Part shown: piece after piece, positions 1-47,805 of the stretch | Layout of the letters: every line of letters begins with the position of its first letter | How positions within the stretch are numbered: the stretch's first letter is position 1 | IMG/VR virus record: IMGVR_UViG_3300006224_000014 | Coordinates: 1-47,805 of that record | From: a virus | Length of the DNA: 47,805 bases | Direction: 5' to 3' (one strand) | Notes under the pieces: model-generated | Told to the model about the DNA's origin: nothing | Databases searched by the model: none | What the model saw: only the letters and a program-made list of their open reading frames with translations | Translations under genes and position numbers: made by a program

Positions 1-1
1 T

Positions 2-14
2 GCTTGACAGGATG
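2..14 (+). promoter_or_regulatory. Stoperator-like motif, copy a
   Basis: GCTTGACAGGATG overlaps the TGA stop of the clamp-like gene and sits between the -35 and -10 of the integrase-operon promoter. It resembles the cluster A mycobacteriophage stoperator core CTTGACA. Function is inferred. Confidence 0.45.
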
Positions 15-23
15 TGCTATCAT
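14..23 (+). promoter_or_regulatory. Extended -10 promoter of the integrase operon
   Basis: GTGCTATCAT is an extended -10 element. A weak -35 (TTCACG) lies 18 bp upstream across the circular join. The TTGACA at 4-9 is only 8 bp from the -10, too close to be its -35, so it is better read as an operator inside the promoter. The same GTGCTATNAT word occurs before minus-strand genes at 3377, 42095 and 45519. Confidence 0.5.
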
Positions 24-54
24 GCGAGTGAGGTTCCATGAAGGGAGGAAGGGC

Positions 55-498
55 GTGGAAATCACCGTGACCCTGAAGGTCCGCCGGGGCCGGGGTCCGT
101 TCGGACCCCGTGACGCCCTGGCCGACGCGCTTCGCCTGAAGCTCCTGACCGGCGGCCCCATCCGCACCTCCACGACCGAGTGGGAAGTAGACGAGGTGGA
201 GGTTCACCCGTCCAAGGCCGAGGAGGATGAGGTCGGCAAGGTGCTCGGCCCCATGCTGCTTGCCCTGGAACGGGCCTACCTGGATGGCGCCTTCGACGAC
301 GACCTCTCGGGGCTCACCGTCGTGGAGCGCCTGCTGGCGAAGGGCGTTCTGGTCATGGAGACCGAACGCAGGCGCCAGGTCCAGACCAAGCACCACGTCA
401 AGACCGGGCGCCCGCGCGCCCTGCCCGAAGCTGACCGCGAGGGCGACGAGTCCTACGCCGCCGAGCTCCAGGCCTGGCTCCAGGGGGCGGCGGCATGA
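55..498 (+). CDS. Hypothetical protein, first gene after the integrase promoter
   Basis: 147 residues, function not recognised. I chose the GTG at 55 because AAGGGAGG lies 7 nt upstream; an in-frame ATG at 22 lies inside the -10 element and is unlikely to be used. The protein is mixed charged, with an N-terminal beta-rich stretch and acidic central helices. Its ATGA overlap with int (495-498) indicates translational coupling, so it may be an integration or early-lysogeny accessory factor. That role comes from position only. Confidence 0.75.
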   Translation: MEITVTLKVRRGRGPFGPRDALADALRLKLLTGGPIRTSTTEWEVDEVEVHPSKAEEDEVGKVLGPMLLALERAYLDGAFDDDLSGLTVVERLLAKGVLVMETERRRQVQTKHHVKTGRPRALPEADREGDESYAAELQAWLQGAAA

Positions 499-1613
499 AG
501 GGCTACAAGCGGCGGCGCGGGGACGCCTGGTTGCTGGAGGTGTCCACGGGTTTCGACGCCCGGACCTCCCGCTACCGCAAGCGGACCGAGACCTACCACG
601 GCACGTCGCGCGAGGCCGACGAGCGGCTCGCCGCGATGGTGCGCGAGGCCGAGCTCGGCTTCGGCCTGGACGCGAACCCTCGCCACCTGCGCCTGTGGAC
701 CTTCATCGAGGATGAGTACCTCCCGTACAAGCAGGCCGAGGGCCTGTCCTCGGTGAAGGAGTACCGGCGCCTGCTGGGCTACGTCCCCGACTGGCTGGTG
801 AACGCCCCCATCGGGTCGGTCACCCCGGCCATGGTGTCGCGCTGGGTGCGCGAGATGGTCGGCGCCGGGCTGGCGCCGAGCACCGTCCGGCTCCGGCTGA
901 ACCGCCTGTCCGGCGTGTTCACCCACGCGATGCGCCTGCGCCTGGTCACCTTCAATCCCGCGGCGGGCCTGGGCCCCCGCGATGGTGACCGTAGCGTGGC
1001 CCCACCGCTGGAGCCCGAGGATGCCGTTGCGCTGCTTGGGTTCTCCAGGAACACGATGGTCGAGGTGCCCGTAGCTCTGGCCCTCGGCTGCGGCCTCCGC
1101 CGCGGCGAGGTGCTGGGCCTGCGCTGGGCCGACGTGGATTTCGAGACCGAGGAGCTCCACGTCCGCCAGACGGTCCGCCCGGACGGCACGTTCGGCGGGC
1201 CCAAGACCGCGGCCGGGCGCCGCGCCGTGCCGATGCCGGACTTCGTGGTGGAGTCCCTGCTGAGACACCGTGCAGAGCAACGGAAGCTGCGTCTGTTCAT
1301 GGGCCCCCGGTGGAGTGACCACGACCTCGTGTACCCGAGCCAGACCGGCGCCCCGCTGCACCCGCGCTCGCTCTGGAACCGCTGGGAAAACTTCCGCAGA
1401 GCGCACCGCCTGGCGTTGCGCTTCCACGATTTGCGCCACGCCTACGCCACCCTCATGGGCGAGAGCGGGGCGGACATCAACGACCTGAAGGAGCTCATGG
1501 GCCACTCCCGGAGCTCGGTGACGATGGATATGTACCAGAAAGCCTTGGGGCGCAAGAAGCACCGCCGCGTTGAGGCTTTCGGGGACCTGATGAGAGGAGG
1601 AGAGGACCGATGA
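495..1613 (+). CDS. int: Tyrosine recombinase (phage integrase)
   Basis: 372 residues, usual size for an actinophage tyrosine integrase. The N-terminal part (about 1-65) is a basic arm-type DNA-binding domain, residues about 70-160 form the SAM-like core-binding domain, and the rest is catalytic. Visible catalytic residues are R202 (GLRRGEVLGL), H311 and R314 (HDLRHAYAT), H337 (MGHSRSS) and the nucleophile Y347 (MDMYQKAL). A Lys in GGPKTAAGRR fits the beta-hairpin lysine. It would integrate and excise the phage at attP/attB. It overlaps both neighbours by ATGA. The obvious attP candidate is the gap at 2908-3136. Confidence 0.95.
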   Translation: MKGYKRRRGDAWLLEVSTGFDARTSRYRKRTETYHGTSREADERLAAMVREAELGFGLDANPRHLRLWTFIEDEYLPYKQAEGLSSVKEYRRLLGYVPDWLVNAPIGSVTPAMVSRWVREMVGAGLAPSTVRLRLNRLSGVFTHAMRLRLVTFNPAAGLGPRDGDRSVAPPLEPEDAVALLGFSRNTMVEVPVALALGCGLRRGEVLGLRWADVDFETEELHVRQTVRPDGTFGGPKTAAGRRAVPMPDFVVESLLRHRAEQRKLRLFMGPRWSDHDLVYPSQTGAPLHPRSLWNRWENFRRAHRLALRFHDLRHAYATLMGESGADINDLKELMGHSRSSVTMDMYQKALGRKKHRRVEAFGDLMRGGEDR

Positions 1614-1714
1614 CGTTCGGAGAGTTTTTCGGCCTGCTGAGTCTGCCCGTCCTGGCGGGGTTCGCGGCCATCGTGGCCGCGGCCGTGAAGTACCTGGTGG
1701 TGGGTGGCCGATGA
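1610..1714 (+). CDS. Small single-pass membrane protein
   Basis: 34 residues, missed by length cut-offs. It starts with ATG overlapping the int stop and ends with ATGA overlap with the next gene. Residues about 8-30 form a hydrophobic helix followed by a short basic tail (VVGGR). Coupling on both sides and a clean TM profile support a real gene. Superinfection exclusion or membrane anchoring are possible roles, but nothing in the sequence decides. Confidence 0.6.
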   Translation: MTFGEFFGLLSLPVLAGFAAIVAAAVKYLVVGGR

Positions 1715-2208
1715 AGCCCATCCTCCTCCTCGACGTGGACGGTGTGCTCAACGTGTTCGGCAACCGCCCGCCAGGGCAGGCCCTGGAGTACGAGTTCTGG
1801 TTCGAGCTCTGGCCCATCCGCATCCCCCTGGGGACGACGGCCCGCCTGGCCCGCCTGGCCGAGCACTACGACATCGTGTGGTGCACCGCCTGGGAGGACA
1901 ACGCTCCGCGGGTGCTCTCCAAGTACCTGGGGGCCTACCTCGCCGACTGCCCCTACATCTCCTGGTACGCGGGGTCGGGCCCGACCTGGAAGCTGAACGA
2001 TGTGCGGGTCTGGCTGGAGGAGCACGGCGATGGTCGGGACGTGGCCTGGGTGGACGACGACCTGTACGAGGACGCCCAGTATTGGGCCCTCGGTCGCCCC
2101 GACCTCTGCCTCGTCAAGACCGACCCGGCCCGCGGCCTGACCGAGGATGTGGTCAGGGTCCTGGTCAGCTACGCCCTGTCGCGTGAGAGGGAGGAGGCGG
2201 CGGCATGA
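1711..2208 (+). CDS. HAD-superfamily hydrolase of the small HAD_SAK type
   Basis: 165 residues. The N-terminal motif LLLDVDGVLN is HAD motif I (DxD), TAWEDNA fits motif II (a Thr near a Trp), and WVDDD near residue 113 is motif IV. Compact proteins of this architecture in actinobacteria and their phages resemble the HAD domain of Swiss Army Knife RNA-repair proteins, so a nucleotide or nucleic-acid-end phosphatase is plausible. No cap domain is visible. Coupled by ATGA to both neighbours. Confidence 0.75.
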   Translation: MKPILLLDVDGVLNVFGNRPPGQALEYEFWFELWPIRIPLGTTARLARLAEHYDIVWCTAWEDNAPRVLSKYLGAYLADCPYISWYAGSGPTWKLNDVRVWLEEHGDGRDVAWVDDDLYEDAQYWALGRPDLCLVKTDPARGLTEDVVRVLVSYALSREREEAAA

Positions 2209-2495
2209 ACACCGGGTGGCGGACCCCGCCGACCGCCTACGAGTACCAGTACGAGCCGTCGCGCATGGGGAAGTCGTGCCCTCGCTGCGGGTCCTGGACG
2301 CCGAACCTGTACCTGGAGGCCTGCAAGGCCCAGGGCCAGCCCGACGCCTGGCATTTCGGGTACGACTCCACGCACGTCATGGACTCAACCGGCACCTACT
2401 GCTTCTACTGCCGGGGATGCGACTGCCACGCCCCCGGCGTGCTCATGAAGCCTTGCACCGCAGCTCCTCTTGACTGTGAGGTGAAAGTGCTATGA
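2205..2495 (+). CDS. Cysteine-rich putative zinc-binding protein
   Basis: 96 residues, not recognised as a named family. CPRCG near the N-terminus and CFYCRGCDCH near the middle give CxxC knuckles able to bind one or two zinc ions, with aromatic residues between. Small zinc ribbons are common in actinophage accessory operons and often bind nucleic acid or proteins. ATGA overlaps join it to the HAD gene and to the next gene. Confidence 0.65.
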   Translation: MNTGWRTPPTAYEYQYEPSRMGKSCPRCGSWTPNLYLEACKAQGQPDAWHFGYDSTHVMDSTGTYCFYCRGCDCHAPGVLMKPCTAAPLDCEVKVL

Positions 2496-2728
2496 AAGAA
2501 GTCAGCCAGCTCATCCTGCTCAGGAACGAGGTGGAGCACCAGCGCCGCTACATCGAGTTCCTGCACGCCGAGCTCCAGCGGCACCACGACGCGCTGGAGC
2601 GCATCCAGGAGGAGGGCCTGAAGGCCGCCCCCGGCCCGCTCGACTCGGCGGCCGTCAGGGCCCTGGTCCGCCTCGCCCAGCACGTCATCTGGACGTGCGG
2701 GTGTCTCGCCCGAAGGGAGGCAGCGTGA
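2492..2728 (+). CDS. Coiled-coil small protein
   Basis: 78 residues. The first 45 are strongly helical with heptad-like spacing of Leu/Ile (LILLRNEVEH, FLHAELQRHH). The C-terminal part is helical with two Cys (WTCGC). Function unknown. GGTG upstream serves as ribosome binding site, and the gene overlaps both neighbours (ATGA upstream, GTGA downstream). Confidence 0.65.
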   Translation: MKEVSQLILLRNEVEHQRRYIEFLHAELQRHHDALERIQEEGLKAAPGPLDSAAVRALVRLAQHVIWTCGCLARREAA

Positions 2729-2907
2729 CCACCGCGACCAAGCTCCCGAGGATGAAGATGGTGGGCGCCGTGGTGCTCCGCTGCGGGTGCGAAATCCCCA
2801 TCATCCAGGACTACTACCGCGAGGAGCTCCCCCCGGCCGGGGAGGCGTGGACCTGCGCCGAGCACGGCGAGGTGGAGGTCTACCGCTCCTACCGGCGCAC
2901 GGCCTGA
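2725..2907 (+). CDS. Small Cys/His protein, last gene of the integrase operon
   Basis: 60 residues. The GTG start overlaps the previous stop (GTGA) and is preceded by AAGGGAGG. CGC and CAEHGE could form a small metal site. Function unknown. Transcription probably ends at the hairpin at 3049-3072. Confidence 0.6.
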   Translation: MTTATKLPRMKMVGAVVLRCGCEIPIIQDYYREELPPAGEAWTCAEHGEVEVYRSYRRTA

Positions 2908-2915
2908 TGGTGTGT

Positions 2916-3046
2916 CATTTCCACCACCAACTTCTAGCCGTTGCGCTGGAGCGTTTGCGACCGATTTTCGACAAGGCCCGGCGAGATGCCTTGCGCTGCA
3001 CTAGCGGGCGTCGGTCGTTGTAGAAGCAAGTGTGATGGTAGAAATG
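2916..3046. repeat. Nested inverted-repeat element, candidate attP or structured RNA
   Basis: Four sets of arms face each other in order: 2916-2929 with 3033-3046 (12 of 14 pair), 2931-2936 with 3021-3026 (CTTCTA/TAGAAG), 2958-2964 with 3011-3017 (CGACCGA/TCGGTCG), and 2972-2977 with 2988-2993 (CAAGGC/GCCTTG) around a 10-nt loop. No ORF fits. The element lies between the integrase operon and a divergently oriented excisionase-like gene, where an attP with paired arm sites would be expected. A structured RNA is the alternative. Confidence 0.5.
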
Positions 3047-3048
3047 GC

Positions 3049-3072
3049 AGGGGCCTGAACCTGGGGGCCCCT
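3049..3072 (+). terminator. Hairpin terminator after the integrase operon
   Basis: AGGGGCC at 3049-3055 pairs with GGCCCCT at 3066-3072 over a 10-nt loop, followed by GGTTTCTG. The GC-rich stem with a poor T-run is typical of actinobacterial terminators. Confidence 0.5.
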
Positions 3073-3136
3073 GGTTTCTGTCATCTCATCCCGTCTCATC
3101 CCGGCCCGTCTGCCACGCCTTTCCGACAGATTTGCG

Positions 3137-3370
3137 TCAGGCGCGTTGCGCTTTCAACCGCATCAGGTCGTTCGACCAGACGTAGACGCGCTTGCCGTAG
3201 CGCCCGGCCGAAGGTTCGTCGATGGCGGCGAGTTTACCCTCCTCGGCGAAGCGCAGGATGGAGAAGTTGGAGACGCCCATCCAGGCGGCGGCGTCCTTGG
3301 TCCTCACCCAGGTGTCCCGTGGGAGGCTCGGTGCGTTGTCCGAGAGCTCGATGATGCGATATACCTTCAT
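3137..3370 (-). CDS. AlpA/excisionase-like winged-helix DNA-binding protein
   Basis: 77 residues. The segment WVRTKDAAAWMGVSNFSILR followed by GKLAA and a basic wing (GRYGKRVYVW) matches the MerR-like HTH_17 fold of excisionases and AlpA regulators. It lies next to the putative attP and opposite in direction to int, as expected for a recombination directionality factor. The ATG at 3370 is only 6 nt from a TATGAT -10 element, so the message is probably leaderless. A regulator of the nearby terminase operon is the alternative. Confidence 0.75.
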   Translation of the reverse strand: MKVYRIIELSDNAPSLPRDTWVRTKDAAAWMGVSNFSILRFAEEGKLAAIDEPSAGRYGKRVYVWSNDLMRLKAQRA

Positions 3371-3376
3371 GCTCGC

Positions 3377-3386
3377 ATCATAGCAC
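3377..3386 (-). promoter_or_regulatory. Extended -10 of a leaderless promoter
   Basis: On the minus strand the sequence reads GTGCTATGAT, then GCGAGC, then the ATG of the excisionase-like gene. With a start site about 7 nt after the -10 the transcript would begin at or next to the start codon. No clear -35 is seen. Confidence 0.55.
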
Positions 3387-3436
3387 CTCCCGCCCAGGCG
3401 GTCTACCGCCTTGCGCGGGGGCTCACGCTGGGGGGC

Positions 3437-3838
3437 GTGACACAGCCGAAGCGCAACACCGATGGGTTGAAACGTGGGGGCATCACCCCCGAGGCGCAGG
3501 CGAAGGGGGCGGCTGCTGCCGCCAAGGTGCGTGAGGAACAGAACGCCCTGGTAGAGCTGGCCGTCAAGGACCCCTACGCCGCATACGACGAGATGCACGT
3601 CGCCATGACGCGGCACATCCTGAAGCTCCTCAAGGACGAGGCCCGTACCGGCGGCACGCCGGACCGAGCGGTGACTGACCGGCTCCGCGAGTACCGGCAG
3701 CTCACCGACAGCCTGGCCGCGTACCGCGAGGCCAAGGGTGAGGCCGAGGCTGCCCGGCAGTTCTTCGACGCGCTCTCGCGCCGCCTCGCCCAGATGAACA
3801 TGGACGAGACCTCCCCGTCGGGGCCGCCCGATGCCTGA
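3437..3838 (+). CDS. Terminase small subunit (likely)
   Basis: 133 residues. The GTG at 3437 has a G-rich ribosome binding site just upstream and is the best start before the first good codons. The N-terminus is basic (QPKRNTDGLKRGG) and the body helical, with many charged residues. Position directly before terL, with an 8-bp overlap, is the main evidence for a role in DNA recognition at pac/cos. No classical HTH is obvious. Confidence 0.6.
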   Translation: MTQPKRNTDGLKRGGITPEAQAKGAAAAAKVREEQNALVELAVKDPYAAYDEMHVAMTRHILKLLKDEARTGGTPDRAVTDRLREYRQLTDSLAAYREAKGEAEAARQFFDALSRRLAQMNMDETSPSGPPDA

Positions 3839-5249
3839 CCGCCACCTCGCGGTCCCGCGGGGGTCTCACCTCCCTCTCTGGACCCCCGGCCACATCCGGC
3901 CGGTATTTTCCAAGGTGGAGCAGCCCGCCCTGGGCACGCTGCTTGACGGCCCCTCGTTCATCCAGATGTACGTCACCTACGAGGGTGAGCCCATCCGCCT
4001 GGAGGGGTGGCAGGTCGCTTTCATGCGGCGCCGCAACCGCTTTCGCGCCCTGGAGAAGTCGGTCCAGATTGGCTACTCGTTCGTCTGCGCGATGGAGGCA
4101 CTCTGGATGGCGTTCGTTTTCGAGGACGAGACGAGCGCCTTCATCTCCATCAACGAGTCTGACGCCCGCGAGAAAATCCTCTACGCCCTGAAGCTCTACC
4201 ACGGCATCGACCCGATGCTGCGCCGGTTCGTGCCCCTGAGCAGGGACTCCTCCGAGGAGCTCTGGTTCGGGCCGCGCGAGCGCCCGGCGCGCCTCATCAC
4301 GAAGCCCGCGACCTCCGGCCTGAGAGGCCTTGCGGGGCACGTCTACCTGGACGAGATTGACCACTACCGCCCCGGACAGGACAACGAGACGTTCACCGGC
4401 TCGATGGGCCGGGTCACCCGTAGCAGACGCCGCCTCACGATGGGGAGCTCGGTTTTCGGCGAGGACACCGTGCTCGCCAAGGTCATGGCGCCCGGCGCCT
4501 ACCCCGACTTCCTCAAGTTCCGCCTCCCATGGTGGGTCTCCGAGAGCTCCGAGGTGCTGGAGAACATCAACGCCCAGCGCCGCAATATGCCCTCCGAGGA
4601 TTTCGCCCAGGAGTACGAGTGCAACCGCGGTGGCAGCGGCGACAGCGCCTTCAGCCAGGACCTCATCAGGAAGTGTTGGCACGAAGGGGATAACACCAGC
4701 GACCTTAGCCTGGACCCCGATGGTATGTACCTAGCAGGGTACGACCCCGGTGGGAGTCGCCACCCGGCCGTGCTCACAATCCTGGAGCGCAGGGGCGACA
4801 GGTGGGAGCAGCGGTCAATCGTTGAGCTGCGGGGCGAGAAGCTCGCAGACCAGGAGGAGCGCCTCCATGGACTGCTCACCAGCCTCCCCGGCCTGCGACT
4901 CGGCATCGACCACCTCGGGTTGGGGCAGCAGATGTCAGAGAACCTCGTGAAGCGGTGGGGCCCAGGGAGGGCCCGCGCCATCACGTTCACCGAAGCCTCC
5001 AAGTCGGAGATGGTCCAAGGTCTCAAGCGGATGCTGGAGGACGGCGAGCTCGCGTTGCTCCGCGACCGCCGCCAGGACTACGAGCTGAATCGCACGAAGC
5101 GCCAGCCGGGCGGCAAGGTCGTCCAGTCTGGCTCTGAGCGCAACTTCCACTTCGACCGCTTCTGGGCCCTCGCCATGGCGGCGAGCCTCGCCCAGGGCGG
5201 GCGGTCGGTCTACGAAACGAGAGGGTTGCAGGTACTCGAATGGGCCTGA
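3831..5249 (+). CDS. terL: Terminase large subunit
   Basis: 472 residues. The ATPase half has the RxxxKSRQxGxS-like Walker A variant ALEKSVQIGYS and the Walker B segment HVYLDEIDHY. The nuclease half shows acidic motifs LAGYDPGG, GIDHLGLG and HFDRFWALAMA. It cleaves and pumps DNA into the prohead through the portal. It overlaps the small subunit by 8 bp and the portal gene by 10 bp, a tight packaging operon. Confidence 0.93.
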   Translation: MPDRHLAVPRGSHLPLWTPGHIRPVFSKVEQPALGTLLDGPSFIQMYVTYEGEPIRLEGWQVAFMRRRNRFRALEKSVQIGYSFVCAMEALWMAFVFEDETSAFISINESDAREKILYALKLYHGIDPMLRRFVPLSRDSSEELWFGPRERPARLITKPATSGLRGLAGHVYLDEIDHYRPGQDNETFTGSMGRVTRSRRRLTMGSSVFGEDTVLAKVMAPGAYPDFLKFRLPWWVSESSEVLENINAQRRNMPSEDFAQEYECNRGGSGDSAFSQDLIRKCWHEGDNTSDLSLDPDGMYLAGYDPGGSRHPAVLTILERRGDRWEQRSIVELRGEKLADQEERLHGLLTSLPGLRLGIDHLGLGQQMSENLVKRWGPGRARAITFTEASKSEMVQGLKRMLEDGELALLRDRRQDYELNRTKRQPGGKVVQSGSERNFHFDRFWALAMAASLAQGGRSVYETRGLQVLEWA

Positions 5250-6628
5250 TGAAATGGCTGCGGCGCACGCCATCTGAGCCGCCGATGCAAAAGGTGATGG
5301 TGGCACCTGCTGGGTGGTACGGGGGCGGCGACGTTCCCTCCAGCTACCTGGCGTACAACGGTGTCCGCAGCATGGGCAAGGCCTACGCCGACGTGCACTT
5401 TGTCTACGAGGTCGTCAGTCGCATCTCCTCTGCTGCAAGCACTCTGCCCATCAAGGTCATGGAGCTGGGCCCCGGAGGGGTCCACCTGGAGGCCACCGAC
5501 CACCCCGCGTCCCGGCTGCTCCGCAAGCCGAGCGCGACGGTGCCGAGGGCCCTGCTCATCTCGTCCACCGTGGGCGACCTGTGCCTGCACGGCAACGCTT
5601 TCTGGCTCAAGGTCCGCTCCCAGACCGAGGTGCCCGCGGAGCTCTGGCGGCTACGCCCAGAGCGGATGCGGGCCGTCCCCGACCCTGACTCCGGCCGCCT
5701 CCTCGGCTGGGTCTACACGGTCGGGAACAAGGAGCAGCCCTACCTGCCCGAGGACATCGTTCACTTCCGCAACTACAACCCCCTCGACGACCTGCTGGGC
5801 ATCAGCCCGCTCACGGCGATGCGCTACCAGGTCGAGCTCGGCCGTGACGCCGAGAGCGCAGCGGTCGATTTTTGGGTCCAGGGGGCCCGGCTCAACGGGG
5901 TCCTGGAGTCCCCGCTGCCGATGACCGACGAGGCCATCGAGAGGCTGTCGGCTCAGTTCAAGGCGCTCGCCGGGAAGGGAGGGCGCTACCGCACCCCCAT
6001 CCTGGAGGAGGGCATCACCTACAAGGCAACGGCTCTGAGCCCGAAGGACGCTGAGTTCATCGAGACCGCTCAGATTACCCGGCGTCGGTTCGCCAACGCC
6101 TACGGCTACCCCCTGAGCGACGACTACTCCGCGCGGGCCACGCCGGACGAGATTCGGAAGGGTCTCTACGCCGACGCGGTGCAGGTCTGGACGGTGCTCA
6201 TGGAGGAGACCATGGAGCTCCAGCTCATGCCCGATTTTCCGGGCGAGGCCTTCCCCCAGTTCCAGATGCGCCACATCCTCGACCCCAACATCGCCGAGCG
6301 GTACGGGGCCTACAAGGAGGGCATCTACGGTGGGTGGCTCCCGCCGGAGTATGTGAAGCGCCTGGAGGACATCCCGCCCACGGCAGGCCCCACCTACATC
6401 CCCATGAACATGGTGATGGTCGGGCCCGACGGCAAGCCCATCCCGACGGCGCAGCCCCAGCCTGACAAGGACTCCACCGGAGGCATGGGCGGCGACAACG
6501 ACCAGGACGGTCCCTCCACCGGCTCTGGCAACGCGAAGGGGGCTCCAAAATCGCTGTCTCCGAAGGACTTTTGGAGAGCACTCCTGAACGGGTACGAGAC
6601 TACAAGCTCGCCCGCGACGAGCTCGTAG
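5240..6628 (+). CDS. Portal protein (HK97-type, SPP1/Mu-like family)
   Basis: 462 residues. Family-typical segments include VYEVVSRISSAASTLPIKV, the DHPASRLLRKPS stretch, GNAFWLKV and VHFRNYNPLDDLLGISPL. It forms the dodecameric gate at the packaging vertex. The C-terminus is low complexity and Gly/Asp rich (about 415-445) and ends inside the start of the MuF-type gene, a 58-nt overlap. Confidence 0.93.
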   Translation: MGLMKWLRRTPSEPPMQKVMVAPAGWYGGGDVPSSYLAYNGVRSMGKAYADVHFVYEVVSRISSAASTLPIKVMELGPGGVHLEATDHPASRLLRKPSATVPRALLISSTVGDLCLHGNAFWLKVRSQTEVPAELWRLRPERMRAVPDPDSGRLLGWVYTVGNKEQPYLPEDIVHFRNYNPLDDLLGISPLTAMRYQVELGRDAESAAVDFWVQGARLNGVLESPLPMTDEAIERLSAQFKALAGKGGRYRTPILEEGITYKATALSPKDAEFIETAQITRRRFANAYGYPLSDDYSARATPDEIRKGLYADAVQVWTVLMEETMELQLMPDFPGEAFPQFQMRHILDPNIAERYGAYKEGIYGGWLPPEYVKRLEDIPPTAGPTYIPMNMVMVGPDGKPIPTAQPQPDKDSTGGMGGDNDQDGPSTGSGNAKGAPKSLSPKDFWRALLNGYETTSSPATSS

Positions 6629-8361
6629 CGCGGCAGACCAAGGCCCTCGCCGACAGGCTGAAGGGCCACCTGCGCGGCGAGCTGAAGGTGCTCCTGACCG
6701 CCATCCGCAAGGATGGTGGCAAGGCGTTCCCAGAAGCGTTGCGTAGCAAGGCCGACAAGCCCCCGCGGCCACCGACATGGCTGCTGTTCGGGCAGGCTGA
6801 CATCCTGGACGAGTGGGGCCTTCATCCCGGCGCCGTGCTCGCCGAGGGCGGCGCCGCCGTTGCTGGGCCGGTGTTCGACCTGCACGCCCTCATCGGCAGG
6901 ACCGACTATGACATCAGCGTGGAGCTCACGCGGTTCTTCAGGCACATCTCGGAGGCCGGGGTGGACCTTGCCAACAGCGCCTGGGGGGCCAAGGTGGACC
7001 CCTACGAGGTCATCCACGAGGTGCGCGCCCTGGCGACCGGCCACGTCCCCGAGGCGATGGCCTGGATTCGCCGCAGTTTCCCCTCCGATATGGAGAGCCT
7101 GTTCAGCGACCTGGCCTACGAGCGCATCGACCAGCGTGGCCTTCAGGAGGCCATCCGCGACCTCTACGCGACCGCCTACACCAGGGCCGAGGGCGTAGCG
7201 CGCACCGAGGCCGCCTGGGCCTACGAGCGCAGCGCCTACGTGGCGTTCCGCGAGTCGGGGGTAGAGGCCCTGGGGTGGAGCTTCGGCGGGGGTCCCTGCA
7301 CATCGGGCATCTGCTTCCACCTGGACGGCAAAGTGGTTGCGATGGAGGAGCACGCAGCCGCAGGGTTCGGCCCCTTCCCGGAGCCCGCGGGCGACTTCAT
7401 GGGCATCATCCAGCAGCCCCCCGCGCACCCCAACTGCACCTGCTGCCTCATCCCCCTGGACGCGGAGAACGTGAACCATCACCCGATGGAGGCGGCACCT
7501 GCGGGTACGACGGCTCCGCCCGTCCCGGCGGTCCAGCCCTCCGAGTGGTACGACGAGAGCCTGGAGGCGCACCTGAGCTCCTCGGGCGGCTCCCCCGTGG
7601 GCACGACGCCCCTCGGCAACGCCCATGTGAACGACGTGCTGCGGGGCACCCTGCCCGGCTACGCCGACGATGTGGTCATCAAGCCCGGGAGCGGCTGGAA
7701 ATCCTGCTGGCGAGACAACATCCCCCAGGGGAGTTTCGAGTCCTCAGCGGCCCGAGAGCGGAGCGTCTACCTGCTCGACCGCTACATGGACCACTTCTTC
7801 GAGGTGCCCGAGACCCTCATCGGCATGGCCGACGCGGGCAACGGCCCCGAGCTCTCGGTCATCATGCGGATGGTCCCCGGCGACGGCACCGTGGGAAGCA
7901 TCGTCTCGCCGTGGTTCTCGTCTGCCGACATCGACTGGACCGACCACTCGTTCCACCGGACCGCGGTGCTCGACTTCCTCATCGGCAACCAGGACCGCCA
8001 CGGCGGCAACATCTTCGTGCAGCAGGACCCCTCGACAGGCATCACCCACTACGTCCCCATCGACCACAACCTGACCTTCCCCACCGTCAGCTCCGAGGAT
8101 GTGGGGAACGGCGAGTGGTTCAACGCGATGCCGATGACCGTGGTTGAGGACATGAGCGGCCTCAACCCCGGGATGCTCGACCTGGACGACGACACCATCG
8201 CGGCTCTGTCCAAGCTCAAGAACCGCATGGCTGAGGCCCGTGCGGACCTGGAGGGTTTGGGCCTGGAGGGCTCCGCCCTAGACTTGATGGAGGAGCGCCT
8301 CGATTTCCTCCTCACGAACCTGCGCCTCCCCACGATGGACGAGGCCATCACCATGGGATGA
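6571..8361 (+). CDS. MuF-type head protein fused to a PI3/4-kinase-like C-terminal domain
   Basis: 596 residues from a TTG start inside the portal gene, with GAAGGA upstream. Residues about 100-295 match MuF minor head proteins, ending in the Cys/His site HPNCTCC. Residues about 330-540 look like a PI3/4-kinase/HipA-like fold: VVIKP with K371 for ATP, E396 in ARERSVYLLD, the VPETLI strand, catalytic loop NQDRHGGN with D475 and N480, and a metal motif IDHN with D498. MuF proteins enter the capsid and often carry toxin or effector domains, so the kinase may be packaged and delivered with the DNA. Catalytic residues look intact. Substrate unknown. Confidence 0.8.
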   Translation: MESTPERVRDYKLARDELVARQTKALADRLKGHLRGELKVLLTAIRKDGGKAFPEALRSKADKPPRPPTWLLFGQADILDEWGLHPGAVLAEGGAAVAGPVFDLHALIGRTDYDISVELTRFFRHISEAGVDLANSAWGAKVDPYEVIHEVRALATGHVPEAMAWIRRSFPSDMESLFSDLAYERIDQRGLQEAIRDLYATAYTRAEGVARTEAAWAYERSAYVAFRESGVEALGWSFGGGPCTSGICFHLDGKVVAMEEHAAAGFGPFPEPAGDFMGIIQQPPAHPNCTCCLIPLDAENVNHHPMEAAPAGTTAPPVPAVQPSEWYDESLEAHLSSSGGSPVGTTPLGNAHVNDVLRGTLPGYADDVVIKPGSGWKSCWRDNIPQGSFESSAARERSVYLLDRYMDHFFEVPETLIGMADAGNGPELSVIMRMVPGDGTVGSIVSPWFSSADIDWTDHSFHRTAVLDFLIGNQDRHGGNIFVQQDPSTGITHYVPIDHNLTFPTVSSEDVGNGEWFNAMPMTVVEDMSGLNPGMLDLDDDTIAALSKLKNRMAEARADLEGLGLEGSALDLMEERLDFLLTNLRLPTMDEAITMG

Positions 8362-8365
8362 TGTC

Positions 8366-9178
8366 ATGAGACTCCGAATCTACTCCGCCGCAACGGGTGT
8401 CAAGGTCTACGTCGGCACCCTGTGGGTGCAGGACGGCAAGGTGGTCTCCGACGAGCCTCGGATGGCCTGGCTCCTCCACCCGAAGTACGGCTACAAGGTC
8501 CCGCTCAAAATCGAGGGCGAGTGGCGGGGCTACCGCGCCGCCGAGTGCCCCGACGCCCAGGCGTGGCTCAGGGGCGTAGCAGAGTCGTTGCGCTACCCCA
8601 TGAGCGCGGTCCTGGACGAGGCCAAGTTCAACCCCTACCACGGACCCGATGGTCGGTTCGCTTCCGGCGGGCTCGGTGGCGCTGCCGCAGGCCGCGCCCT
8701 GAGCGACCGCTGCGAAAATGGGTTCACCATCCGCGTGGGCGATGGCTTCATGCCCACCAAGGGGTTCGGCGTTGCCATCCCCGGGGCGGAGGTCAAAATC
8801 ACGAACGCTGGGAAGCTCTCCAAGGCAAGCCTTGCCAAGACGTGCCAGAAGTATGCGGACGACCACGCCGAGCTCCTGGCCGTCCGTGGGAACCATTTTG
8901 GTGGCTGGCTCGACAAGGCCGACGGTACGCTGTTCCTGGACACCTCGCGCGTATTTTCCTCACAGAGCGCCGCTACGGCGTTCGGGAAGCAGAGCGGGCA
9001 GAGGGCCATCTTCGACCTGGCGAACAAGACCACCATCTACATCGACAAGGGGGCGAACATGACCACCGAGAAGAAGGCTGAGAAGGAGCCCACGGTTGAG
9101 GTCGTGGGCCTCCCGAAGGACGACCCGGAGCGCGCCGCGGAGCTGCTCTGGGAGCTGTTGCACGGCAAGGAGTCATGA
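8366..9178 (+). CDS. Head-operon protein with NPYHGPDGRF motif
   Basis: 270 residues. A basic N-terminal part is followed near residue 90 by FNPYHGPDGRFASGG, a conserved linker-like motif seen in many phage head-associated proteins, then a domain containing GNHFGGWLDKADGTLFLD and GQRAIFDL that recurs unnamed in actinophages. The C-terminal about 45 residues (from EKKAEKEPT) are acidic. It may be a packaged protein or precursor. Four nt after the MuF stop; its own stop overlaps the Pup start. Confidence 0.6.
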   Translation: MRLRIYSAATGVKVYVGTLWVQDGKVVSDEPRMAWLLHPKYGYKVPLKIEGEWRGYRAAECPDAQAWLRGVAESLRYPMSAVLDEAKFNPYHGPDGRFASGGLGGAAAGRALSDRCENGFTIRVGDGFMPTKGFGVAIPGAEVKITNAGKLSKASLAKTCQKYADDHAELLAVRGNHFGGWLDKADGTLFLDTSRVFSSQSAATAFGKQSGQRAIFDLANKTTIYIDKGANMTTEKKAEKEPTVEVVGLPKDDPERAAELLWELLHGKES

Positions 9179-9372
9179 TGGCAGAGCAGGTGCAGGTTCA
9201 GAAGCAGGCCCCGCCTGCTGCCGCCGACGGTGACGCCGGGCAGGTCCACGCTGACCCCAGGACGGAGAAGCTCAAGTCCGAGCTGGACGAGCTCCTCGAT
9301 GACATCGACGAGGTGCTTGAGGAGAACGCCGAGGAGTTCGTGAAGGACTACATCCAAAAGGGCGGCGAGTAG
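9178..9372 (+). CDS. pup: Phage-encoded Pup (prokaryotic ubiquitin-like protein)
   Basis: 64 residues, the same length as mycobacterial Pup. Residues 1-28 are disordered and Ala/Gln/Asp rich, and residues 29-58 are the acidic amphipathic helix that in Pup binds the proteasomal ATPase Mpa (ELLDDIDEVLEENAEEF, then VKDYIQ). The C-terminus is KGGE. Pup is ligated through its C-terminal Glu side chain to substrate lysines by PafA; many Pups end in GGQ and need deamidation by Dop, whereas this one is ready to conjugate. The ATG at 9178 overlaps the previous stop (TGATG), with AAGGAG upstream; ATG at 9175 is a possible alternative. No PafA, Dop or Mpa gene is present, so it must use host enzymes. 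I am confident of the family; the function in the phage is unknown. Confidence 0.9.
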   Translation: MAEQVQVQKQAPPAAADGDAGQVHADPRTEKLKSELDELLDDIDEVLEENAEEFVKDYIQKGGE

Positions 9373-9373
9373 G

Positions 9374-9440
9374 GGGGCGCTCCGGTTTCGACCCGGTGGC
9401 TAGGACGCCGGGGACGGGGGTTCGACTCCCCCGCGCTCCA
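9374..9440 (+). ncRNA. tmRNA-like tRNA-like domain lacking the mRNA-like domain
   Basis: Acceptor strand GGGGCGC (9374-9380) pairs with GCGCTCC (9433-9439), including a G-U at position 3, the alanine identity pair of tRNA-Ala and tmRNA. The 5' part TCCGGTTTCGAC matches the D-loop region of actinobacterial tmRNA. The T arm is GGGGG-TTCGACT-CCCCC (9416-9432). In place of the tag frame and pseudoknots there is only CCCGG (9392-9396), an 11-nt loop and CCGGG (9408-9412). The element starts one base after the pup stop. A3'-terminal CCA is not encoded (ACA follows). It could be a decoy, a relic, or a processed 3' end for pup mRNA. A canonical tRNA is unlikely because no anticodon arm fits. Confidence 0.65.
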
Positions 9441-9699
9441 CAAAATCGGCGACCTTTTCCTCCAGCTCCAGCACGTTCACCTGTGCCCCATGGTCGAGGA
9501 GGTAGGCCGCGTAGGCCGCCCGCCCCTCGATGGGCCACTCCGGGTACGGGATGCCGTAGAAGTCGGCGAACGCCTCTGCCTGCCCGCAGAACGAGCACAC
9601 CTCGGTCTCGTTGTCCGTCCTGCTCACGGCCGGGTACTGGCCGCGGTAGCGGAGCTCCTCCCCGCAGCTAGGGCATCTTCCGTTCCCAGAAGTGGTCAT
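9400..9699 (-). CDS. Zinc-ribbon protein antisense to the tmRNA-like element
   Basis: 99 residues. CPSCGEEL and CSFCGQAE give two CxxC pairs for one zinc site, followed by a helical tail. The last about 13 codons and the stop (9400-9402) run through the antisense of the tmRNA-like element, producing the tail ERGGVEPPSPAS, the kind of sequence that appears when a tRNA T arm is translated backwards. The genuine product may have originally ended elsewhere. Its start overlaps the upstream minus gene by 32 nt. Confidence 0.55.
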   Translation of the reverse strand: MTTSGNGRCPSCGEELRYRGQYPAVSRTDNETEVCSFCGQAEAFADFYGIPYPEWPIEGRAAYAAYLLDHGAQVNVLELEEKVADFVERGGVEPPSPAS

Positions 9700-9943
9700 G
9701 GAACCTCCTCACCTGTTGCAGGGCAGGGCCCTTGGGGATGCCGTAGAGGGGACCCAGGCGGCGGGCCGCGCGCTCGGCGAGCCCGCGACGGTCGCCTTTG
9801 TCGATGAGCGCAGCACACTCGGCACACGCCGCCCAGGGCCCCTCGGAGTATGCAATCACGCCGGGGTCGTCTAGGTCCACCCTGAAGCCCGGCACCTCGT
9901 AGTGTGTGGCGACCGGGACATCTGAGCAGAAATCGCACTTCAC
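9668..9943 (-). CDS. Small CxxC zinc-binding protein
   Basis: 91 residues from the GTG at 9943, which lies 6 nt after a TACGAT -10-like element, the same leaderless layout as the gene at 3137-3370. CDFCSD and CAEC form a zinc site; the segment between contains GPWAACAECAALIDKGDRRGL, a pattern found in many unnamed actinophage and actinobacterial small proteins. It runs against the head operon inside an accessory island. Confidence 0.6.
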   Translation of the reverse strand: MKCDFCSDVPVATHYEVPGFRVDLDDPGVIAYSEGPWAACAECAALIDKGDRRGLAERAARRLGPLYGIPKGPALQQVRRFHDHFWERKMP

Positions 9944-9949
9944 CCCCAC

Positions 9950-9955
9950 ATCGTA
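9950..9955 (-). promoter_or_regulatory. Possible leaderless promoter -10
   Basis: Minus-strand TACGAT ends 6 nt before the GTG at 9943. The stoperator-like motif b lies immediately upstream, so the same site could control this gene. No convincing -35 is visible. Confidence 0.35.
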
Positions 9956-9986
9956 GCGCCTTGACCGCAGGGGGATGGTCGGGCGG
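9955..9986 (+). repeat. 32-bp direct repeat, left copy, with stoperator-like motif b
   Basis: Matches 10997-11028 at 30 of 32 positions. It begins with AGCGCCTTGACC and continues through a run of G and GGATGGTCGGG. The two copies flank the secreted glycoside-hydrolase-like gene exactly, which suggests that gene was inserted, or duplicated with, its regulatory segment. Confidence 0.85.
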
Positions 9987-11006
9987 ATGAAGCGCGGACT
10001 CATCGGCCTGATAGCAGCGCTCCTAGCAACGTCGCTCTGCACCGCTGCTATGACCGTCCCTGGCGACACAGAGCCTACCGATTGGCCGGTCGGCATCTAC
10101 GGCGTGTGGTACAGGGATGCCGACATCCCGGCGATACTGTCGAACCCTTACGTGACCGGCTTGAGCATCGGGGTCGGATGGAAGGTCGTTCAACCCACGA
10201 AAACCTCGTTCGACTGGTCTGTCATCGACAAGAAGCTCGCCCTAGCCCAGAGCTACGGGAAGCCCGTCATCTTGAGGGTCAATGCAGGAGCGATGACTCC
10301 TGCCTGGGTCCTGGCGGAGGTCCCCTACCTCACCTTCACGACTGAGTACCTCTACGGATGGGGCATCCCTTCGGCGAACGTCCCTGTGGTCTGGCATTGG
10401 AAGTACCTGTCTTACTGGAAGGCATTTATCACCCAGTTCGCAGCTCGATACGGGTCGAACCCTAGCGTGGTGGCAATCCAGACAGCAGGGTGCGGGCACC
10501 AGGGTGAGATGTCGCTGCCGAACGACGTTCCTAAGTGGGTTGCTGCGGGGTACACCGATGCGAAGCTCATCAGGGCGTGGGGGGCGGTGCTCACAAAGTT
10601 CAGGAGCGCCTTCCCCTCGAAGCTCATCGTCCTGAACATCGGACACCCCTTCTACCCTGCTAAGACCTGGCCGACGAACGTGATGCAGCCGGTGGTGGAC
10701 ATCGCTCTCTCACTCACTCCTCGGGCGGGGCTCCAGAGCAACGCCCTGAGTGCGAACACCAGCCCCGGAGGCCCCTTCACGAAAGTCCTGGACGCAGCCG
10801 CACCGATGACCACCGTGGGCTACCAGATGATAGGGGATGCTCCGACGGCGGCGTCGTTGAGGACGGCGTTCGAGAACGCTCTGTTCGATGGAGCGGGGCT
10901 CTCCAGGGGAATCGACTACGTAGAGGTCTACGGCAAGGACATCGTAGACCCGCTGAACCAGGACGCTCTCCGGTTCCTGGCGAGCGGCGGACAGTCAGCG
11001 CCTTGA
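9987..11006 (+). CDS. Secreted glycoside-hydrolase-like TIM-barrel protein
   Basis: 339 residues with a clear signal peptide (KRGLIGLIAALLATSLCTAA). The mature part reads like a (beta/alpha)8 glycosidase of the GH5/GH42 type: VGWKVVQP, FDWSVIDKKLALAQSYGKPV, RVNAGAMTPAWV, then AIQTAGCGHQGE, where E could be a catalytic acid. Assignment to a specific GH family is not possible by eye. It may degrade host-surface or environmental glycans, or be a lysogenic-conversion gene. It interrupts the head operon between pup and the prohead protease and is flanked by 32-bp direct repeats, the structure of a moron. Confidence 0.65.
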   Translation: MKRGLIGLIAALLATSLCTAAMTVPGDTEPTDWPVGIYGVWYRDADIPAILSNPYVTGLSIGVGWKVVQPTKTSFDWSVIDKKLALAQSYGKPVILRVNAGAMTPAWVLAEVPYLTFTTEYLYGWGIPSANVPVVWHWKYLSYWKAFITQFAARYGSNPSVVAIQTAGCGHQGEMSLPNDVPKWVAAGYTDAKLIRAWGAVLTKFRSAFPSKLIVLNIGHPFYPAKTWPTNVMQPVVDIALSLTPRAGLQSNALSANTSPGGPFTKVLDAAAPMTTVGYQMIGDAPTAASLRTAFENALFDGAGLSRGIDYVEVYGKDIVDPLNQDALRFLASGGQSAP

Positions 11007-11028
11007 CCACAGGGGGATGGTCGGGTGG
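10997..11028 (+). repeat. 32-bp direct repeat, right copy, with stoperator-like motif c
   Basis: Second copy of the repeat at 9955-9986. The CGCCTTGACC motif (10999-11008) contains the TGA stop of the glycoside-hydrolase-like gene, and the repeat runs into the GTG start of the prohead protease gene, so it also provides that gene's weak ribosome binding region. Confidence 0.85.
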
Positions 11029-11723
11029 CTATGGAGACCAAGCGATTCACCGCCCCCGTTCAGGTCAAGGAGCTCAACGAGGCTGAGGGGACTGCCACGT
11101 TCGTGGCGTCCGTGTTCGGCAACGTGGACAGCTCCAAGGACCGTGTGTTCAAGGGCTTCTTCCAGGAGTCCCTCCAGATTCGCAAGCCCAAGTTCGTGGC
11201 CGACCACAAGTGGGAGGTCACGCACCGGCTGGGCAAGGTGCTGGAGGCTCATGAGACCGACGAGGGCCTGGAGGTCACCGTCGCGTTCAACATGGAGAAG
11301 CAGCTCGCCCGTGAGGTCTACTCAGACTTCAAGTTCGCCCCGGAGGACCAGGAGTTCAGCTTCGGCTACTCCGTCCAGGAGTGGCGCCCGAACGAGTACG
11401 GCGGGCGCGACCTGTTGAAGGGCACCGTGTACGAGGTGTCCCCCGTTCTTCTGGGCGACAACCCCAAGACTCGCCTCGTGGCTGTCAAGAGCGCCGACGA
11501 GGAGCACGAGCCCTGCGAGGACGAGGCGTGCGAGAAGTGCCACGGCCTGAACCGTCGCCGGAAAAAGGACGACGAGGCGGCCGAGGATGGCGCCGAGGAC
11601 GCCGCAGCCGAGGCCACTAGCGACGAGGCTTCGGAGGACCCCACCATCTCCGCTGCGCTGCAAGCGACCCGCTCCCGCATCACGGAGATGCTGGACCGCA
11701 TCGAGTCTCTACTCAGAGCGTGA
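11025..11723 (+). CDS. Prohead protease (HK97 family, peptidase S78)
   Basis: 232 residues from GTG 11025 (ATG at 11031 possible). Family features are FGNVDSSKDRV, the VADHKWEVTHRLGKV segment carrying a His, EFSFGYSVQEW with the Ser, and TVYEVSPVLLGDNPKTRLVAVK. After residue about 165 comes an acidic Ala/Glu-rich tail with a CxxxxCxxC cluster and a terminal helix, possibly a scaffold-like extension. It should cleave the capsid protein delta domain during maturation. Ribosome binding site is weak. Confidence 0.85.
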   Translation: MAMETKRFTAPVQVKELNEAEGTATFVASVFGNVDSSKDRVFKGFFQESLQIRKPKFVADHKWEVTHRLGKVLEAHETDEGLEVTVAFNMEKQLAREVYSDFKFAPEDQEFSFGYSVQEWRPNEYGGRDLLKGTVYEVSPVLLGDNPKTRLVAVKSADEEHEPCEDEACEKCHGLNRRRKKDDEAAEDGAEDAAAEATSDEASEDPTISAALQATRSRITEMLDRIESLLRA

Positions 11724-11731
11724 CGAGGGCT

Positions 11732-11896
11732 ATGCCTTCGGAGGTTGCTCGGCTGTTGGCGTCCCTCGGGTACGACCCGGGGACCGTGTGCCGCGTGGTC
11801 ATAGACCACCGCGGCCTGGAGGTTTGGGTGCGTGGTGAGCCCCACCCGCACCGGATAGGCCTGGCGAATGATGGTGCGAAAAGACCGCCGCTCTAG
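11732..11896 (+). CDS. Small hypothetical protein in the head operon
   Basis: 54 residues (begins MPSEVARLLASLGYDPG), too short for most callers. A predicted N-terminal helix and a beta hairpin (VCRVVIDHRGLEVWVRGEP) follow. Start 8 nt after the protease stop with GAGGG close upstream. Not recognised; the reading frame is consistent with the neighbouring operon. Confidence 0.45.
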   Translation: MPSEVARLLASLGYDPGTVCRVVIDHRGLEVWVRGEPHPHRIGLANDGAKRPPL

Positions 11897-11942
11897 CCCC
11901 AGGTGGCGGCTGGGCCGCACCTCGCCAGCCTGGAGGTGACGC

Positions 11943-12152
11943 ATGGCAGACATCATCGTTTGGGCTGCAATCGGTCTCGCTTTCTTCGTGGCCGAGGGGT
12001 ACGCCATCTGGAACGCGCACGACGGTTTTCAGCCCCTGACCTACCACCTCCGCAACCTGTTCCGCCTCAAGGACCGCGGACAGCCCCTCTACTGGATTGC
12101 AGGAGGTCTCATCGCATGGCTCGGCTACCACTTCCTCATCGCTTCATCGTAG
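11943..12152 (+). CDS. Small membrane protein
   Basis: 69 residues with two hydrophobic helices, one N-terminal (about 4-22) and one C-terminal (about 48-66), separated by a loop. Good ribosome binding site (TGGAGGTGACGC-ATG). It overlaps the CAP protein gene by 37 nt, suggesting they work together. A holin is possible but the lysis genes lie elsewhere. Confidence 0.6.
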   Translation: MADIIVWAAIGLAFFVAEGYAIWNAHDGFQPLTYHLRNLFRLKDRGQPLYWIAGGLIAWLGYHFLIASS

Positions 12153-12547
12153 GACTCCTTGCGCTGCTGCTGTTCTCAGCGGGCAGCGCCTCAGCCGCGC
12201 TCCCCAAGCCGGAGGCGAAGCTCCTGGGCTTCACCAACGCAGCGCGGTCCGACCACGGCCTGAAGCCGCTGGTCAGGGCCGCCCGGCTCCGCGACATCGC
12301 GGAGGAGCAGGCCCGTGTCATGGCCGCGAACGGCCTCCTGGAGCACTCCGGCGTCGTGCCCCCCCGCTGCTCGGCGTGGGCCGAGAACGTCGGCCTCGGG
12401 CCGACTCTGCGCTCGGTTCACCGTGCGTTCATGGCGTCCCCCGCCCACCGTGCCAACGTGCTCGGCCCCTACGGGTCCGTGGGCCTGGGAGTGGTCAAGG
12501 ACGGCGATACCGTCTGGGTTGCAGAGGTTTTCTGCAAAACGCCTTGA
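12116..12547 (+). CDS. Secreted CAP/SCP-domain protein
   Basis: 143 residues. Signal peptide at 1-27 (FIVGLLALLLFSAGSASA). The CAP fold is visible in LLGFTNAARSDHGLKPLV, a His in LLEHSG, AENVGLG, FMASPAHRANVLGP and the end VWVAEVFC. AGGAGG lies 9 nt before the ATG. Bacterial CAP proteins act at the envelope with varied, often unknown activities. Its place between protease and capsid genes marks it as an accessory insertion. The stoperator-like motif d overlaps its stop codon. Confidence 0.8.
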   Translation: MARLPLPHRFIVGLLALLLFSAGSASAALPKPEAKLLGFTNAARSDHGLKPLVRAARLRDIAEEQARVMAANGLLEHSGVVPPRCSAWAENVGLGPTLRSVHRAFMASPAHRANVLGPYGSVGLGVVKDGDTVWVAEVFCKTP

Positions 12548-12549
12548 CC
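12540..12549 (+). promoter_or_regulatory. Stoperator-like motif, copy d
   Basis: CGCCTTGACC followed by TGCGC. The TTGA contains the stop of the CAP gene. Same strand and context as copies a and c. Confidence 0.45.
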
Positions 12550-12591
12550 TGCGCCCTTCACTAGCAGTCGCAAGCCACCGCGCCATGGTGC

Positions 12592-12607
12592 GCCCCAGGC
12601 ATGGGGC
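12592..12607 (+). other. Hairpin in the capsid gene leader
   Basis: GCCCC (12592-12596) pairs with GGGGC (12603-12607) around AGGCAT, 64 nt before the capsid ATG. It may stabilise or attenuate the abundant capsid message. No T-run follows. Confidence 0.35.
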
Positions 12608-12670
12608 CCGCCGTGAGCCCCGTAGCTGGTCAGAGAAACACACTCACCCTGTTGTCCAAGAGAGGAACAA

Positions 12671-13888
12671 ATGGACATCAAGACCCTCCGCGTTGATGCC
12701 TGGAAGGCACTCAACGAGGCCCGCGCCAAGGTGGACGCGGCCAAGGATGGGGAGCTGTCGGCTGAGGACCAGGCTTTCATCGACCGCGCCATCGCAGATG
12801 GCGAGGAGCTCATGAAGGCGGCGGACCGCGAGGCCCGTATGTCCAAGGTCATGGAGGTGCTGGGCCTTGAGAACCAGCGCCCCACGCTTGCGACAGAGCG
12901 CCCGTCCCGCAAGGCGCTGGTGGCGACCGACGCCTACACCAAGGACTTCGGCCACTACCTCCGCACCGGCGAGGTCAAGGAGACCCTGCACCAGGTCAAG
13001 GCCCTGCAAGAGGGCACCGACTCTGAGGGTGGCTACATCGTGCCCCCGGAGTTCCTGGCCCGGCTCGTGGACTCCCTCGCTGCTGCTGCCCCGATGCTCG
13101 GTCTTGCGACCGTCATCGACGTGAACACCAACGCCGTCGAAATCCCCACGGTTGCCTCCCACGGGAGCGCCGCGTGGACCGCTGAGGAAGTCGCGTTCAA
13201 CGACTCCGACGCTGCGTTCGGCACCAAGAGCATCACGGTCTACAAGGCCACGCGCCTGAGCAAGGTGTCCGAGGAGCTCCTCGCGGACGCCTACTTCGAC
13301 CTCGACTCCTGGATGGCGGGCGAGTTCGGCCGCTCCCTGGGCGTCCTGCTCAACACCGCCCTCACCGTCGGCACCGGCTCGGCCCAGCCCTACGGTATCG
13401 TCACCGCCGCTGCGGCGGGCATGACGGTCACGCAGGCGACGGGTGGAGCTACCGGCATCGGCACCGTGGACCACCTTCACGACGTGAAGTTCAAGGTCCC
13501 GGCGCAGTACCGGACCTCCGCGTGCCGCTGGATGTTCGCGGACTCCACGCTGAAAATCATCGCCCTCATCAGGCAGACCGTCGTTTCCGGTGAGACCTGG
13601 AACCAGTACCTCTGGCAGCCGGGCCTGACCGGGGCGGACCCTGGCACGCTGCTCGGCTACCCCATCGTCATCAACCCTGACGTGGCGGCCATGGCTGCGA
13701 GCGCCAAGTCCCTGGTGTTCGGTGACTTCAGCCCCTACTGGGTCATCCGGCGTCCGGCCATCTCGATGCAGCGTCTGAACGAGCTGTACTCGGCGAGCGG
13801 CCAGGTCGGTTTCCGCATCTTCGTGCGGTACGGCGCTGACCTCGTTCGGACCGACTCCGTTGCCATCGGCAAGAACAGCGCCACCTAA
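12671..13888 (+). CDS. Major capsid protein (HK97 fold)
   Basis: 405 residues. Residues 1-60 or so are a charged coiled-coil delta domain expected to be cut by the prohead protease. The capsid core shows GTDSEGGYIVPPEFLARLVD near residue 120, EIPTVASHG, AWTAEEVAFNDSDA and the C-terminal GFRIFVRYGADLVRTDSVAI. GAGAGGAACAA precedes the ATG. A hairpin follows the gene at 13921-13942. Confidence 0.95.
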   Translation: MDIKTLRVDAWKALNEARAKVDAAKDGELSAEDQAFIDRAIADGEELMKAADREARMSKVMEVLGLENQRPTLATERPSRKALVATDAYTKDFGHYLRTGEVKETLHQVKALQEGTDSEGGYIVPPEFLARLVDSLAAAAPMLGLATVIDVNTNAVEIPTVASHGSAAWTAEEVAFNDSDAAFGTKSITVYKATRLSKVSEELLADAYFDLDSWMAGEFGRSLGVLLNTALTVGTGSAQPYGIVTAAAAGMTVTQATGGATGIGTVDHLHDVKFKVPAQYRTSACRWMFADSTLKIIALIRQTVVSGETWNQYLWQPGLTGADPGTLLGYPIVINPDVAAMAASAKSLVFGDFSPYWVIRRPAISMQRLNELYSASGQVGFRIFVRYGADLVRTDSVAIGKNSAT

Positions 13889-13920
13889 TCCGTTGCGCTG
13901 AAGGCAACATCAAGGACGCA

Positions 13921-13942
13921 GGCCCCCTTTGCCGAGGGGGCC
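13921..13942 (+). terminator. Hairpin terminator after the capsid gene
   Basis: GGCCCCC pairs with GGGGGCC (7 bp) around an 8-nt loop, then TTCGTC. It probably sets the high capsid-to-connector transcript ratio by partial termination. Confidence 0.65.
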
Positions 13943-13985
13943 TTCGTCATACCCGCCGTGACAGGCGAGGCACCCTCCAGGTGCT

Positions 13986-14570
13986 ATGACTGCCTACCTC
14001 ACCTTCGCAGATTTCCGTGAAGGCACCGCGCTCTGGCCCGACATCGTGCTCTCGGCGCAGAACGCCGCTGACGCCCGCATCACCTCGGAAATCGCTGCAC
14101 AGCAAGACGAGTTCGACCGACTGACCCGCGACCACTTCGCGCCGGAGACGGGCGTGAACCTGACCTTCGTGGGCTCAGGCATGGCGCTGCTCCTGACCCC
14201 CGGCTACCGCCTCACCGCGGTGACCACGGTGACCACCACCGCGCCTGACGGCTCGGTGACCACCCTGGAGAGCACCGCGTTCCGGGTGCGGAAGTTCGGC
14301 CTGGAGCGCCTCGACGGCGGCGTCTGGCGCACACAGGACACCGTGGCGCTGACGGGGACCTCCCATGGCTGGGCGGCCCTCCCCTACCAGGTCAAGCGTG
14401 CCGTGGCCCTCATGGTCTACGAGTCCATCAAGGGCAACAAGGGCCGCCATCACGCGGTCCGGTGGAGCACGCCCGACGTGGACTACGAGACGGACCCTGA
14501 CAGCCAGACCGGCATCCCCGAGGTGGACCGCATCATCAAGCACTTCCGCGTCCCTTCGAGGATTTTCTAG
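13986..14570 (+). CDS. Head-tail connector (adaptor-like)
   Basis: 194 residues. Start, length and position right after the capsid gene match gp6-type adaptors: a helical N-terminus (LTFADFREGTALWPD, AADARITSEIAAQQDEFDRL), a central beta region with repeated TTVTTTAPDGSV, and an amphipathic C-terminal helix (VKRAVALMVYESIKGNKG). AGGTG lies upstream of the ATG. The next gene starts at its last base (TAGTG). Confidence 0.7.
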   Translation: MTAYLTFADFREGTALWPDIVLSAQNAADARITSEIAAQQDEFDRLTRDHFAPETGVNLTFVGSGMALLLTPGYRLTAVTTVTTTAPDGSVTTLESTAFRVRKFGLERLDGGVWRTQDTVALTGTSHGWAALPYQVKRAVALMVYESIKGNKGRHHAVRWSTPDVDYETDPDSQTGIPEVDRIIKHFRVPSRIF

Positions 14571-15040
14571 TGCCCGTCGTCATCTGGAGGCCAGATGTGC
14601 TGCTGGGTCGAGTCGCGGCGGCCTTCCCCCCTTCGGTTGCCAAGGCAGCCGGTGTGGCTCGGATGCGTGCGCCCATCCGTAGTGGTGAGCTCAGACGGTC
14701 CATCCGTCCGATGGTCGGTGTGGGATTCGCCGGTGCCCTCATGGCCCAAGCCAAACACGCTGCGGCGCAAGAGTACGGAGTCCATGCCTCGTACACCATT
14801 GGAGCGCCGGGGCAAATCCTGGCCTCGCGTGCCCCCAAGAACAAGCCGACGGTCTACGTCATCCCGGGGCGCCGCTCCATGCGGCAAAACTTCGGGCCTG
14901 TCCGCGGGCCGGTTCAAGGACCGACGTTCGGTGGACAGGGCTTCATGCGCTTCGCGGCATGGGCCTGGAAGGGGCTTTACGCCGTCGAACTACGGAAGCG
15001 TATGGGCGCCGGTCTTAGCCCAGGTTTCGGAGGTTCGTAG
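14570..15040 (+). CDS. HK97 gp10-like head-tail joining protein
   Basis: 156 residues, GTG start sharing a base with the previous TAG stop. SGELRRSIRPM, the QEYGVHASYTIGAPGQ segment and the basic, Gly-rich end are typical of gp10-like tail-completion proteins. Position between adaptor and tail terminator agrees. Confidence 0.7.
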   Translation: MPVVIWRPDVLLGRVAAAFPPSVAKAAGVARMRAPIRSGELRRSIRPMVGVGFAGALMAQAKHAAAQEYGVHASYTIGAPGQILASRAPKNKPTVYVIPGRRSMRQNFGPVRGPVQGPTFGGQGFMRFAAWAWKGLYAVELRKRMGAGLSPGFGGS

Positions 15041-15507
15041 TGAGCATCTACTCAGAGCTGTGCGACACAATCCTGGCGGAAGTTATCGCCCTGGTCCCCG
15101 CCCTGTCTGGAATCCAGGTCCATCGGTACACCCCCCGGTCTATCGAGAACCTGGTCGCTGACGGGGAGCCCCACATCGCTTGCTGGGCAGCGGGCGAGGG
15201 CGGCGAGGAGACCGTGCCCCACACCACCGGCAACTGCCTGGTCCGCTACTCCCTAGGCCTCGCCTACTGGGAGCCCGACGAGGAGGGCGACGACCACCAG
15301 GCCAGCGAGGACGCTGCCTATGCCCTGTACGAGATGCTGGAGGACGTGCGCGCCATCTTCATGAGCGACGCCTTCCGCACCCAGCAGGGAGGGCGCATGG
15401 ACTGGGTGGGCGCCGAGGTCGGCATCGGCGGGGCGCAGACCGGCGGCCTGGTCCGCTGGTGGGTAGCAGAGCTCGTCGTCTGGGTTCCGGTTCCGTACAC
15501 CGCGTAA
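15040..15507 (+). CDS. Tail terminator / minor tail protein U-like
   Basis: 155 residues from GTG, again sharing a base with the previous stop. Helical N-terminus, then strand-rich core with LVRYSLGLAYW and VRWWVAELVVWVPV, consistent with ring-forming tail terminators. The order adaptor, gp10-like, terminator, tail tube is standard for siphoviruses. Confidence 0.65.
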   Translation: MSIYSELCDTILAEVIALVPALSGIQVHRYTPRSIENLVADGEPHIACWAAGEGGEETVPHTTGNCLVRYSLGLAYWEPDEEGDDHQASEDAAYALYEMLEDVRAIFMSDAFRTQQGGRMDWVGAEVGIGGAQTGGLVRWWVAELVVWVPVPYTA

Positions 15508-15509
15508 AA

Positions 15510-15519
15510 CGCCTTGACC
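15510..15519 (+). promoter_or_regulatory. Stoperator-like motif, copy e
   Basis: CGCCTTGACC followed by TGCATCGCAGG, immediately after the tail-terminator stop. Confidence 0.45.
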
Positions 15520-15542
15520 TGCATCGCAGGCTCAGTCACGAG

Positions 15543-15737
15543 ATGAGAAAACCCGTGCACTTCCACGCCGCGCCAGGAACCATCGTCGCCACCCCGGACA
15601 AGCAGGGCCGTGCCCTCGTGGTCGAGTTCGACGAGGCGGGCTGCGCCGATGTCGAGGATGTCTACCTCGCATCGGTTCTCGACGGTCTGGTCGGCATCGT
15701 CCGTGAACCCCACAAGAAGGAAGGACCCCGCAAGTGA
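15543..15737 (+). CDS. Small hypothetical protein before the tail tube gene
   Basis: 64 residues, beta-rich start (VHFHAAPGTIVATP) and acidic middle. Its stop overlaps the tail tube GTG start (GTGA) and its 3' end carries that gene's ribosome binding site (AAGGAAGGA). No good ribosome binding site of its own is visible. Function unknown. Confidence 0.55.
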   Translation: MRKPVHFHAAPGTIVATPDKQGRALVVEFDEAGCADVEDVYLASVLDGLVGIVREPHKKEGPRK

Positions 15738-16747
15738 CCATCGTTCAGAGTGCTGCCGTAGCTGAGGTGGCAATCGGCAAGCAGGCTTCCGAGGGCACAG
15801 GGGCCTCCAACCCCGTCTACGCGCTCCCGGTCTACTCTGGTCTGCCGGGGCCTACGCAGGCGGTGACTAGGTTCAACGTCACCGACACCGCCAACACCTA
15901 CCCGGGTCTGGTCAAGACCGACATCCATTGGGAGGCAGACCTTGTGGTCCCGGCCTTCCCCGCCTCGGCCGGTGCCTTCATCGTGGGGATTCTCCCGACC
16001 GACACCAAGACCGGCGCGGCCGACCCCTACACCCACACGTTCACGCCTGCGGGCAACGACGTGTGGCAGACCCTGTTCTCCCGGCGCCCCGGCGACCTCT
16101 ACGAGAAGTTCGTGGACGGCCTCCTGGCTGAGATGCGCTTCGAGATGACGGCGGACGAGCCCCTGAAGCTCGGCCTCCGGTTCCTGGGCAAGACCCCCTC
16201 GGCGCTCGGAAGCGCTTACACCGCAACGACCACCGAGAAGTACACCTCCACGGGCGAGTATTTCACCCCGGTCGGCGGGTCCCTGAAGCTGGACGAGGAC
16301 ACCACCCCGGCGGCCACGGCCAAGGTGAACATCGTGGGCGGCACCATCCGCATCGCCCGCCAGACCGACCTCGTGCACACCGCTGAGGCGCTGACCCCCG
16401 GCCTCGTCTCCCGTGGCCGCTACGAGGTTGGCGTGGCCCTGGACACCGTGTGGCAGGACTTCGATGCCTACCGCGCGACCTACTTCGGCTCGACCGGCGG
16501 CACCACCGCTTCCTCGACCATCGTGATGGGCTCCATCGACTTCACCTTCGCCTGCAACGGGAACGTGAACCACTCCCTCCAGGTGCAGGTCCCGAACGTC
16601 GCGCTGCTCGTGCCCGAGCCGCCCGCCGCTGACCCCGGTGGCGCCCCGTTCAAGGTCGCCATCGACGGCATGGCCGTCGTGCCTGCGGCTGGCTCGGTCG
16701 TCACCGTCGTCCTGAAGAACGCCGTCTCTACCGCCTACACCGCATAA
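15734..16747 (+). CDS. Major tail protein (tail tube)
   Basis: 337 residues. The sequence pattern of tail-tube proteins is clear: WEADLVVPAFPASAGAFIVGI, YTHTFTPAGND, MRFEMTADEPLKLGLRFLGK, followed by a central beta fold and a C-terminal Ig-like tail (about 285-337, PFKVAIDGMAVVP). GTG start with AAGGAAGGA upstream. It would polymerise on the tape measure encoded on the opposite strand at 25.6-28.1 kb. Confidence 0.85.
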   Translation: MTIVQSAAVAEVAIGKQASEGTGASNPVYALPVYSGLPGPTQAVTRFNVTDTANTYPGLVKTDIHWEADLVVPAFPASAGAFIVGILPTDTKTGAADPYTHTFTPAGNDVWQTLFSRRPGDLYEKFVDGLLAEMRFEMTADEPLKLGLRFLGKTPSALGSAYTATTTEKYTSTGEYFTPVGGSLKLDEDTTPAATAKVNIVGGTIRIARQTDLVHTAEALTPGLVSRGRYEVGVALDTVWQDFDAYRATYFGSTGGTTASSTIVMGSIDFTFACNGNVNHSLQVQVPNVALLVPEPPAADPGGAPFKVAIDGMAVVPAAGSVVTVVLKNAVSTAYTA

Positions 16748-16758
16748 GGAAGGGAAAC

Positions 16759-17397
16759 ATGACCACGCTGTACGACATCCGCCGCTTCATCAAGGAGCTC
16801 ATCGAGGATGCCCTGGGGTCCGGCCAGTTCATCGACGGCGAGGCCTTGGCCGATGCTGCGGCCCGTGAGGCGCACTACCTCCGCCCTGACCAGGACCACT
16901 CCTTCGTCACCGGCTCGGGCTTCGTGGAGCTCCGCGGCGAGGACGGCCGCGTGAAGCACCTCTCGGTGTTCCACAACAAGGTCACCGAGGTGGGCGACCA
17001 GGTGTACGGAGAGCGTGGGGCCAACATCGGCTCCAACAACTACGCCACCGGGATGCGGCTGGGGACCGGCGGCGAGACCGCGGCCTCCAAGACCGGCGCT
17101 GGCGCCGCCATCGTCACCTACATCTCGGGCTCCCAAGAGGCCCACGACGCGTCGTACCCGCAGAGCTCCCTGAGCTCGGGTCTCCGGCGCATCACCTACA
17201 AGTGCACCTGGGACGCAGGCGATGTGACCCAGAACGGCATCGACGAGTGGGTCGTCACGAACGAGACCCCCATCACCGACGTTGCCGGGACGGCCGCGAA
17301 CACCATCTCGCGGGCCATCGACACCACCTCCCCGGTGAACAAGGGCTCCGGCGACTCGCTGGCAATCACCTGGAACCACGACCTCGGGACCCTGTAA
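16759..17397 (+). CDS. Tail-associated structural protein
   Basis: 212 residues, with a helical N-terminus (YDIRRFIKELIEDALG) and a beta-rich body containing NYATGMRLGTGGETAASKTGA and RRITYKCTWDAGDVTQNGI, patterns seen in phage tail or appendage proteins. GGAAGGGAAAC precedes the ATG. It lies 11 nt after the tail tube gene. Confidence 0.6.
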   Translation: MTTLYDIRRFIKELIEDALGSGQFIDGEALADAAAREAHYLRPDQDHSFVTGSGFVELRGEDGRVKHLSVFHNKVTEVGDQVYGERGANIGSNNYATGMRLGTGGETAASKTGAGAAIVTYISGSQEAHDASYPQSSLSSGLRRITYKCTWDAGDVTQNGIDEWVVTNETPITDVAGTAANTISRAIDTTSPVNKGSGDSLAITWNHDLGTL

Positions 17398-17416
17398 AAC
17401 CCGAAGGACGCAAGCC

Positions 17417-17488
17417 ATGGCCGTCACCCGCAGGAACGGGGGGCGGCCTGGCTGTAAGAGCTTGCGAGGCAACGCATGGCTGAAGTGA
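17417..17488 (+). CDS. Possible 23-residue basic peptide
   Basis: ATG with GAAGGACGCAAGCC upstream, product rich in Arg/Gly/Lys, overlapping the next start by 13 nt. It fills an otherwise empty 78-nt gap. It could equally be leader sequence, so support is weak. Confidence 0.25.
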   Translation: MAVTRRNGGRPGCKSLRGNAWLK

Positions 17489-17781
17489 TTGGCTGCGAAG
17501 TGTGGAGCGGCGGCATCCATTTCGCCATCTTCTACGAGGACACGACTGGGCGCCCGACCCGGGCTACCTGCGACAACCCGGGGACCAAGACCGAGGTTGC
17601 GTGGGAAATCCGAACCCCGGACGGCAAGGGGTTTCAGCGGGTCTCCAACGTCCCCGCGGGGTACAACGAGTACGCCGTGCCCGCCGGGGTCGCCCGGCGG
17701 TTCGACTTCCGCACCGATGAGGAGGGGAACGCCCTGACTCCTGACGCCTACCCCATCATCGGCGTCTGGTGCACCGGCTAA
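17476..17781 (+). CDS. Small beta-rich structural protein
   Basis: 101 residues, predicted mostly beta (FAIFYEDTTGRPTRAT, FDFRTDEEGNALTP) without signal peptide or TM. Position between two tail/appendage genes suggests a virion decoration or fibre-adaptor protein. Not recognised. Confidence 0.5.
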   Translation: MAEVIGCEVWSGGIHFAIFYEDTTGRPTRATCDNPGTKTEVAWEIRTPDGKGFQRVSNVPAGYNEYAVPAGVARRFDFRTDEEGNALTPDAYPIIGVWCTG

Positions 17782-17792
17782 CGGGGGGCTGA

Positions 17793-20783
17793 ATGGCAGC
17801 CCCCGTCATCGCCTCCAGGGCAACGACTTCCATCGGGTCGAACACCACGACCCACTCGGTGAACCTGCCCGCGAGCATCGCGGCAGACGACCTCATCCTC
17901 ATCTTCGCTTCCTTCGATGGTGATGGCGTCAGCATCTCCTCCTTCCCCACCGGGTTCGAGTACCTCAACTGGTATCTCACTTCAGGCGCCTCCACCACGT
18001 CCATCGTCGTCCACCGGGGGACGGGCTCCGAGGGGAGCTCCGTGAACTTCACCATCAGCGCGAGCGAGCAGGGCGCCTGGGTGGCTTACCGCATCACGGG
18101 GAACACTTGGCTCGGGGGCACCCCCGCCCCGCTGTTCCTCGCGCCGAACGCGACCGGCTCGGGCACGCAGTTCCCCTCCGGCAGCATCGCGGGCGTGTAC
18201 CCCCTAGGGGACTCTGACGACCTGCTGATTCTCAGCGGCCTCGGCACCGATGACGACGACAACACAACTGGGTGGGGGCCGACCAACTACACGGAGGAGG
18301 ACCTCTGTAAGTCCACGACCGGCTCGGGCACCACGATGGTGCAGGTTGCCTCGCGGGCGTACACGAGCAACACCACGGTCCCCCTCGAACACCCCACAGG
18401 CGCCGACGGGCACACGCTGGCCGCCTCCGAGGAGGGGGCCCTGAAATGGCTGGCGGTGTACGGGGGCAGCGGCTACTCGGGCGGAGCCTGCATCGCCACG
18501 GTGACGACCTTCCAGATGGGGAGTACCACCTACGAGAAGTGGGCGGCGTCGTTCTCGCTCGGCTCGGCCAAGTCCGTCGGCGGGGTCTGGGTCAGGGCTA
18601 CCAAGTACGGGACCCCGACGGACTCCCTCCGGGTGGGCATCGCCAGCGGCAGCTTCGACGGAAGCTACCTGGGGTACGGGGACATCACCGGGTCCTCCCT
18701 GGACATCTACGGCGAGGAGTGGACCTACTTCGCCTTCAGCAGCGCCGTCAGCCTGTCGGCATCCACGACCTACTACCTCCGCGTCGAGAGAACAGGCTCC
18801 CTGAACGACTCCAACCGCTACTCCCTGAGCGGCCAGAGTGTGTACCTCTCCTTCTACGGGGACTGGAGCGAGGGCTACTCCCTGAACGACGGGACCTGGA
18901 CACCCAACGCCAGCGGGCTCCCCTTCGTCCTGGAGTTCTCCTCCGGCACGGCGCACTCCAAGACCCCGACCGACCTCGCAGCCATCGGGGAGGCCCTCTC
19001 CCGGGTCTACGCCGCCGTGCGGACGCCGACCGACCTGGGCGCGCTCGGCGACACCCCGACGCGCGCCTTCGCGGCGGCCCGCGGGGCGACCGACCTGGCG
19101 GCCCTCGCCGAGGACCTGGCCCGCGTGCTCGTCATCGGGAGGACCGCGACTGAAACGTCTGCCTTGCAGGACAACCACTCTCGCGCCTACGACGCGGCGC
19201 GGAGCCCCATCGACCTGACGGCAATCGCTGAGGCCATCGACCGCGCCGCCGCGATGGCCCGCAGCGCAACAGACCTGGCCGCCCTGGACGACGCCCTGAC
19301 CCACGGCCTCGGGATAGCCCGCAGCGCAACCGACCTGGGCGCGCTGGGTGACACCCCAACGCGCGCCCTCGCGGCAACCCGCTCCCCCACAGACCTCGGC
19401 GCCATCGTCGAGGCGACCACCAGGGTGGTGGACTTCGCACGGGCCGTGGCTGACCTCGCGGCGCTGCAAGAGGTTATCTCCCGTGCCGCCGCGATGGCCC
19501 GCGGCGCAACAGACTTGGGCGCGCTGGGTGACACCCCAACGCGCGCCCTCTCGGCGAACCGCGAGCTCACGGACCTCGGCGCCCTCGCCGAGGCGGTCTC
19601 CAGGACGGCGGCGTTCGCCCGAGCCACGACCGACCCCGCGGCGCTGCAAGAGGCCGCGGCACGCACGGCTGCGTTCCAGCGCCTCCTGACCGACCCGAAC
19701 GCTCTGATAGACGCGGTGGAACACGTCCTCTCGGGAGGGAACGAGTGGACCAAGACCGTCACCGACCTCGGTGGCCTGGCCGACCCGCTCTCCAGGGCCG
19801 TAGCGTTCGCCAGGTCTGCCACGGACCTCGGGGCTCTTTCTGACCCCCTCTCCCGCGTCGTCGCCTTCGCCAGGACCTCGACCGAGGCCTCGGCCCTGAC
19901 CGAGAGCATCTTCCGCGCCCACGCTCGGGCCCTCGCTACGGACAACGTGGCCGCCTCCGAGGCCGCCACGAGGGTTGCCGACATGGTTCGCACAGTCTCC
20001 GACGTGTCCGACGCCGTGGAAGCCCTCGCCCGTGGCACCGTTCGCGCCAGGACGGACGCAGCGCCCGTGGACGACACATCCTCCCGGGAGATGGCCCGGA
20101 GCCTTACAGAGGCTCTCAGCGCCTCGGATAGCCTCTCCCGGAGCTGGTCTAGGGTCCTCACGGCAGAGTCCCTGGGCCTGCTCGATGATGCCACGCATGA
20201 GCTCTGGGGCGGAGGCGAGTGGCTCAAGACCGTGACTGACCTCGGGGCGCTGGGCGACAGCGCCTCCAGGGTAGCTGCATGGGCCCGAACACAGGACGAC
20301 ACCGGAGGTCTGGCTGAGACCCTGCTACGGGCTCAGGGCTTCACCCAGACGGAGGACGCCGCGGTCGACGACTCCCTGGCCCGCGCTGGGGCCTGGGCCC
20401 GCAGCGTGGCCGACACGGGCGCGGTGAGCGAGTCCGTGGCGCGGGGCTTCGCCTTCCTGGTCACGGAGGCTGGGGCCCTCGCTGACAACCTGCTCCGGGA
20501 CTACGCCCGGACCCAGCTCGACACCGCTTCCGTCGCAGACTCTCTCACCAGGCACTTCGGGCGCAGCCTGGCCGAGGCTATCGCCGCGGCCGACACCCTG
20601 GAGAAGCTGCTGGAGGGGCCGTTCACGGCCACCGTTTTCCTCACGGCCGAGGTTCTGCGTCAGGCCTATGACGTGGTGGTGGACCCCCGCGAGCTCCTCG
20701 TGGAGGTGCTGGGCCGCTACGGGGTCACCGTGGACCCGCACGAGCTCGACGTACTGCTGGAGGACCCAGAGCACATCCGGTAG
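17793..20783 (+). CDS. Tail fibre-like protein with about 28 helical 20-residue repeats
   Basis: 996 residues. Residues 1-220 are a beta-sandwich-like domain (NTTTHSVNLPASIAADD, GAWVAYRITGNTW). Residues about 225-385 form a second jelly-roll-like domain (VGGVWVRATKYG, TTYYLRVERTGS). From about 390 to 945 a unit of roughly 20 residues repeats, consensus TDLxALxDxxxRxxAxARxx, broken twice by inserts containing GGxEWxKTVTDLG. A beta-rich C-terminal cap follows. Some 60-bp units are nearly identical in DNA (for example 19320-19377 and 19500-19557), so repeat number may vary by recombination. Probably a long rod-like receptor or side fibre. Confidence 0.75.
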   Translation: MAAPVIASRATTSIGSNTTTHSVNLPASIAADDLILIFASFDGDGVSISSFPTGFEYLNWYLTSGASTTSIVVHRGTGSEGSSVNFTISASEQGAWVAYRITGNTWLGGTPAPLFLAPNATGSGTQFPSGSIAGVYPLGDSDDLLILSGLGTDDDDNTTGWGPTNYTEEDLCKSTTGSGTTMVQVASRAYTSNTTVPLEHPTGADGHTLAASEEGALKWLAVYGGSGYSGGACIATVTTFQMGSTTYEKWAASFSLGSAKSVGGVWVRATKYGTPTDSLRVGIASGSFDGSYLGYGDITGSSLDIYGEEWTYFAFSSAVSLSASTTYYLRVERTGSLNDSNRYSLSGQSVYLSFYGDWSEGYSLNDGTWTPNASGLPFVLEFSSGTAHSKTPTDLAAIGEALSRVYAAVRTPTDLGALGDTPTRAFAAARGATDLAALAEDLARVLVIGRTATETSALQDNHSRAYDAARSPIDLTAIAEAIDRAAAMARSATDLAALDDALTHGLGIARSATDLGALGDTPTRALAATRSPTDLGAIVEATTRVVDFARAVADLAALQEVISRAAAMARGATDLGALGDTPTRALSANRELTDLGALAEAVSRTAAFARATTDPAALQEAAARTAAFQRLLTDPNALIDAVEHVLSGGNEWTKTVTDLGGLADPLSRAVAFARSATDLGALSDPLSRVVAFARTSTEASALTESIFRAHARALATDNVAASEAATRVADMVRTVSDVSDAVEALARGTVRARTDAAPVDDTSSREMARSLTEALSASDSLSRSWSRVLTAESLGLLDDATHELWGGGEWLKTVTDLGALGDSASRVAAWARTQDDTGGLAETLLRAQGFTQTEDAAVDDSLARAGAWARSVADTGAVSESVARGFAFLVTEAGALADNLLRDYARTQLDTASVADSLTRHFGRSLAEAIAAADTLEKLLEGPFTATVFLTAEVLRQAYDVVVDPRELLVEVLGRYGVTVDPHELDVLLEDPEHIR

Positions 20784-20784
20784 C

Positions 20785-20794
20785 CGCCTTGACC
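20785..20794 (+). promoter_or_regulatory. Stoperator-like motif, copy f
   Basis: CGCCTTGACC followed by AGGGGCG, two bases after the fibre gene stop. Confidence 0.45.
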
Positions 20795-20813
20795 AGGGGC
20801 GTCCCATGGGCTC

Positions 20814-21155
20814 ATGGCAACCCCAGCTCTCACCAACCTGACCGTGTTCCAGGGCAACGACCCTGCGCTCCAGTTCACCCTCCGCTACGCCGGAACGACC
20901 GACCCCTACGTCCTGACCGGCTCCACCATCGCCATGTTCCTGAAGGCGGCCCCGGCCGTCGCGGACCCGTCGGCCCAGTACACCACCGAGAACGCGAAAA
21001 TCACCATCGTCGATGGTCCTGGCGGGGTGTTCTCCGTCCAGATGGCCGCGGCGGACCTGGCGACCGCCGGGCAGCTCTTTTTCCACATCGACGTGACCAA
21101 GAGCGGCAAGAAAGAAACGGTCGTCTACGGCTACGTCAAGGTCGTGGACGTGTGA
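20814..21155 (+). CDS. BppU N-terminal-like Ig-fold structural protein
   Basis: 113 residues, all beta. LTVFQGNDPALQFTLRY, TGSTIAMFLKAAP and VFSVQMAAADLATAGQLFFH resemble the N-terminal domain of BppU-type baseplate or fibre-connecting proteins. It could attach the long fibre to the virion. Its stop overlaps the next start (TGATG). Confidence 0.6.
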   Translation: MATPALTNLTVFQGNDPALQFTLRYAGTTDPYVLTGSTIAMFLKAAPAVADPSAQYTTENAKITIVDGPGGVFSVQMAAADLATAGQLFFHIDVTKSGKKETVVYGYVKVVDV

Positions 21156-21718
21156 TGAACCGGAGGCAGATTGCCAGCGTCCTGGCAGTCCTCCTCCTGG
21201 CTCTCGGTGTCCTCACCGGGCGCATCACGGCCCCCTCCTCAGAGCAGGTACGTTGGGCTACAAGGGTTGTCCACGATGCCACGCCAGGAAGCACCCTCGG
21301 CCGCATCTTCACCAAGGTGGTCACAGAGACCATCTACCGTCCCCCGAAGCCCTACCCGCGCTTCGAGAAAATCGCGGGCAAGGCCGACTGGCCCCCCATC
21401 AGCGGGCACGTCGTGGCTTTTCGCGGCTCCTGCCGCCTCGACAGCGGCGCCGCCGCGTCGATGGCCCACGTTGAGGCCTCGCTCGGCTACCACATCTCCT
21501 TCAGCTCCTGCTGGCGTTCCCACGCCCAGCAGGCGGCGGCCTATGCCCAGAAGCCTTGGCTCGTAGCCCCTCCGGGGCACTCGCTCCACGAGAAGGGCCT
21601 CGCCATCGACGTGAGCAGAGTCACCGATGAAATCAGGCGGCTCCTGTACCTGCACGGATGGCAGCAGTTCAACGCGTGGAAAGAGCCCTGGCACTTCAGC
21701 TACCGGCTGGTGGGCTAG
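21155..21718 (+). CDS. M15-type D,D/L,D-carboxypeptidase, membrane anchored
   Basis: 187 residues. N-terminal hydrophobic helix (QIASVLAVLLLALGVLTG) acts as signal or anchor. The VanY/M15 zinc site is visible as SSCWRSHAQQAA, HSLHEKGLAIDVS and EPWHFSY, the HxH/D-type ligands of the family. It would trim peptidoglycan peptides, perhaps during DNA entry or as a second lysin. Its stop overlaps the stop of the convergent minus-strand tail gene. Confidence 0.8.
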   Translation: MNRRQIASVLAVLLLALGVLTGRITAPSSEQVRWATRVVHDATPGSTLGRIFTKVVTETIYRPPKPYPRFEKIAGKADWPPISGHVVAFRGSCRLDSGAAASMAHVEASLGYHISFSSCWRSHAQQAAAYAQKPWLVAPPGHSLHEKGLAIDVSRVTDEIRRLLYLHGWQQFNAWKEPWHFSYRLVG

Positions 21719-23217
21719 GCCCTGCCCCGCGAGGCCACCTTCATGGCCCGCCGGGCGAGCAGGCGAGTCACGTCCAGCTCCTCGCCGATTTCCAGCTCGA
21801 CGCCCTCCTCGGTGTAGGCAATCCCCATCACGCGCTGGGGCGCCAGGTCGTAGCGGGTCGTGAGCTTCACGACATCCCCCGCGCAGAGACCGTAGGGCGA
21901 TTGCGGGCCGTGGGAGGACACGACCGACTGCGCCGCAATGCTTCCCGTCGCCCTCGGGGTGAGAGCCTGCTCCAGCAGGCGCGCTGCGACCAGGCGGGCG
22001 AGCTTCTGGTCCGGGCGCACGTCGGAGCCCAGGTCGTAGTAGAGGCTGTTCACGACGCCGTAGCGGGCCAGCGGGTCGTGCTGGGGCGGGGCGTTCACGA
22101 CCACATCCACGGGAACCCCGCGGGATGACTCGTACCTGACGACCACCCGGTTGAAAAACTCCTGGGTGTCGAGGTTCCCCTCGCCCACCACGACACGGAG
22201 GGGCCTGTGGCCCCACGGCTCGAACACGAGCCGCTCATCGCCCCTGCGGACGGTCGGGTTCAGAACCGACCAGCGCCAGTCCTCAATCATGCTCAGGTAG
22301 TCCATCAGGTCGGCGTAGGAGCCGTCCTGCCAATGGAAACCGTCGAGCTCCACCGTGGAGTGGCCCGCGATGTCGGTGCCATCCAGGTTGAGGTCGGCCG
22401 CTACGCGGGCGGCTACCAGGCCGGTCGTAGGGGCCTTGATTCCCAGCCCCCAGAGCTGGAGGTCCTGGACCCAGATTTTCTCGTTCTGGGCGTGGGTCGT
22501 GGCGTCCTGGGTGCAGCGCAAGCCGAGCCGGACGCAATCGTATGGCGTGGAGAGGTTGTCGGTGATGACCTCGCCGTCCGAGTGGGAGCTCACGGTCCAG
22601 GTCCGCTCCTCCGTGGCGGGGTTGGGCCCCTCCCCTACCCACAGGACGTACTCCCAGTTGTTCAGCGTCCCGGACTTCCGCACGGTGAAGGAGATTTTCT
22701 GGATGTCCTGCCCCGGAATCCACCTGACGAATGAGCTGACGTTCCCGTTGGCGTAGGTCTGGTTCTTGTCGAGGACCCACCCCATCCGGGAGCCCTTGGT
22801 CTGCGTTTCCATCTTCACGCTCACGTTGTAGTGGAACGGGTCGGAATCGGCGACGACCCACTCACTCGCGCCGAGCTCGCAGTAGAACAGTTGCCCATAG
22901 TTGTTGTCCAGCAACGCTCTTGGGCCGGTCGCCCTGAGCGTGACCGCCCCGGAGTCCTCCAGCACAGGGTCGGTGGAGAGGCGGCCCCGCCAGAGCACGT
23001 CCCCGTTCGCGCGGTAGCCCACGACCGGGGCGCCCTGCCCCGCGTGGCGAACCGCCTTGGCTGGCACCTCCATGGTGAACCTGTCGTAGCCCCCGTAGGC
23101 CAGCGCGGTGGCCGTCCAGCGGGTCTCAGGGGTCACGGGGACGGCCCGGCCGTCCACCACCCAGGTGATTCTCTCGATGCTCGACCGCTCACGCTCGTGC
23201 GGGAGGAGGCTGCTCAC
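21715..23217 (-). CDS. Minor tail protein (tail tip / baseplate hub-like)
   Basis: 500 residues from GTG overlapping the previous stop (GTGA). N-terminus ITWVVDGRAVPVTPETRW and the C-terminal domain containing VVVRYESSRGVP, YYDLGSDVRPDQ and GDVVKLTTRYD resemble tail-tip proteins with a gpD/hub-like domain downstream of the distal tail protein. A central carbohydrate-binding-like insertion (about 130-260) is rich in Trp/Tyr. Last gene of the long minus operon. Confidence 0.65.
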   Translation of the reverse strand: MSSLLPHERERSSIERITWVVDGRAVPVTPETRWTATALAYGGYDRFTMEVPAKAVRHAGQGAPVVGYRANGDVLWRGRLSTDPVLEDSGAVTLRATGPRALLDNNYGQLFYCELGASEWVVADSDPFHYNVSVKMETQTKGSRMGWVLDKNQTYANGNVSSFVRWIPGQDIQKISFTVRKSGTLNNWEYVLWVGEGPNPATEERTWTVSSHSDGEVITDNLSTPYDCVRLGLRCTQDATTHAQNEKIWVQDLQLWGLGIKAPTTGLVAARVAADLNLDGTDIAGHSTVELDGFHWQDGSYADLMDYLSMIEDWRWSVLNPTVRRGDERLVFEPWGHRPLRVVVGEGNLDTQEFFNRVVVRYESSRGVPVDVVVNAPPQHDPLARYGVVNSLYYDLGSDVRPDQKLARLVAARLLEQALTPRATGSIAAQSVVSSHGPQSPYGLCAGDVVKLTTRYDLAPQRVMGIAYTEEGVELEIGEELDVTRLLARRAMKVASRGRA

Positions 23218-25631
23218 GACAAGTACCTCGGGTAGTAGCTGTACCCCATGGTCCAGGTGCGGTCGTAGACCTCCTGGTCATCCTCCGCCCCGGCGACCGG
23301 GGCCTCCAGGAGGACGGCGTGGACGAGGTTGAGCCCCGGGTCGGCCCTGAAGGAGCCTGGCCCCTCAAGGTCCACGTCCTGCGCGAACTCCCCGCCGGTG
23401 TCCAGCGACCAGGCCTGCCCGCTCTCGGGGTCGGAGAGGAAGTAAGCGTTCTGCGTGACGACCGGCTGGAAGAAGCTCTCCAGCGCAATGACTCCGCCGT
23501 AGACGGAGGTGTGGGTCAGGTTCTCGGTGAAACAGACCTGGACCTGGTAGGCGTCCGTGCCGCTGGCGTCGAACCTGAGAGCTACGACCTCCTCGGTCCA
23601 CTCACTCGTCCCCGTGGTCGTCAGGGTCTGAGAGGCAATCACAGAGCCTGCGCCCGCGCCTCCGACCGTGACGACGCGGACCTTGAACTTGCACCCGGAG
23701 TAGCCGTCGTCGAAGTACCCGACCTTCACCTTGAACTTCCAATGCCCTGCACCGTAAGTGGTCCCGGCGTTCGACCCGATGCCCGCGGCGTCGTACTCGT
23801 CGTTGAGGTACATCGGCCCGCCCGCCGTGGTCCCCGCCGTCCAGGTGGGGTCGGCGGTCAGCTTGTAGCAGGGGGTGGTCATGAGGCTGGGGGTGTAGGT
23901 GTCCTCTGCCCCGTCGCGGACGACCATGGCCGAACGCGGCTGGTGGTCCTCTCCGGGGATGAGAACCAGTCCGTCCCAGTAGATGTTGGTGTTCTGGACG
24001 CTGTACGTCTCCCAGAGCTCCAGGGCGAGGCCCTGGGGCGTCACGTCGGTCGGCTCAGGCACCTGGATTTTGCCGAGGTAGAGGTAGGACCGGCCGGTCC
24101 CCGCGTCTCGGAACGCTACGCGCTTCTCGACGTGCACACACGGCTCGGCGGTAGTCGGCGACCACCGGAGCTGGACCTTCCCGCGCCCGTCCTCGCTGCC
24201 CCCCGAGTAGATGCCGTAGACGTGCCAGGAGCCCCGGAGGGTGGTCATGGAGCCGGTCCTGTGGACCCGCACGCGCCTGACCAGCTCGTCCGAGCCGTAG
24301 TAGGTCGCGTGGGTGACTTGGACGGCGTTGCCGCCCCAGCACCCGGTCCGGGTCTGCTGGGTCGCCTCCGAGTAGAGGGTCCGGGTCCAGCCGTTCGCGG
24401 TGGCGGACAGGTCCACCCAGTAGGTGTCCTTGTTCAGGAGCGTGGCGAGGACCCTGCGCCCCACCACGCCGTTGTTCGTGTTCAGGGCGGTCATCATCTG
24501 CGTGGCCTTCACCCCCGAGCTCAGGAGCTTCGGGGTGAAGCGGACCGGGGCGCGCACGTCGCCCGCGTTCCAGAACGGCGCAATCCGCGAGAGCCCTGCG
24601 TAGGAGGGGTCCTGACTGATGGTGTCCTCACCGACGCTGAAAGGCGTTGCGCTGGAGGCCTTTTCGACCTTCGCGTTCCGCACCTGGATGACTTCCCCGG
24701 TCCCCGAGGACGTGGGGATGTCCAGGAAGAACATGACATCGGAGGTGTTGGCGGGCGCGGTGCCGGTCACGGTGAGCCGATACCACCGGCCGACGACCGG
24801 GTTCACGGTGGCGCCGTTGGTGGTCTGGAGTACGCCCCCGCCCGAGTTCCTGAAGTTCATCGAGGCTCGGAACGTGTCCCCCGTGGGGGTCCCCGAGCTC
24901 ATGCGGAAGTCTATGGAGCCCGTCACCACGTCGCCTTCGACGACGCTGCCAGCGGCGGTCGCCTGATTGACGATGTAGATGGTGCCGGTCGCAATCTTCG
25001 TGAGCTGCCAGGCCTCCGCGGTCCCCGAGATGGTCAAGGAGCCCCAGTCCGTTGCGTTGTGGCCCCAGAGGTCCGGGTCGCCGTCGTCGTCGCTGTCCCG
25101 CAGGCAGGTGGCGTTCTTCAGCAGGTTGTCGGCGGAGGTGATTTTCGCCCCGCGCATGGCTGCGCGCCGGAGGATGGTCAGTTGGATGCCCTCTCGCTGC
25201 TGGGCCTGCGACAGGAACAGCAGCTCGCTGTCCTCGCCCTGGAGCAGGGCGGGGATGGGCGAGGGGTAGAAGTCGATGTACCGGGTCTCGGGGCCAGCAC
25301 CGCCGTGGGGGACGTACTTGATGACCCCCCCGCGGTACAGGTAGCGTTGCAGCGCACCGAATCCGGTGCGGAGGTCCGCTACGGTCGTGCCGTCCACGGC
25401 CATGCGGAAGTCCATCTCCACGATGGTGTCGTGCTCGATGAGGAGCTCGCCGTCGGCCTCGTCGCTCGCCCCCTGCTCGACCCGAGCGTCAGGCGCTCCG
25501 AGGCTGAGGGCTCCGCCCACCGCGAGCCAGGTTTTCAGCCCGCCTGGGTTGTTCGCCCCGGTGGAGTCGTTGAAGTCGAACAGAACCGAGGTGAGGTCCC
25601 CGGGGTTCACGATTTGCAGGGTAGTTGTCAT
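23214..25631 (-). CDS. Large minor tail protein (distal-tail-like with adhesive domains)
   Basis: 805 residues, ATGA overlap with the tape measure gene. The N-terminal about 150 residues (LFDFNDSTGANN, IEHDTIVEMDFRMAVDG, LRTGFGALQRYLYRG) match the position and style of distal tail proteins. Two or three beta-sandwich modules follow (for example GTGEVIQVRNAKVEKASS) that look like carbohydrate-binding domains. It probably contacts the cell surface. Confidence 0.65.
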   Translation of the reverse strand: MTTTLQIVNPGDLTSVLFDFNDSTGANNPGGLKTWLAVGGALSLGAPDARVEQGASDEADGELLIEHDTIVEMDFRMAVDGTTVADLRTGFGALQRYLYRGGVIKYVPHGGAGPETRYIDFYPSPIPALLQGEDSELLFLSQAQQREGIQLTILRRAAMRGAKITSADNLLKNATCLRDSDDDGDPDLWGHNATDWGSLTISGTAEAWQLTKIATGTIYIVNQATAAGSVVEGDVVTGSIDFRMSSGTPTGDTFRASMNFRNSGGGVLQTTNGATVNPVVGRWYRLTVTGTAPANTSDVMFFLDIPTSSGTGEVIQVRNAKVEKASSATPFSVGEDTISQDPSYAGLSRIAPFWNAGDVRAPVRFTPKLLSSGVKATQMMTALNTNNGVVGRRVLATLLNKDTYWVDLSATANGWTRTLYSEATQQTRTGCWGGNAVQVTHATYYGSDELVRRVRVHRTGSMTTLRGSWHVYGIYSGGSEDGRGKVQLRWSPTTAEPCVHVEKRVAFRDAGTGRSYLYLGKIQVPEPTDVTPQGLALELWETYSVQNTNIYWDGLVLIPGEDHQPRSAMVVRDGAEDTYTPSLMTTPCYKLTADPTWTAGTTAGGPMYLNDEYDAAGIGSNAGTTYGAGHWKFKVKVGYFDDGYSGCKFKVRVVTVGGAGAGSVIASQTLTTTGTSEWTEEVVALRFDASGTDAYQVQVCFTENLTHTSVYGGVIALESFFQPVVTQNAYFLSDPESGQAWSLDTGGEFAQDVDLEGPGSFRADPGLNLVHAVLLEAPVAGAEDDQEVYDRTWTMGYSYYPRYLS

Positions 25632-28132
25632 CGGTTCCTCGTCAGGGCCTTGGCAAGGGCCCGCTCGACCTTGCGCTCGAAGTCAGGCATCCCGTAGATG
25701 TCCCCCTGGATGACCACGGTGGCCCCTCCGCCCCCCTGGCGCGGGGAGGCATCCACGATGGCCTTGCCGAGGCGGGAGAGCATGGAGGCGCTCAGGGGCA
25801 GCACGGCCTCAGCCCCGCGCCCGAAGCGCGTAGCGCCGAGCCCCTCGCCGACGAGGTAGGTGGGCCCGCGGGTCACGAACCCGCTGGCCCCCGCGATGAC
25901 GCCGCCCTGCGCGATGGGGATGCCGCCCAGCGTGCTGTCGCCCGTGGTGGACACGTTGATGCTGACGTGGTGGGTGCCCTCGATTTGGGCGAGCTGGTCT
26001 GCCAGGTAGTTGAGCCGCTCCGCCGCTTCTATGTCGCCCTGGAGCTTGATTGTGGGAATCCAGGTGTGAGCAATCCGCCGGAGGAGGGCCTCGATGCTCT
26101 CCAGGGGCCCGATGATGGCGTCGGCGATGGCGTTGCCGGTGCTCTTGGCGTCTCCCTCTGCTTTCTGCCAGATGCCCGCGATTTTCTTGAACTTCTCGTC
26201 GTTGGCGTTCGCCACGAGGTCGGCTGCCTTCACGCCGTCCTCGCCCATCCCCACGAGGGACATCGTGAGGGCGTCCAGGTTCACCCCGAGCTGCTTGGCG
26301 CGCTTCTGGATGGTCACGAGGTCGTTGCCCATCTCCCGCTGGGCCTTGAGGGTTTTCTGCATCCCCCCGATGAGCTTGTTGAGAGTGACGTTCTCCTGGG
26401 AGGCAAGCTCGCTGAAACTGTTTGCAACGAAGTTCATTTGCTGCTCGACACCGCTGGCGAACTGCTGGTAGGCCTTCTCCTGCTCCTTGAGGAAGGCCAG
26501 GAAGGCCTTTCTTGGCTCCTCGGCCTTGAAGGTCTCCATCAGCTTGGCGGACCACTCATCGAAGTCCTGGCCGGTGTATTTCAGGAAGTCCTGGAGCGGG
26601 CCTCTGTTCTTGACCACCAACTGCCGAAGCGCGTCGGTGGTGTCCTCTATCTGCTCCTCGGCCTGCGCCATGGAGCCGTTGGCCCAGTAGTCCATCTCCT
26701 CGATGAAGGCCTCTACGCTGTTGCCGCTCTGCCCCCAGACCAGGAGCCCTCGCTTCAGGACCTGGTGGATGGCGTACTGCTCGACCCCGGCGGCCCGCAT
26801 ACGGGCCTCCCACTCCTGGTAGACGGGGATGATTTCCTTGATGGCCTCCTCGGTCGTCTTGATGTCGAGAGAGGCGATGTCGCCCAGGTACTCCCCCCAC
26901 CCGGGGTATGTCGAGACCGGCCCGACGTTGCCCATGACATCCTCGATGTCCTCGATGAGCTGCAAGGGAACCTTGAGCTCCGACGCCAGCTCCCTCGCAG
27001 AAGTCGTTGCGGCGCTGAGGACCTGGGGCAGGATGGTGAAAGCTGCGAGGATGGCCGCAGCGAGGCCGGTCCGGGCGAGCGTGCCCATGCTGGCGAGGGC
27101 CACGTTGAACCGCCCGGTGCCCACGGCCGCCGCCACACTCGTCAGGCCGATGCGCTCCAGCCCCATGGCCGTCGTGAACATCAGGGAGGGAAGGAACTTC
27201 AGGGCCATGTAGGCCACGAGGACCTTGAACAGGGTGTCAGCGTTCTGCGCTACGGGCTTCAGGATGACCATGAGGCCGTTGGCGGCCTTCAGCACGTCGA
27301 GAGCGATGGGCAGCAGGCCCTCGCCCAGGGCCATGGAGAGCTCCACGACCTGCGCGCGGGCCACACGCATCTGGTTCGGCAGGGACGAGCCCAACGTCTC
27401 GCTGAAGTCGTTGGCCGCGGCCTGGGAGTCCTGCATGATGAGAGCGAACCGGGCGGTGAGCTTCTGCTCATCGGTGAGCTCGTCCCCCATGTCGGCCAGG
27501 CCCATCTCTACGGCCTTCGCCTCCACGCGGGTGGCGCTCAACACGATTCCGAAGCGGCGCAGGGCCTCCATCTCACCGGCCAGGCCGGACCGCAGGCGCT
27601 CCAGCATGGAGGCCGGGTCGATGTTGTAGAAAGAGCCCAGGTCAGAGGCCAGTTGCACCAGCGTGACGCTCATGGAGGCGGCCTTGTCCTCGGCCGTCCC
27701 CATCGCGGTGAGCATGGCGCCGAAGGAACCAGCGGCGTCCAGGGCCTCGCCCCGGGTTTGGCCGAGGGAAACGGCGCTCTCGTTGGCGAAGTCGATTACG
27801 GAGTCCGCTGCGGACCCGAACACGTTGCGGACCTTGTTCATGGACTCGTTCAGGTCCGAGGCGTACTGCATCCCCTTCAGCGCAAAGGCTCCCAGGGCGG
27901 CGCCCGCGGCGAGCGCGGCGCCGACCCACAGGGAGGTCATAGCCTTCGAGGAGGTCGCCGCAGCGCCCTCCATCTGGGCTGCGGTGGAGGTCGTCGCGGT
28001 CTTGGACTGCGCTAGACCGGCGAGGAGGGGGCTGTTGTCGAGGCCCAGCCGGACGATGACCTGGCCGATGACGCCGCCCATGGCGCCGCCACCACCCATG
28101 AATGAACCGATGACGCCGCCTAGTCCTGCCAC
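25628..28132 (-). CDS. Tape measure protein
   Basis: 834 residues; GTG start at 28132 one base after the chaperone stop, with GAAGGG upstream. Typical content: N-terminal Gly-rich hydrophobic stretch, residues 40-75 with AATSSKAMTSLWVGAALAAGAALGA, long helical segments and a central hydrophobic region near 330. With the usual 1.5 angstrom per residue, a tail of about 125 nm is expected. The C-terminus (VVIQGDIYGMPDFERKVERAL) resembles other tape measures. ATGA overlap with the distal tail gene. Confidence 0.88.
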   Translation of the reverse strand: MAGLGGVIGSFMGGGGAMGGVIGQVIVRLGLDNSPLLAGLAQSKTATTSTAAQMEGAAATSSKAMTSLWVGAALAAGAALGAFALKGMQYASDLNESMNKVRNVFGSAADSVIDFANESAVSLGQTRGEALDAAGSFGAMLTAMGTAEDKAASMSVTLVQLASDLGSFYNIDPASMLERLRSGLAGEMEALRRFGIVLSATRVEAKAVEMGLADMGDELTDEQKLTARFALIMQDSQAAANDFSETLGSSLPNQMRVARAQVVELSMALGEGLLPIALDVLKAANGLMVILKPVAQNADTLFKVLVAYMALKFLPSLMFTTAMGLERIGLTSVAAAVGTGRFNVALASMGTLARTGLAAAILAAFTILPQVLSAATTSARELASELKVPLQLIEDIEDVMGNVGPVSTYPGWGEYLGDIASLDIKTTEEAIKEIIPVYQEWEARMRAAGVEQYAIHQVLKRGLLVWGQSGNSVEAFIEEMDYWANGSMAQAEEQIEDTTDALRQLVVKNRGPLQDFLKYTGQDFDEWSAKLMETFKAEEPRKAFLAFLKEQEKAYQQFASGVEQQMNFVANSFSELASQENVTLNKLIGGMQKTLKAQREMGNDLVTIQKRAKQLGVNLDALTMSLVGMGEDGVKAADLVANANDEKFKKIAGIWQKAEGDAKSTGNAIADAIIGPLESIEALLRRIAHTWIPTIKLQGDIEAAERLNYLADQLAQIEGTHHVSINVSTTGDSTLGGIPIAQGGVIAGASGFVTRGPTYLVGEGLGATRFGRGAEAVLPLSASMLSRLGKAIVDASPRQGGGGATVVIQGDIYGMPDFERKVERALAKALTRNR

Positions 28133-28133
28133 T

Positions 28134-28771
28134 TCAGCCCTTCGCCCCTAGCTGCCGTCGCGCCCGTTCCAGCCGGTCCGCGTACTCCTGTCGCTTGATG
28201 GTCTCCTGCTGCTCCGGGTCCTCCTGGAGCTCCTGGCGCCTGCGTTGCAGGCGGTCGGAGAGGCCCAGGCGGAGCTGCATGGCGAGCCATGGGTCCTCGA
28301 TTTCCGCTGCGGGGTCGAGGTTCCACTCCTGACAGAGTGCCGCATACGTCACGGCGTCGTCGCTTGCGACGAAACGAGCTACGTCAAGGAGCGTCAGGCC
28401 GTGGCTTTTGGGAGCGGCTTCAGACGCATGGCGTACAGCCAGAGCTCGTCCTGGTCGTCCTGGGGCAGCTCCTGCACGTCGGCCAGGGTGAGCTCAACCG
28501 GCTCGCCTTCCACCGCTTTCACGGTGGCGGCGATGATGACCGCCCTGAGCTCGGTAAACGCCTTCAGCTCGTCGTCGGTGAGGTCGTGGTTGGCGTCGTA
28601 GGTGTTGGACTCCATCTGCCGGGCCATGACCATGACGGGGCCCTGAAAATGCCCCGCCAGGAGCTCGTCGCGGATGGTCGTGAGCTCGACGGTCACGGTC
28701 ACGCCGGAGCGGAGCTTGATGGTGCGGCGAGACTTGGCCTTCCAGGCCTCCAACGGGGTCATCTTGGTCAT
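28134..28771 (-). CDS. Tail assembly chaperone fusion made by -1 frameshift (G-GT type)
   Basis: Continuation of the chaperone at 28394-28771 after a -1 slip on CCCAAAA (28406-28412). After the slip the frame stays open to a stop at 28134-28136, adding 90 residues (begins SHGLTLLDVARFVASDD and runs through YAALCQEWNLDP) for about 212 in all. The T part is highly charged with QRRRQELQEDPEQQ. No independent ribosome binding site is needed. G/GT fusions before the tape measure gene are nearly universal in siphoviruses. Confidence 0.85.
28394..28771 (-). CDS. Tail assembly chaperone (G-like)
   Basis: 125 residues, ATG overlapping the upstream stop (ATGA). The N-terminus MTKMTPLEAWKAKSRRTIKL followed by a beta segment and acidic helices (LTDDELKAFTELRAVI, LADVQELPQDDQDELW) matches actinophage tail chaperones. 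It would hold the tape measure during tail assembly. The slippery heptamer lies 3 codons before its stop. Confidence 0.8.
   Translation of the reverse strand: MTKMTPLEAWKAKSRRTIKLRSGVTVTVELTTIRDELLAGHFQGPVMVMARQMESNTYDANHDLTDDELKAFTELRAVIIAATVKAVEGEPVELTLADVQELPQDDQDELWLYAMRLKPLPKATA
28406..28412 (-). promoter_or_regulatory. Programmed -1 frameshift slippery site CCCAAAA
   Basis: In the zero frame the codons are CTC CCA AAA GCC, with CCA AAA in the P and A sites (codons 121 and 122). Slipping back one base gives CCC AAA AGC and joins the downstream open frame. This is a canonical X XXY YYZ heptamer. Confidence 0.85.
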
Positions 28772-29163
28772 GCGGCTTCCTCCACCTGTCCTGAGTCCCA
28801 CCAGGCCTGCACCTGACGTGAGAACTGTTGCCTTGTAAGGCTTGCCACGGGGCCGAGCCCTCCGGCCCCGTTCATCGCGGCGCGCTGGACCTTGTGGTCC
28901 TTGCGCTGCCAGACCACCCACACGTCACAACCCTTGCGGACCATGGTTTTCAGGAGCAACCTCTGGCCCAGGGGCAGGTGCTCCCCGGCGGACTTGAACT
29001 CGCAGATGAGCACCCGGCCGGTGGTTTTCTGCTCCAGCACGAAGTCGATGTCGCTCGCGCCGGGCAGGGTGTCCGTGAGCCAGGAGTAGTCCCGAAGCCC
29101 CAGCCTCTCCGGGTCGTAGTCCGACCCGCAGATGGGGCAGGAGCGGAGCGCGGGCTGGTTCAT
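28768..29163 (-). CDS. Putative PD-(D/E)XK-type nuclease with zinc knuckle
   Basis: 131 residues. An N-terminal CPICGSDY knuckle is followed by ASDIDFVLEQ and VLICEFKSAG, the D...ExK pattern of restriction-like nucleases, then LLLKTMVRKGCDVWVVWQ. It sits between ClpP-like and tail chaperone genes, an odd place for a nuclease. Could act in packaging, host DNA degradation or exclusion of other phages. Overlaps the chaperone start by ATGA. Confidence 0.55.
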   Translation of the reverse strand: MNQPALRSCPICGSDYDPERLGLRDYSWLTDTLPGASDIDFVLEQKTTGRVLICEFKSAGEHLPLGQRLLLKTMVRKGCDVWVVWQRKDHKVQRAAMNGAGGLGPVASLTRQQFSRQVQAWWDSGQVEEAA

Positions 29164-29164
29164 C

Positions 29165-29845
29165 TCAGCACCCCAGGTACACGCCGTCGGCGAACCCGAG
29201 CTCGATAGCCTCCTCTGCCTCCAGCCACCAGTCGGTTTTCTTCCACCGACGGGAGATTTGGGCCATGGAGAGGGTGCTACGGGCTGCGAGGATGTTGAGC
29301 AGCCGCTTCTGGAGGCGCTTGGTGTAGGCCAGCTCGTCCTCCAGCTCGGAGGTCTTGCCGATGGAGGCGCCAGACACCTCGTGAATGAGGATGCTGGCGT
29401 GGGGAGCCACCAGGCGGGTCGTCCCGGCCTGGAGGAGGATGCCTGCCATCGAAGCGGCCTCGCCGAGGGCGACCGTGGTGATGGGGATGCCACGACCGTC
29501 GCGGATGGCGACGATGTAGTCGTAGAGGGCCAGGCCGTCCACGACGTAGCCGCCGGGGCTGTTGAACCAGATGGTGATGGGGTCGAGGTTCTTGGCGGCC
29601 ATCTTCACCAGGTGGTACATGGCGGCCATGACGTTCTTCTCGTTCACCGGGCCCAGGAACGGCAGGATGCGTTGCGCCACAGGCTCAACGTCGTCGTCCA
29701 GCAGGTCCTTCGCCAGCTCGCGGGTCTGGAGCTTCACGAGCTCCTCGTCAGCCCTGATGTGGGCGATTTCGGCCCGGATTTTCTCCTCGCGGAGCACGTT
29801 CATGAGGTTGGCGCGCTCGATGAGCTCCTGCTCGGAGGTCGCCAT
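29165..29845 (-). CDS. ClpP-like serine protease (S14)
   Basis: 226 residues. Oxyanion segment FNSPGG (about 94-99), nucleophile S132 in GEAASMAG and H155 in LIHEVSGA fit ClpP. In many phages ClpP-like proteases mature the prohead, but here an S78 protease already does so within the head operon, and this gene lies between lysis and tail genes. It may instead process tail or host proteins, possibly with host Clp ATPases. TGATG overlap with the upstream gene. Confidence 0.85.
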   Translation of the reverse strand: MATSEQELIERANLMNVLREEKIRAEIAHIRADEELVKLQTRELAKDLLDDDVEPVAQRILPFLGPVNEKNVMAAMYHLVKMAAKNLDPITIWFNSPGGYVVDGLALYDYIVAIRDGRGIPITTVALGEAASMAGILLQAGTTRLVAPHASILIHEVSGASIGKTSELEDELAYTKRLQKRLLNILAARSTLSMAQISRRWKKTDWWLEAEEAIELGFADGVYLGC

Positions 29846-30057
29846 CACGCCTCCTCTCTGAGGTTGGTCACGAGGGTGGCGAACCGGCGGGCCAGCTCCC
29901 GCCGCGTGTTGCGCGGGACGGAAGCCAGCACCGCCTGGAAACCCTCGTCGTTGCGGATGATGACTGCCCACGCGGAGAGGAGCTGCGCCAGAGCCTCCAC
30001 GGGGTCCTTCGGGTCACGCGGGCCCTGGGTCCGCTTGGTCTCCGCGTGGCCGTCCAT
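29845..30057 (-). CDS. Small helical protein
   Basis: 70 residues, basic and helical (VEALAQLLSAWAVIIRN, TRRELARRFATLVTNL). Starts and stops overlap neighbours (TGATG on both sides), placing it in one translational unit with the holin-like and ClpP-like genes. Function unknown. Confidence 0.6.
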   Translation of the reverse strand: MDGHAETKRTQGPRDPKDPVEALAQLLSAWAVIIRNDEGFQAVLASVPRNTRRELARRFATLVTNLREEA

Positions 30058-30215
30058 CAGAAGTCCTCGGCCTCGCGGACGCCCTTGCGGGCGAGGTAGA
30101 CGTTGGCGAGGACGTAGACCACGAACGCCCCGATGGCGATGGGCCACTCACCCGCGCTCACCGCGCCGCCGACAAGCAGCGCGGCGAGTCCGTACTTCCT
30201 TGCTCCCTGGTCCAT
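30057..30215 (-). CDS. Small two-helix membrane protein, holin candidate
   Basis: 52 residues. Two hydrophobic stretches (about 9-22 and 24-42) with a short turn, and a charged C-terminus (ARKGVREAEDF). GGGGAAGG lies upstream of the ATG. Size, topology and closeness to the amidase support a holin or lysis-timing protein. Confidence 0.55.
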   Translation of the reverse strand: MDQGARKYGLAALLVGGAVSAGEWPIAIGAFVVYVLANVYLARKGVREAEDF

Positions 30216-30257
30216 AATAGAACCTTCCCCTCTCGTTTCATAACACCTACGGAGCAA

Positions 30258-30333
30258 GGCGGGGGGGCCAGGGAGGAGGGAGGAGGGCCGCTATGGCGGC
30301 ACCCGGCCCGCACCCCGCCTGCTTGCTTGCAGC
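30258..30333 (-). promoter_or_regulatory. Hairpin-bearing gap in the minus operon
   Basis: Within the 118-nt gap, GGCGGGG near 30258 can pair with CCCCGCC near 30312, enclosing a smaller GCCGC-TAT-GGCGGC hairpin. It may terminate lysis transcripts or insulate the tail genes. No clear promoter is visible. Confidence 0.35.
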
Positions 30334-30576
30334 CTAACCGTTTCCGGGCGTTTTGTCGCGTAGCGAGGCCTCCACGGCGCGGGTCAGCCGGTCGATGGCG
30401 AAACTCTGGTCTATGATTGCCTCGTAGACCTTTTCGACCACGACCCCCGTGGTAGAACCGTTCGCCGACAGAACCTCCCGGTGCGCCGCCCTCGCCCGGC
30501 GCCACCCGGCGATGCTCACGATGAGCGCAGGCAGCGCCGTGATGAAGGTGGCGAGGAGGAGGACGACGTTCTCCAT
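30334..30576 (-). CDS. Membrane protein next to lysin, holin-like
   Basis: 80 residues: one N-terminal TM helix (MENVVLLLATFITALPALIVSIAG cut at about residue 24), then a basic stretch and a helical soluble tail. Start overlaps the amidase stop (TGATG). Many actinophages encode a one-TM LysA-adjacent protein of this type; holin or holin regulator is likely. Confidence 0.6.
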   Translation of the reverse strand: MENVVLLLATFITALPALIVSIAGWRRARAAHREVLSANGSTTGVVVEKVYEAIIDQSFAIDRLTRAVEASLRDKTPGNG

Positions 30577-31478
30577 CAGGCCGTCACCGCCTCCTCGGCA
30601 CCCGTGGTCATCTGGGCCAGGAGCCGGTGGAAGTGCGGCGCCGCAGGGGCAGGCGCCCCCGCGACCGGGGTGGGCTCGGTGATGGCCCGACGGGCCAGAC
30701 GGAACCCCTGCCGATAGGCCGCGGGCTTGGTCTCGTCCGCCGCGATGGTGGGGTCGAGGCCGTCCTTGACGCCCTGCCGGTAGTCCGCGAAGCCCACCTC
30801 CAGGGTCGCTACGGCGTCCACAGCCGCGCGGGCCTTCTGGAGCGCCTCTCGGAGCATCTCTTTCTGTTCCTCGGTCATCTCGTCCTCCTGGGCGGGCGGC
30901 GTGGTGCCACCGACCCGCCTGAACAGCTCTGTGTAGTCGAGGGAGCCCGGGTCCCAATGCCAGGTCGGGCTCTGGTCGGGCACGTCGAGGTGCCCGTAGA
31001 CCCCCCTGCGGGTGAGCGCGTAGCGGTCCTTCCGCCGGGGGTTGTCGTAGGCCCAGTACGAACCCGCGAGCTTGTCGCTCCACTCCGGGGGCCGGTAGAG
31101 CGGCACCCCCAGGTGGTCATGCAGGTACTTGGTGAGCGCCACGAGGGGCCCACCAGAGGCCTCGGCGGGGAACCAGAGCGCCAGGCTGGAGTGGCCCACC
31201 ATCTCGACCTGGATGAAGCGGTCGTTGTGCGACCGCAGGGCTGCACCCTGCACGTTCAGCGGGCGGCATTGCACGATGCGGTTCTCGCCGATGATGAAGT
31301 GCGGTGCAGCGAACTTCCCGGCCAGCGTGCTCCACGCCCCCGAGACCGTGCTGCCCTCGGTGGTGTGGATGCAGAAGCTCGGGTTGGCCCCCAGGGTGTA
31401 GTAGGCCTGGCCGCTAGGGCGCCGAATCTCCTTGTGCTCGACCACGTAGGAGCCCATCTGTGCTACCCAACCGGCCAT
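30576..31478 (-). CDS. Endolysin, N-acetylmuramoyl-L-alanine amidase
   Basis: 300 residues. Amidase_2 features: FCIHTTEGS with the first zinc His near residue 37, VEMVGHSS, and GVYGHLDVPDQSPTWHWDPG with His and Asp ligands. Residues after about 200 form a helical C-terminal region (EEQKEMLREALQKARAAVDAV) that probably binds the wall. It cleaves peptidoglycan at lysis. Overlaps the HTH gene by 16 nt. Confidence 0.9.
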   Translation of the reverse strand: MAGWVAQMGSYVVEHKEIRRPSGQAYYTLGANPSFCIHTTEGSTVSGAWSTLAGKFAAPHFIIGENRIVQCRPLNVQGAALRSHNDRFIQVEMVGHSSLALWFPAEASGGPLVALTKYLHDHLGVPLYRPPEWSDKLAGSYWAYDNPRRKDRYALTRRGVYGHLDVPDQSPTWHWDPGSLDYTELFRRVGGTTPPAQEDEMTEEQKEMLREALQKARAAVDAVATLEVGFADYRQGVKDGLDPTIAADETKPAAYRQGFRLARRAITEPTPVAGAPAPAAPHFHRLLAQMTTGAEEAVTA

Positions 31479-31657
31479 GGTGCCTCCATGTGGCTTTCAA
31501 CCCACTCGTCCAGGGACCGCCGGGGGACCAGGATTTTGCGTCCCACGCGGACCACGCGGAGCTTGCCGCTCCGCACCTCGCGGTACAGGAAGTCCCGGCC
31601 GACGCGGAGAATCCGCGCGGCCTCGGGGACCGTCATCAGGGGGAGGTCGTCGAACAT
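31463..31657 (-). CDS. Small MerR/AlpA-like HTH protein
   Basis: 64 residues. MTVPEAARILRVGRDFLYRE followed by GKLRVVRVGRKILVPRRSLDEW is a full HTH_17 excisionase-type domain. It is the second such protein in the genome and lies among replication and lysis genes, so a transcriptional regulator is at least as likely as a recombination factor. The ATG overlaps the upstream stop (TGATG). Confidence 0.8.
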   Translation of the reverse strand: MFDDLPLMTVPEAARILRVGRDFLYREVRSGKLRVVRVGRKILVPRRSLDEWVESHMEAPWPVG

Positions 31658-31899
31658 CAGCAACACCCCCTCTCACGGGCCTCTGCTTGCAGCGCAAGCG
31701 ACTTGGCGATGGCAAGCTCGTTCAGGAGCCGCTCGCGCTCCATCTGGAGCGCGTCGATGATGCACTCGGCCTCGAACACCCCGCAGTCACAGGGGTGCTT
31801 GGACGCCATGGTGCCCCCATCGACGCACCAGATGGAGCAGTCGATGTCGTGCGCCAGCTTGTCCTTGACGTACTTGAAATCCGCTGCGGTGATGGTCAT
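31657..31899 (-). CDS. Small hypothetical protein with Cys pairs
   Basis: 80 residues. A central CDCGVFEAECIIDAL and a terminal Cys-Cys flank helices. Unrecognised. ATGA overlap upstream and TGATG downstream. Confidence 0.55.
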   Translation of the reverse strand: MTITAADFKYVKDKLAHDIDCSIWCVDGGTMASKHPCDCGVFEAECIIDALQMERERLLNELAIAKSLALQAEARERGCC

Positions 31900-32369
31900 G
31901 AGTGACCTCCCGGGTCGTCGAGGTGGCTGTCCTGGTAGGCGGCGTAGAGCAGGTCCTCCACGTCGTCCTGGGCGTCCAGGTAGACGACCTCGGTGCCGCT
32001 GAACACGCGGGCCATGGCCTCCCGGAGCTCCAGGACGGCAGGCAGCTCAGGCTTCGCCTGCTCGTCAGCCTCGTTCTCCTGCAACGACTCTCGGTACAGG
32101 ATGTAGCCGATGATGGCGTACACGGCCAGGTCCAGGAACGAGTCCTCGACGGACTCGTTCGCCAGGGTGCCGCCACGGGCGGCCTTCATGAGCCGCCGCA
32201 TCTTGTCGTTCATGCGGACGAGGCACCCAATCCAGCCGGGGATGCCGAAGTCCTCGGAGGCGCGGACGTTGGCGAAGGGGTCGCCCTCCCGCCCGTAATC
32301 CTCCTGCTTGCGGTCGTGGAGCTCGCCCAGACGGCGGAGCAGCGCGTGGAACCGTGGGTCTCCTGTCAT
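31896..32369 (-). CDS. DUF1599/Nmad1-like nucleotide-associated protein
   Basis: 157 residues. The core DRKQEDYG, FANVRASEDFGIPGW, LVRMNDKMRRLMK and NESVEDSFLDLAVYAIIGYI matches the all-alpha DUF1599 family (nucleotide modification associated domain 1, MazG-like). Members occur in phages near nucleotide-metabolism genes. The upstream neighbour is a deoxyribosyltransferase-like gene (ATGA overlap), suggesting control or modification of the dNTP pool. Confidence 0.7.
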   Translation of the reverse strand: MTGDPRFHALLRRLGELHDRKQEDYGREGDPFANVRASEDFGIPGWIGCLVRMNDKMRRLMKAARGGTLANESVEDSFLDLAVYAIIGYILYRESLQENEADEQAKPELPAVLELREAMARVFSGTEVVYLDAQDDVEDLLYAAYQDSHLDDPGGHS

Positions 32370-32725
32370 CTTGCCTCCCAGGCCTTGTAGTCGCCCTCGA
32401 AATGGCGCCGTAGCTGCTTGATGGAGCGGAAAACCGGGATGTTGAGGGAGCGGGCGAACCGCTCCTCCCGGCAGGCGCCTTTGGAGCGCCCCGGCAGGCG
32501 GAGGACCGCATCGGCGACCTCCACCCACGACTCGTCCACGTCCAGCCACACGTCCCAGGGGTACTCCTCGGACGGGATGACCTTTTCCAGCGCGTGCGGC
32601 ACGAGCGGTGCGTAGCAACCCACCTCGATGAGCTTGCGGGCCGCGTTGGCCGCTTTCCGCACGTTCTCCTCGCGGTCGCCCAGCGTGATGGGCCCAGCGA
32701 TGTAGACGCGGAACCTCACCGTCAC
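32366..32725 (-). CDS. Nucleoside 2-deoxyribosyltransferase-like protein (DUF4406 type)
   Basis: 119 residues from the GTG at 32725 that overlaps the previous stop. RVYIAGPITLGDREENVRKA, YAPLVPHALEKV and WLDVDESWVEVADAVLRLPG are the typical motifs, with the conserved Asp/Glu and the GRSKGA nucleotide-phosphate loop. Such enzymes exchange or hydrolyse N-glycosidic bonds of deoxynucleosides or dNMPs. Confidence 0.75.
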   Translation of the reverse strand: MTVRFRVYIAGPITLGDREENVRKAANAARKLIEVGCYAPLVPHALEKVIPSEEYPWDVWLDVDESWVEVADAVLRLPGRSKGACREERFARSLNIPVFRSIKQLRRHFEGDYKAWEAR

Positions 32726-32883
32726 CACCCGCCCTTCAGCGAACCCGGCCGGTGAAAACCCGCCTGGTTCCCCTTGAAATAACGGTCCTTCATGAGCTGG
32801 TCGTAGTCGCGCTGTCGGCGCTCCAGGCGGGCGATGGCTCGCCGGGCCTGACGACCCAGCTTCTTGCAGGGATGCGTGGTCAT
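32722..32883 (-). CDS. Small basic protein
   Basis: 53 residues, very basic (KKLGRQARRAIARLERRQRD), with an aromatic tail. Good start context (GGCGGTGAGTGCAAA-ATG) and GTGA coupling to the deoxyribosyltransferase gene. Could bind nucleic acid. Too short for most callers. Confidence 0.5.
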   Translation of the reverse strand: MTTHPCKKLGRQARRAIARLERRQRDYDQLMKDRYFKGNQAGFHRPGSLKGGW

Positions 32884-32900
32884 TTTGCACTCACCGCCTT

Positions 32901-34118
32901 TCAGAGCAACCTGACCTCACGCCGAGGCGCTCCGGCCGTTCCGACCTCCCTGGTCTCCAGGGAGCCAGCGTCCACCATCGTCTCCAGGTACTCCTCCAGG
33001 TCGCGCGCCTTCAAGTGGCTGCGGCGCAACAGGTCTGACTGCTTCACCCAGCCCTCGGGCGTGCGCGCCGCGAGGGAGCGGATGTTGTCCCGGACCCGGC
33101 GGATGGTCTGCCCCACACGGGTCCCGTTGGCATCGGCTTCCTCCACCAGGGTCATGGCGTGCTTGCGGCAGAACTCGGTGAAGGCGATGGCGTTCACCAC
33201 GTCCTGCTCCTCGGGCTGCAACGAGCCCCTGGCGAGGGCGTAGCAGAACGACAGCTTCAGGGCCTGGACCCCGCAGCGGCTCATGAAGCCGCTGGTCAGA
33301 GGGTCCTTGGACTCGGGCATCTCCCAGAGGGCCTGGTCATAGGCCTCCCAGACCTTCCGCTCGGCGTCACCGAGCCACACCTCAACCCTGGCGTGGGGAG
33401 CTGCGAGCTCGGGGTGACGCGCCAGCATGGCGAGCTCCTCCGAGAGCTCGGCGCGGCGTCCTGGGTCCCACTCCAGCCCTCGGTAGGGCACGGGCGTGAC
33501 CTGGGTGATGAACAGGAACCGGGAGAAGAACCCACCGTGGAGGTCCGCCTCCTGGATGAGGTCCACCAGGCGCTCGGGCACGGCACCGGCCATGACGCTC
33601 ATGGCGGGCTGCCGCACCAGGTACTCGGCTTTCTGGAGGCGCCGCCGTGCCATCGGCGGGCTGTCCCACCACTCGCACAGGTCCTCCTTGATGCCGCCCA
33701 TGTATTCGGTCTTGGCGCGGGCCAGGAAGCCCGCGAACTCGCTCCACACCATGTAGCCGTAGGGGCGCTCTTGCAGCGCAGTCCATAGCGCCTCTCTCGT
33801 GGTGTCCACGGCGAACGCCAGAGAGTCGCCCATCGAGGTGTCGAGCATGGAGGTGGCAAGGCTGATGCCGGAGCTCTTGCGGGCGGCCCCAGCGGGGCCG
33901 ACCATCGCCACCCACAGGTGGGCCGGGTAGAGCTTCGCCCCGGGGCCGCGGATGAGGACCTTGTTCCCCATGAGCACGGCCATCTGGGTCAGCCCGCACG
34001 CCAGGTGGAACTCGGGAGGGCTCATCGTCGAGCGCCACCCGTACTCCACGTAGCGCCGCAGGTAGCCGCCGTCAGGGATGGCTGCTACGAGCTCGTCTGC
34101 AAGGTCGTCCAGGCCCAC
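32901..34118 (-). CDS. DUF3987-type replicative helicase/ATPase
   Basis: 405 residues from GTG 34118, with GGAGG upstream and a 34-nt overlap with the primase gene. Walker A GPAGAARKSS near residue 75, a Walker B-like segment MVWSEFAGFL, and SRFLFITQVTP fit the DUF3987 (YfjI-like) family found with phage primases. A C-terminal winged-helix-like part (about 340-405) contains EGWVKQSDLLRRSHLKARDLEEYL. It likely unwinds DNA at the phage origin. Confidence 0.8.
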   Translation of the reverse strand: MGLDDLADELVAAIPDGGYLRRYVEYGWRSTMSPPEFHLACGLTQMAVLMGNKVLIRGPGAKLYPAHLWVAMVGPAGAARKSSGISLATSMLDTSMGDSLAFAVDTTREALWTALQERPYGYMVWSEFAGFLARAKTEYMGGIKEDLCEWWDSPPMARRRLQKAEYLVRQPAMSVMAGAVPERLVDLIQEADLHGGFFSRFLFITQVTPVPYRGLEWDPGRRAELSEELAMLARHPELAAPHARVEVWLGDAERKVWEAYDQALWEMPESKDPLTSGFMSRCGVQALKLSFCYALARGSLQPEEQDVVNAIAFTEFCRKHAMTLVEEADANGTRVGQTIRRVRDNIRSLAARTPEGWVKQSDLLRRSHLKARDLEEYLETMVDAGSLETREVGTAGAPRREVRLL

Positions 34119-34627
34119 GAGGGCACCTCCGGGAATCGTCTTTGGAGCCAGGCGAGGTGTGCTCCTGAGCACAACCACGCCCGCACGTCGAGAGGGTGCT
34201 GCGTCAGCCAGCGCAGCTCGGGGTAGAGCTTCTCCACCATCGTGACCGAAGGCGATGCGACGTAGCGGGTTTCCTGCTCGTACTCCACGTCGCGCCAGTC
34301 GGTCCAGGTGCGCTCACCGTCGATGACGATGTAGCCAGACGGAGGAGGGGGTGGCACATACCGGGCCCAAGGGGCGTCATGCGCCGTTTCCGAGGCTGAC
34401 CCGCCGCGCCAGGCCCCCTCCTCGTACAGGTCGTCCAACGTGAGGTCAAGCGCCGCAAGGATTTCCCGCAGCGTGCACCCCGCGTGGCAATACAGGAGCA
34501 CGGTGTCCTCCCCCTCGCGCACCGACAGGGAGGGGCCCCTGTCGTCGTGCGCCGGGCAGCGCCAGGCCCGTCCACGGGCCAGGCCCCTGCTCTCCAGGGC
34601 GTCGAGGACGCGCTCCAAGGCAGTCAC
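34085..34627 (-). CDS. CHC2-type primase zinc-domain protein
   Basis: 180 residues. WRCPAHDDRGPSLSVREGED and YCHAGCTLREIL give the CxxH...CxxC zinc site of DnaG-type primases. The remainder lacks an obvious TOPRIM centre, so it may be the zinc/DNA-binding half of a split primase working with the overlapping helicase gene. GTG start overlaps the preceding small gene (GTGA). Confidence 0.75.
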   Translation of the reverse strand: MTALERVLDALESRGLARGRAWRCPAHDDRGPSLSVREGEDTVLLYCHAGCTLREILAALDLTLDDLYEEGAWRGGSASETAHDAPWARYVPPPPPSGYIVIDGERTWTDWRDVEYEQETRYVASPSVTMVEKLYPELRWLTQHPLDVRAWLCSGAHLAWLQRRFPEVPSWAWTTLQTSS

Positions 34628-34710
34628 CGCCGGAAGCTCCTCGGCGTGTACTTCTCCCAGACCCCGTACACCACAAGGGCTGCGAGGGCCACAAAGAGCA
34701 GGGCCTCCAT
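34624..34710 (-). CDS. 28-residue membrane peptide
   Basis: MEALLFVALAALVVYGVWEK plus a basic tail. One TM helix. Its start shares a base with the preceding stop (TGATG) and its stop overlaps the primase start. Coupling on both sides supports translation. Confidence 0.5.
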   Translation of the reverse strand: MEALLFVALAALVVYGVWEKYTPRSFRR

Positions 34711-34811
34711 CAGTCCTCCTCGCGGAAGCGGTCGAAAACGGCCATCACGAGCCCGCCGCCCACGAACACGCCCAGCAGGGCGACGATGGCGCCGAACATC
34801 ATCTCGGTCAT
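34710..34811 (-). CDS. 33-residue membrane peptide
   Basis: MTEMMFGAIVALLGVFVGGG followed by a hydrophobic and then charged tail (DRFREED). One TM helix. ATGA overlap upstream, TGATG overlap downstream with a second small membrane peptide. The pair is unusual in a replication operon. Confidence 0.5.
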   Translation of the reverse strand: MTEMMFGAIVALLGVFVGGGLVMAVFDRFREED

Positions 34812-35149
34812 GGTTTTGCCTTCCTGAGCTCGTGGTACAGGGTGCCAATCCAGGTGCGCTCCCTGCCCTTGACTTGGATTGCGACGGAACGCTTCATGGC
34901 GTCGGACCGGGTGAGCAGGTCCATGAAGTCCTCCACGCTCATGGTCACCAGGAGCGGGTTGCGCTTGTCCCTGGTCACGACCATGTAGAGGATGGGCGGC
35001 ACGCCGGGCCGCACCAGGTCAGCGGCGGCCTTCTTGTAGGCCACGCTGCCCATGCGCTTCAGGCCCCAGAACACCTTGCCGAGCTCTCTCTCGCAGGCCT
35101 TTTCGACCTCGTAGCCCCATTGCTTCGCGCGGGCCTGGGGGGTGCTCAT
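34808..35149 (-). CDS. Possible Holliday-junction-resolvase-like protein
   Basis: 113 residues. AKQWGYEVEKACERELGKVF, KRMGS and AAADLVRPG resemble the start of PD-(D/E)XK resolvases (a Glu in helix 1, an Asp after the Arg/Ser segment), but the expected ExK strand is not clear (YMVVTRDKR). It may be a diverged or inactive relative. Replication-operon context agrees. Confidence 0.4.
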   Translation of the reverse strand: MSTPQARAKQWGYEVEKACERELGKVFWGLKRMGSVAYKKAAADLVRPGVPPILYMVVTRDKRNPLLVTMSVEDFMDLLTRSDAMKRSVAIQVKGRERTWIGTLYHELRKAKP

Positions 35150-35514
35150 GCGGCCTCGCCCCAGTCCTCCCGGCCATGCGCCTCGGCATGGCGGCGCATA
35201 CGGTCCCGTTCCTCCTCGGTCAGGTGCCTGGGGTCCACGGGCACGATGTGGAACTTGGCCGCGTGGGATGCCAGGCGCTCTGCGAGGTCAGGGAACCGCA
35301 CGCTGGGGCCTTCGGGCTTGTTCTTCCCCTCAGCGAACAGTTCCCTGGCCGCCCGGGTCCTCTCGATGCCGTCCTTCCACAGCTCCTGCTGGGTCTCGGT
35401 CGTTGCGCGGTCGAGGTCGTCCAGGTGCTTGTTCAGCTCCCGGAGCTGCTCGCGCAGGCCCTTCAGGGTCACGTTCAGCTCTGACAGGCAGGACGCGACC
35501 ATCTCGGTGCTCAT
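35146..35514 (-). CDS. Coiled-coil protein
   Basis: 122 residues. LNVTLKGLREQLRELNKHLD and following form a strong coiled coil (about 12-45). The C-terminus is charged. One base after the WhiB-like stop and ATGA overlap downstream. Function unknown. Confidence 0.65.
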   Translation of the reverse strand: MSTEMVASCLSELNVTLKGLREQLRELNKHLDDLDRATTETQQELWKDGIERTRAARELFAEGKNKPEGPSVRFPDLAERLASHAAKFHIVPVDPRHLTEEERDRMRRHAEAHGREDWGEAA

Positions 35515-36069
35515 CTAGGCCACCTCCTCAAGCTCGTCATCGAGCTGCTCGGAGCGGGTGACGTAGGCCTCCCACTCCTCATCCGTGAACGCGCGCAGAG
35601 CGCGCTCGGCGTGGTCCAAGGGGACCGAAAGGTGCGCCCACCCCAGCGCCTTCGCTTCGACCAGGCGCTCTAGGATGCGGAGCCGCTCGGCCTTGCTCAG
35701 GTGGGAGAAAAGGGCACTCAGGAGCACCGTCTGGCGCTCCCATTTCGTCGTTCCGCCGTAGATGCCGTTCCGCAGGCTGTTGTCCTCGGCGACGGCGTAG
35801 CGGAGGCACTCCTTCCTCACGGGGCACGTCAGGCACTCACGAACCGCACGCAACAGGCGTCGGGTTTCATCCCCTGATGAGGGTTTGTCGTCGTGCCCGC
35901 CGAAGAAGAAGCGGTCTACGAACACGGTGAACTCCTCGTAGGACATCACCGGCTTGCCGTCCTCGTCGAGGACCCGCTGCCCGAACAGCTCGGCCTTGAC
36001 GCCGTAGGCGCAGGCGGCCTCGTCCATCCAGACTTCTGACGCAACAGCTTCGGACGCTGTTTTGGTCAT
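35515..36069 (-). CDS. WhiB-like iron-sulphur regulator
   Basis: 184 residues, longer than the usual 80-120. Four Cys fit the WhiB cluster: AACAYG, then CLTCPVRKEC, followed by GIYGGTTKWER, the family turn. A 30-residue insertion lies between the first and second Cys, and a helical C-terminal extension of about 75 residues follows. WhiB proteins bind sigma factor and are restricted to actinobacteria and their phages; phage versions can repress host whiB genes or block superinfection. Confidence 0.82.
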   Translation of the reverse strand: MTKTASEAVASEVWMDEAACAYGVKAELFGQRVLDEDGKPVMSYEEFTVFVDRFFFGGHDDKPSSGDETRRLLRAVRECLTCPVRKECLRYAVAEDNSLRNGIYGGTTKWERQTVLLSALFSHLSKAERLRILERLVEAKALGWAHLSVPLDHAERALRAFTDEEWEAYVTRSEQLDDELEEVA

Positions 36070-36320
36070 GACGGGTCCTCCATGAGGATTTCGCGTAGGA
36101 GGGGCTGGACACGGGAGTCCAGGACCTTGACGACACCAGGCGCGTTGCCCAGCGCCTTTGCGGTCTGGAGCTCCATGAGCACCACGAGCACCGCGTCGTA
36201 GTAGGCGCAGAACCGGATGAGCCAGTCCCGCGTTTCAGCGCGGGACATCTTCTCGTAGTCGTTGTCGCGCAACAGCTTCGAGAGGGTGCCTACCTCATGG
36301 AGCCCCGGGAATACCCGCAT
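36066..36320 (-). CDS. Small helical protein
   Basis: 84 residues, ATG at 36320 with AGGGGAAG upstream. All-helical (LHEVGTLSKLLRDNDYEK, AYYDAVLVVLMELQTAKALG). ATGA overlap with the WhiB-like gene. Not recognised. Confidence 0.6.
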   Translation of the reverse strand: MRVFPGLHEVGTLSKLLRDNDYEKMSRAETRDWLIRFCAYYDAVLVVLMELQTAKALGNAPGVVKVLDSRVQPLLREILMEDPS

Positions 36321-36322
36321 GG

Positions 36323-36796
36323 TCACTTCCCCTGCTTGATGGCGTCGATGACCGATGAGGCCTGACGCTTGGTGAGCTCGTTCAGCGAGCTCACGCCGAA
36401 CCCTGCGACCTGCGTTGCGATGGAAAGCACCTCATCGCGTCCGAGGTCCTGGGCCTTCGCCACCTTCCAGATGAAGTCCTTTTGGTTCTCGGTGGCTGCG
36501 TCATCCGGGTTCTTCATCTCCCCGGAAAACGGCTTCTTCTCGGTCTTGGGCTTGGCCTGCGGCTTCGGCTGAGGCTTGTGGCCCTCGTGAGCGTAGGGGT
36601 CGCCGTTGGACTCCTGCTCGGTGAGGACCTTCTCAGCGAAAGCCATCGGCCGCCACGCTGCCAGCACCTCATCGGCCTGGGGGCCGAAGAAGGCCTTGAC
36701 GTTGCTCACGAAGGACTCGTAGGTGACGCCCTGGATGGTGAGCAGGTCCTGGCCCCGCTTGACGGTCATGGTGTAGCCGTCCTGGATTTCTGCCAT
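36323..36796 (-). CDS. Probable recombination/ssDNA-annealing accessory protein
   Basis: 157 residues. A beta-rich N-terminus (GYTMTVKRGQDLLTIQGV), a Pro/Lys-rich linker (about 75-95), and a C-terminal helical module ATENQKDFIWKVAKAQDLG ... LTKRQASSVIDAIK of the kind found at the end of phage Rad52/Sak- and RecT-partner proteins and DNA-binding accessory factors. The next upstream gene is a RecB-type exonuclease, so an exonuclease/annealing pair is plausible. Confidence 0.5.
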   Translation of the reverse strand: MAEIQDGYTMTVKRGQDLLTIQGVTYESFVSNVKAFFGPQADEVLAAWRPMAFAEKVLTEQESNGDPYAHEGHKPQPKPQAKPKTEKKPFSGEMKNPDDAATENQKDFIWKVAKAQDLGRDEVLSIATQVAGFGVSSLNELTKRQASSVIDAIKQGK

Positions 36797-36809
36797 GTTG
36801 CACCCCCTC

Positions 36810-37541
36810 TCAGGCGCTCTGGCCGCGCAAGCGGCGGTACAGGTCGAGCAGCGAGAGGAACGCCTCACGCTGCCCTCCACGGAAGTCCTCCAGGGCGCGA
36901 CCGTCCTCGGTCACGCAGAGGACCGTCGAATGGTCGATGGCCTCGGAATGGGTTTCCTCGTAGGCGATTTCGTAGCCCCCTAGCTGCAAGAGGTCCCCGT
37001 CGTTGGCGGGCTTCTTCAGCGTCTTGGGCTTGTGGGTCTTGAGGTCGGTCTGGACCAGGAGGCCAGCGGGGGTGTAGTAGAGGAGGTCCATCGTGCCGCA
37101 GTAGCCGTAGCGCATGGACCACACGACCAGCTCCGACGCAACGACTTCGGCGACGTGCTCGTGGAACCACTCGTAGACCGCCCGCTCGTAGCCGTCCTCC
37201 GGCTGCGCGGGCGACCCTGCGGCGAGCGCCTCCAGGAACCCATGCACCCTGGTTCCGCGGATGCCGCCCAGGTTCCTTACGGCCCAGGGCGTTTGGTCGG
37301 CTTCTTTCAGGAGGCTCTTGATTTCGTCCGGCGTGAGGCCGTAGAGTGCCACCCCCTGAGCGAGGAGACCGGCCACGCCTTCCACCGCGAGCTTGAAGCC
37401 CCACTCAGGTGGCGGTCCACCCAGGACCGCCTTGATGACGGTTGTGACGGAGACCATCTCGATGGTCTCCTTGCGGGGTTTCCCGTCGGGGCCGACGAGA
37501 GCGAAGGTGTAGTGGTTGCTGTCACCAGCGGCACGTCCCAT
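36810..37541 (-). CDS. RecB/Cas4-like PD-(D/E)XK exonuclease
   Basis: 243 residues, ATG 37541 with GGAGG upstream. The catalytic core GYCGTMDLLYY, LLVQTDLKTHKPK follows the GxxD...DxK pattern, and QLGGYEIAYEE is the QxxxY motif of RecB-family nucleases. It would resect DNA ends for phage recombination. First gene of the long minus operon, so its promoter must lie in 37542-37750. Confidence 0.8.
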   Translation of the reverse strand: MGRAAGDSNHYTFALVGPDGKPRKETIEMVSVTTVIKAVLGGPPPEWGFKLAVEGVAGLLAQGVALYGLTPDEIKSLLKEADQTPWAVRNLGGIRGTRVHGFLEALAAGSPAQPEDGYERAVYEWFHEHVAEVVASELVVWSMRYGYCGTMDLLYYTPAGLLVQTDLKTHKPKTLKKPANDGDLLQLGGYEIAYEETHSEAIDHSTVLCVTEDGRALEDFRGGQREAFLSLLDLYRRLRGQSA

Positions 37542-37753
37542 GACCCCTCCAGGTCTAGGCGCCCTGCTCGGATGCGGGCGCTCTGTCCACTTCCGGCAGT
37601 ATGGACCGGAACCGGACGGGATGCAAGTAGGATGGTCCCCCCGGGGGTTGAAATCACCCGAGCGTGCTACGGAAGGCCCTGCCAAACGGTTTTCCTATGC
37701 ACACAATGTTGTCCCCCGGTCATACTGCACGGTAGGTAGCGGTTAGTTGTGTA
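37542..37753. promoter_or_regulatory. Divergent control region between replication operon and repressor
   Basis: No ORF fits. It holds a C-run/G-run inverted repeat near 37638-37650, the short palindrome ACAATGTTGT near 37703, and several direct GGTAG words just before the rightward promoter. A leftward promoter is expected but I see no strong hexamers. Confidence 0.35.
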
Positions 37754-37783
37754 TTGACGGTTTGCGGGCGGGAACGGTACGAT
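37754..37783 (+). promoter_or_regulatory. Repressor promoter with palindromic operator
   Basis: TTGACG (37754-37759), 18-bp spacer, TACGAT (37778-37783). The -10 lies inside the inverted repeat GGTAC-GAT-GTACC (37777-37789), a natural operator for autoregulation by the HTH protein encoded downstream. Confidence 0.65.
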
Positions 37784-37814
37784 GTACCCAGAAAGAGGAC
37801 AAGGAGGGTCGGGA

Positions 37815-38402
37815 ATGACGCAGAAGAAGCTGCTCCCCCGCACACTCGGGGAGGCGCTCCGGCTGCTGATGGTGCGGGCAGACCTAACCGCGGAGAAGCT
37901 TTCCGAGGCAGCGAGTGTGAGCCGTACCGCGCTAGGGGCTTACCTCTCTGACGAGCGGGAGCCGTCTGCCAGCAAGCTGTACCGCATCGTGGACGCGCTG
38001 GCCGTAGCGAACGGCTACGGCACTCAGGAGCTCCTGGCCGAGGTGAACGTGCTCCTGGCTTCGTCACAGAGCACCAACGGCCACCTGGAACACGCTCCCG
38101 CAGAGTGGGTCACCCAGCACATCTGGGCTGAACTGGTCGCCTTGGAGCAGGAGATGTCCTGGCAGGCCTGTGGTGAGTGCGGCGCACACGCCGTGGTGAA
38201 GGTTCCCCTCGTGGTGGCCGGAAACAAGCCCGAGCTCCTGGTCGAGCTCCAGAGGGTCTGCCGTAGCCACCGTCTCGACGCCTCCATCCGCATAGAGGGA
38301 AACGACCTCATCAGAGAGGTCTGGCCGGAGGGGTCTCATGGAACCCCTCCGAGCATGGAGCAGCCCGATTTCACCGTACTCAGGCCCATGGCAGGGGACT
38401 GA
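37815..38402 (+). CDS. XRE-type HTH repressor-like protein
   Basis: 195 residues, ATG 37815 with AAGGAGGG upstream. Residues about 18-70 form an HTH_3 domain (TAEKLSEAASVSRTALGAYL, then SASKLYRIVDALA). The rest is unlike standard repressors and has CGECG followed by a distant Cys/His (CRSHRLD), perhaps one zinc. It lies alone, divergent from the early operon, with its own operator, as expected for the immunity repressor. Its TGA stop is part of the first unit of the downstream tandem array, so it may also bind that array. Confidence 0.75.
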   Translation: MTQKKLLPRTLGEALRLLMVRADLTAEKLSEAASVSRTALGAYLSDEREPSASKLYRIVDALAVANGYGTQELLAEVNVLLASSQSTNGHLEHAPAEWVTQHIWAELVALEQEMSWQACGECGAHAVVKVPLVVAGNKPELLVELQRVCRSHRLDASIRIEGNDLIREVWPEGSHGTPPSMEQPDFTVLRPMAGD

Positions 38403-38880
38403 CGCAGCTTTTTCGCCGTTCTGCGGAAACGGGCAACTTGGCCCGTGGAGCAGACGCAGCTTTCCTGCGGTTCTGCCGAATGGGGCAAAACCGCAAACTG
38501 GCTGACGCAGCTTTCGCGCGGTTCTGCGGAATCGGGCGAAACTGCGAATGGGCTGACGCAGCTCTCAGGCCGTTCTGCCGATTCCGGCCTTCCTGGGAAA
38601 AGGGCTGAGGATGGCGGTATTCCGCCATCTTGGGGCGTTCTCCCTGACGCAACTTTCACGCGGTTCCGTGGGATGGGGCCAAACGCCCAAATCGTCTGAC
38701 GCAGGTTCCCGGCCATTCTGCGGAATGGACCGAAAGGGTCGAATGACCTGACGCGGGATTCCTGCCGTTCTGCGGGATGAGCGAAAAACGCCGGTTCCTC
38801 TGACGCAGGTTTCCTGCGGGTCCGGGGAATGGGCCAATGGACCATTTCGGTCCTGTTGATGAAGCAGCGCAGGCATTCCC
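38399..38880 (+). repeat. Tandem array of about ten units with 51-52 bp period
   Basis: Units start at 38399, 38451, 38502, 38553, 38605 (degenerate, 39 bp), 38644, 38696, 38748, 38800 and 38852 (degenerate). Each begins CTGACGCAG, then a TTTC-rich step and GCGGTTCTGCGGAAT; the last about 20 bases vary. The period equals five helical turns, so all heads face the same side of the DNA. Units 2 and 3 keep a 7-bp inverted repeat at the same internal positions with a T-A to C-G change. No frame stays open through the array. Iteron-like origin, partition site or repressor-titration array are options. Confidence 0.85.
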
Positions 38881-38886
38881 GTAGCT

Positions 38887-38898
38887 CGCCTTGACAGG
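38887..38898 (+). promoter_or_regulatory. Stoperator-like motif, copy g
   Basis: CGCCTTGACAGG, closest match to copy a, directly after the tandem array. Confidence 0.45.
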
Positions 38899-38921
38899 GG
38901 GGTTCATACTCGGGCTGCCTC

Positions 38922-38999
38922 GGGGGCCCGACAGGCCCCCCGCACCGGGGAGCCTCGCCCCCCCCCAGGGGCGGAGCGGCGGGGCAAAAAAGCCCCGCC
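38922..38999. terminator. Cluster of three GC-rich hairpins
   Basis: GGGGGCC/GGCCCCC (38922-38940, 5-nt loop), a GCCCC/GGGGC pair near 38958-38972, and GGCGGGGC-AAAAAA-GCCCCGCC (38978-38999, 8-bp perfect stem). They could end transcription coming through the tandem array or form a structured RNA. Confidence 0.55.
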
Positions 39000-39754
39000 A
39001 GCCGAAGCCCCCTCCGAAGCCCTCCTACACAGGCCGGGCGTTCTTCGTTCCTCACAGGAACGTACCCAAAGACGTTGCTACGCAACAGGCCCCTATTGGG
39101 GCCGTTGCTACGCAAGGGGTAGCAAGGAACTCGTAGCACAACTCGCACATAGCGAGCTTAGGGGTACACATTCAGCTCTATGTGTACAGAACAGCGTGCC
39201 TCAACTCGCAGACGTTGCATAGCAACGCTGCTCGTATGTTCTTTCCTCATTCCCCCCACGCTGAAGAAGAATGGGCCCTTACGGCGCCCTGGGCGCAGGG
39301 CCCAAGCCCCTCGGGGTGTGAGCCGCCCTTCATGTGAAAGAAGTGAAGGAAGTGAAGGGTGTGCATACGCTCAGTCGCCCTGTCCCCCTCCACCTCTGGT
39401 CACACAGAACTACAGCGAGACTGTAGTTTGCGCTGTACTGCAAGGGTTCTAGGTGCAAGGGGAGGGTACTCCCCTGCATGGGGCGCGCACTCTGGGGGCA
39501 GGGGTGTCAAGCCTATTTTCATGCACTCATCACGCACCCACCTCACCTAGTCCTTGCACAACCAGGGCGCACACAAACGTGCAGGTCAGAGGCCTGTGTT
39601 CATGGTCTGTCGCATGGATGTCGCAAGGGGGTACGGGGGTCGGATGGTGTTCGCAACCCCGCGCGGGGGGCGTACCTGGCACGAGGAACCCTCCTCGTGA
39701 AATCGCACAGGCCCCCGGCCTGCATGGATGGATGGATGGATGGAGACAAAAAAA
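39000..39754. other. Non-coding region rich in inverted repeats
   Basis: No convincing gene. It contains three copies of the palindrome GTTGC-N3-GCAA (39074-39086, 39104-39115, 39214-39226), the hairpin GGCCCC-TATT-GGGGCC between the first two (39088-39103), CTCGC/GCGAG (39142-39156), a perfect 8-bp repeat GTACACAT/ATGTGTAC (39164-39187), CTACAG/CTGTAG near 39411, an AGGGGAG/CTCCCCT hairpin (39458-39475), the motif TGCAGGTCAGAGGC (39582-39595) and five ATGG repeats near 39724. Together with the array it looks like an origin or regulatory-RNA region. Confidence 0.5.
39582..39595 (-). promoter_or_regulatory. Second-family motif GCCTCTGACCTGCA, copy 1
   Basis: Minus-strand copy. The flank ACAAACGTG is shared with the copy at 46021. 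Core TGACCTGC is the same as stoperator-like copies d and e. Confidence 0.45.
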
Positions 39755-39778
39755 GGGGCCCCGGAAAACCGGGGCCCC
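39748..39778 (-). terminator. Intrinsic terminator of the small-protein operon
   Basis: A perfect 10-bp stem (GGGGCCCCGG with CCGGGGCCCC, loop AAAA, 39755-39778) followed on the minus strand by seven T (39748-39754). It lies about 40 bp after the last gene of the minus operon (39817). Confidence 0.92.
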
Positions 39779-39816
39779 TAGGGCGCGAGTCGTTTTTCCC
39801 TGCGGGAGGCAGGATT

Positions 39817-40419
39817 TTACGAGGTATCGTGAAGCAGCAGTCGTTCCGCCACCTCCAGCGGCAGGATGACCACCGGCCGCTCGGTCCGCAGCTCGTTGCC
39901 GACGAGCTCGGGGGCCAGCTCCTTCAGCCGGTCCACCCGCGCGGTGTGCGCGGTGAGAAGCACGCTCTCGCGGGCCTCCTTCTTCTCCGCCTGGCGCGCC
40001 GCCTCGGCGCGGCGCAGCTCGGTCGCGCGGCGGTGCTCCTCGCGCGTGGCGAGCCACTCCTCGTAGGTCATCGGGATGATGTTGGACAGCGGGCAGGTCT
40101 CGACGCGCGGCTCGTCCAGGGGCGCGCCGTCCTTGTAGCCCTGGACCCGCCAGGCCCGCACGACCACCGAGCTCACGGGCTCGCCGTAGGCCTTGCCGGA
40201 GAGCGACTTCACCAGGTTCGCGGCCCGCTCCTCGTCGGTGTCGCCCTCCACATGGGAGCGGCTCCCCCACGATGTGACGTACTGGGCCCGCACCGGCGTC
40301 AGGTCCAGGACCTCGACCACCTCCATGTGCCAGGTGTAGCCGCCGTTCGCCACGGTGCTCCGGTTCTGGGGCGCCGACTTCATGTAGCGGACGCCCAGCT
40401 TCAGGTCTGCGCGTTTCAT
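39817..40419 (-). CDS. Hypothetical protein with helical C-terminus
   Basis: 200 residues. N-terminal part beta-rich (YTWHMEVVEVLDLTPVRAQYV), then a long charged helix (EWLATREEHRRATELRRAEAARQAEKKE). No family recognised. Last gene of the operon that starts at 42054. Confidence 0.7.
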   Translation of the reverse strand: MKRADLKLGVRYMKSAPQNRSTVANGGYTWHMEVVEVLDLTPVRAQYVTSWGSRSHVEGDTDEERAANLVKSLSGKAYGEPVSSVVVRAWRVQGYKDGAPLDEPRVETCPLSNIIPMTYEEWLATREEHRRATELRRAEAARQAEKKEARESVLLTAHTARVDRLKELAPELVGNELRTERPVVILPLEVAERLLLHDTS

Positions 40420-40625
40420 TCCTCCTCCTCCTCCTCCTCCTCGTCCTGGTAGTCGCTCAGGAGCTCGTAGTTGTACTCGTAGTCGGCCAGGTCCCCGTGG
40501 TTCCAGTAGTCCTCGACCGTCTCGTTGAAAACCTGCTCCCGGGCCAGGTCATCGAAGTCGTCCTCGACCTCGACCACCTCGTCCAGCCGGATGGTGCAGT
40601 AGCCGGTCAGCCTCATCGTTTTCAT
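40416..40625 (-). CDS. Very acidic small protein
   Basis: 69 residues, about 40 percent Asp/Glu, ending DYQDEEEEEEEE. Such acidic proteins can mimic DNA and block DNA-binding host enzymes, but no specific family is visible. ATGA overlaps on both sides. Confidence 0.65.
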   Translation of the reverse strand: MKTMRLTGYCTIRLDEVVEVEDDFDDLAREQVFNETVEDYWNHGDLADYEYNYELLSDYQDEEEEEEEE

Positions 40626-40792
40626 CGGTAGTCCTCCTCCTCCAGTCGGCGGTACACCCGGGTCGCCTTTGCGCCCAGGTCGTGCTCCAGGTGCGCGGCT
40701 CTCCGGGCCGCGCCCTCGCTGGTGTAGCTCATGGTGCGGACCTTGCCGTAGCGGTCCAGCACCTCCAGCCTCCAGGGTCGTTTCATGGTCAT
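40622..40792 (-). CDS. Small basic protein
   Basis: 56 residues (start MTMKRPWRLEVLDRYGKVRT), beta-rich then helical. ATG at 40792 with GGAGGG upstream; the ATG at 40786 is possible. ATGA overlaps with both neighbours. Confidence 0.55.
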   Translation of the reverse strand: MTMKRPWRLEVLDRYGKVRTMSYTSEGAARRAAHLEHDLGAKATRVYRRLEEEDYR

Positions 40793-41085
40793 GCTCCCTC
40801 CACCTCGCGCCGGGCCAGCTCGTGCGGGTCCGGCTCCTCCCCGTGGTCGCAGTCCTCGTCGATGTACGCCTCGTTCAGCTCCTCCCCGCAGTCGTCGCAC
40901 CGGAGCGCCTCCAGGCACTCGCAGTCCGGGTACTCGTCGCGCGAGCTCTCGACCTGCCACTCGTCCAGGGCGTAGTTGCTCACGGGCCGCGCATACGCGT
41001 CCCCGCCTCGGAAGCAGCTCTCGCAGAGCAGCTCCCCGCCCTCGGTCTGGTATGCGCCGATGGCGCATTGAAACGCGGTCAGCAT
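40789..41085 (-). CDS. Cys-rich zinc-binding protein
   Basis: 98 residues. CESC, CECLEALRCDDC and CDH suggest one or two zinc sites within an acidic chain. ATG shares a base with the previous stop (TGATG). Confidence 0.6.
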   Translation of the reverse strand: MLTAFQCAIGAYQTEGGELLCESCFRGGDAYARPVSNYALDEWQVESSRDEYPDCECLEALRCDDCGEELNEAYIDEDCDHGEEPDPHELARREVEGA

Positions 41086-41264
41086 CAGGCCGCCTCCTCC
41101 CCTTCCTCCCAGTCGAACCACTCGGCCACGTAGCCCGCCACCCAGGCGCCGCTACGGGTCTGGACCCGGACCCAGCGGGGAATCCCCGCCGGGTCGCGGC
41201 CGAACAGCTCGTTCACATCCATCACGGGGCCCTCGGCCCCTCCGACCAGGCGCGCATACGCCAT
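41085..41264 (-). CDS. Small SH3-like or beta protein
   Basis: 59 residues. ATG 41264 with GAGGAGG upstream; an internal ATG at 41222 also fits the frame. RWVRVQTRSGAWVAGYVAEW looks like an SH3-like beta fold. Overlaps the next gene by one base. Confidence 0.5.
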   Translation of the reverse strand: MAYARLVGGAEGPVMDVNELFGRDPAGIPRWVRVQTRSGAWVAGYVAEWFDWEEGEEAA

Positions 41265-41277
41265 CTCAGCCGCCTCC

Positions 41278-41499
41278 TCATGCCGCTCTCAGGGTGCGCG
41301 GCGGCTTGGGGTCGCGGCCATGGGCGGTCCGGGTGTCCACCGGGCACCGGCGGCACCGCCAGTAGGTTGCGTCCTCGGTCACATGGCTCCGCACCCACAG
41401 GTGCCCGAGCCCGGCGGCCACGCAGTCGCGCCAGCTCTGTCCGTTGTTCTGCTCCCGCAGGCGTTCCCCGGCCTGCTTCGGGTCCACGACGTGTAGCAT
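41278..41499 (-). CDS. Small zinc-binding protein
   Basis: 73 residues. CRRCPVDTRTAHG plus an earlier GHLWVRSHVTED suggest a Cys/His metal site. Start overlaps the upstream stop (TGATG). Patterns like this recur in actinophage small genes. Confidence 0.55.
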   Translation of the reverse strand: MLHVVDPKQAGERLREQNNGQSWRDCVAAGLGHLWVRSHVTEDATYWRCRRCPVDTRTAHGRDPKPPRTLRAA

Positions 41500-41699
41500 C
41501 AGTAGTCCTCCTCCTCCAGGGTCTCCCCGGCGTAGCCCTCGTCGAACGTGAATCCGGCGTAGCCGTGCTGCTTCCAGCACTTCTCGTGCCACAGGCCCGC
41601 GTAGATTCCGTAGCGGTCGTGCCGCTCCTCCAGGTCCTCACCGGCCACGCCCTCCTCGTGGCAGTAGCTGCACAGGTACAGCTCCCCGTAGCGCGTCAT
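41499..41699 (-). CDS. Small CxxC protein
   Basis: 66 residues. CSYCHEEG and HEKCW give a CxxC...HxxC site followed by an acidic tail (GETLEEEDY). ATGA overlap upstream, TGATG downstream. Confidence 0.55.
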   Translation of the reverse strand: MTRYGELYLCSYCHEEGVAGEDLEERHDRYGIYAGLWHEKCWKQHGYAGFTFDEGYAGETLEEEDY

Positions 41700-41872
41700 C
41701 GTGCTCCCTCCTCCAGCCGCACCCGGTGGCGCGGCGTGATGTCCTCCATGTGCCTCCAGCCGGGGGCCGCGGGAACCCGCGTCCAGCCGGAGCGCCCGTT
41801 GCCTCGGAGCTCCCAGTCGCGGTCCACGTACACGGCGCGGCCGTTGCACTTCCGGCATAGGGCTTGCTTCAT
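41696..41872 (-). CDS. Small CxxC protein
   Basis: 58 residues. MKQALCRKCNGRAVYVDRDW begins with a zinc-knuckle-like CxxC; the rest is basic. ATGA overlaps on both sides. Confidence 0.5.
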   Translation of the reverse strand: MKQALCRKCNGRAVYVDRDWELRGNGRSGWTRVPAAPGWRHMEDITPRHRVRLEEGAR

Positions 41873-42054
41873 CGGTCTCCCTCCTTGCGGTGGTGCCGAA
41901 CCTCGAACCTGGTGGGCACGTACTCGACCCACTCACCGGCCAGGTACTCGCGGACCGTCTGGGGGCCCAGGTCGCCGATGGCTCCTCCGCGGCCCTTGAC
42001 CGCGGCGCCCGTGTGGCGCATCCCGGCCGCTCGGTCCTGACGCCTCGCCTTCAT
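41869..42054 (-). CDS. First gene of the small-protein operon, basic
   Basis: 61 residues, basic N-terminus (KARRQDRAAGMRHTG), then GPQTVREYLAGEWVEYVPTR. ATG 42054, with AGAGGAG upstream, about 35 nt after the predicted transcription start. Function unknown. Confidence 0.55.
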   Translation of the reverse strand: MKARRQDRAAGMRHTGAAVKGRGGAIGDLGPQTVREYLAGEWVEYVPTRFEVRHHRKEGDR

Positions 42055-42094
42055 GGTCCTCATCTCCTCTGGGGGTCTCTCCCCCTCCACCTAT

Positions 42095-42123
42095 ATTATA
42101 GCACTCCTGTGCCATAATGACAA
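42095..42123 (-). promoter_or_regulatory. Strong sigma-70-type promoter of the small-protein operon
   Basis: Minus strand: TTGTCA (42118-42123), 17-bp spacer, extended -10 GTGCTATAAT (TATAAT at 42095-42100). The closest match to consensus in the window, so these small genes are probably expressed strongly and early. Confidence 0.88.
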
Positions 42124-42124
42124 C

Positions 42125-42138
42125 GCCTCTGACCTGCA
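42125..42138 (+). promoter_or_regulatory. Second-family motif GCCTCTGACCTGCA, copy 2
   Basis: Directly upstream of the -35 of the small-protein promoter; CAGAGGC at 42145 gives it an inverted partner. Placement fits a repressor or activator site. Confidence 0.5.
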
Positions 42139-42221
42139 TCTTTACAGAGGCCCAGGGCCGGGTTGCCGGAGGAGGCAACAGCGGGAGAGCTTCCCGGCCC
42201 TGGTTTCCGCCGCCCGGCGCG

Positions 42222-42491
42222 TCAGGCCTCATCGGCCTCGCAGCTCGGGGCGACGTGGACGTTCGGGTCGGGGAACACCGATTCCAGCAGGATTCGGGCC
42301 TGACGCCCGAAACCGTCGGCATCCCGGCCCCACAGGTTCAATCCGGTGGTGACGTTGGTGTGCGGCTGCCCCGTCCCCTCGGCGACCTCCAACAGGTCCG
42401 CCAGGAGCTCCTCGGCCCGCGATAGCAGGCCCTCCAGCTCCATCGCCAGCAGCAGCGCCGCGTCCTGGCGGGTCATGGTCGCGGCCTTCAT
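42222..42491 (-). CDS. Hypothetical helical protein
   Basis: 89 residues. DAALLLAMELEGLLSRAEELLADLLE is a long amphipathic helix. GGAGGAGG upstream of the ATG. Last gene of the MoxR operon; ATGA overlap upstream. Confidence 0.6.
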   Translation of the reverse strand: MKAATMTRQDAALLLAMELEGLLSRAEELLADLLEVAEGTGQPHTNVTTGLNLWGRDADGFGRQARILLESVFPDPNVHVAPSCEADEA

Positions 42492-42841
42492 GGTTCTCCA
42501 CCTCCTCCGCGGCGGACCATCGGGTGATGGTCGCGCCGTGCGATTTCGGGGAGTGCGGCCATGGCGACCCATTTCCCGGTGCCGATGTCCGCCTCCTCCA
42601 CCTCCAGCGCCACGCTCGCGGCGCTCTCGTCCACCATGCTCACCATCACGAGCCAGACCCAGGTGCTACGGGGGTCGTCGGCCGTCCGCAGGAACTCCTG
42701 GTAGACCAGGTGCATCCCGCCGGGTTCGATGTCCGAAAACAGGCCGGGCGGCGCGGCATGGCGGCCGTGCGCCAGGGCATCGGCGTTCAGCCGCGCCAGC
42801 TCCGCGGTCGTGAGCATCCTCCAGCTACGTCTCTTTTTCAC
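42488..42841 (-). CDS. Hypothetical protein
   Basis: 117 residues from GTG 42841 with GAGG upstream. LTTAELARLNADALAHGRHA, YQEFLRTADDPRSTWVWLVM, then mixed alpha/beta. Not recognised. It follows the VWA gene by 5 nt and may be part of the same system. Confidence 0.6.
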   Translation of the reverse strand: MKKRRSWRMLTTAELARLNADALAHGRHAAPPGLFSDIEPGGMHLVYQEFLRTADDPRSTWVWLVMVSMVDESAASVALEVEEADIGTGKWVAMAALPEIARRDHHPMVRRGGGGEP

Positions 42842-42846
42842 TCCTC

Positions 42847-44262
42847 TCACCTCTCGTGGAATCCTCGTCCGGGCTCGAACGCCCGCTTCCCCTGGGCGAC
42901 GGCCATCGCCGTCTCCTTGTCGGGCACCATCTGGATGCGGCCCGCCTTCATGAGCCGCTTGGTCTCGCGGCGCAGGTCCGCGGTGCTTCCGGCCCCGGTC
43001 ACACCACCGTCCGAGACCCAGAGCTTCATGTCGGCCTTTTGGGCTCCGAGCCAGGCCAGCGCCGGGCCGTCCACGTCGTTCCCGTGGCCGTGGGGCTGGC
43101 ACGCGTACTCGTCGTCGCAGCGTCGGCCGCGGTCCGCCACCACTCGCAGCACTCCGGGCCCGCCGCTGTCATAGGACCCCGAGTAGTACCCGACCGTGGT
43201 GGCCGGGAGGGCTTTCAGGAAGTCGTGCAGCGTTTCGGGCGTCCAGCCCATGCTGCCCGAGCAGTCCACGAGCACCGCGAGCTTTGCGCGGTGGACCTTG
43301 CGGGTGAACATCCGCCCGTCGGTCAGTACCCGGTCCGGGCGCATCGGCAGCACACCCTCATCGCGCTGGACCGTGCGCCGGGCCAGCAGGTTGTTCGGGT
43401 GCTTCAGCCGGGGGTACTCCATGGTCATGACCCCCCAGAGCCCTTCACCGTCGCGGACCTCGGTGATTTTGTCGCCGTCCTTCTCGACCAGGTACTCGCC
43501 CTCCTCGCTCTCCTCGTCGTCGCCCTCGCGGGCGGCCTCGGCCTCCTCGCCCATCCGGGCGAGCGTGGCCTCGTGCTCCGCCTGGGCCTCGGCCAGCTCT
43601 CGCGTGAGCCATTGCGCCAGGTTCAGGGTTTCGGTCTCGAACGTCGGGGTCGGCTTGTCGAGATAGGACCCCGCGGTGCCCATGATGCTCTCCACCTTGC
43701 GGCGCGTTTCCGCCGGGAGCATCCCCGTGGCGACGAGCTCCTGCAAGCCCTCGCGGACCGTCTGCTCATCGCCCGTGAACAGGCTGGCGACGGCCGCCAT
43801 CCCCATGGTTTTGATGTCGCTCGTGAGCGCTTCCACCATCAGGAGCTGCTTGATTTGCTCGGCGCACATGAGCTGCCCGACGCGCTCCCCGGCTTCGATG
43901 TGGCGCCTGTTCAGGCGCGCGTCCTCGCAGACCTGCGTGACCATCTCCTCCAGGCCTTTGGCCTGGGCCCGGTCGGCCCAGTTGAGCGGGGTCCACACGA
44001 CGTGGCCCATCTCGTGCAGCCTGGTTGCGCGCGGGTGGTCCTCGCCGCACGCCGGACACGGCCCCGGCCGCAGGTCCGCCTGCATGATGTGCTCGTGCAG
44101 GCTCGTCGCGGGCTGGGGCGCGTGCTTGATGGTCCACGGCCTCATGCTGTTCCGGCCCCGGAGCGGGATGGCTCCAGGCACCGGCCGCACGGCCGTTTTC
44201 CCCTTGCGGCGCCGCAGCTTCAGCGAGCCCGTCCTTGTCGGCTTCTTCTGCTTCAGCTTCAT
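42847..44262 (-). CDS. Metallopeptidase-like protein with C-terminal VWA domain
   Basis: 471 residues. N-terminal basic segment, a CPACGED knuckle, then RLHEMGHV, an HExxH zincin motif near residue 90, and a helical middle part. From about residue 330 comes a VWA domain with MIDAS motif VDCSGSMG and later Asp motifs (GNDVDGPA, VSDGGVTG). The combination resembles DUF2201/CobT-like VWA partners of MoxR ATPases. Such pairs act as metal-ion-insertion or remodelling chaperones. GGAGG before the ATG; ATGA overlap with a 32-residue membrane gene. Confidence 0.8.
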   Translation of the reverse strand: MKLKQKKPTRTGSLKLRRRKGKTAVRPVPGAIPLRGRNSMRPWTIKHAPQPATSLHEHIMQADLRPGPCPACGEDHPRATRLHEMGHVVWTPLNWADRAQAKGLEEMVTQVCEDARLNRRHIEAGERVGQLMCAEQIKQLLMVEALTSDIKTMGMAAVASLFTGDEQTVREGLQELVATGMLPAETRRKVESIMGTAGSYLDKPTPTFETETLNLAQWLTRELAEAQAEHEATLARMGEEAEAAREGDDEESEEGEYLVEKDGDKITEVRDGEGLWGVMTMEYPRLKHPNNLLARRTVQRDEGVLPMRPDRVLTDGRMFTRKVHRAKLAVLVDCSGSMGWTPETLHDFLKALPATTVGYYSGSYDSGGPGVLRVVADRGRRCDDEYACQPHGHGNDVDGPALAWLGAQKADMKLWVSDGGVTGAGSTADLRRETKRLMKAGRIQMVPDKETAMAVAQGKRAFEPGRGFHER

Positions 44263-44357
44263 CGCTCCTCCTTCCTCCCGTACCTCCACCCGGTGAGCAT
44301 CCCCTTCAGGAACGCCCCCCAGGCCAGACCCCACAGGAACACGCCGACCGTCCTCAC
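44259..44357 (-). CDS. 32-residue membrane peptide between MoxR and VWA genes
   Basis: GTG start overlaps the MoxR stop (GTGA) and the stop overlaps the VWA start (ATGA). Sequence has a hydrophobic helix (VGVFLWGLAWGAFLKGML) and a basic end (RYGRKEER). Double coupling strongly suggests that it is made in step with both proteins and could anchor the complex to the membrane. Confidence 0.6.
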   Translation of the reverse strand: MRTVGVFLWGLAWGAFLKGMLTGWRYGRKEER

Positions 44358-45070
44358 CGCTTGTCCACCTCCTTCGCCAGCCGCACGGCCGTCAGGATTT
44401 CCTCGGCTTGCAGGCCGAAACAGACCTGCGCGGCGAGCTCGTGCTCGACGTGCTCGCGCAGCCGCGCAAACTCCAGGAAGCACCGGAGCGGAACGTGGCC
44501 CGCGTCCCCGTAGGGCACCTCGGCCATGACCTGCGCGATGCGCCGCAGGTCCTCGGGCAGCGACTTGAAGGCCTCCGGGTTCGGCGCCTTCAGCTCCATG
44601 GTGACCGGGAAGCGGTCGGCCAGGGCCTCGGGCAGGTCGTCGGGCTCACCGTTCATGGTGGCCCAGACGGTGAAGTCCGGGTGGGGCGTCAGGATTTCGC
44701 CCGTGGTTCCGAGCACCAGCTTCGCCGTCTCGTGGTCGTCGAGGACCCCGAGCAGGAAGCTAAGAGCGTCGTCACCAGCGCGGTCAATCTCGTCCAGGAC
44801 GAGACGCCCGCCGTTGCGCCACGCGGTCGTGGCCGGGCCGTCCACCCACCGGAACCCGTCCTTCGTTTGGATGAAGTGGCCCCGGAGCTCCACGGCCGCC
44901 AGGTCCGAGTGGACCGCGACCGGGTAGACCTTTTCGGAGTCCTGGACCCCGGCCACGCGGGCCAGGTAGGACTTCCCCGTTCCAGGGGGCCCGTACAGCA
45001 GGATGCGCCGGGCGTAGGGCGAGACCGTGGTGATGGCCTTCCAGAGCTCGGCTCCCTTCAGCGGTTTCAT
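44354..45070 (-). CDS. MoxR-type AAA+ ATPase
   Basis: 238 residues. Walker A YGPPGTGKSYLA (near residue 28), HSDLAAVELRG, Walker B GRLVLDEIDRAG, sensor 1 TVWATMNGE and Arg finger LADRFPV are all present. MoxR ATPases remodel partner complexes, usually through an adjacent VWA protein, as here. A hairpin (45087-45106) lies in its leader. Confidence 0.9.
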   Translation of the reverse strand: MKPLKGAELWKAITTVSPYARRILLYGPPGTGKSYLARVAGVQDSEKVYPVAVHSDLAAVELRGHFIQTKDGFRWVDGPATTAWRNGGRLVLDEIDRAGDDALSFLLGVLDDHETAKLVLGTTGEILTPHPDFTVWATMNGEPDDLPEALADRFPVTMELKAPNPEAFKSLPEDLRRIAQVMAEVPYGDAGHVPLRCFLEFARLREHVEHELAAQVCFGLQAEEILTAVRLAKEVDKR

Positions 45071-45086
45071 GGTTCCTCCTCCTCCT

Positions 45087-45106
45087 GGGGCCCCCGTAGG
45101 GGCCCC
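45087..45106 (-). terminator. Hairpin between 45123 gene and MoxR gene
   Basis: GGGGCCCC (45087-45094), loop CGTA, GGGGCCCC (45099-45106). No T-run; it may attenuate transcription into the MoxR genes or protect their mRNA. Confidence 0.5.
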
Positions 45107-45122
45107 GCCTCCACGGCCCGGG

Positions 45123-45491
45123 TCACAGGTACATCCCCGGGTGGCCGACCTCCGCCGTGGGCTTGCCGCCCTTCAGCTCGGTCAGCGCCGATGCGACCTC
45201 GGCCTCCGCGTGCACGACCTTCACCGTGCCCTGCTTCTCAGCCGCCTCCAGCAGCGCCTGCAACAGGTGGGCGGGGGTCGGGGCGGTCGCGGCCAGGTGC
45301 ATGAGCGTCAGTCGCTCGGCGGTCGCGGCCACGCGCTCGGTCGTCTCCTCGGTCACGTCCTCCGGCCGCTCGTCCGGCAGCTCGTGTGCCATGAGCTGCG
45401 CGGCGTCGGCAACCAGGGCGTAGGCCTCGGCGAGCTCCTGCGCGATGCTGTCGAGCAGCTCCCGCAGCGCCTCCTCGCTCGTCGCCTTCAT
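45123..45491 (-). CDS. Helical hypothetical protein
   Basis: 122 residues, strongly helical with regular Ala/Glu spacing (EEALRELLDSIAQELAEAYALV). ATG 45491 with GGAGGAGG upstream, after a strong promoter. First gene of the MoxR operon. Function unknown. Confidence 0.65.
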   Translation of the reverse strand: MKATSEEALRELLDSIAQELAEAYALVADAAQLMAHELPDERPEDVTEETTERVAATAERLTLMHLAATAPTPAHLLQALLEAAEKQGTVKVVHAEAEVASALTELKGGKPTAEVGHPGMYL

Positions 45492-45518
45492 CTGATTCAC
45501 CTCCTCCCGACACCTTCT

Positions 45519-45547
45519 ATTATAGCACCGCTCGGTCATGATGACAC
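45519..45547 (-). promoter_or_regulatory. Promoter of the MoxR operon
   Basis: Minus strand: GTGTCA (45542-45547), 17-bp spacer, extended -10 GTGCTATAAT (TATAAT at 45519-45524). Same class as the promoter at 42095. Confidence 0.8.
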
Positions 45548-45874
45548 CACCGGGCCGAACGGGCCAACCTCGTCCACCACGTCGATGCGTCCCCGCACCC
45601 CGTAGCGGTCCTCGACCACGTACCCGTGGGCGCTTGAGCCGGTCACCCGGAACCCAGCGTCCTGGTAGGTCTCCGCGAGCTGGCGGGCGAGCATCTTCCC
45701 GTAGCCGCGGCCGTCCAGGTAGGTGACCTCGTGGCCCATCGCGTCCAGCGACTTGTGGGCTACGGCGCCCAGGTCCTTGGACCCCAGCGCCCCGGTCACC
45801 CGAACGAGTGGACGCGCCCTACGCGCGCGTGCCTTGTTCTTCGGGGCCCGCGCCGCCTTCCTCGTCGCCGCCAT
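45536..45874 (-). CDS. Basic hypothetical protein
   Basis: 112 residues. Very basic N-terminus (RKAARAPKNKARARRARPL), then an alpha/beta domain (DAMGHEVTYLDGRGYGKML, DAGFRVTGSSAHGYVVEDRYG). Possibly nucleic-acid-binding. GGAGGAGG precedes the ATG at 45874. Its 3' end overlaps the MoxR promoter. Confidence 0.6.
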   Translation of the reverse strand: MAATRKAARAPKNKARARRARPLVRVTGALGSKDLGAVAHKSLDAMGHEVTYLDGRGYGKMLARQLAETYQDAGFRVTGSSAHGYVVEDRYGVRGRIDVVDEVGPFGPVVSS

Positions 45875-45933
45875 CGTCCTCGCCTCCTCCTCGCTCCCGG
45901 CAGGAGCTCCCGCGCTCCTGCTCGCACGGTGAA

Positions 45934-45956
45934 AGCATAGCACCCTGTCACCCGCC
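45934..45956 (-). promoter_or_regulatory. Promoter-operator of the 45874 gene
   Basis: Minus-strand GTGACAGG followed by GTGCTATGCT. The layout copies the integrase promoter at 2-23: a TGACAGG motif directly before an extended -10. No good -35. Confidence 0.45.
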
Positions 45957-45986
45957 GATTTGGGGGTTTCGCGCTGGAGCAAAACC

Positions 45987-46143
45987 GCAGGTCAGAGGGG
46001 TTTCGCGTCGGCGCATACAAGCCTCTGACCAGCACAAACGTGTTTGTGCGGCGTTCCGGGCAGCGTGCCCGTACTCCACCCGATTGACCAGGGCGAACAG
46101 AGTTCACCGAATGTTCATCTTCCATCGGCGCAGGTCAGGGGCC
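45987..46143. promoter_or_regulatory. Cluster of second-family motifs with a palindrome
   Basis: Motif copies at 45987-46000 (minus), 46021-46034 (plus) and 46130-46143 (minus), and TTGACCAGGGCG at 46084-46095, similar to copy f. The palindrome GCACAAAC-GT-GTTTGTGC (46032-46049) abuts the second copy. The region separates the leftward and rightward operons, so it is probably a control switch. Confidence 0.5.
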
Positions 46144-46550
46144 TGCCGAAAACGGACAAGTATTTTCCGAGCGCATCGGGGAGGACCCGTTTCGGAGCTC
46201 CTGAGCGGTTTCCGCGCATCTGCCCTGGTCGCTTCTCAGAAACTGAACGCCGTTCAGCCCTCCTGGCGCGGTTTGTTCGGCGGTCATGGTCTCTGGTGCA
46301 AGGCATCTCCCATGTGTCCCCGGGTCATTGACTGCGGGTTGGGCGTGCCCAACCGGGAGTCATGCCCAACCGGCGGTCATCGGTTTCGAGTTGCCGAGAG
46401 GGCAACGAAATCGGGCCCAAAGATGCTGGTCAGACCTATTGACAGTTGCGTTCGAGTGGGGGGTGGGTGATGTCCGGTAGTCATTCGGAATGGTCTTTTC
46501 GGGAAGTCCCGTCCTTTTCGGGCTTCTCGGCCCGTTTCCGGCCAGACTGC
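46144..46550. other. Non-coding control region with operator-like repeats
   Basis: No convincing gene. It holds a palindrome GGTTGGGC-GT-GCCCAACC (46337-46354), whose right half GCCCAACC recurs at 46364-46371, each followed by CGG and GTCAT; a GTTGCC/GGCAAC hairpin near 46390-46406; and TTGACA at 46439 without a well-placed -10. Confidence 0.45.
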
Positions 46551-46579
46551 TTGACGGACCTAGGTTCGAGGCGTAGCCT
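46551..46579 (+). promoter_or_regulatory. Rightward promoter of the clamp/integrase operon
   Basis: TTGACG (46551-46556), 17-bp spacer, TAGCCT (46574-46579). The gene at 46629 follows after about 45 nt of leader. Confidence 0.6.
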
Positions 46580-46628
46580 GTCCTCGTCGGGTACAACCCG
46601 GTTTCCCGAGGCGAGGAGGAGTGGAGGG

Positions 46629-46859
46629 ATGGTATCGCTGTCCCGGATTTGGCTGGTCGCCCAGGGCGCTGACCTGTGGTGGCTGGGTTTGCTGCTCGTT
46701 CAGAAGCGTGTGCTGGAAGTCATCTTGATGGGGCCCGCCATCGTCGTCGGCGTCAAGCGCCGTCGGGCCCGCGAGGCCGAGAAGGCCCTGCACGGGCCGG
46801 TCCAGTTCTTTGAGACCCGTGAAGCCGCGATGGGGGCGGTGCCGTCAGGGGTCGCATGA
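46629..46859 (+). CDS. Small protein with hydrophobic N-terminal half
   Basis: 76 residues. Two hydrophobic stretches (about 3-23 and 28-42), then a basic helix (KRRRAREAEKAL). ATG 46629 is preceded by GGAGG. ATGA overlap with the clamp-like gene. Membrane association is likely; function unknown. Confidence 0.6.
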   Translation: MVSLSRIWLVAQGADLWWLGLLLVQKRVLEVILMGPAIVVGVKRRRAREAEKALHGPVQFFETREAAMGAVPSGVA

Positions 46860-47785
46860 CTACTTTCGCTCACGTCGCTGAGTTGCTGGGGGGCAAGCGT
46901 GCCGTCCCCGCCGAGGCGGGCGTCTACCTCCTCGCCGAGGACCGCGAGATGTCGGTCCTCCTGTCCCTCTCGACCAAGCTCGACCGGACCACCTGGGCGC
47001 TCGTGCGCTACACGGTCCCCACGCCGCTGGGCCGCGGGGTGGCGCACCTCACCTGGTCCGAGCTCGTGAACGACCCGAACGTCACGATGGTCTCGGGGGT
47101 CCCGGCCTCCGAGATGGCCGGACCGGGGCTATGGGTTCCTGCTCTCTCCCTCCCCAGGGGCACCATCCAGGAGCTCATAGCCCGGTTCGGTTCCATCGCC
47201 CAGGCCGAGCACTCACGACCGTCGATGCGGTGCCTCCGGGTGGAGCCGCCCTACATCGTGGCCGCCACGCCCTACCAGGTGGCGGTCGAGCCCCTCCCGT
47301 CCGACCTCACCTGGCTGGGCGAGCCGATGGTGTTGCACCTGCCCGGCGCCGCGCTGCGGACCATCGCCGCGCTCGCTGCGGACGACGCCGACGAGCTTCT
47401 GCTCATGGGGCGCACCCCGACGGGGTTCGCCTGCTCGTTCGGGCCGGTCACGTTCTGGTCCATCGACCCGGGATTCTTCTGGCCTGCGCCTGACACCAGC
47501 GCGGAGCGATGGCACGAGTACCACATCGAGGACCCCATCCAGGAGACGGCCACCACGGTGAAGGAGCTGCGCGCCCACGTCCGCCGCTCCCCCGGCGATG
47601 AGGTCTCCGGGGTCCGCCGCGTCGAGTACGCGGCGGTCTCGTTCATGCGCTCCACCCTGCTGGACGCCGGGCGCCACCTCCGCGGGAACCTCCTCCTGGA
47701 GGTGCCCCGTAGCGCCGAGCAGCCGCTCGTGTTCCGAGATGCTTACGGTGCAACCCACGTCATCGCCCCCCTTCACGCTGCTTGA
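46856..47785 (+). CDS. Sliding-clamp-like protein (DnaN fold, diverged)
   Basis: 309 residues, slightly shorter than bacterial beta clamps (about 370-400). LHLPGAALRTIAALAADD, LLMGRTPTGFACSFGP followed by FFWPAPD, and the end PLVFRDAYGATHVIAPLHAA fit the internal repeats and C-terminal strand of DnaN. A phage clamp could redirect host polymerase III. The gene belongs to the integrase operon, far from the replication genes, and its TGA stop overlaps motif a. Confidence 0.55.
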   Translation: MTTFAHVAELLGGKRAVPAEAGVYLLAEDREMSVLLSLSTKLDRTTWALVRYTVPTPLGRGVAHLTWSELVNDPNVTMVSGVPASEMAGPGLWVPALSLPRGTIQELIARFGSIAQAEHSRPSMRCLRVEPPYIVAATPYQVAVEPLPSDLTWLGEPMVLHLPGAALRTIAALAADDADELLLMGRTPTGFACSFGPVTFWSIDPGFFWPAPDTSAERWHEYHIEDPIQETATTVKELRAHVRRSPGDEVSGVRRVEYAAVSFMRSTLLDAGRHLRGNLLLEVPRSAEQPLVFRDAYGATHVIAPLHAA

Positions 47786-47805
47786 CAGGATGTGCTATCA
47801 TGCGA

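Follow-up and report, generated by a model that had tools for sequence, protein, structure and literature searches.

Introduction

In tmRNA, the RNA through which bacteria rescue stalled ribosomes, AlaRS uses the G3·U70 pair together with the discriminator A73, and SmpB and EF-Tu use the elbow and the acceptor. A phage tmRNA consisting of the tRNA-like domain alone is already known from one phage, mycobacteriophage DS6A, and this TLD-only RNA is reported to inhibit the endogenous tmRNA in E. coli (PMC4131195 and PMC11915505, citing Mao 2009). The inhibition perhaps proceeds through titration of SmpB, whether or not the RNA can be charged (PMC4131195), and DS6A is the only phage for whose TLD-only RNA an inhibition of host tmRNA is reported as shown (PMC11915505).

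Here we analyze a virus record from IMG/VR that is 47,805 bases long (the window, that is, the whole stretch of DNA that was studied), for which a preliminary description had proposed a tmRNA reduced to its tRNA-like domain. We are highly confident, from sequence and comparative modelling, that the RNA is such a phage mini-tmRNA gene, and thus a new member of the type represented by DS6A. What appears to be new, relative to the open-licence papers covered by our literature search, is a broad and structurally conserved class of phage RNAs that ARAGORN misses and that, in the window phage, is paired with a gene for Pup.

The phage record

The record encodes terminase, portal, minor head, capsid and tape-measure proteins, an integrase, a primase and a WhiB-like protein; the WhiB-like and Pup genes point to an actinobacterial host. 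A search with the portal protein for near kin of the whole phage yielded only two contigs, at 25-27% identity, so that synteny with close relatives could not be used. The genes and the RNA that are relevant to the present analysis are as follows:

495..1613, + strand: tyrosine integrase (PHROG 1, E 3e-62), about 8 kb from the mini-tmRNA
8366..9178, + strand: upstream phage gene in the head-gene region, weak PHROG 3170 match
9175..9372, + strand: Pup, 65 aa, ending in GGE (PF05639, 68.7 bits against a cut-off of 27, E 8e-19; PDB Pup, E 1e-12)
9374..9440, + strand: mini-tmRNA (tRNA-like domain only), 67 nt without CCA (RF00023, 56.2 bits; model R1, 59.3 bits)

Elsewhere in the head-gene region, a GH42-like protein is predicted at 9975-11006 on the + strand (PF02449, E 1.5e-10). 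The terminase, portal and capsid genes run in the other direction from the tape-measure gene and a tail-associated gene, both of which are encoded on the minus strand (23214-28132). A further minus-strand ORF (9400-9699) shows weak N-terminal PHROG matches and extends into the mini-tmRNA, its stop codon falling within the CTAG of the P2 loop described below. Neither a promoter nor a terminator was found at the mini-tmRNA site when both were looked for.

A tmRNA reduced to its tRNA-like domain

The covariance-model search that the preliminary description had suggested as a check bore out its central proposal. In cmscan, the Rfam tmRNA model (RF00023, gathering cut-off 47 bits) matches positions 9374-9443 of the + strand from model position 1 to 374 at 56.2 bits (E 7e-21), with the entire mRNA-like domain missing from the alignment; this is the single tmRNA match in the whole 47.8-kb record. 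The alignment and the fold together assign the parts of the molecule, all on the + strand, as follows:

9374..9380: 5' strand of the acceptor stem, GGGGCGC, pairing with 9433-9439 (fold)
9376 with 9437: the G3·U70 pair (fold)
9384..9392: tmRNA-type D-loop, GGTTTCGAC (cmscan alignment)
9392..9412: P2, the middle hairpin, 7 bp, 9392-9398 with 9406-9412 (fold; P2 covaries in the family)
9399-9405: P2 loop, GCUAGGA, 7 nt (fold)
9413-9415: GAC (fold)
9416..9432: T arm, GGGGG TTCGACT CCCCC, 5-bp stem and 7-nt loop (fold, cmscan)
9433..9440: 3' strand of the acceptor stem, GCGCTCC, and the discriminator A73 (9440) (fold)

Both ends of tmRNA are thus present with the G3·U pair retained and the tag frame gone, as had been described. 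The earlier account of the middle as a 5-bp stem with an 11-nt loop needs correction, two pairs having been overlooked. The GGTTTCGAC D-loop motif also occurs in most of the host tmRNAs sampled, and the CCA is not encoded (the sequence reads ACAA). P2 sits where the mRNA-like domain and the pseudoknots would be, and this 21-nt hairpin is all that separates the two tmRNA halves, leaving no resume codon, no tag reading frame and no pseudoknots. Whatever the way it works, this RNA is not a standard trans-translating tmRNA. Nor is it a permuted two-piece tmRNA, in which the 3' half precedes the 5' half: the ends come in the normal order and in one piece, and the RNA, encoded in a viral record with terminase, portal and capsid genes, comprises the tRNA-like domain only, as in the DS6A type. 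The fold energy of the window RNA alone is only mildly unusual (z −1.9); the evidence that carries this assignment is comparative.

A family of mini-tmRNAs in phages

Degenerate patterns for the D-loop and the T-loop were scanned over 2.9 million viral contigs, and BLAST and covariance searches were run in addition. Sites were kept if the acceptor and the T stem were mostly paired, whereas the letters of the D-loop and T-loop were forced by the pattern; P2 was never used for selecting members. Over all loci in hand, 133 sites were retained, four of which are artefacts, leaving at least 129 instances and at least 91 distinct sequences. Both G3·U70 and A73 are present in all 91 distinct sequences, G·U at position 3 having entered the procedure only as a small bonus for choosing between possible 5' ends. 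A separate scan with the GGATTCGAC loop returned 21 contigs, 15 of them valid, and all 15 have G3·U. Many matches of the pattern scan and nearly all matches of the genome scan proved to be tandem tRNAs or chance hits, which were sorted out by structure.

Because P2 played no part in selection, it provides a clean test of the structure. Pairs 2 to 8 of P2 are canonical in 75-100% of 89 sequences compared to approximately 40-46% in shuffles, and slid registers are at chance. Across the whole structure, a MAFFT alignment of 30 members contains 171 double-sided changes where 50 are expected, and its covariation score of 0.682 (0.148 when shuffled) was reached in none of 500 shuffles; position 3 is G·U in every member, and pairs 4 to 6 alternate among GC, CG, AU and UA. 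These 30 sequences, among which the window is not included, also served to build a covariance model, R1. This model recovers the window at 59.3 bits (E 1.1e-13), a score that no ordinary tRNA in that search approached (at most about 28 bits), which excludes chance. The window also shows the features of the R1 class, namely a covarying P2 stem that follows GAC immediately, a GGAC preceding the T arm, and G3·U70. Given that the same kind of RNA occurs in more than 100 other phage sequences, we regard the mini-tmRNA with near certainty as a genuine phage gene that has received too little notice, rather than the single oddity for which it had been taken in the preliminary description, where both the widespread class and the Pup gene just upstream were missed.

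Carriers detected by BLAST among cultured phages include the Streptomyces phages LuckySocke, GiJojo, pSt2308, Alone3, BRock and Riptide, as well as Pontimonas phage phiPsal1 and Stenotrophomonas virus Jojan60; their copies score 60-90 bits with the family model, and the D-loop is altered in Alone3, BRock and Riptide. Riptide encodes a full tmRNA with a tag frame (L204, 94862-95130) in addition to its mini-tmRNA, which has a degenerate D-loop (L176:2976-3052). The length and sequence of the middle loop vary freely across the family. Most members possess an extra inner 3-bp hairpin beyond P2, which the window copy lacks; the window belongs to a short-P2 minority, together with L039, L063, L065, L082, L116 and L153, where P2 is capped directly, in several cases by tetraloops. 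Longer middles (51-81 nt) are rare, with 27 such stretches found, 3 of which have fully paired ends and G3·U. Among the rare intermediates, L181, L189 and L191 combine a middle of 58-70 nt with proper tmRNA ends and G3·U.

Standard annotation overlooks these genes: in a test on 14 loci, ARAGORN did not call a single mini-tmRNA correctly, and the respective sites of annotated phage genomes have either no feature or a small ORF. The flanking genes are diverse, including those for capsid, head protease, primase/helicase and WhiB-like proteins among others. In phiPsal1 (L174:5569-5647) and in several viral contigs, the mini-tmRNA lies directly upstream of the major capsid gene.

Among host genomes, a full tmRNA of approximately 317-389 nt was found in 54 of the 60 actinobacterial genomes searched. 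A filtered search of 396 actinobacterial genomes, which may miss weak cases, detected the mini form in one of them, namely the MAG from which the search had been seeded.

A Pup gene next to the mini-tmRNA

The ORF immediately upstream of the mini-tmRNA is a gene for Pup, the prokaryotic ubiquitin-like protein that serves actinobacteria as a degradation tag, by both its PF05639 score and its C-terminal GGE, and solved Pup chains match it at E 1e-12. Its start codon overlaps the stop codon of the preceding gene (ATGA), and a single nucleotide separates its own stop codon from the mini-tmRNA. The C-terminus of host Pups is either GGQ or GGE; GGE is the protein-targeting form and GGQ its precursor (PMC3769308). 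No Pup ligase was found in the window. Pup is absent from 35 other mini-tmRNA carrier records, no further phage record with Pup was detected by tblastn (with short, low-complexity queries, so not exhaustively), and a pattern search identified no viral contig with Pup. In the titles and abstracts of the open-licence literature, we found no report of a phage-encoded Pup.

The pairing hints that the two protein-tagging routes of the host may both be targets of actinobacterial phages. We put forward, as a speculation that we consider unlikely as a whole, that Pup, already in the GGE form that is ready for ligation, and the mini-tmRNA, which follows after 1 nt, are the two parts of a degradation-tag module within a single late operon of the window phage. 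Acting together, they could lead host protein quality control away from SsrA tagging, and feed pupylation or divert it; across the family, mini-tmRNAs would then be a widespread class of phage RNAs that enter stalled ribosomes charged and end rescue without a tag.

Possible functions of the mini-tmRNA

As judged from the sequences, the features retained appear to be those used by AlaRS, SmpB and EF-Tu, and those required for resuming and stopping translation appear to be lost. No SmpB gene was found in 30 carrier records, so any action via SmpB would use the SmpB of the host. The mini-tmRNA probably interferes with host ribosome rescue. Our preferred explanation, to which we assign a probability of roughly 0.6, is that it inhibits host trans-translation as an alanylated decoy or a dominant-negative molecule. 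Under this model, the mini-tmRNA would share a transcript with Pup and the late genes, be trimmed at its ends as in tRNA and receive its CCA; host AlaRS would charge it via G3·U70, and host SmpB and EF-Tu would bind it. Host tmRNA would then have a competitor for both SmpB and stalled ribosomes; in the A site, the mini-tmRNA could take the nascent peptide while offering no codon for resuming translation, and the net effect would be a damping of host trans-translation and SsrA tagging during infection.

A blocking or decoy function agrees both with the invariant alanylation signal and with the precedent reported for DS6A (PMC4131195, PMC11915505). The best reading is accordingly that of a competitor of host tmRNA, acting probably on the ribosome, and the strict retention of G3·U70 points to the charged form as the active one. 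The same conservation, however, sharpens the problem. For a similar molecule, inhibition is reportedly independent of chargeability (PMC4131195), so simple titration of SmpB leaves unexplained why G3·U70 is strictly kept in every copy of an inhibitor said to work uncharged. The presence of both a mini and a full tmRNA in Riptide is odd for a pure inhibitor, and we also count against this explanation that the window copy falls in the short-P2 minority, without the inner hairpin that most members have.

The main rival, which we regard as unlikely, is rescue without tagging, whereby the alanylated mini-tmRNA and host SmpB would free stalled ribosomes without adding a degradation tag, so that the RNA would be working rather than inhibitory, as has been proposed for mitochondrial tmRNAs whose mRNA-like region was lost. 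That G3·U70 and A73 never vary implies a need for charging, tmRNAs without a coding sequence exist in mitochondria and plastids, the mitochondrial ones being thought to be still helpful (PMC11915505), and phages with full tmRNAs, including Riptide with both forms, make the supply of rescue a phage strategy. On the other hand, the RNA contains no stop codon for ribosome release, and the one phage form that has been tested inhibited endogenous tmRNA in E. coli, as reported in the same paper.

Rather than acting on the ribosome, the mini-tmRNA might serve as a decoy or substitute in the face of RNA-cutting defences, absorbing or resisting a nuclease or toxin that targets tRNA or tmRNA. Other tRNA genes are found nearby in 20 of the 91 loci, and an RNA ligase gene lies within the tRNA clusters of the Streptomyces phages named above; most loci, however, have no tRNAs nearby, and conservation falls on the elbow and G3·U, not on the anticodon-like loop, which is free in length and sequence. 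We consider this explanation improbable. Still less probable is a role in RNA processing, with the tRNA-like fold being cut by tRNA-maturation enzymes and so separating late transcripts, for example before the major capsid gene. That gene is the next one downstream in 10 of 55 loci, and the RNA begins 1-2 nt past a stop codon in the window and in phiPsal1; yet the neighbours are diverse, and a G3·U70 pair in every member would be unnecessary for processing.

Very little speaks for an attP or a relic of integration, in which case the integrase would use, or would have left behind, a duplicate of the 3' end of host ssrA. Such ends do serve as attP in phages (cluster K1, PMC10865867), and the window encodes a tyrosine integrase. 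An ssrA-type attP, however, comprises the 3' end only and lies beside the integrase; in the window, both tmRNA ends match, in order, and the integrase is about 8 kb away. A match to the 3' end of ssrA alone, which the preliminary description had named as a refutation, is therefore not what is seen. Furthermore, an integrase adjoins few family members, the attP region of Adephagia (L175) is unmatched by the family model, DS6A integrates at tRNA-Lys and not at ssrA (PMC10865867), and a search of 396 actinobacterial genomes, a set that may not include the true host, did not recover the 3' end of the window element even with up to two mismatches allowed. Finally, an ordinary or odd elongator tRNA is hardly credible. 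The 7-nt loop could be read as bearing a UAG anticodon, and ARAGORN calls a tRNA-Arg(tcg) at 9359-9441 (+), but this call, which is shifted and has a different 5' end, is a misreading of the mini-tmRNA. The D stem is missing, a C would occupy position 33, and relatives differ in having loops of 4 nt, loops of another length or an additional hairpin; the score of the tmRNA model also exceeds those of the other clan members, tRNA included.

Comparison with known systems

Among known elements, the ssrA attP of the cluster K1 mycobacteriophages (Adephagia) is also phage DNA resembling the end of ssrA; the window element differs from it in that the attP corresponds to the 3' end only, adjoins the integrase and is unmatched by the family model. 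The mitochondrial tmRNAs of jakobids and oomycetes (RF02544) and the plastid tmRNAs of Mallomonadaceae (~65 bp) likewise lack a tag reading frame. These are, however, organellar, and the mitochondrial forms, which function with nucleus-encoded SmpB, are presumed to aid rescue rather than to inhibit it. Standard tmRNA (ssrA, RF00023), including the full tmRNAs of mycobacteriophages and Riptide, shares with the window RNA the G3·U70 acceptor, GG(T/A)TTCGAC, GGAC before the T arm and A73, whereas the window RNA is 67 nt rather than approximately 317-389 nt long, with neither the mRNA-like domain nor the pseudoknots.

By description, the closest likeness is to DS6A, whose gene hardly extends beyond the tRNA-like domain of tmRNA (Hudson et al. 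2014, PMC4131195; the 2025 tmRNA database, PMC11915505; Mao et al. 2009). DS6A has been known as a single case, whereas the window copy resides in an unrelated-looking phage and adjoins Pup. Taken together, these findings turn the one-off of DS6A into a common and conserved class of phage RNAs, and cultured phages of Streptomyces, Pontimonas and Stenotrophomonas make the role of the mini-tmRNA testable now.

Follow-up and report, generated by a model that had tools for sequence, protein, structure and literature searches.

A degenerate tandem array behind a phage repressor gene and its tentative reading as structured RNA

A degenerate tandem array was confirmed at positions 38399-38851 of the analysed window, which is 47,805 bp long and represents an entire IMG/VR virus record; the array lies directly behind the gene of a likely immunity repressor. 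The array is real, its copies are old and diverged, and the core of the repeated unit is constrained. We tentatively interpret it as a multivalent array of binding modules, encoded in cis and acting mainly in the form of structured RNA in the 3' UTR of the repressor message, and we lean towards this interpretation over that of a DNA nucleoprotein or replication site, although it is not established.

The array and its place in the phage record

Recognizable phage genes in the record include those for a tyrosine integrase, a terminase, a portal, a major head protein and a tape measure protein. The phage also encodes a WhiB-like protein, which suggests an actinobacterial host, and it is probably a temperate phage of an actinobacterium. 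The stretches tried gave no DNA match in 50,697 phage records, and matches at the protein level were of only 22-31% identity. Scans of IMG/VR with the repressor, the exonuclease, the VWA protein and the terminase returned no match, and a scan with the portal returned two remote ones; neither DNA searches nor searches with any of these proteins gave a usable relative, and nor did DNA-pattern searches of IMG/VR and of phage, plasmid and bacterial sequences. The array is at present a single orphan example, without a match in the phage, plasmid and family collections searched.

The gene upstream of the array (37815-38402, + strand) encodes a Cro/C1-type HTH protein of 195 aa (Pfam HTH_3, 1.1e-7; PHROG transcriptional repressor, 6.7e-6), and on the strength of this match the label of repressor is reasonable. 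Its start is preceded by the Shine-Dalgarno sequence AAGGAGG, and a consensus scan, in which a match is not proof, placed a putative sigma-70-like promoter (TTGACG-18-TACGAT) at 37754-37783 on the + strand. The -10 box is overlaid by a 13-bp palindrome (GGTACGATGTACC, 37776-37788), a candidate autoregulatory operator. Structure prediction for the repressor from the single sequence was poor (pLDDT 53), and the fold search with that model gave no meaningful result.

Eight clear units were found on the + strand at 38399-38450, 38451-38501, 38502-38552, 38553-38604, 38644-38695, 38696-38747, 38748-38799 and 38800-38851. Between the fourth and the fifth lies a degenerate ninth unit (CTGAGGATGG..., 38605-38643), which is in register with unit 4 (+52), is reduced to 39 bp by the loss of about 13 bp, and contains the perfect hairpin GATGGCGG-TATT-CCGCCATC. 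A tenth unit (38852-38880) is doubtful and would be a remnant at best; the ten units of the original prediction are accordingly eight clear ones, one degenerate and one marginal. The repressor stop codon (TGA, 38400-38402) does lie inside the first unit, as had been predicted. The spacing of successive heads along the array is 52, 51, 51, 52, 39, 52, 52 and 52 bp, that is, the predicted 51-52 bp for all steps except the one at 38605. All heads have the same orientation. They had also been expected to lie on one face of the DNA; however, at 10.5 bp per turn, 51-52 bp correspond to 4.9-5.0 turns and 39 bp to 3.7 turns, and therefore the heads are not all on one face. It should be noted that the tight spacing is a weak sign of selection, because the neutral indel rate could also account for it.

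The units are composed of a 36-bp conserved core (positions 1-36, consensus CTGACGCAGCTTTCCnGCCGTTCTGCGGAATGGGGC) with 75% identity, followed by a free linker of 15-16 bp with 39% identity (permutation p < 1/20000). Invariant across the eight units are C1, GACGC, GC at 17-18, TC at 22-23, G25 and G28, and CTGACGCAG is exact in five of the eight heads, with one mismatch in the other three. The eight units share a mean pairwise identity of 0.64, compared with 0.28 (sd 0.02) for random placements with equal spacing; these placements did not exclude the array, and the few draws near 0.6 presumably fell on or near it. TRF by itself detects 3.7 copies. The units are non-coding: a coding repeat was rejected, considering that the 270-aa antisense ORF at 38336-39148 has no codon-position GC structure (0.65/0.60/0.65) and that the 52-bp steps break the frame.

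The array occupies the beginning of a 1.4-kb gap (38403-39816) between convergent transcription units, in which inverted repeats are abundant and no convincing gene was found; its open frames are short and without coding signs, and gene calling reported none of them on the sense strand. Two GC-rich hairpins without a U-tract (38921-38942 and 38978-38999, + strand) may mark the end of the repressor transcript. They are followed by the lowest-GC 200 bp of the record (39052-39251, GC 0.53 versus a mean of 0.67), which contain the palindromes GTTGCTACGCAAC, GGCCCCTATTGGGGCC and CGTTGCATAGCAACG; the palindrome cluster as a whole (39046-39260) also includes a near copy of GTTGCTACGCAAC and the pair GTACACAT...ATGTGTAC. 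On the other side, the neighbouring leftward operon (45982-39817), which holds helicase/primase-type and exonuclease genes, ends at 39817 and is followed by an intrinsic terminator (39754-39779, - strand). An AAA (MoxR/CobS-like) ATPase beside a possible VWA-domain protein (42847-45070, - strand), a pair unusual in a phage, was also observed in the leftward operon.

Some other features of the record were observed. A 70-nt tmRNA match (9374-9443, + strand; Rfam RF00023, 56 bits) has both ends of the tRNA-like domain and a G3-U70 acceptor, with 7 nt in place of about 310; this RNA is tmRNA-like, lacks the tag reading frame and the pseudoknots, was called as tRNA-Arg by ARAGORN, and may be either the remnant of an attachment site or a small RNA resembling a tRNA. 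The sequence GCGCCTTGACC is repeated at 9956, 10998, 12539, 15509 and 20784, in or adjoining gaps of the structural region, and its copies are possible late promoter elements. Tandem repeats of 60 bp are present at 19241-19874, within a large ORF (17793-20783). Finally, there is a probable small gene on the minus strand at 3127-3400, whose stop codon, too, sits in CTGACGCAA, and the gene call on the + strand at 3146-3838 is doubtful.

Folding of the array as RNA

The repressor transcript would begin at about 37790 and, since no sense-strand terminator was found between the repressor start and the array, would continue through the array as its 3' UTR. In each 52-nt unit, the head (CUGACGCA) would then be unpaired and positions 9-36 would form an imperfect hairpin, and the free linkers of 15-16 nt would join the modules to one another. 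About eight modules of this kind could bind several copies of one protein or RNA, so that the array might serve as a sponge, or as an anchor that governs how stable the repressor message is in the lysogen, or how it is processed.

When the 482 nt of the array were folded as RNA, z was -6.7 for the sense strand and -3.5 for the antisense strand. When the record was scanned in pieces of 240 nt, the array's first half ranked at the top for excess folding energy on both strands, which folded about equally well; for the second half, the excess was larger on the sense strand (-11.6 versus -4.6). The alignment of the units gave an RNAalifold hairpin (9-11/34-36, 12-14/28-30 and 16-18/25-27) that ends where the conserved core ends. 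This consensus hairpin pairs 88.9% of the cells, a value as high being found in 4 of 500 shuffles, and its covariation was reached in 7 of 500. The strongest covarying pair among all columns is formed by columns 10 and 35, which switch jointly from C-G to G-C in units 6-8; these are the sole two columns with such a split, and the switch may be one inherited event.

On the sense strand, most of the non-Watson-Crick cells of the consensus stem are G-U (12, versus 2 A-C), and the strand-neutral count of wobbles in stems is 1:1. Pairing within a unit is better with its own linker than with a swapped one (p 0.026 on the sense strand and 0.068 on the antisense strand), and own-unit folding is also better than with shuffled linkers (< 1/300 sense, 0.007 antisense). 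The test of the whole stem (chain) against shuffled columns was not significant (0.255), and RNAalifold against shuffled columns gave 0.067. The strongest hairpins of single units differ in their dyad axes, and the best fold of several units is not the consensus hairpin. No Rfam match was found within the array.

Other models of the folding fared less well. A rival hairpin (18-23/28-33) showed little or no gain over shuffles, a stem made of head plus linker had little or no support against them, and a crossing (pseudoknot) model paired 87.5% of the cells but did not rise above them. The head was also considered as an antisense seed to ribosome-binding sites; its best match, upstream of 3146, is 8 nt long, but 10% of random 9-mers do equally well, and the call at 3146 is probably a gene on the wrong strand.

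Alternative explanations for the array

It is also possible, and only slightly less probable, that the core serves as one long site, or as two neighbouring sites, at which a protein of the phage or the host binds, and that the 1.4-kb gap is a replication origin or another maintenance site, the strands opening at the low-GC stretch. This would agree with the location of the non-coding gap between convergent units, with its dense inverted repeats, with the position of the record's 200-bp GC minimum, which is 200-400 bp downstream, with the near-constant unit spacing, and with the helicase/primase-type and exonuclease genes of the adjoining operon. A known analogue is the origin of the PLE satellite, which is non-coding and contains several families of repeats, among them the iteron (PMC7145576). 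However, the third-position GC skew of same-direction genes passes from +0.061 on the left of the gap to -0.068 on the right, which is the reverse of the change expected at a bidirectional origin whose leading strands are rich in G, GC3 skew being weak evidence that is confounded by gene content. In addition, there are no DnaA boxes in the gap, no initiator family was recognized, the helical phase is broken by the 39-bp step, and this explanation does not account for the hairpin excess of the array.

The predicted resemblance to an iteron origin is therefore borne out as far as the repeats beside a low-GC stretch are concerned, but neither by the DnaA boxes nor by GC skew, the check that had been proposed for it, as the GC3 skew at the array changes in a direction opposite to that expected. 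The negative-to-positive turn of the record by GC3 skew may be nearer to the divergent intergenic region at 45983-46445 than to the array; a tandem repeat of 17 bp was observed there at 46346, as was strong folding at 46321-46560 (z -5.6). A partition site, the other maintenance function that had been suggested, was not supported: no match to ParA or ParB was found among the proteins scanned, which included part of the small ORFs, and the phage has an integrase.

A decayed tandem duplication without present function appears unlikely. In such a case, history or a local bias in mutation would account for the conserved words, and template switching at quasi-palindromes for the hairpins. The copies are indeed diverged, with one truncated and one nearly gone, their hairpin axes differ, no relatives were found, and the whole-stem test was not significant. 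However, uniform decay is not expected to give so sharp a contrast between core and linker (75% versus 39%), which counts against it, as does the invariance of GACGC and seven further core columns across the eight units.

It is improbable that the array is a set of operators or a titration array, in which the HTH protein would bind asymmetric TGACGCAG-type sites, with one site at the start codon of its own gene and the other eight downstream, acting as decoys or as a transcription roadblock. In the whole record, GGGANTGACGCAG is confined to two sites, the repressor start codon (GGGAATGACGCAG, 37811-37823, + strand) and the stop codon in unit 1 (38395), and the heads all point one way. There is a precedent in mycobacteriophages, where monomeric repressors bind asymmetric 13-bp 'stoperators' oriented with transcription (PMC9283540); the same orientation, the asymmetry of the sites and the similar size of the HTH repressor are points of likeness. 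However, stoperators are 13-bp sites dispersed genome-wide, whereas here a single tandem array of 52-bp units is present, and the start-codon match was noticed after the fact and is given little weight.

The distribution of the core is also unfavourable to a repressor titration array. With a position weight matrix of the core, the eight units score 40-49 bits, while the best score elsewhere, in both promoter regions, the rest of the 1.4-kb gap and the intergenic DNA, is below 0; neither the early promoter regions nor any other intergenic DNA contains the core. Better operator candidates are the palindrome at 37776 and the dispersed GCAGGTCAGAGG motif, both unrelated to the array core. The absence of the core elsewhere and the different palindrome in the repressor promoter argue against a simple repressor-operator array. 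Of the titration array originally predicted, the sole remaining link is the sharing of GGGANTGACGCAG by the start codon and unit 1.

In the same record, an 11-bp motif, GCAGGTCAGAG(G), was observed in three exact copies, all of them intergenic (39581, 42127 and 45987), with near copies at 46023, 46130, 12625 and 46425; it is concentrated in intergenic regions, in both orientations, and looks like a phage operator or stoperator set.

Comparison with known systems

As a structured RNA, the array can be compared with the type III antitoxin RNAs (ToxI, CptI), which are non-coding tandem direct repeats with structured modules of roughly 36-45 nt; the phage PhiTE carries and expands pseudo-ToxI repeats as an RNA decoy (PMC3475682, PMC4627078). 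Like them, the array consists of non-coding tandem structured repeats, its structure being moderately supported. Unlike them, it has a period of 52 nt, free linkers and strongly diverged copies; it is located behind a repressor gene, the upstream gene encoding an HTH protein, and no ORF for a ToxN/CptN/TenpN-type toxin lies directly downstream on the same strand. Because the toxin is absent, a pseudoknot is unsupported and an Rfam match is lacking, the array is not a member of the type III antitoxins, but it could possibly act, by analogy, like a decoy of the PhiTE type. A more specific proposal, which we consider quite improbable, is that of a lysogen-expressed phage RNA derived from the 3' UTR. 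It would consist of about eight hairpin modules, either processed or tethered, would titrate an RNA-binding or defence factor of the host, would be physically coupled to the immunity repressor message and would belong to a family without a described relative. The factor titrated might be, for example, an RNase toxin, as in the case of pseudo-ToxI.

As a DNA site, the array has in common with iteron and other non-coding origins of phages, satellites and plasmids the direct and inverted repeats, the low-GC stretch and the long non-coding gap. It differs from iteron origins in that its unit is much longer than usual iterons, no linked initiator was recognized, and the skew is unsupportive. The extrachromosomal mycobacteriophages Alma and LadyBird have non-coding RNA origins, with a lysogen-expressed non-coding region of about 0.5 kb (PMC7157519). 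The present phage resembles them in having a non-coding region of about 0.5 kb in what appears to be an actinobacterial phage, but Alma and LadyBird have no integrase and an adjacent parABS, whereas this phage does have an integrase, and par genes were not seen in it.

The array may be a new non-coding RNA of phages, or an unusual DNA docking site with long units. Either of the two, if true, would extend the short list of phage non-coding arrays.
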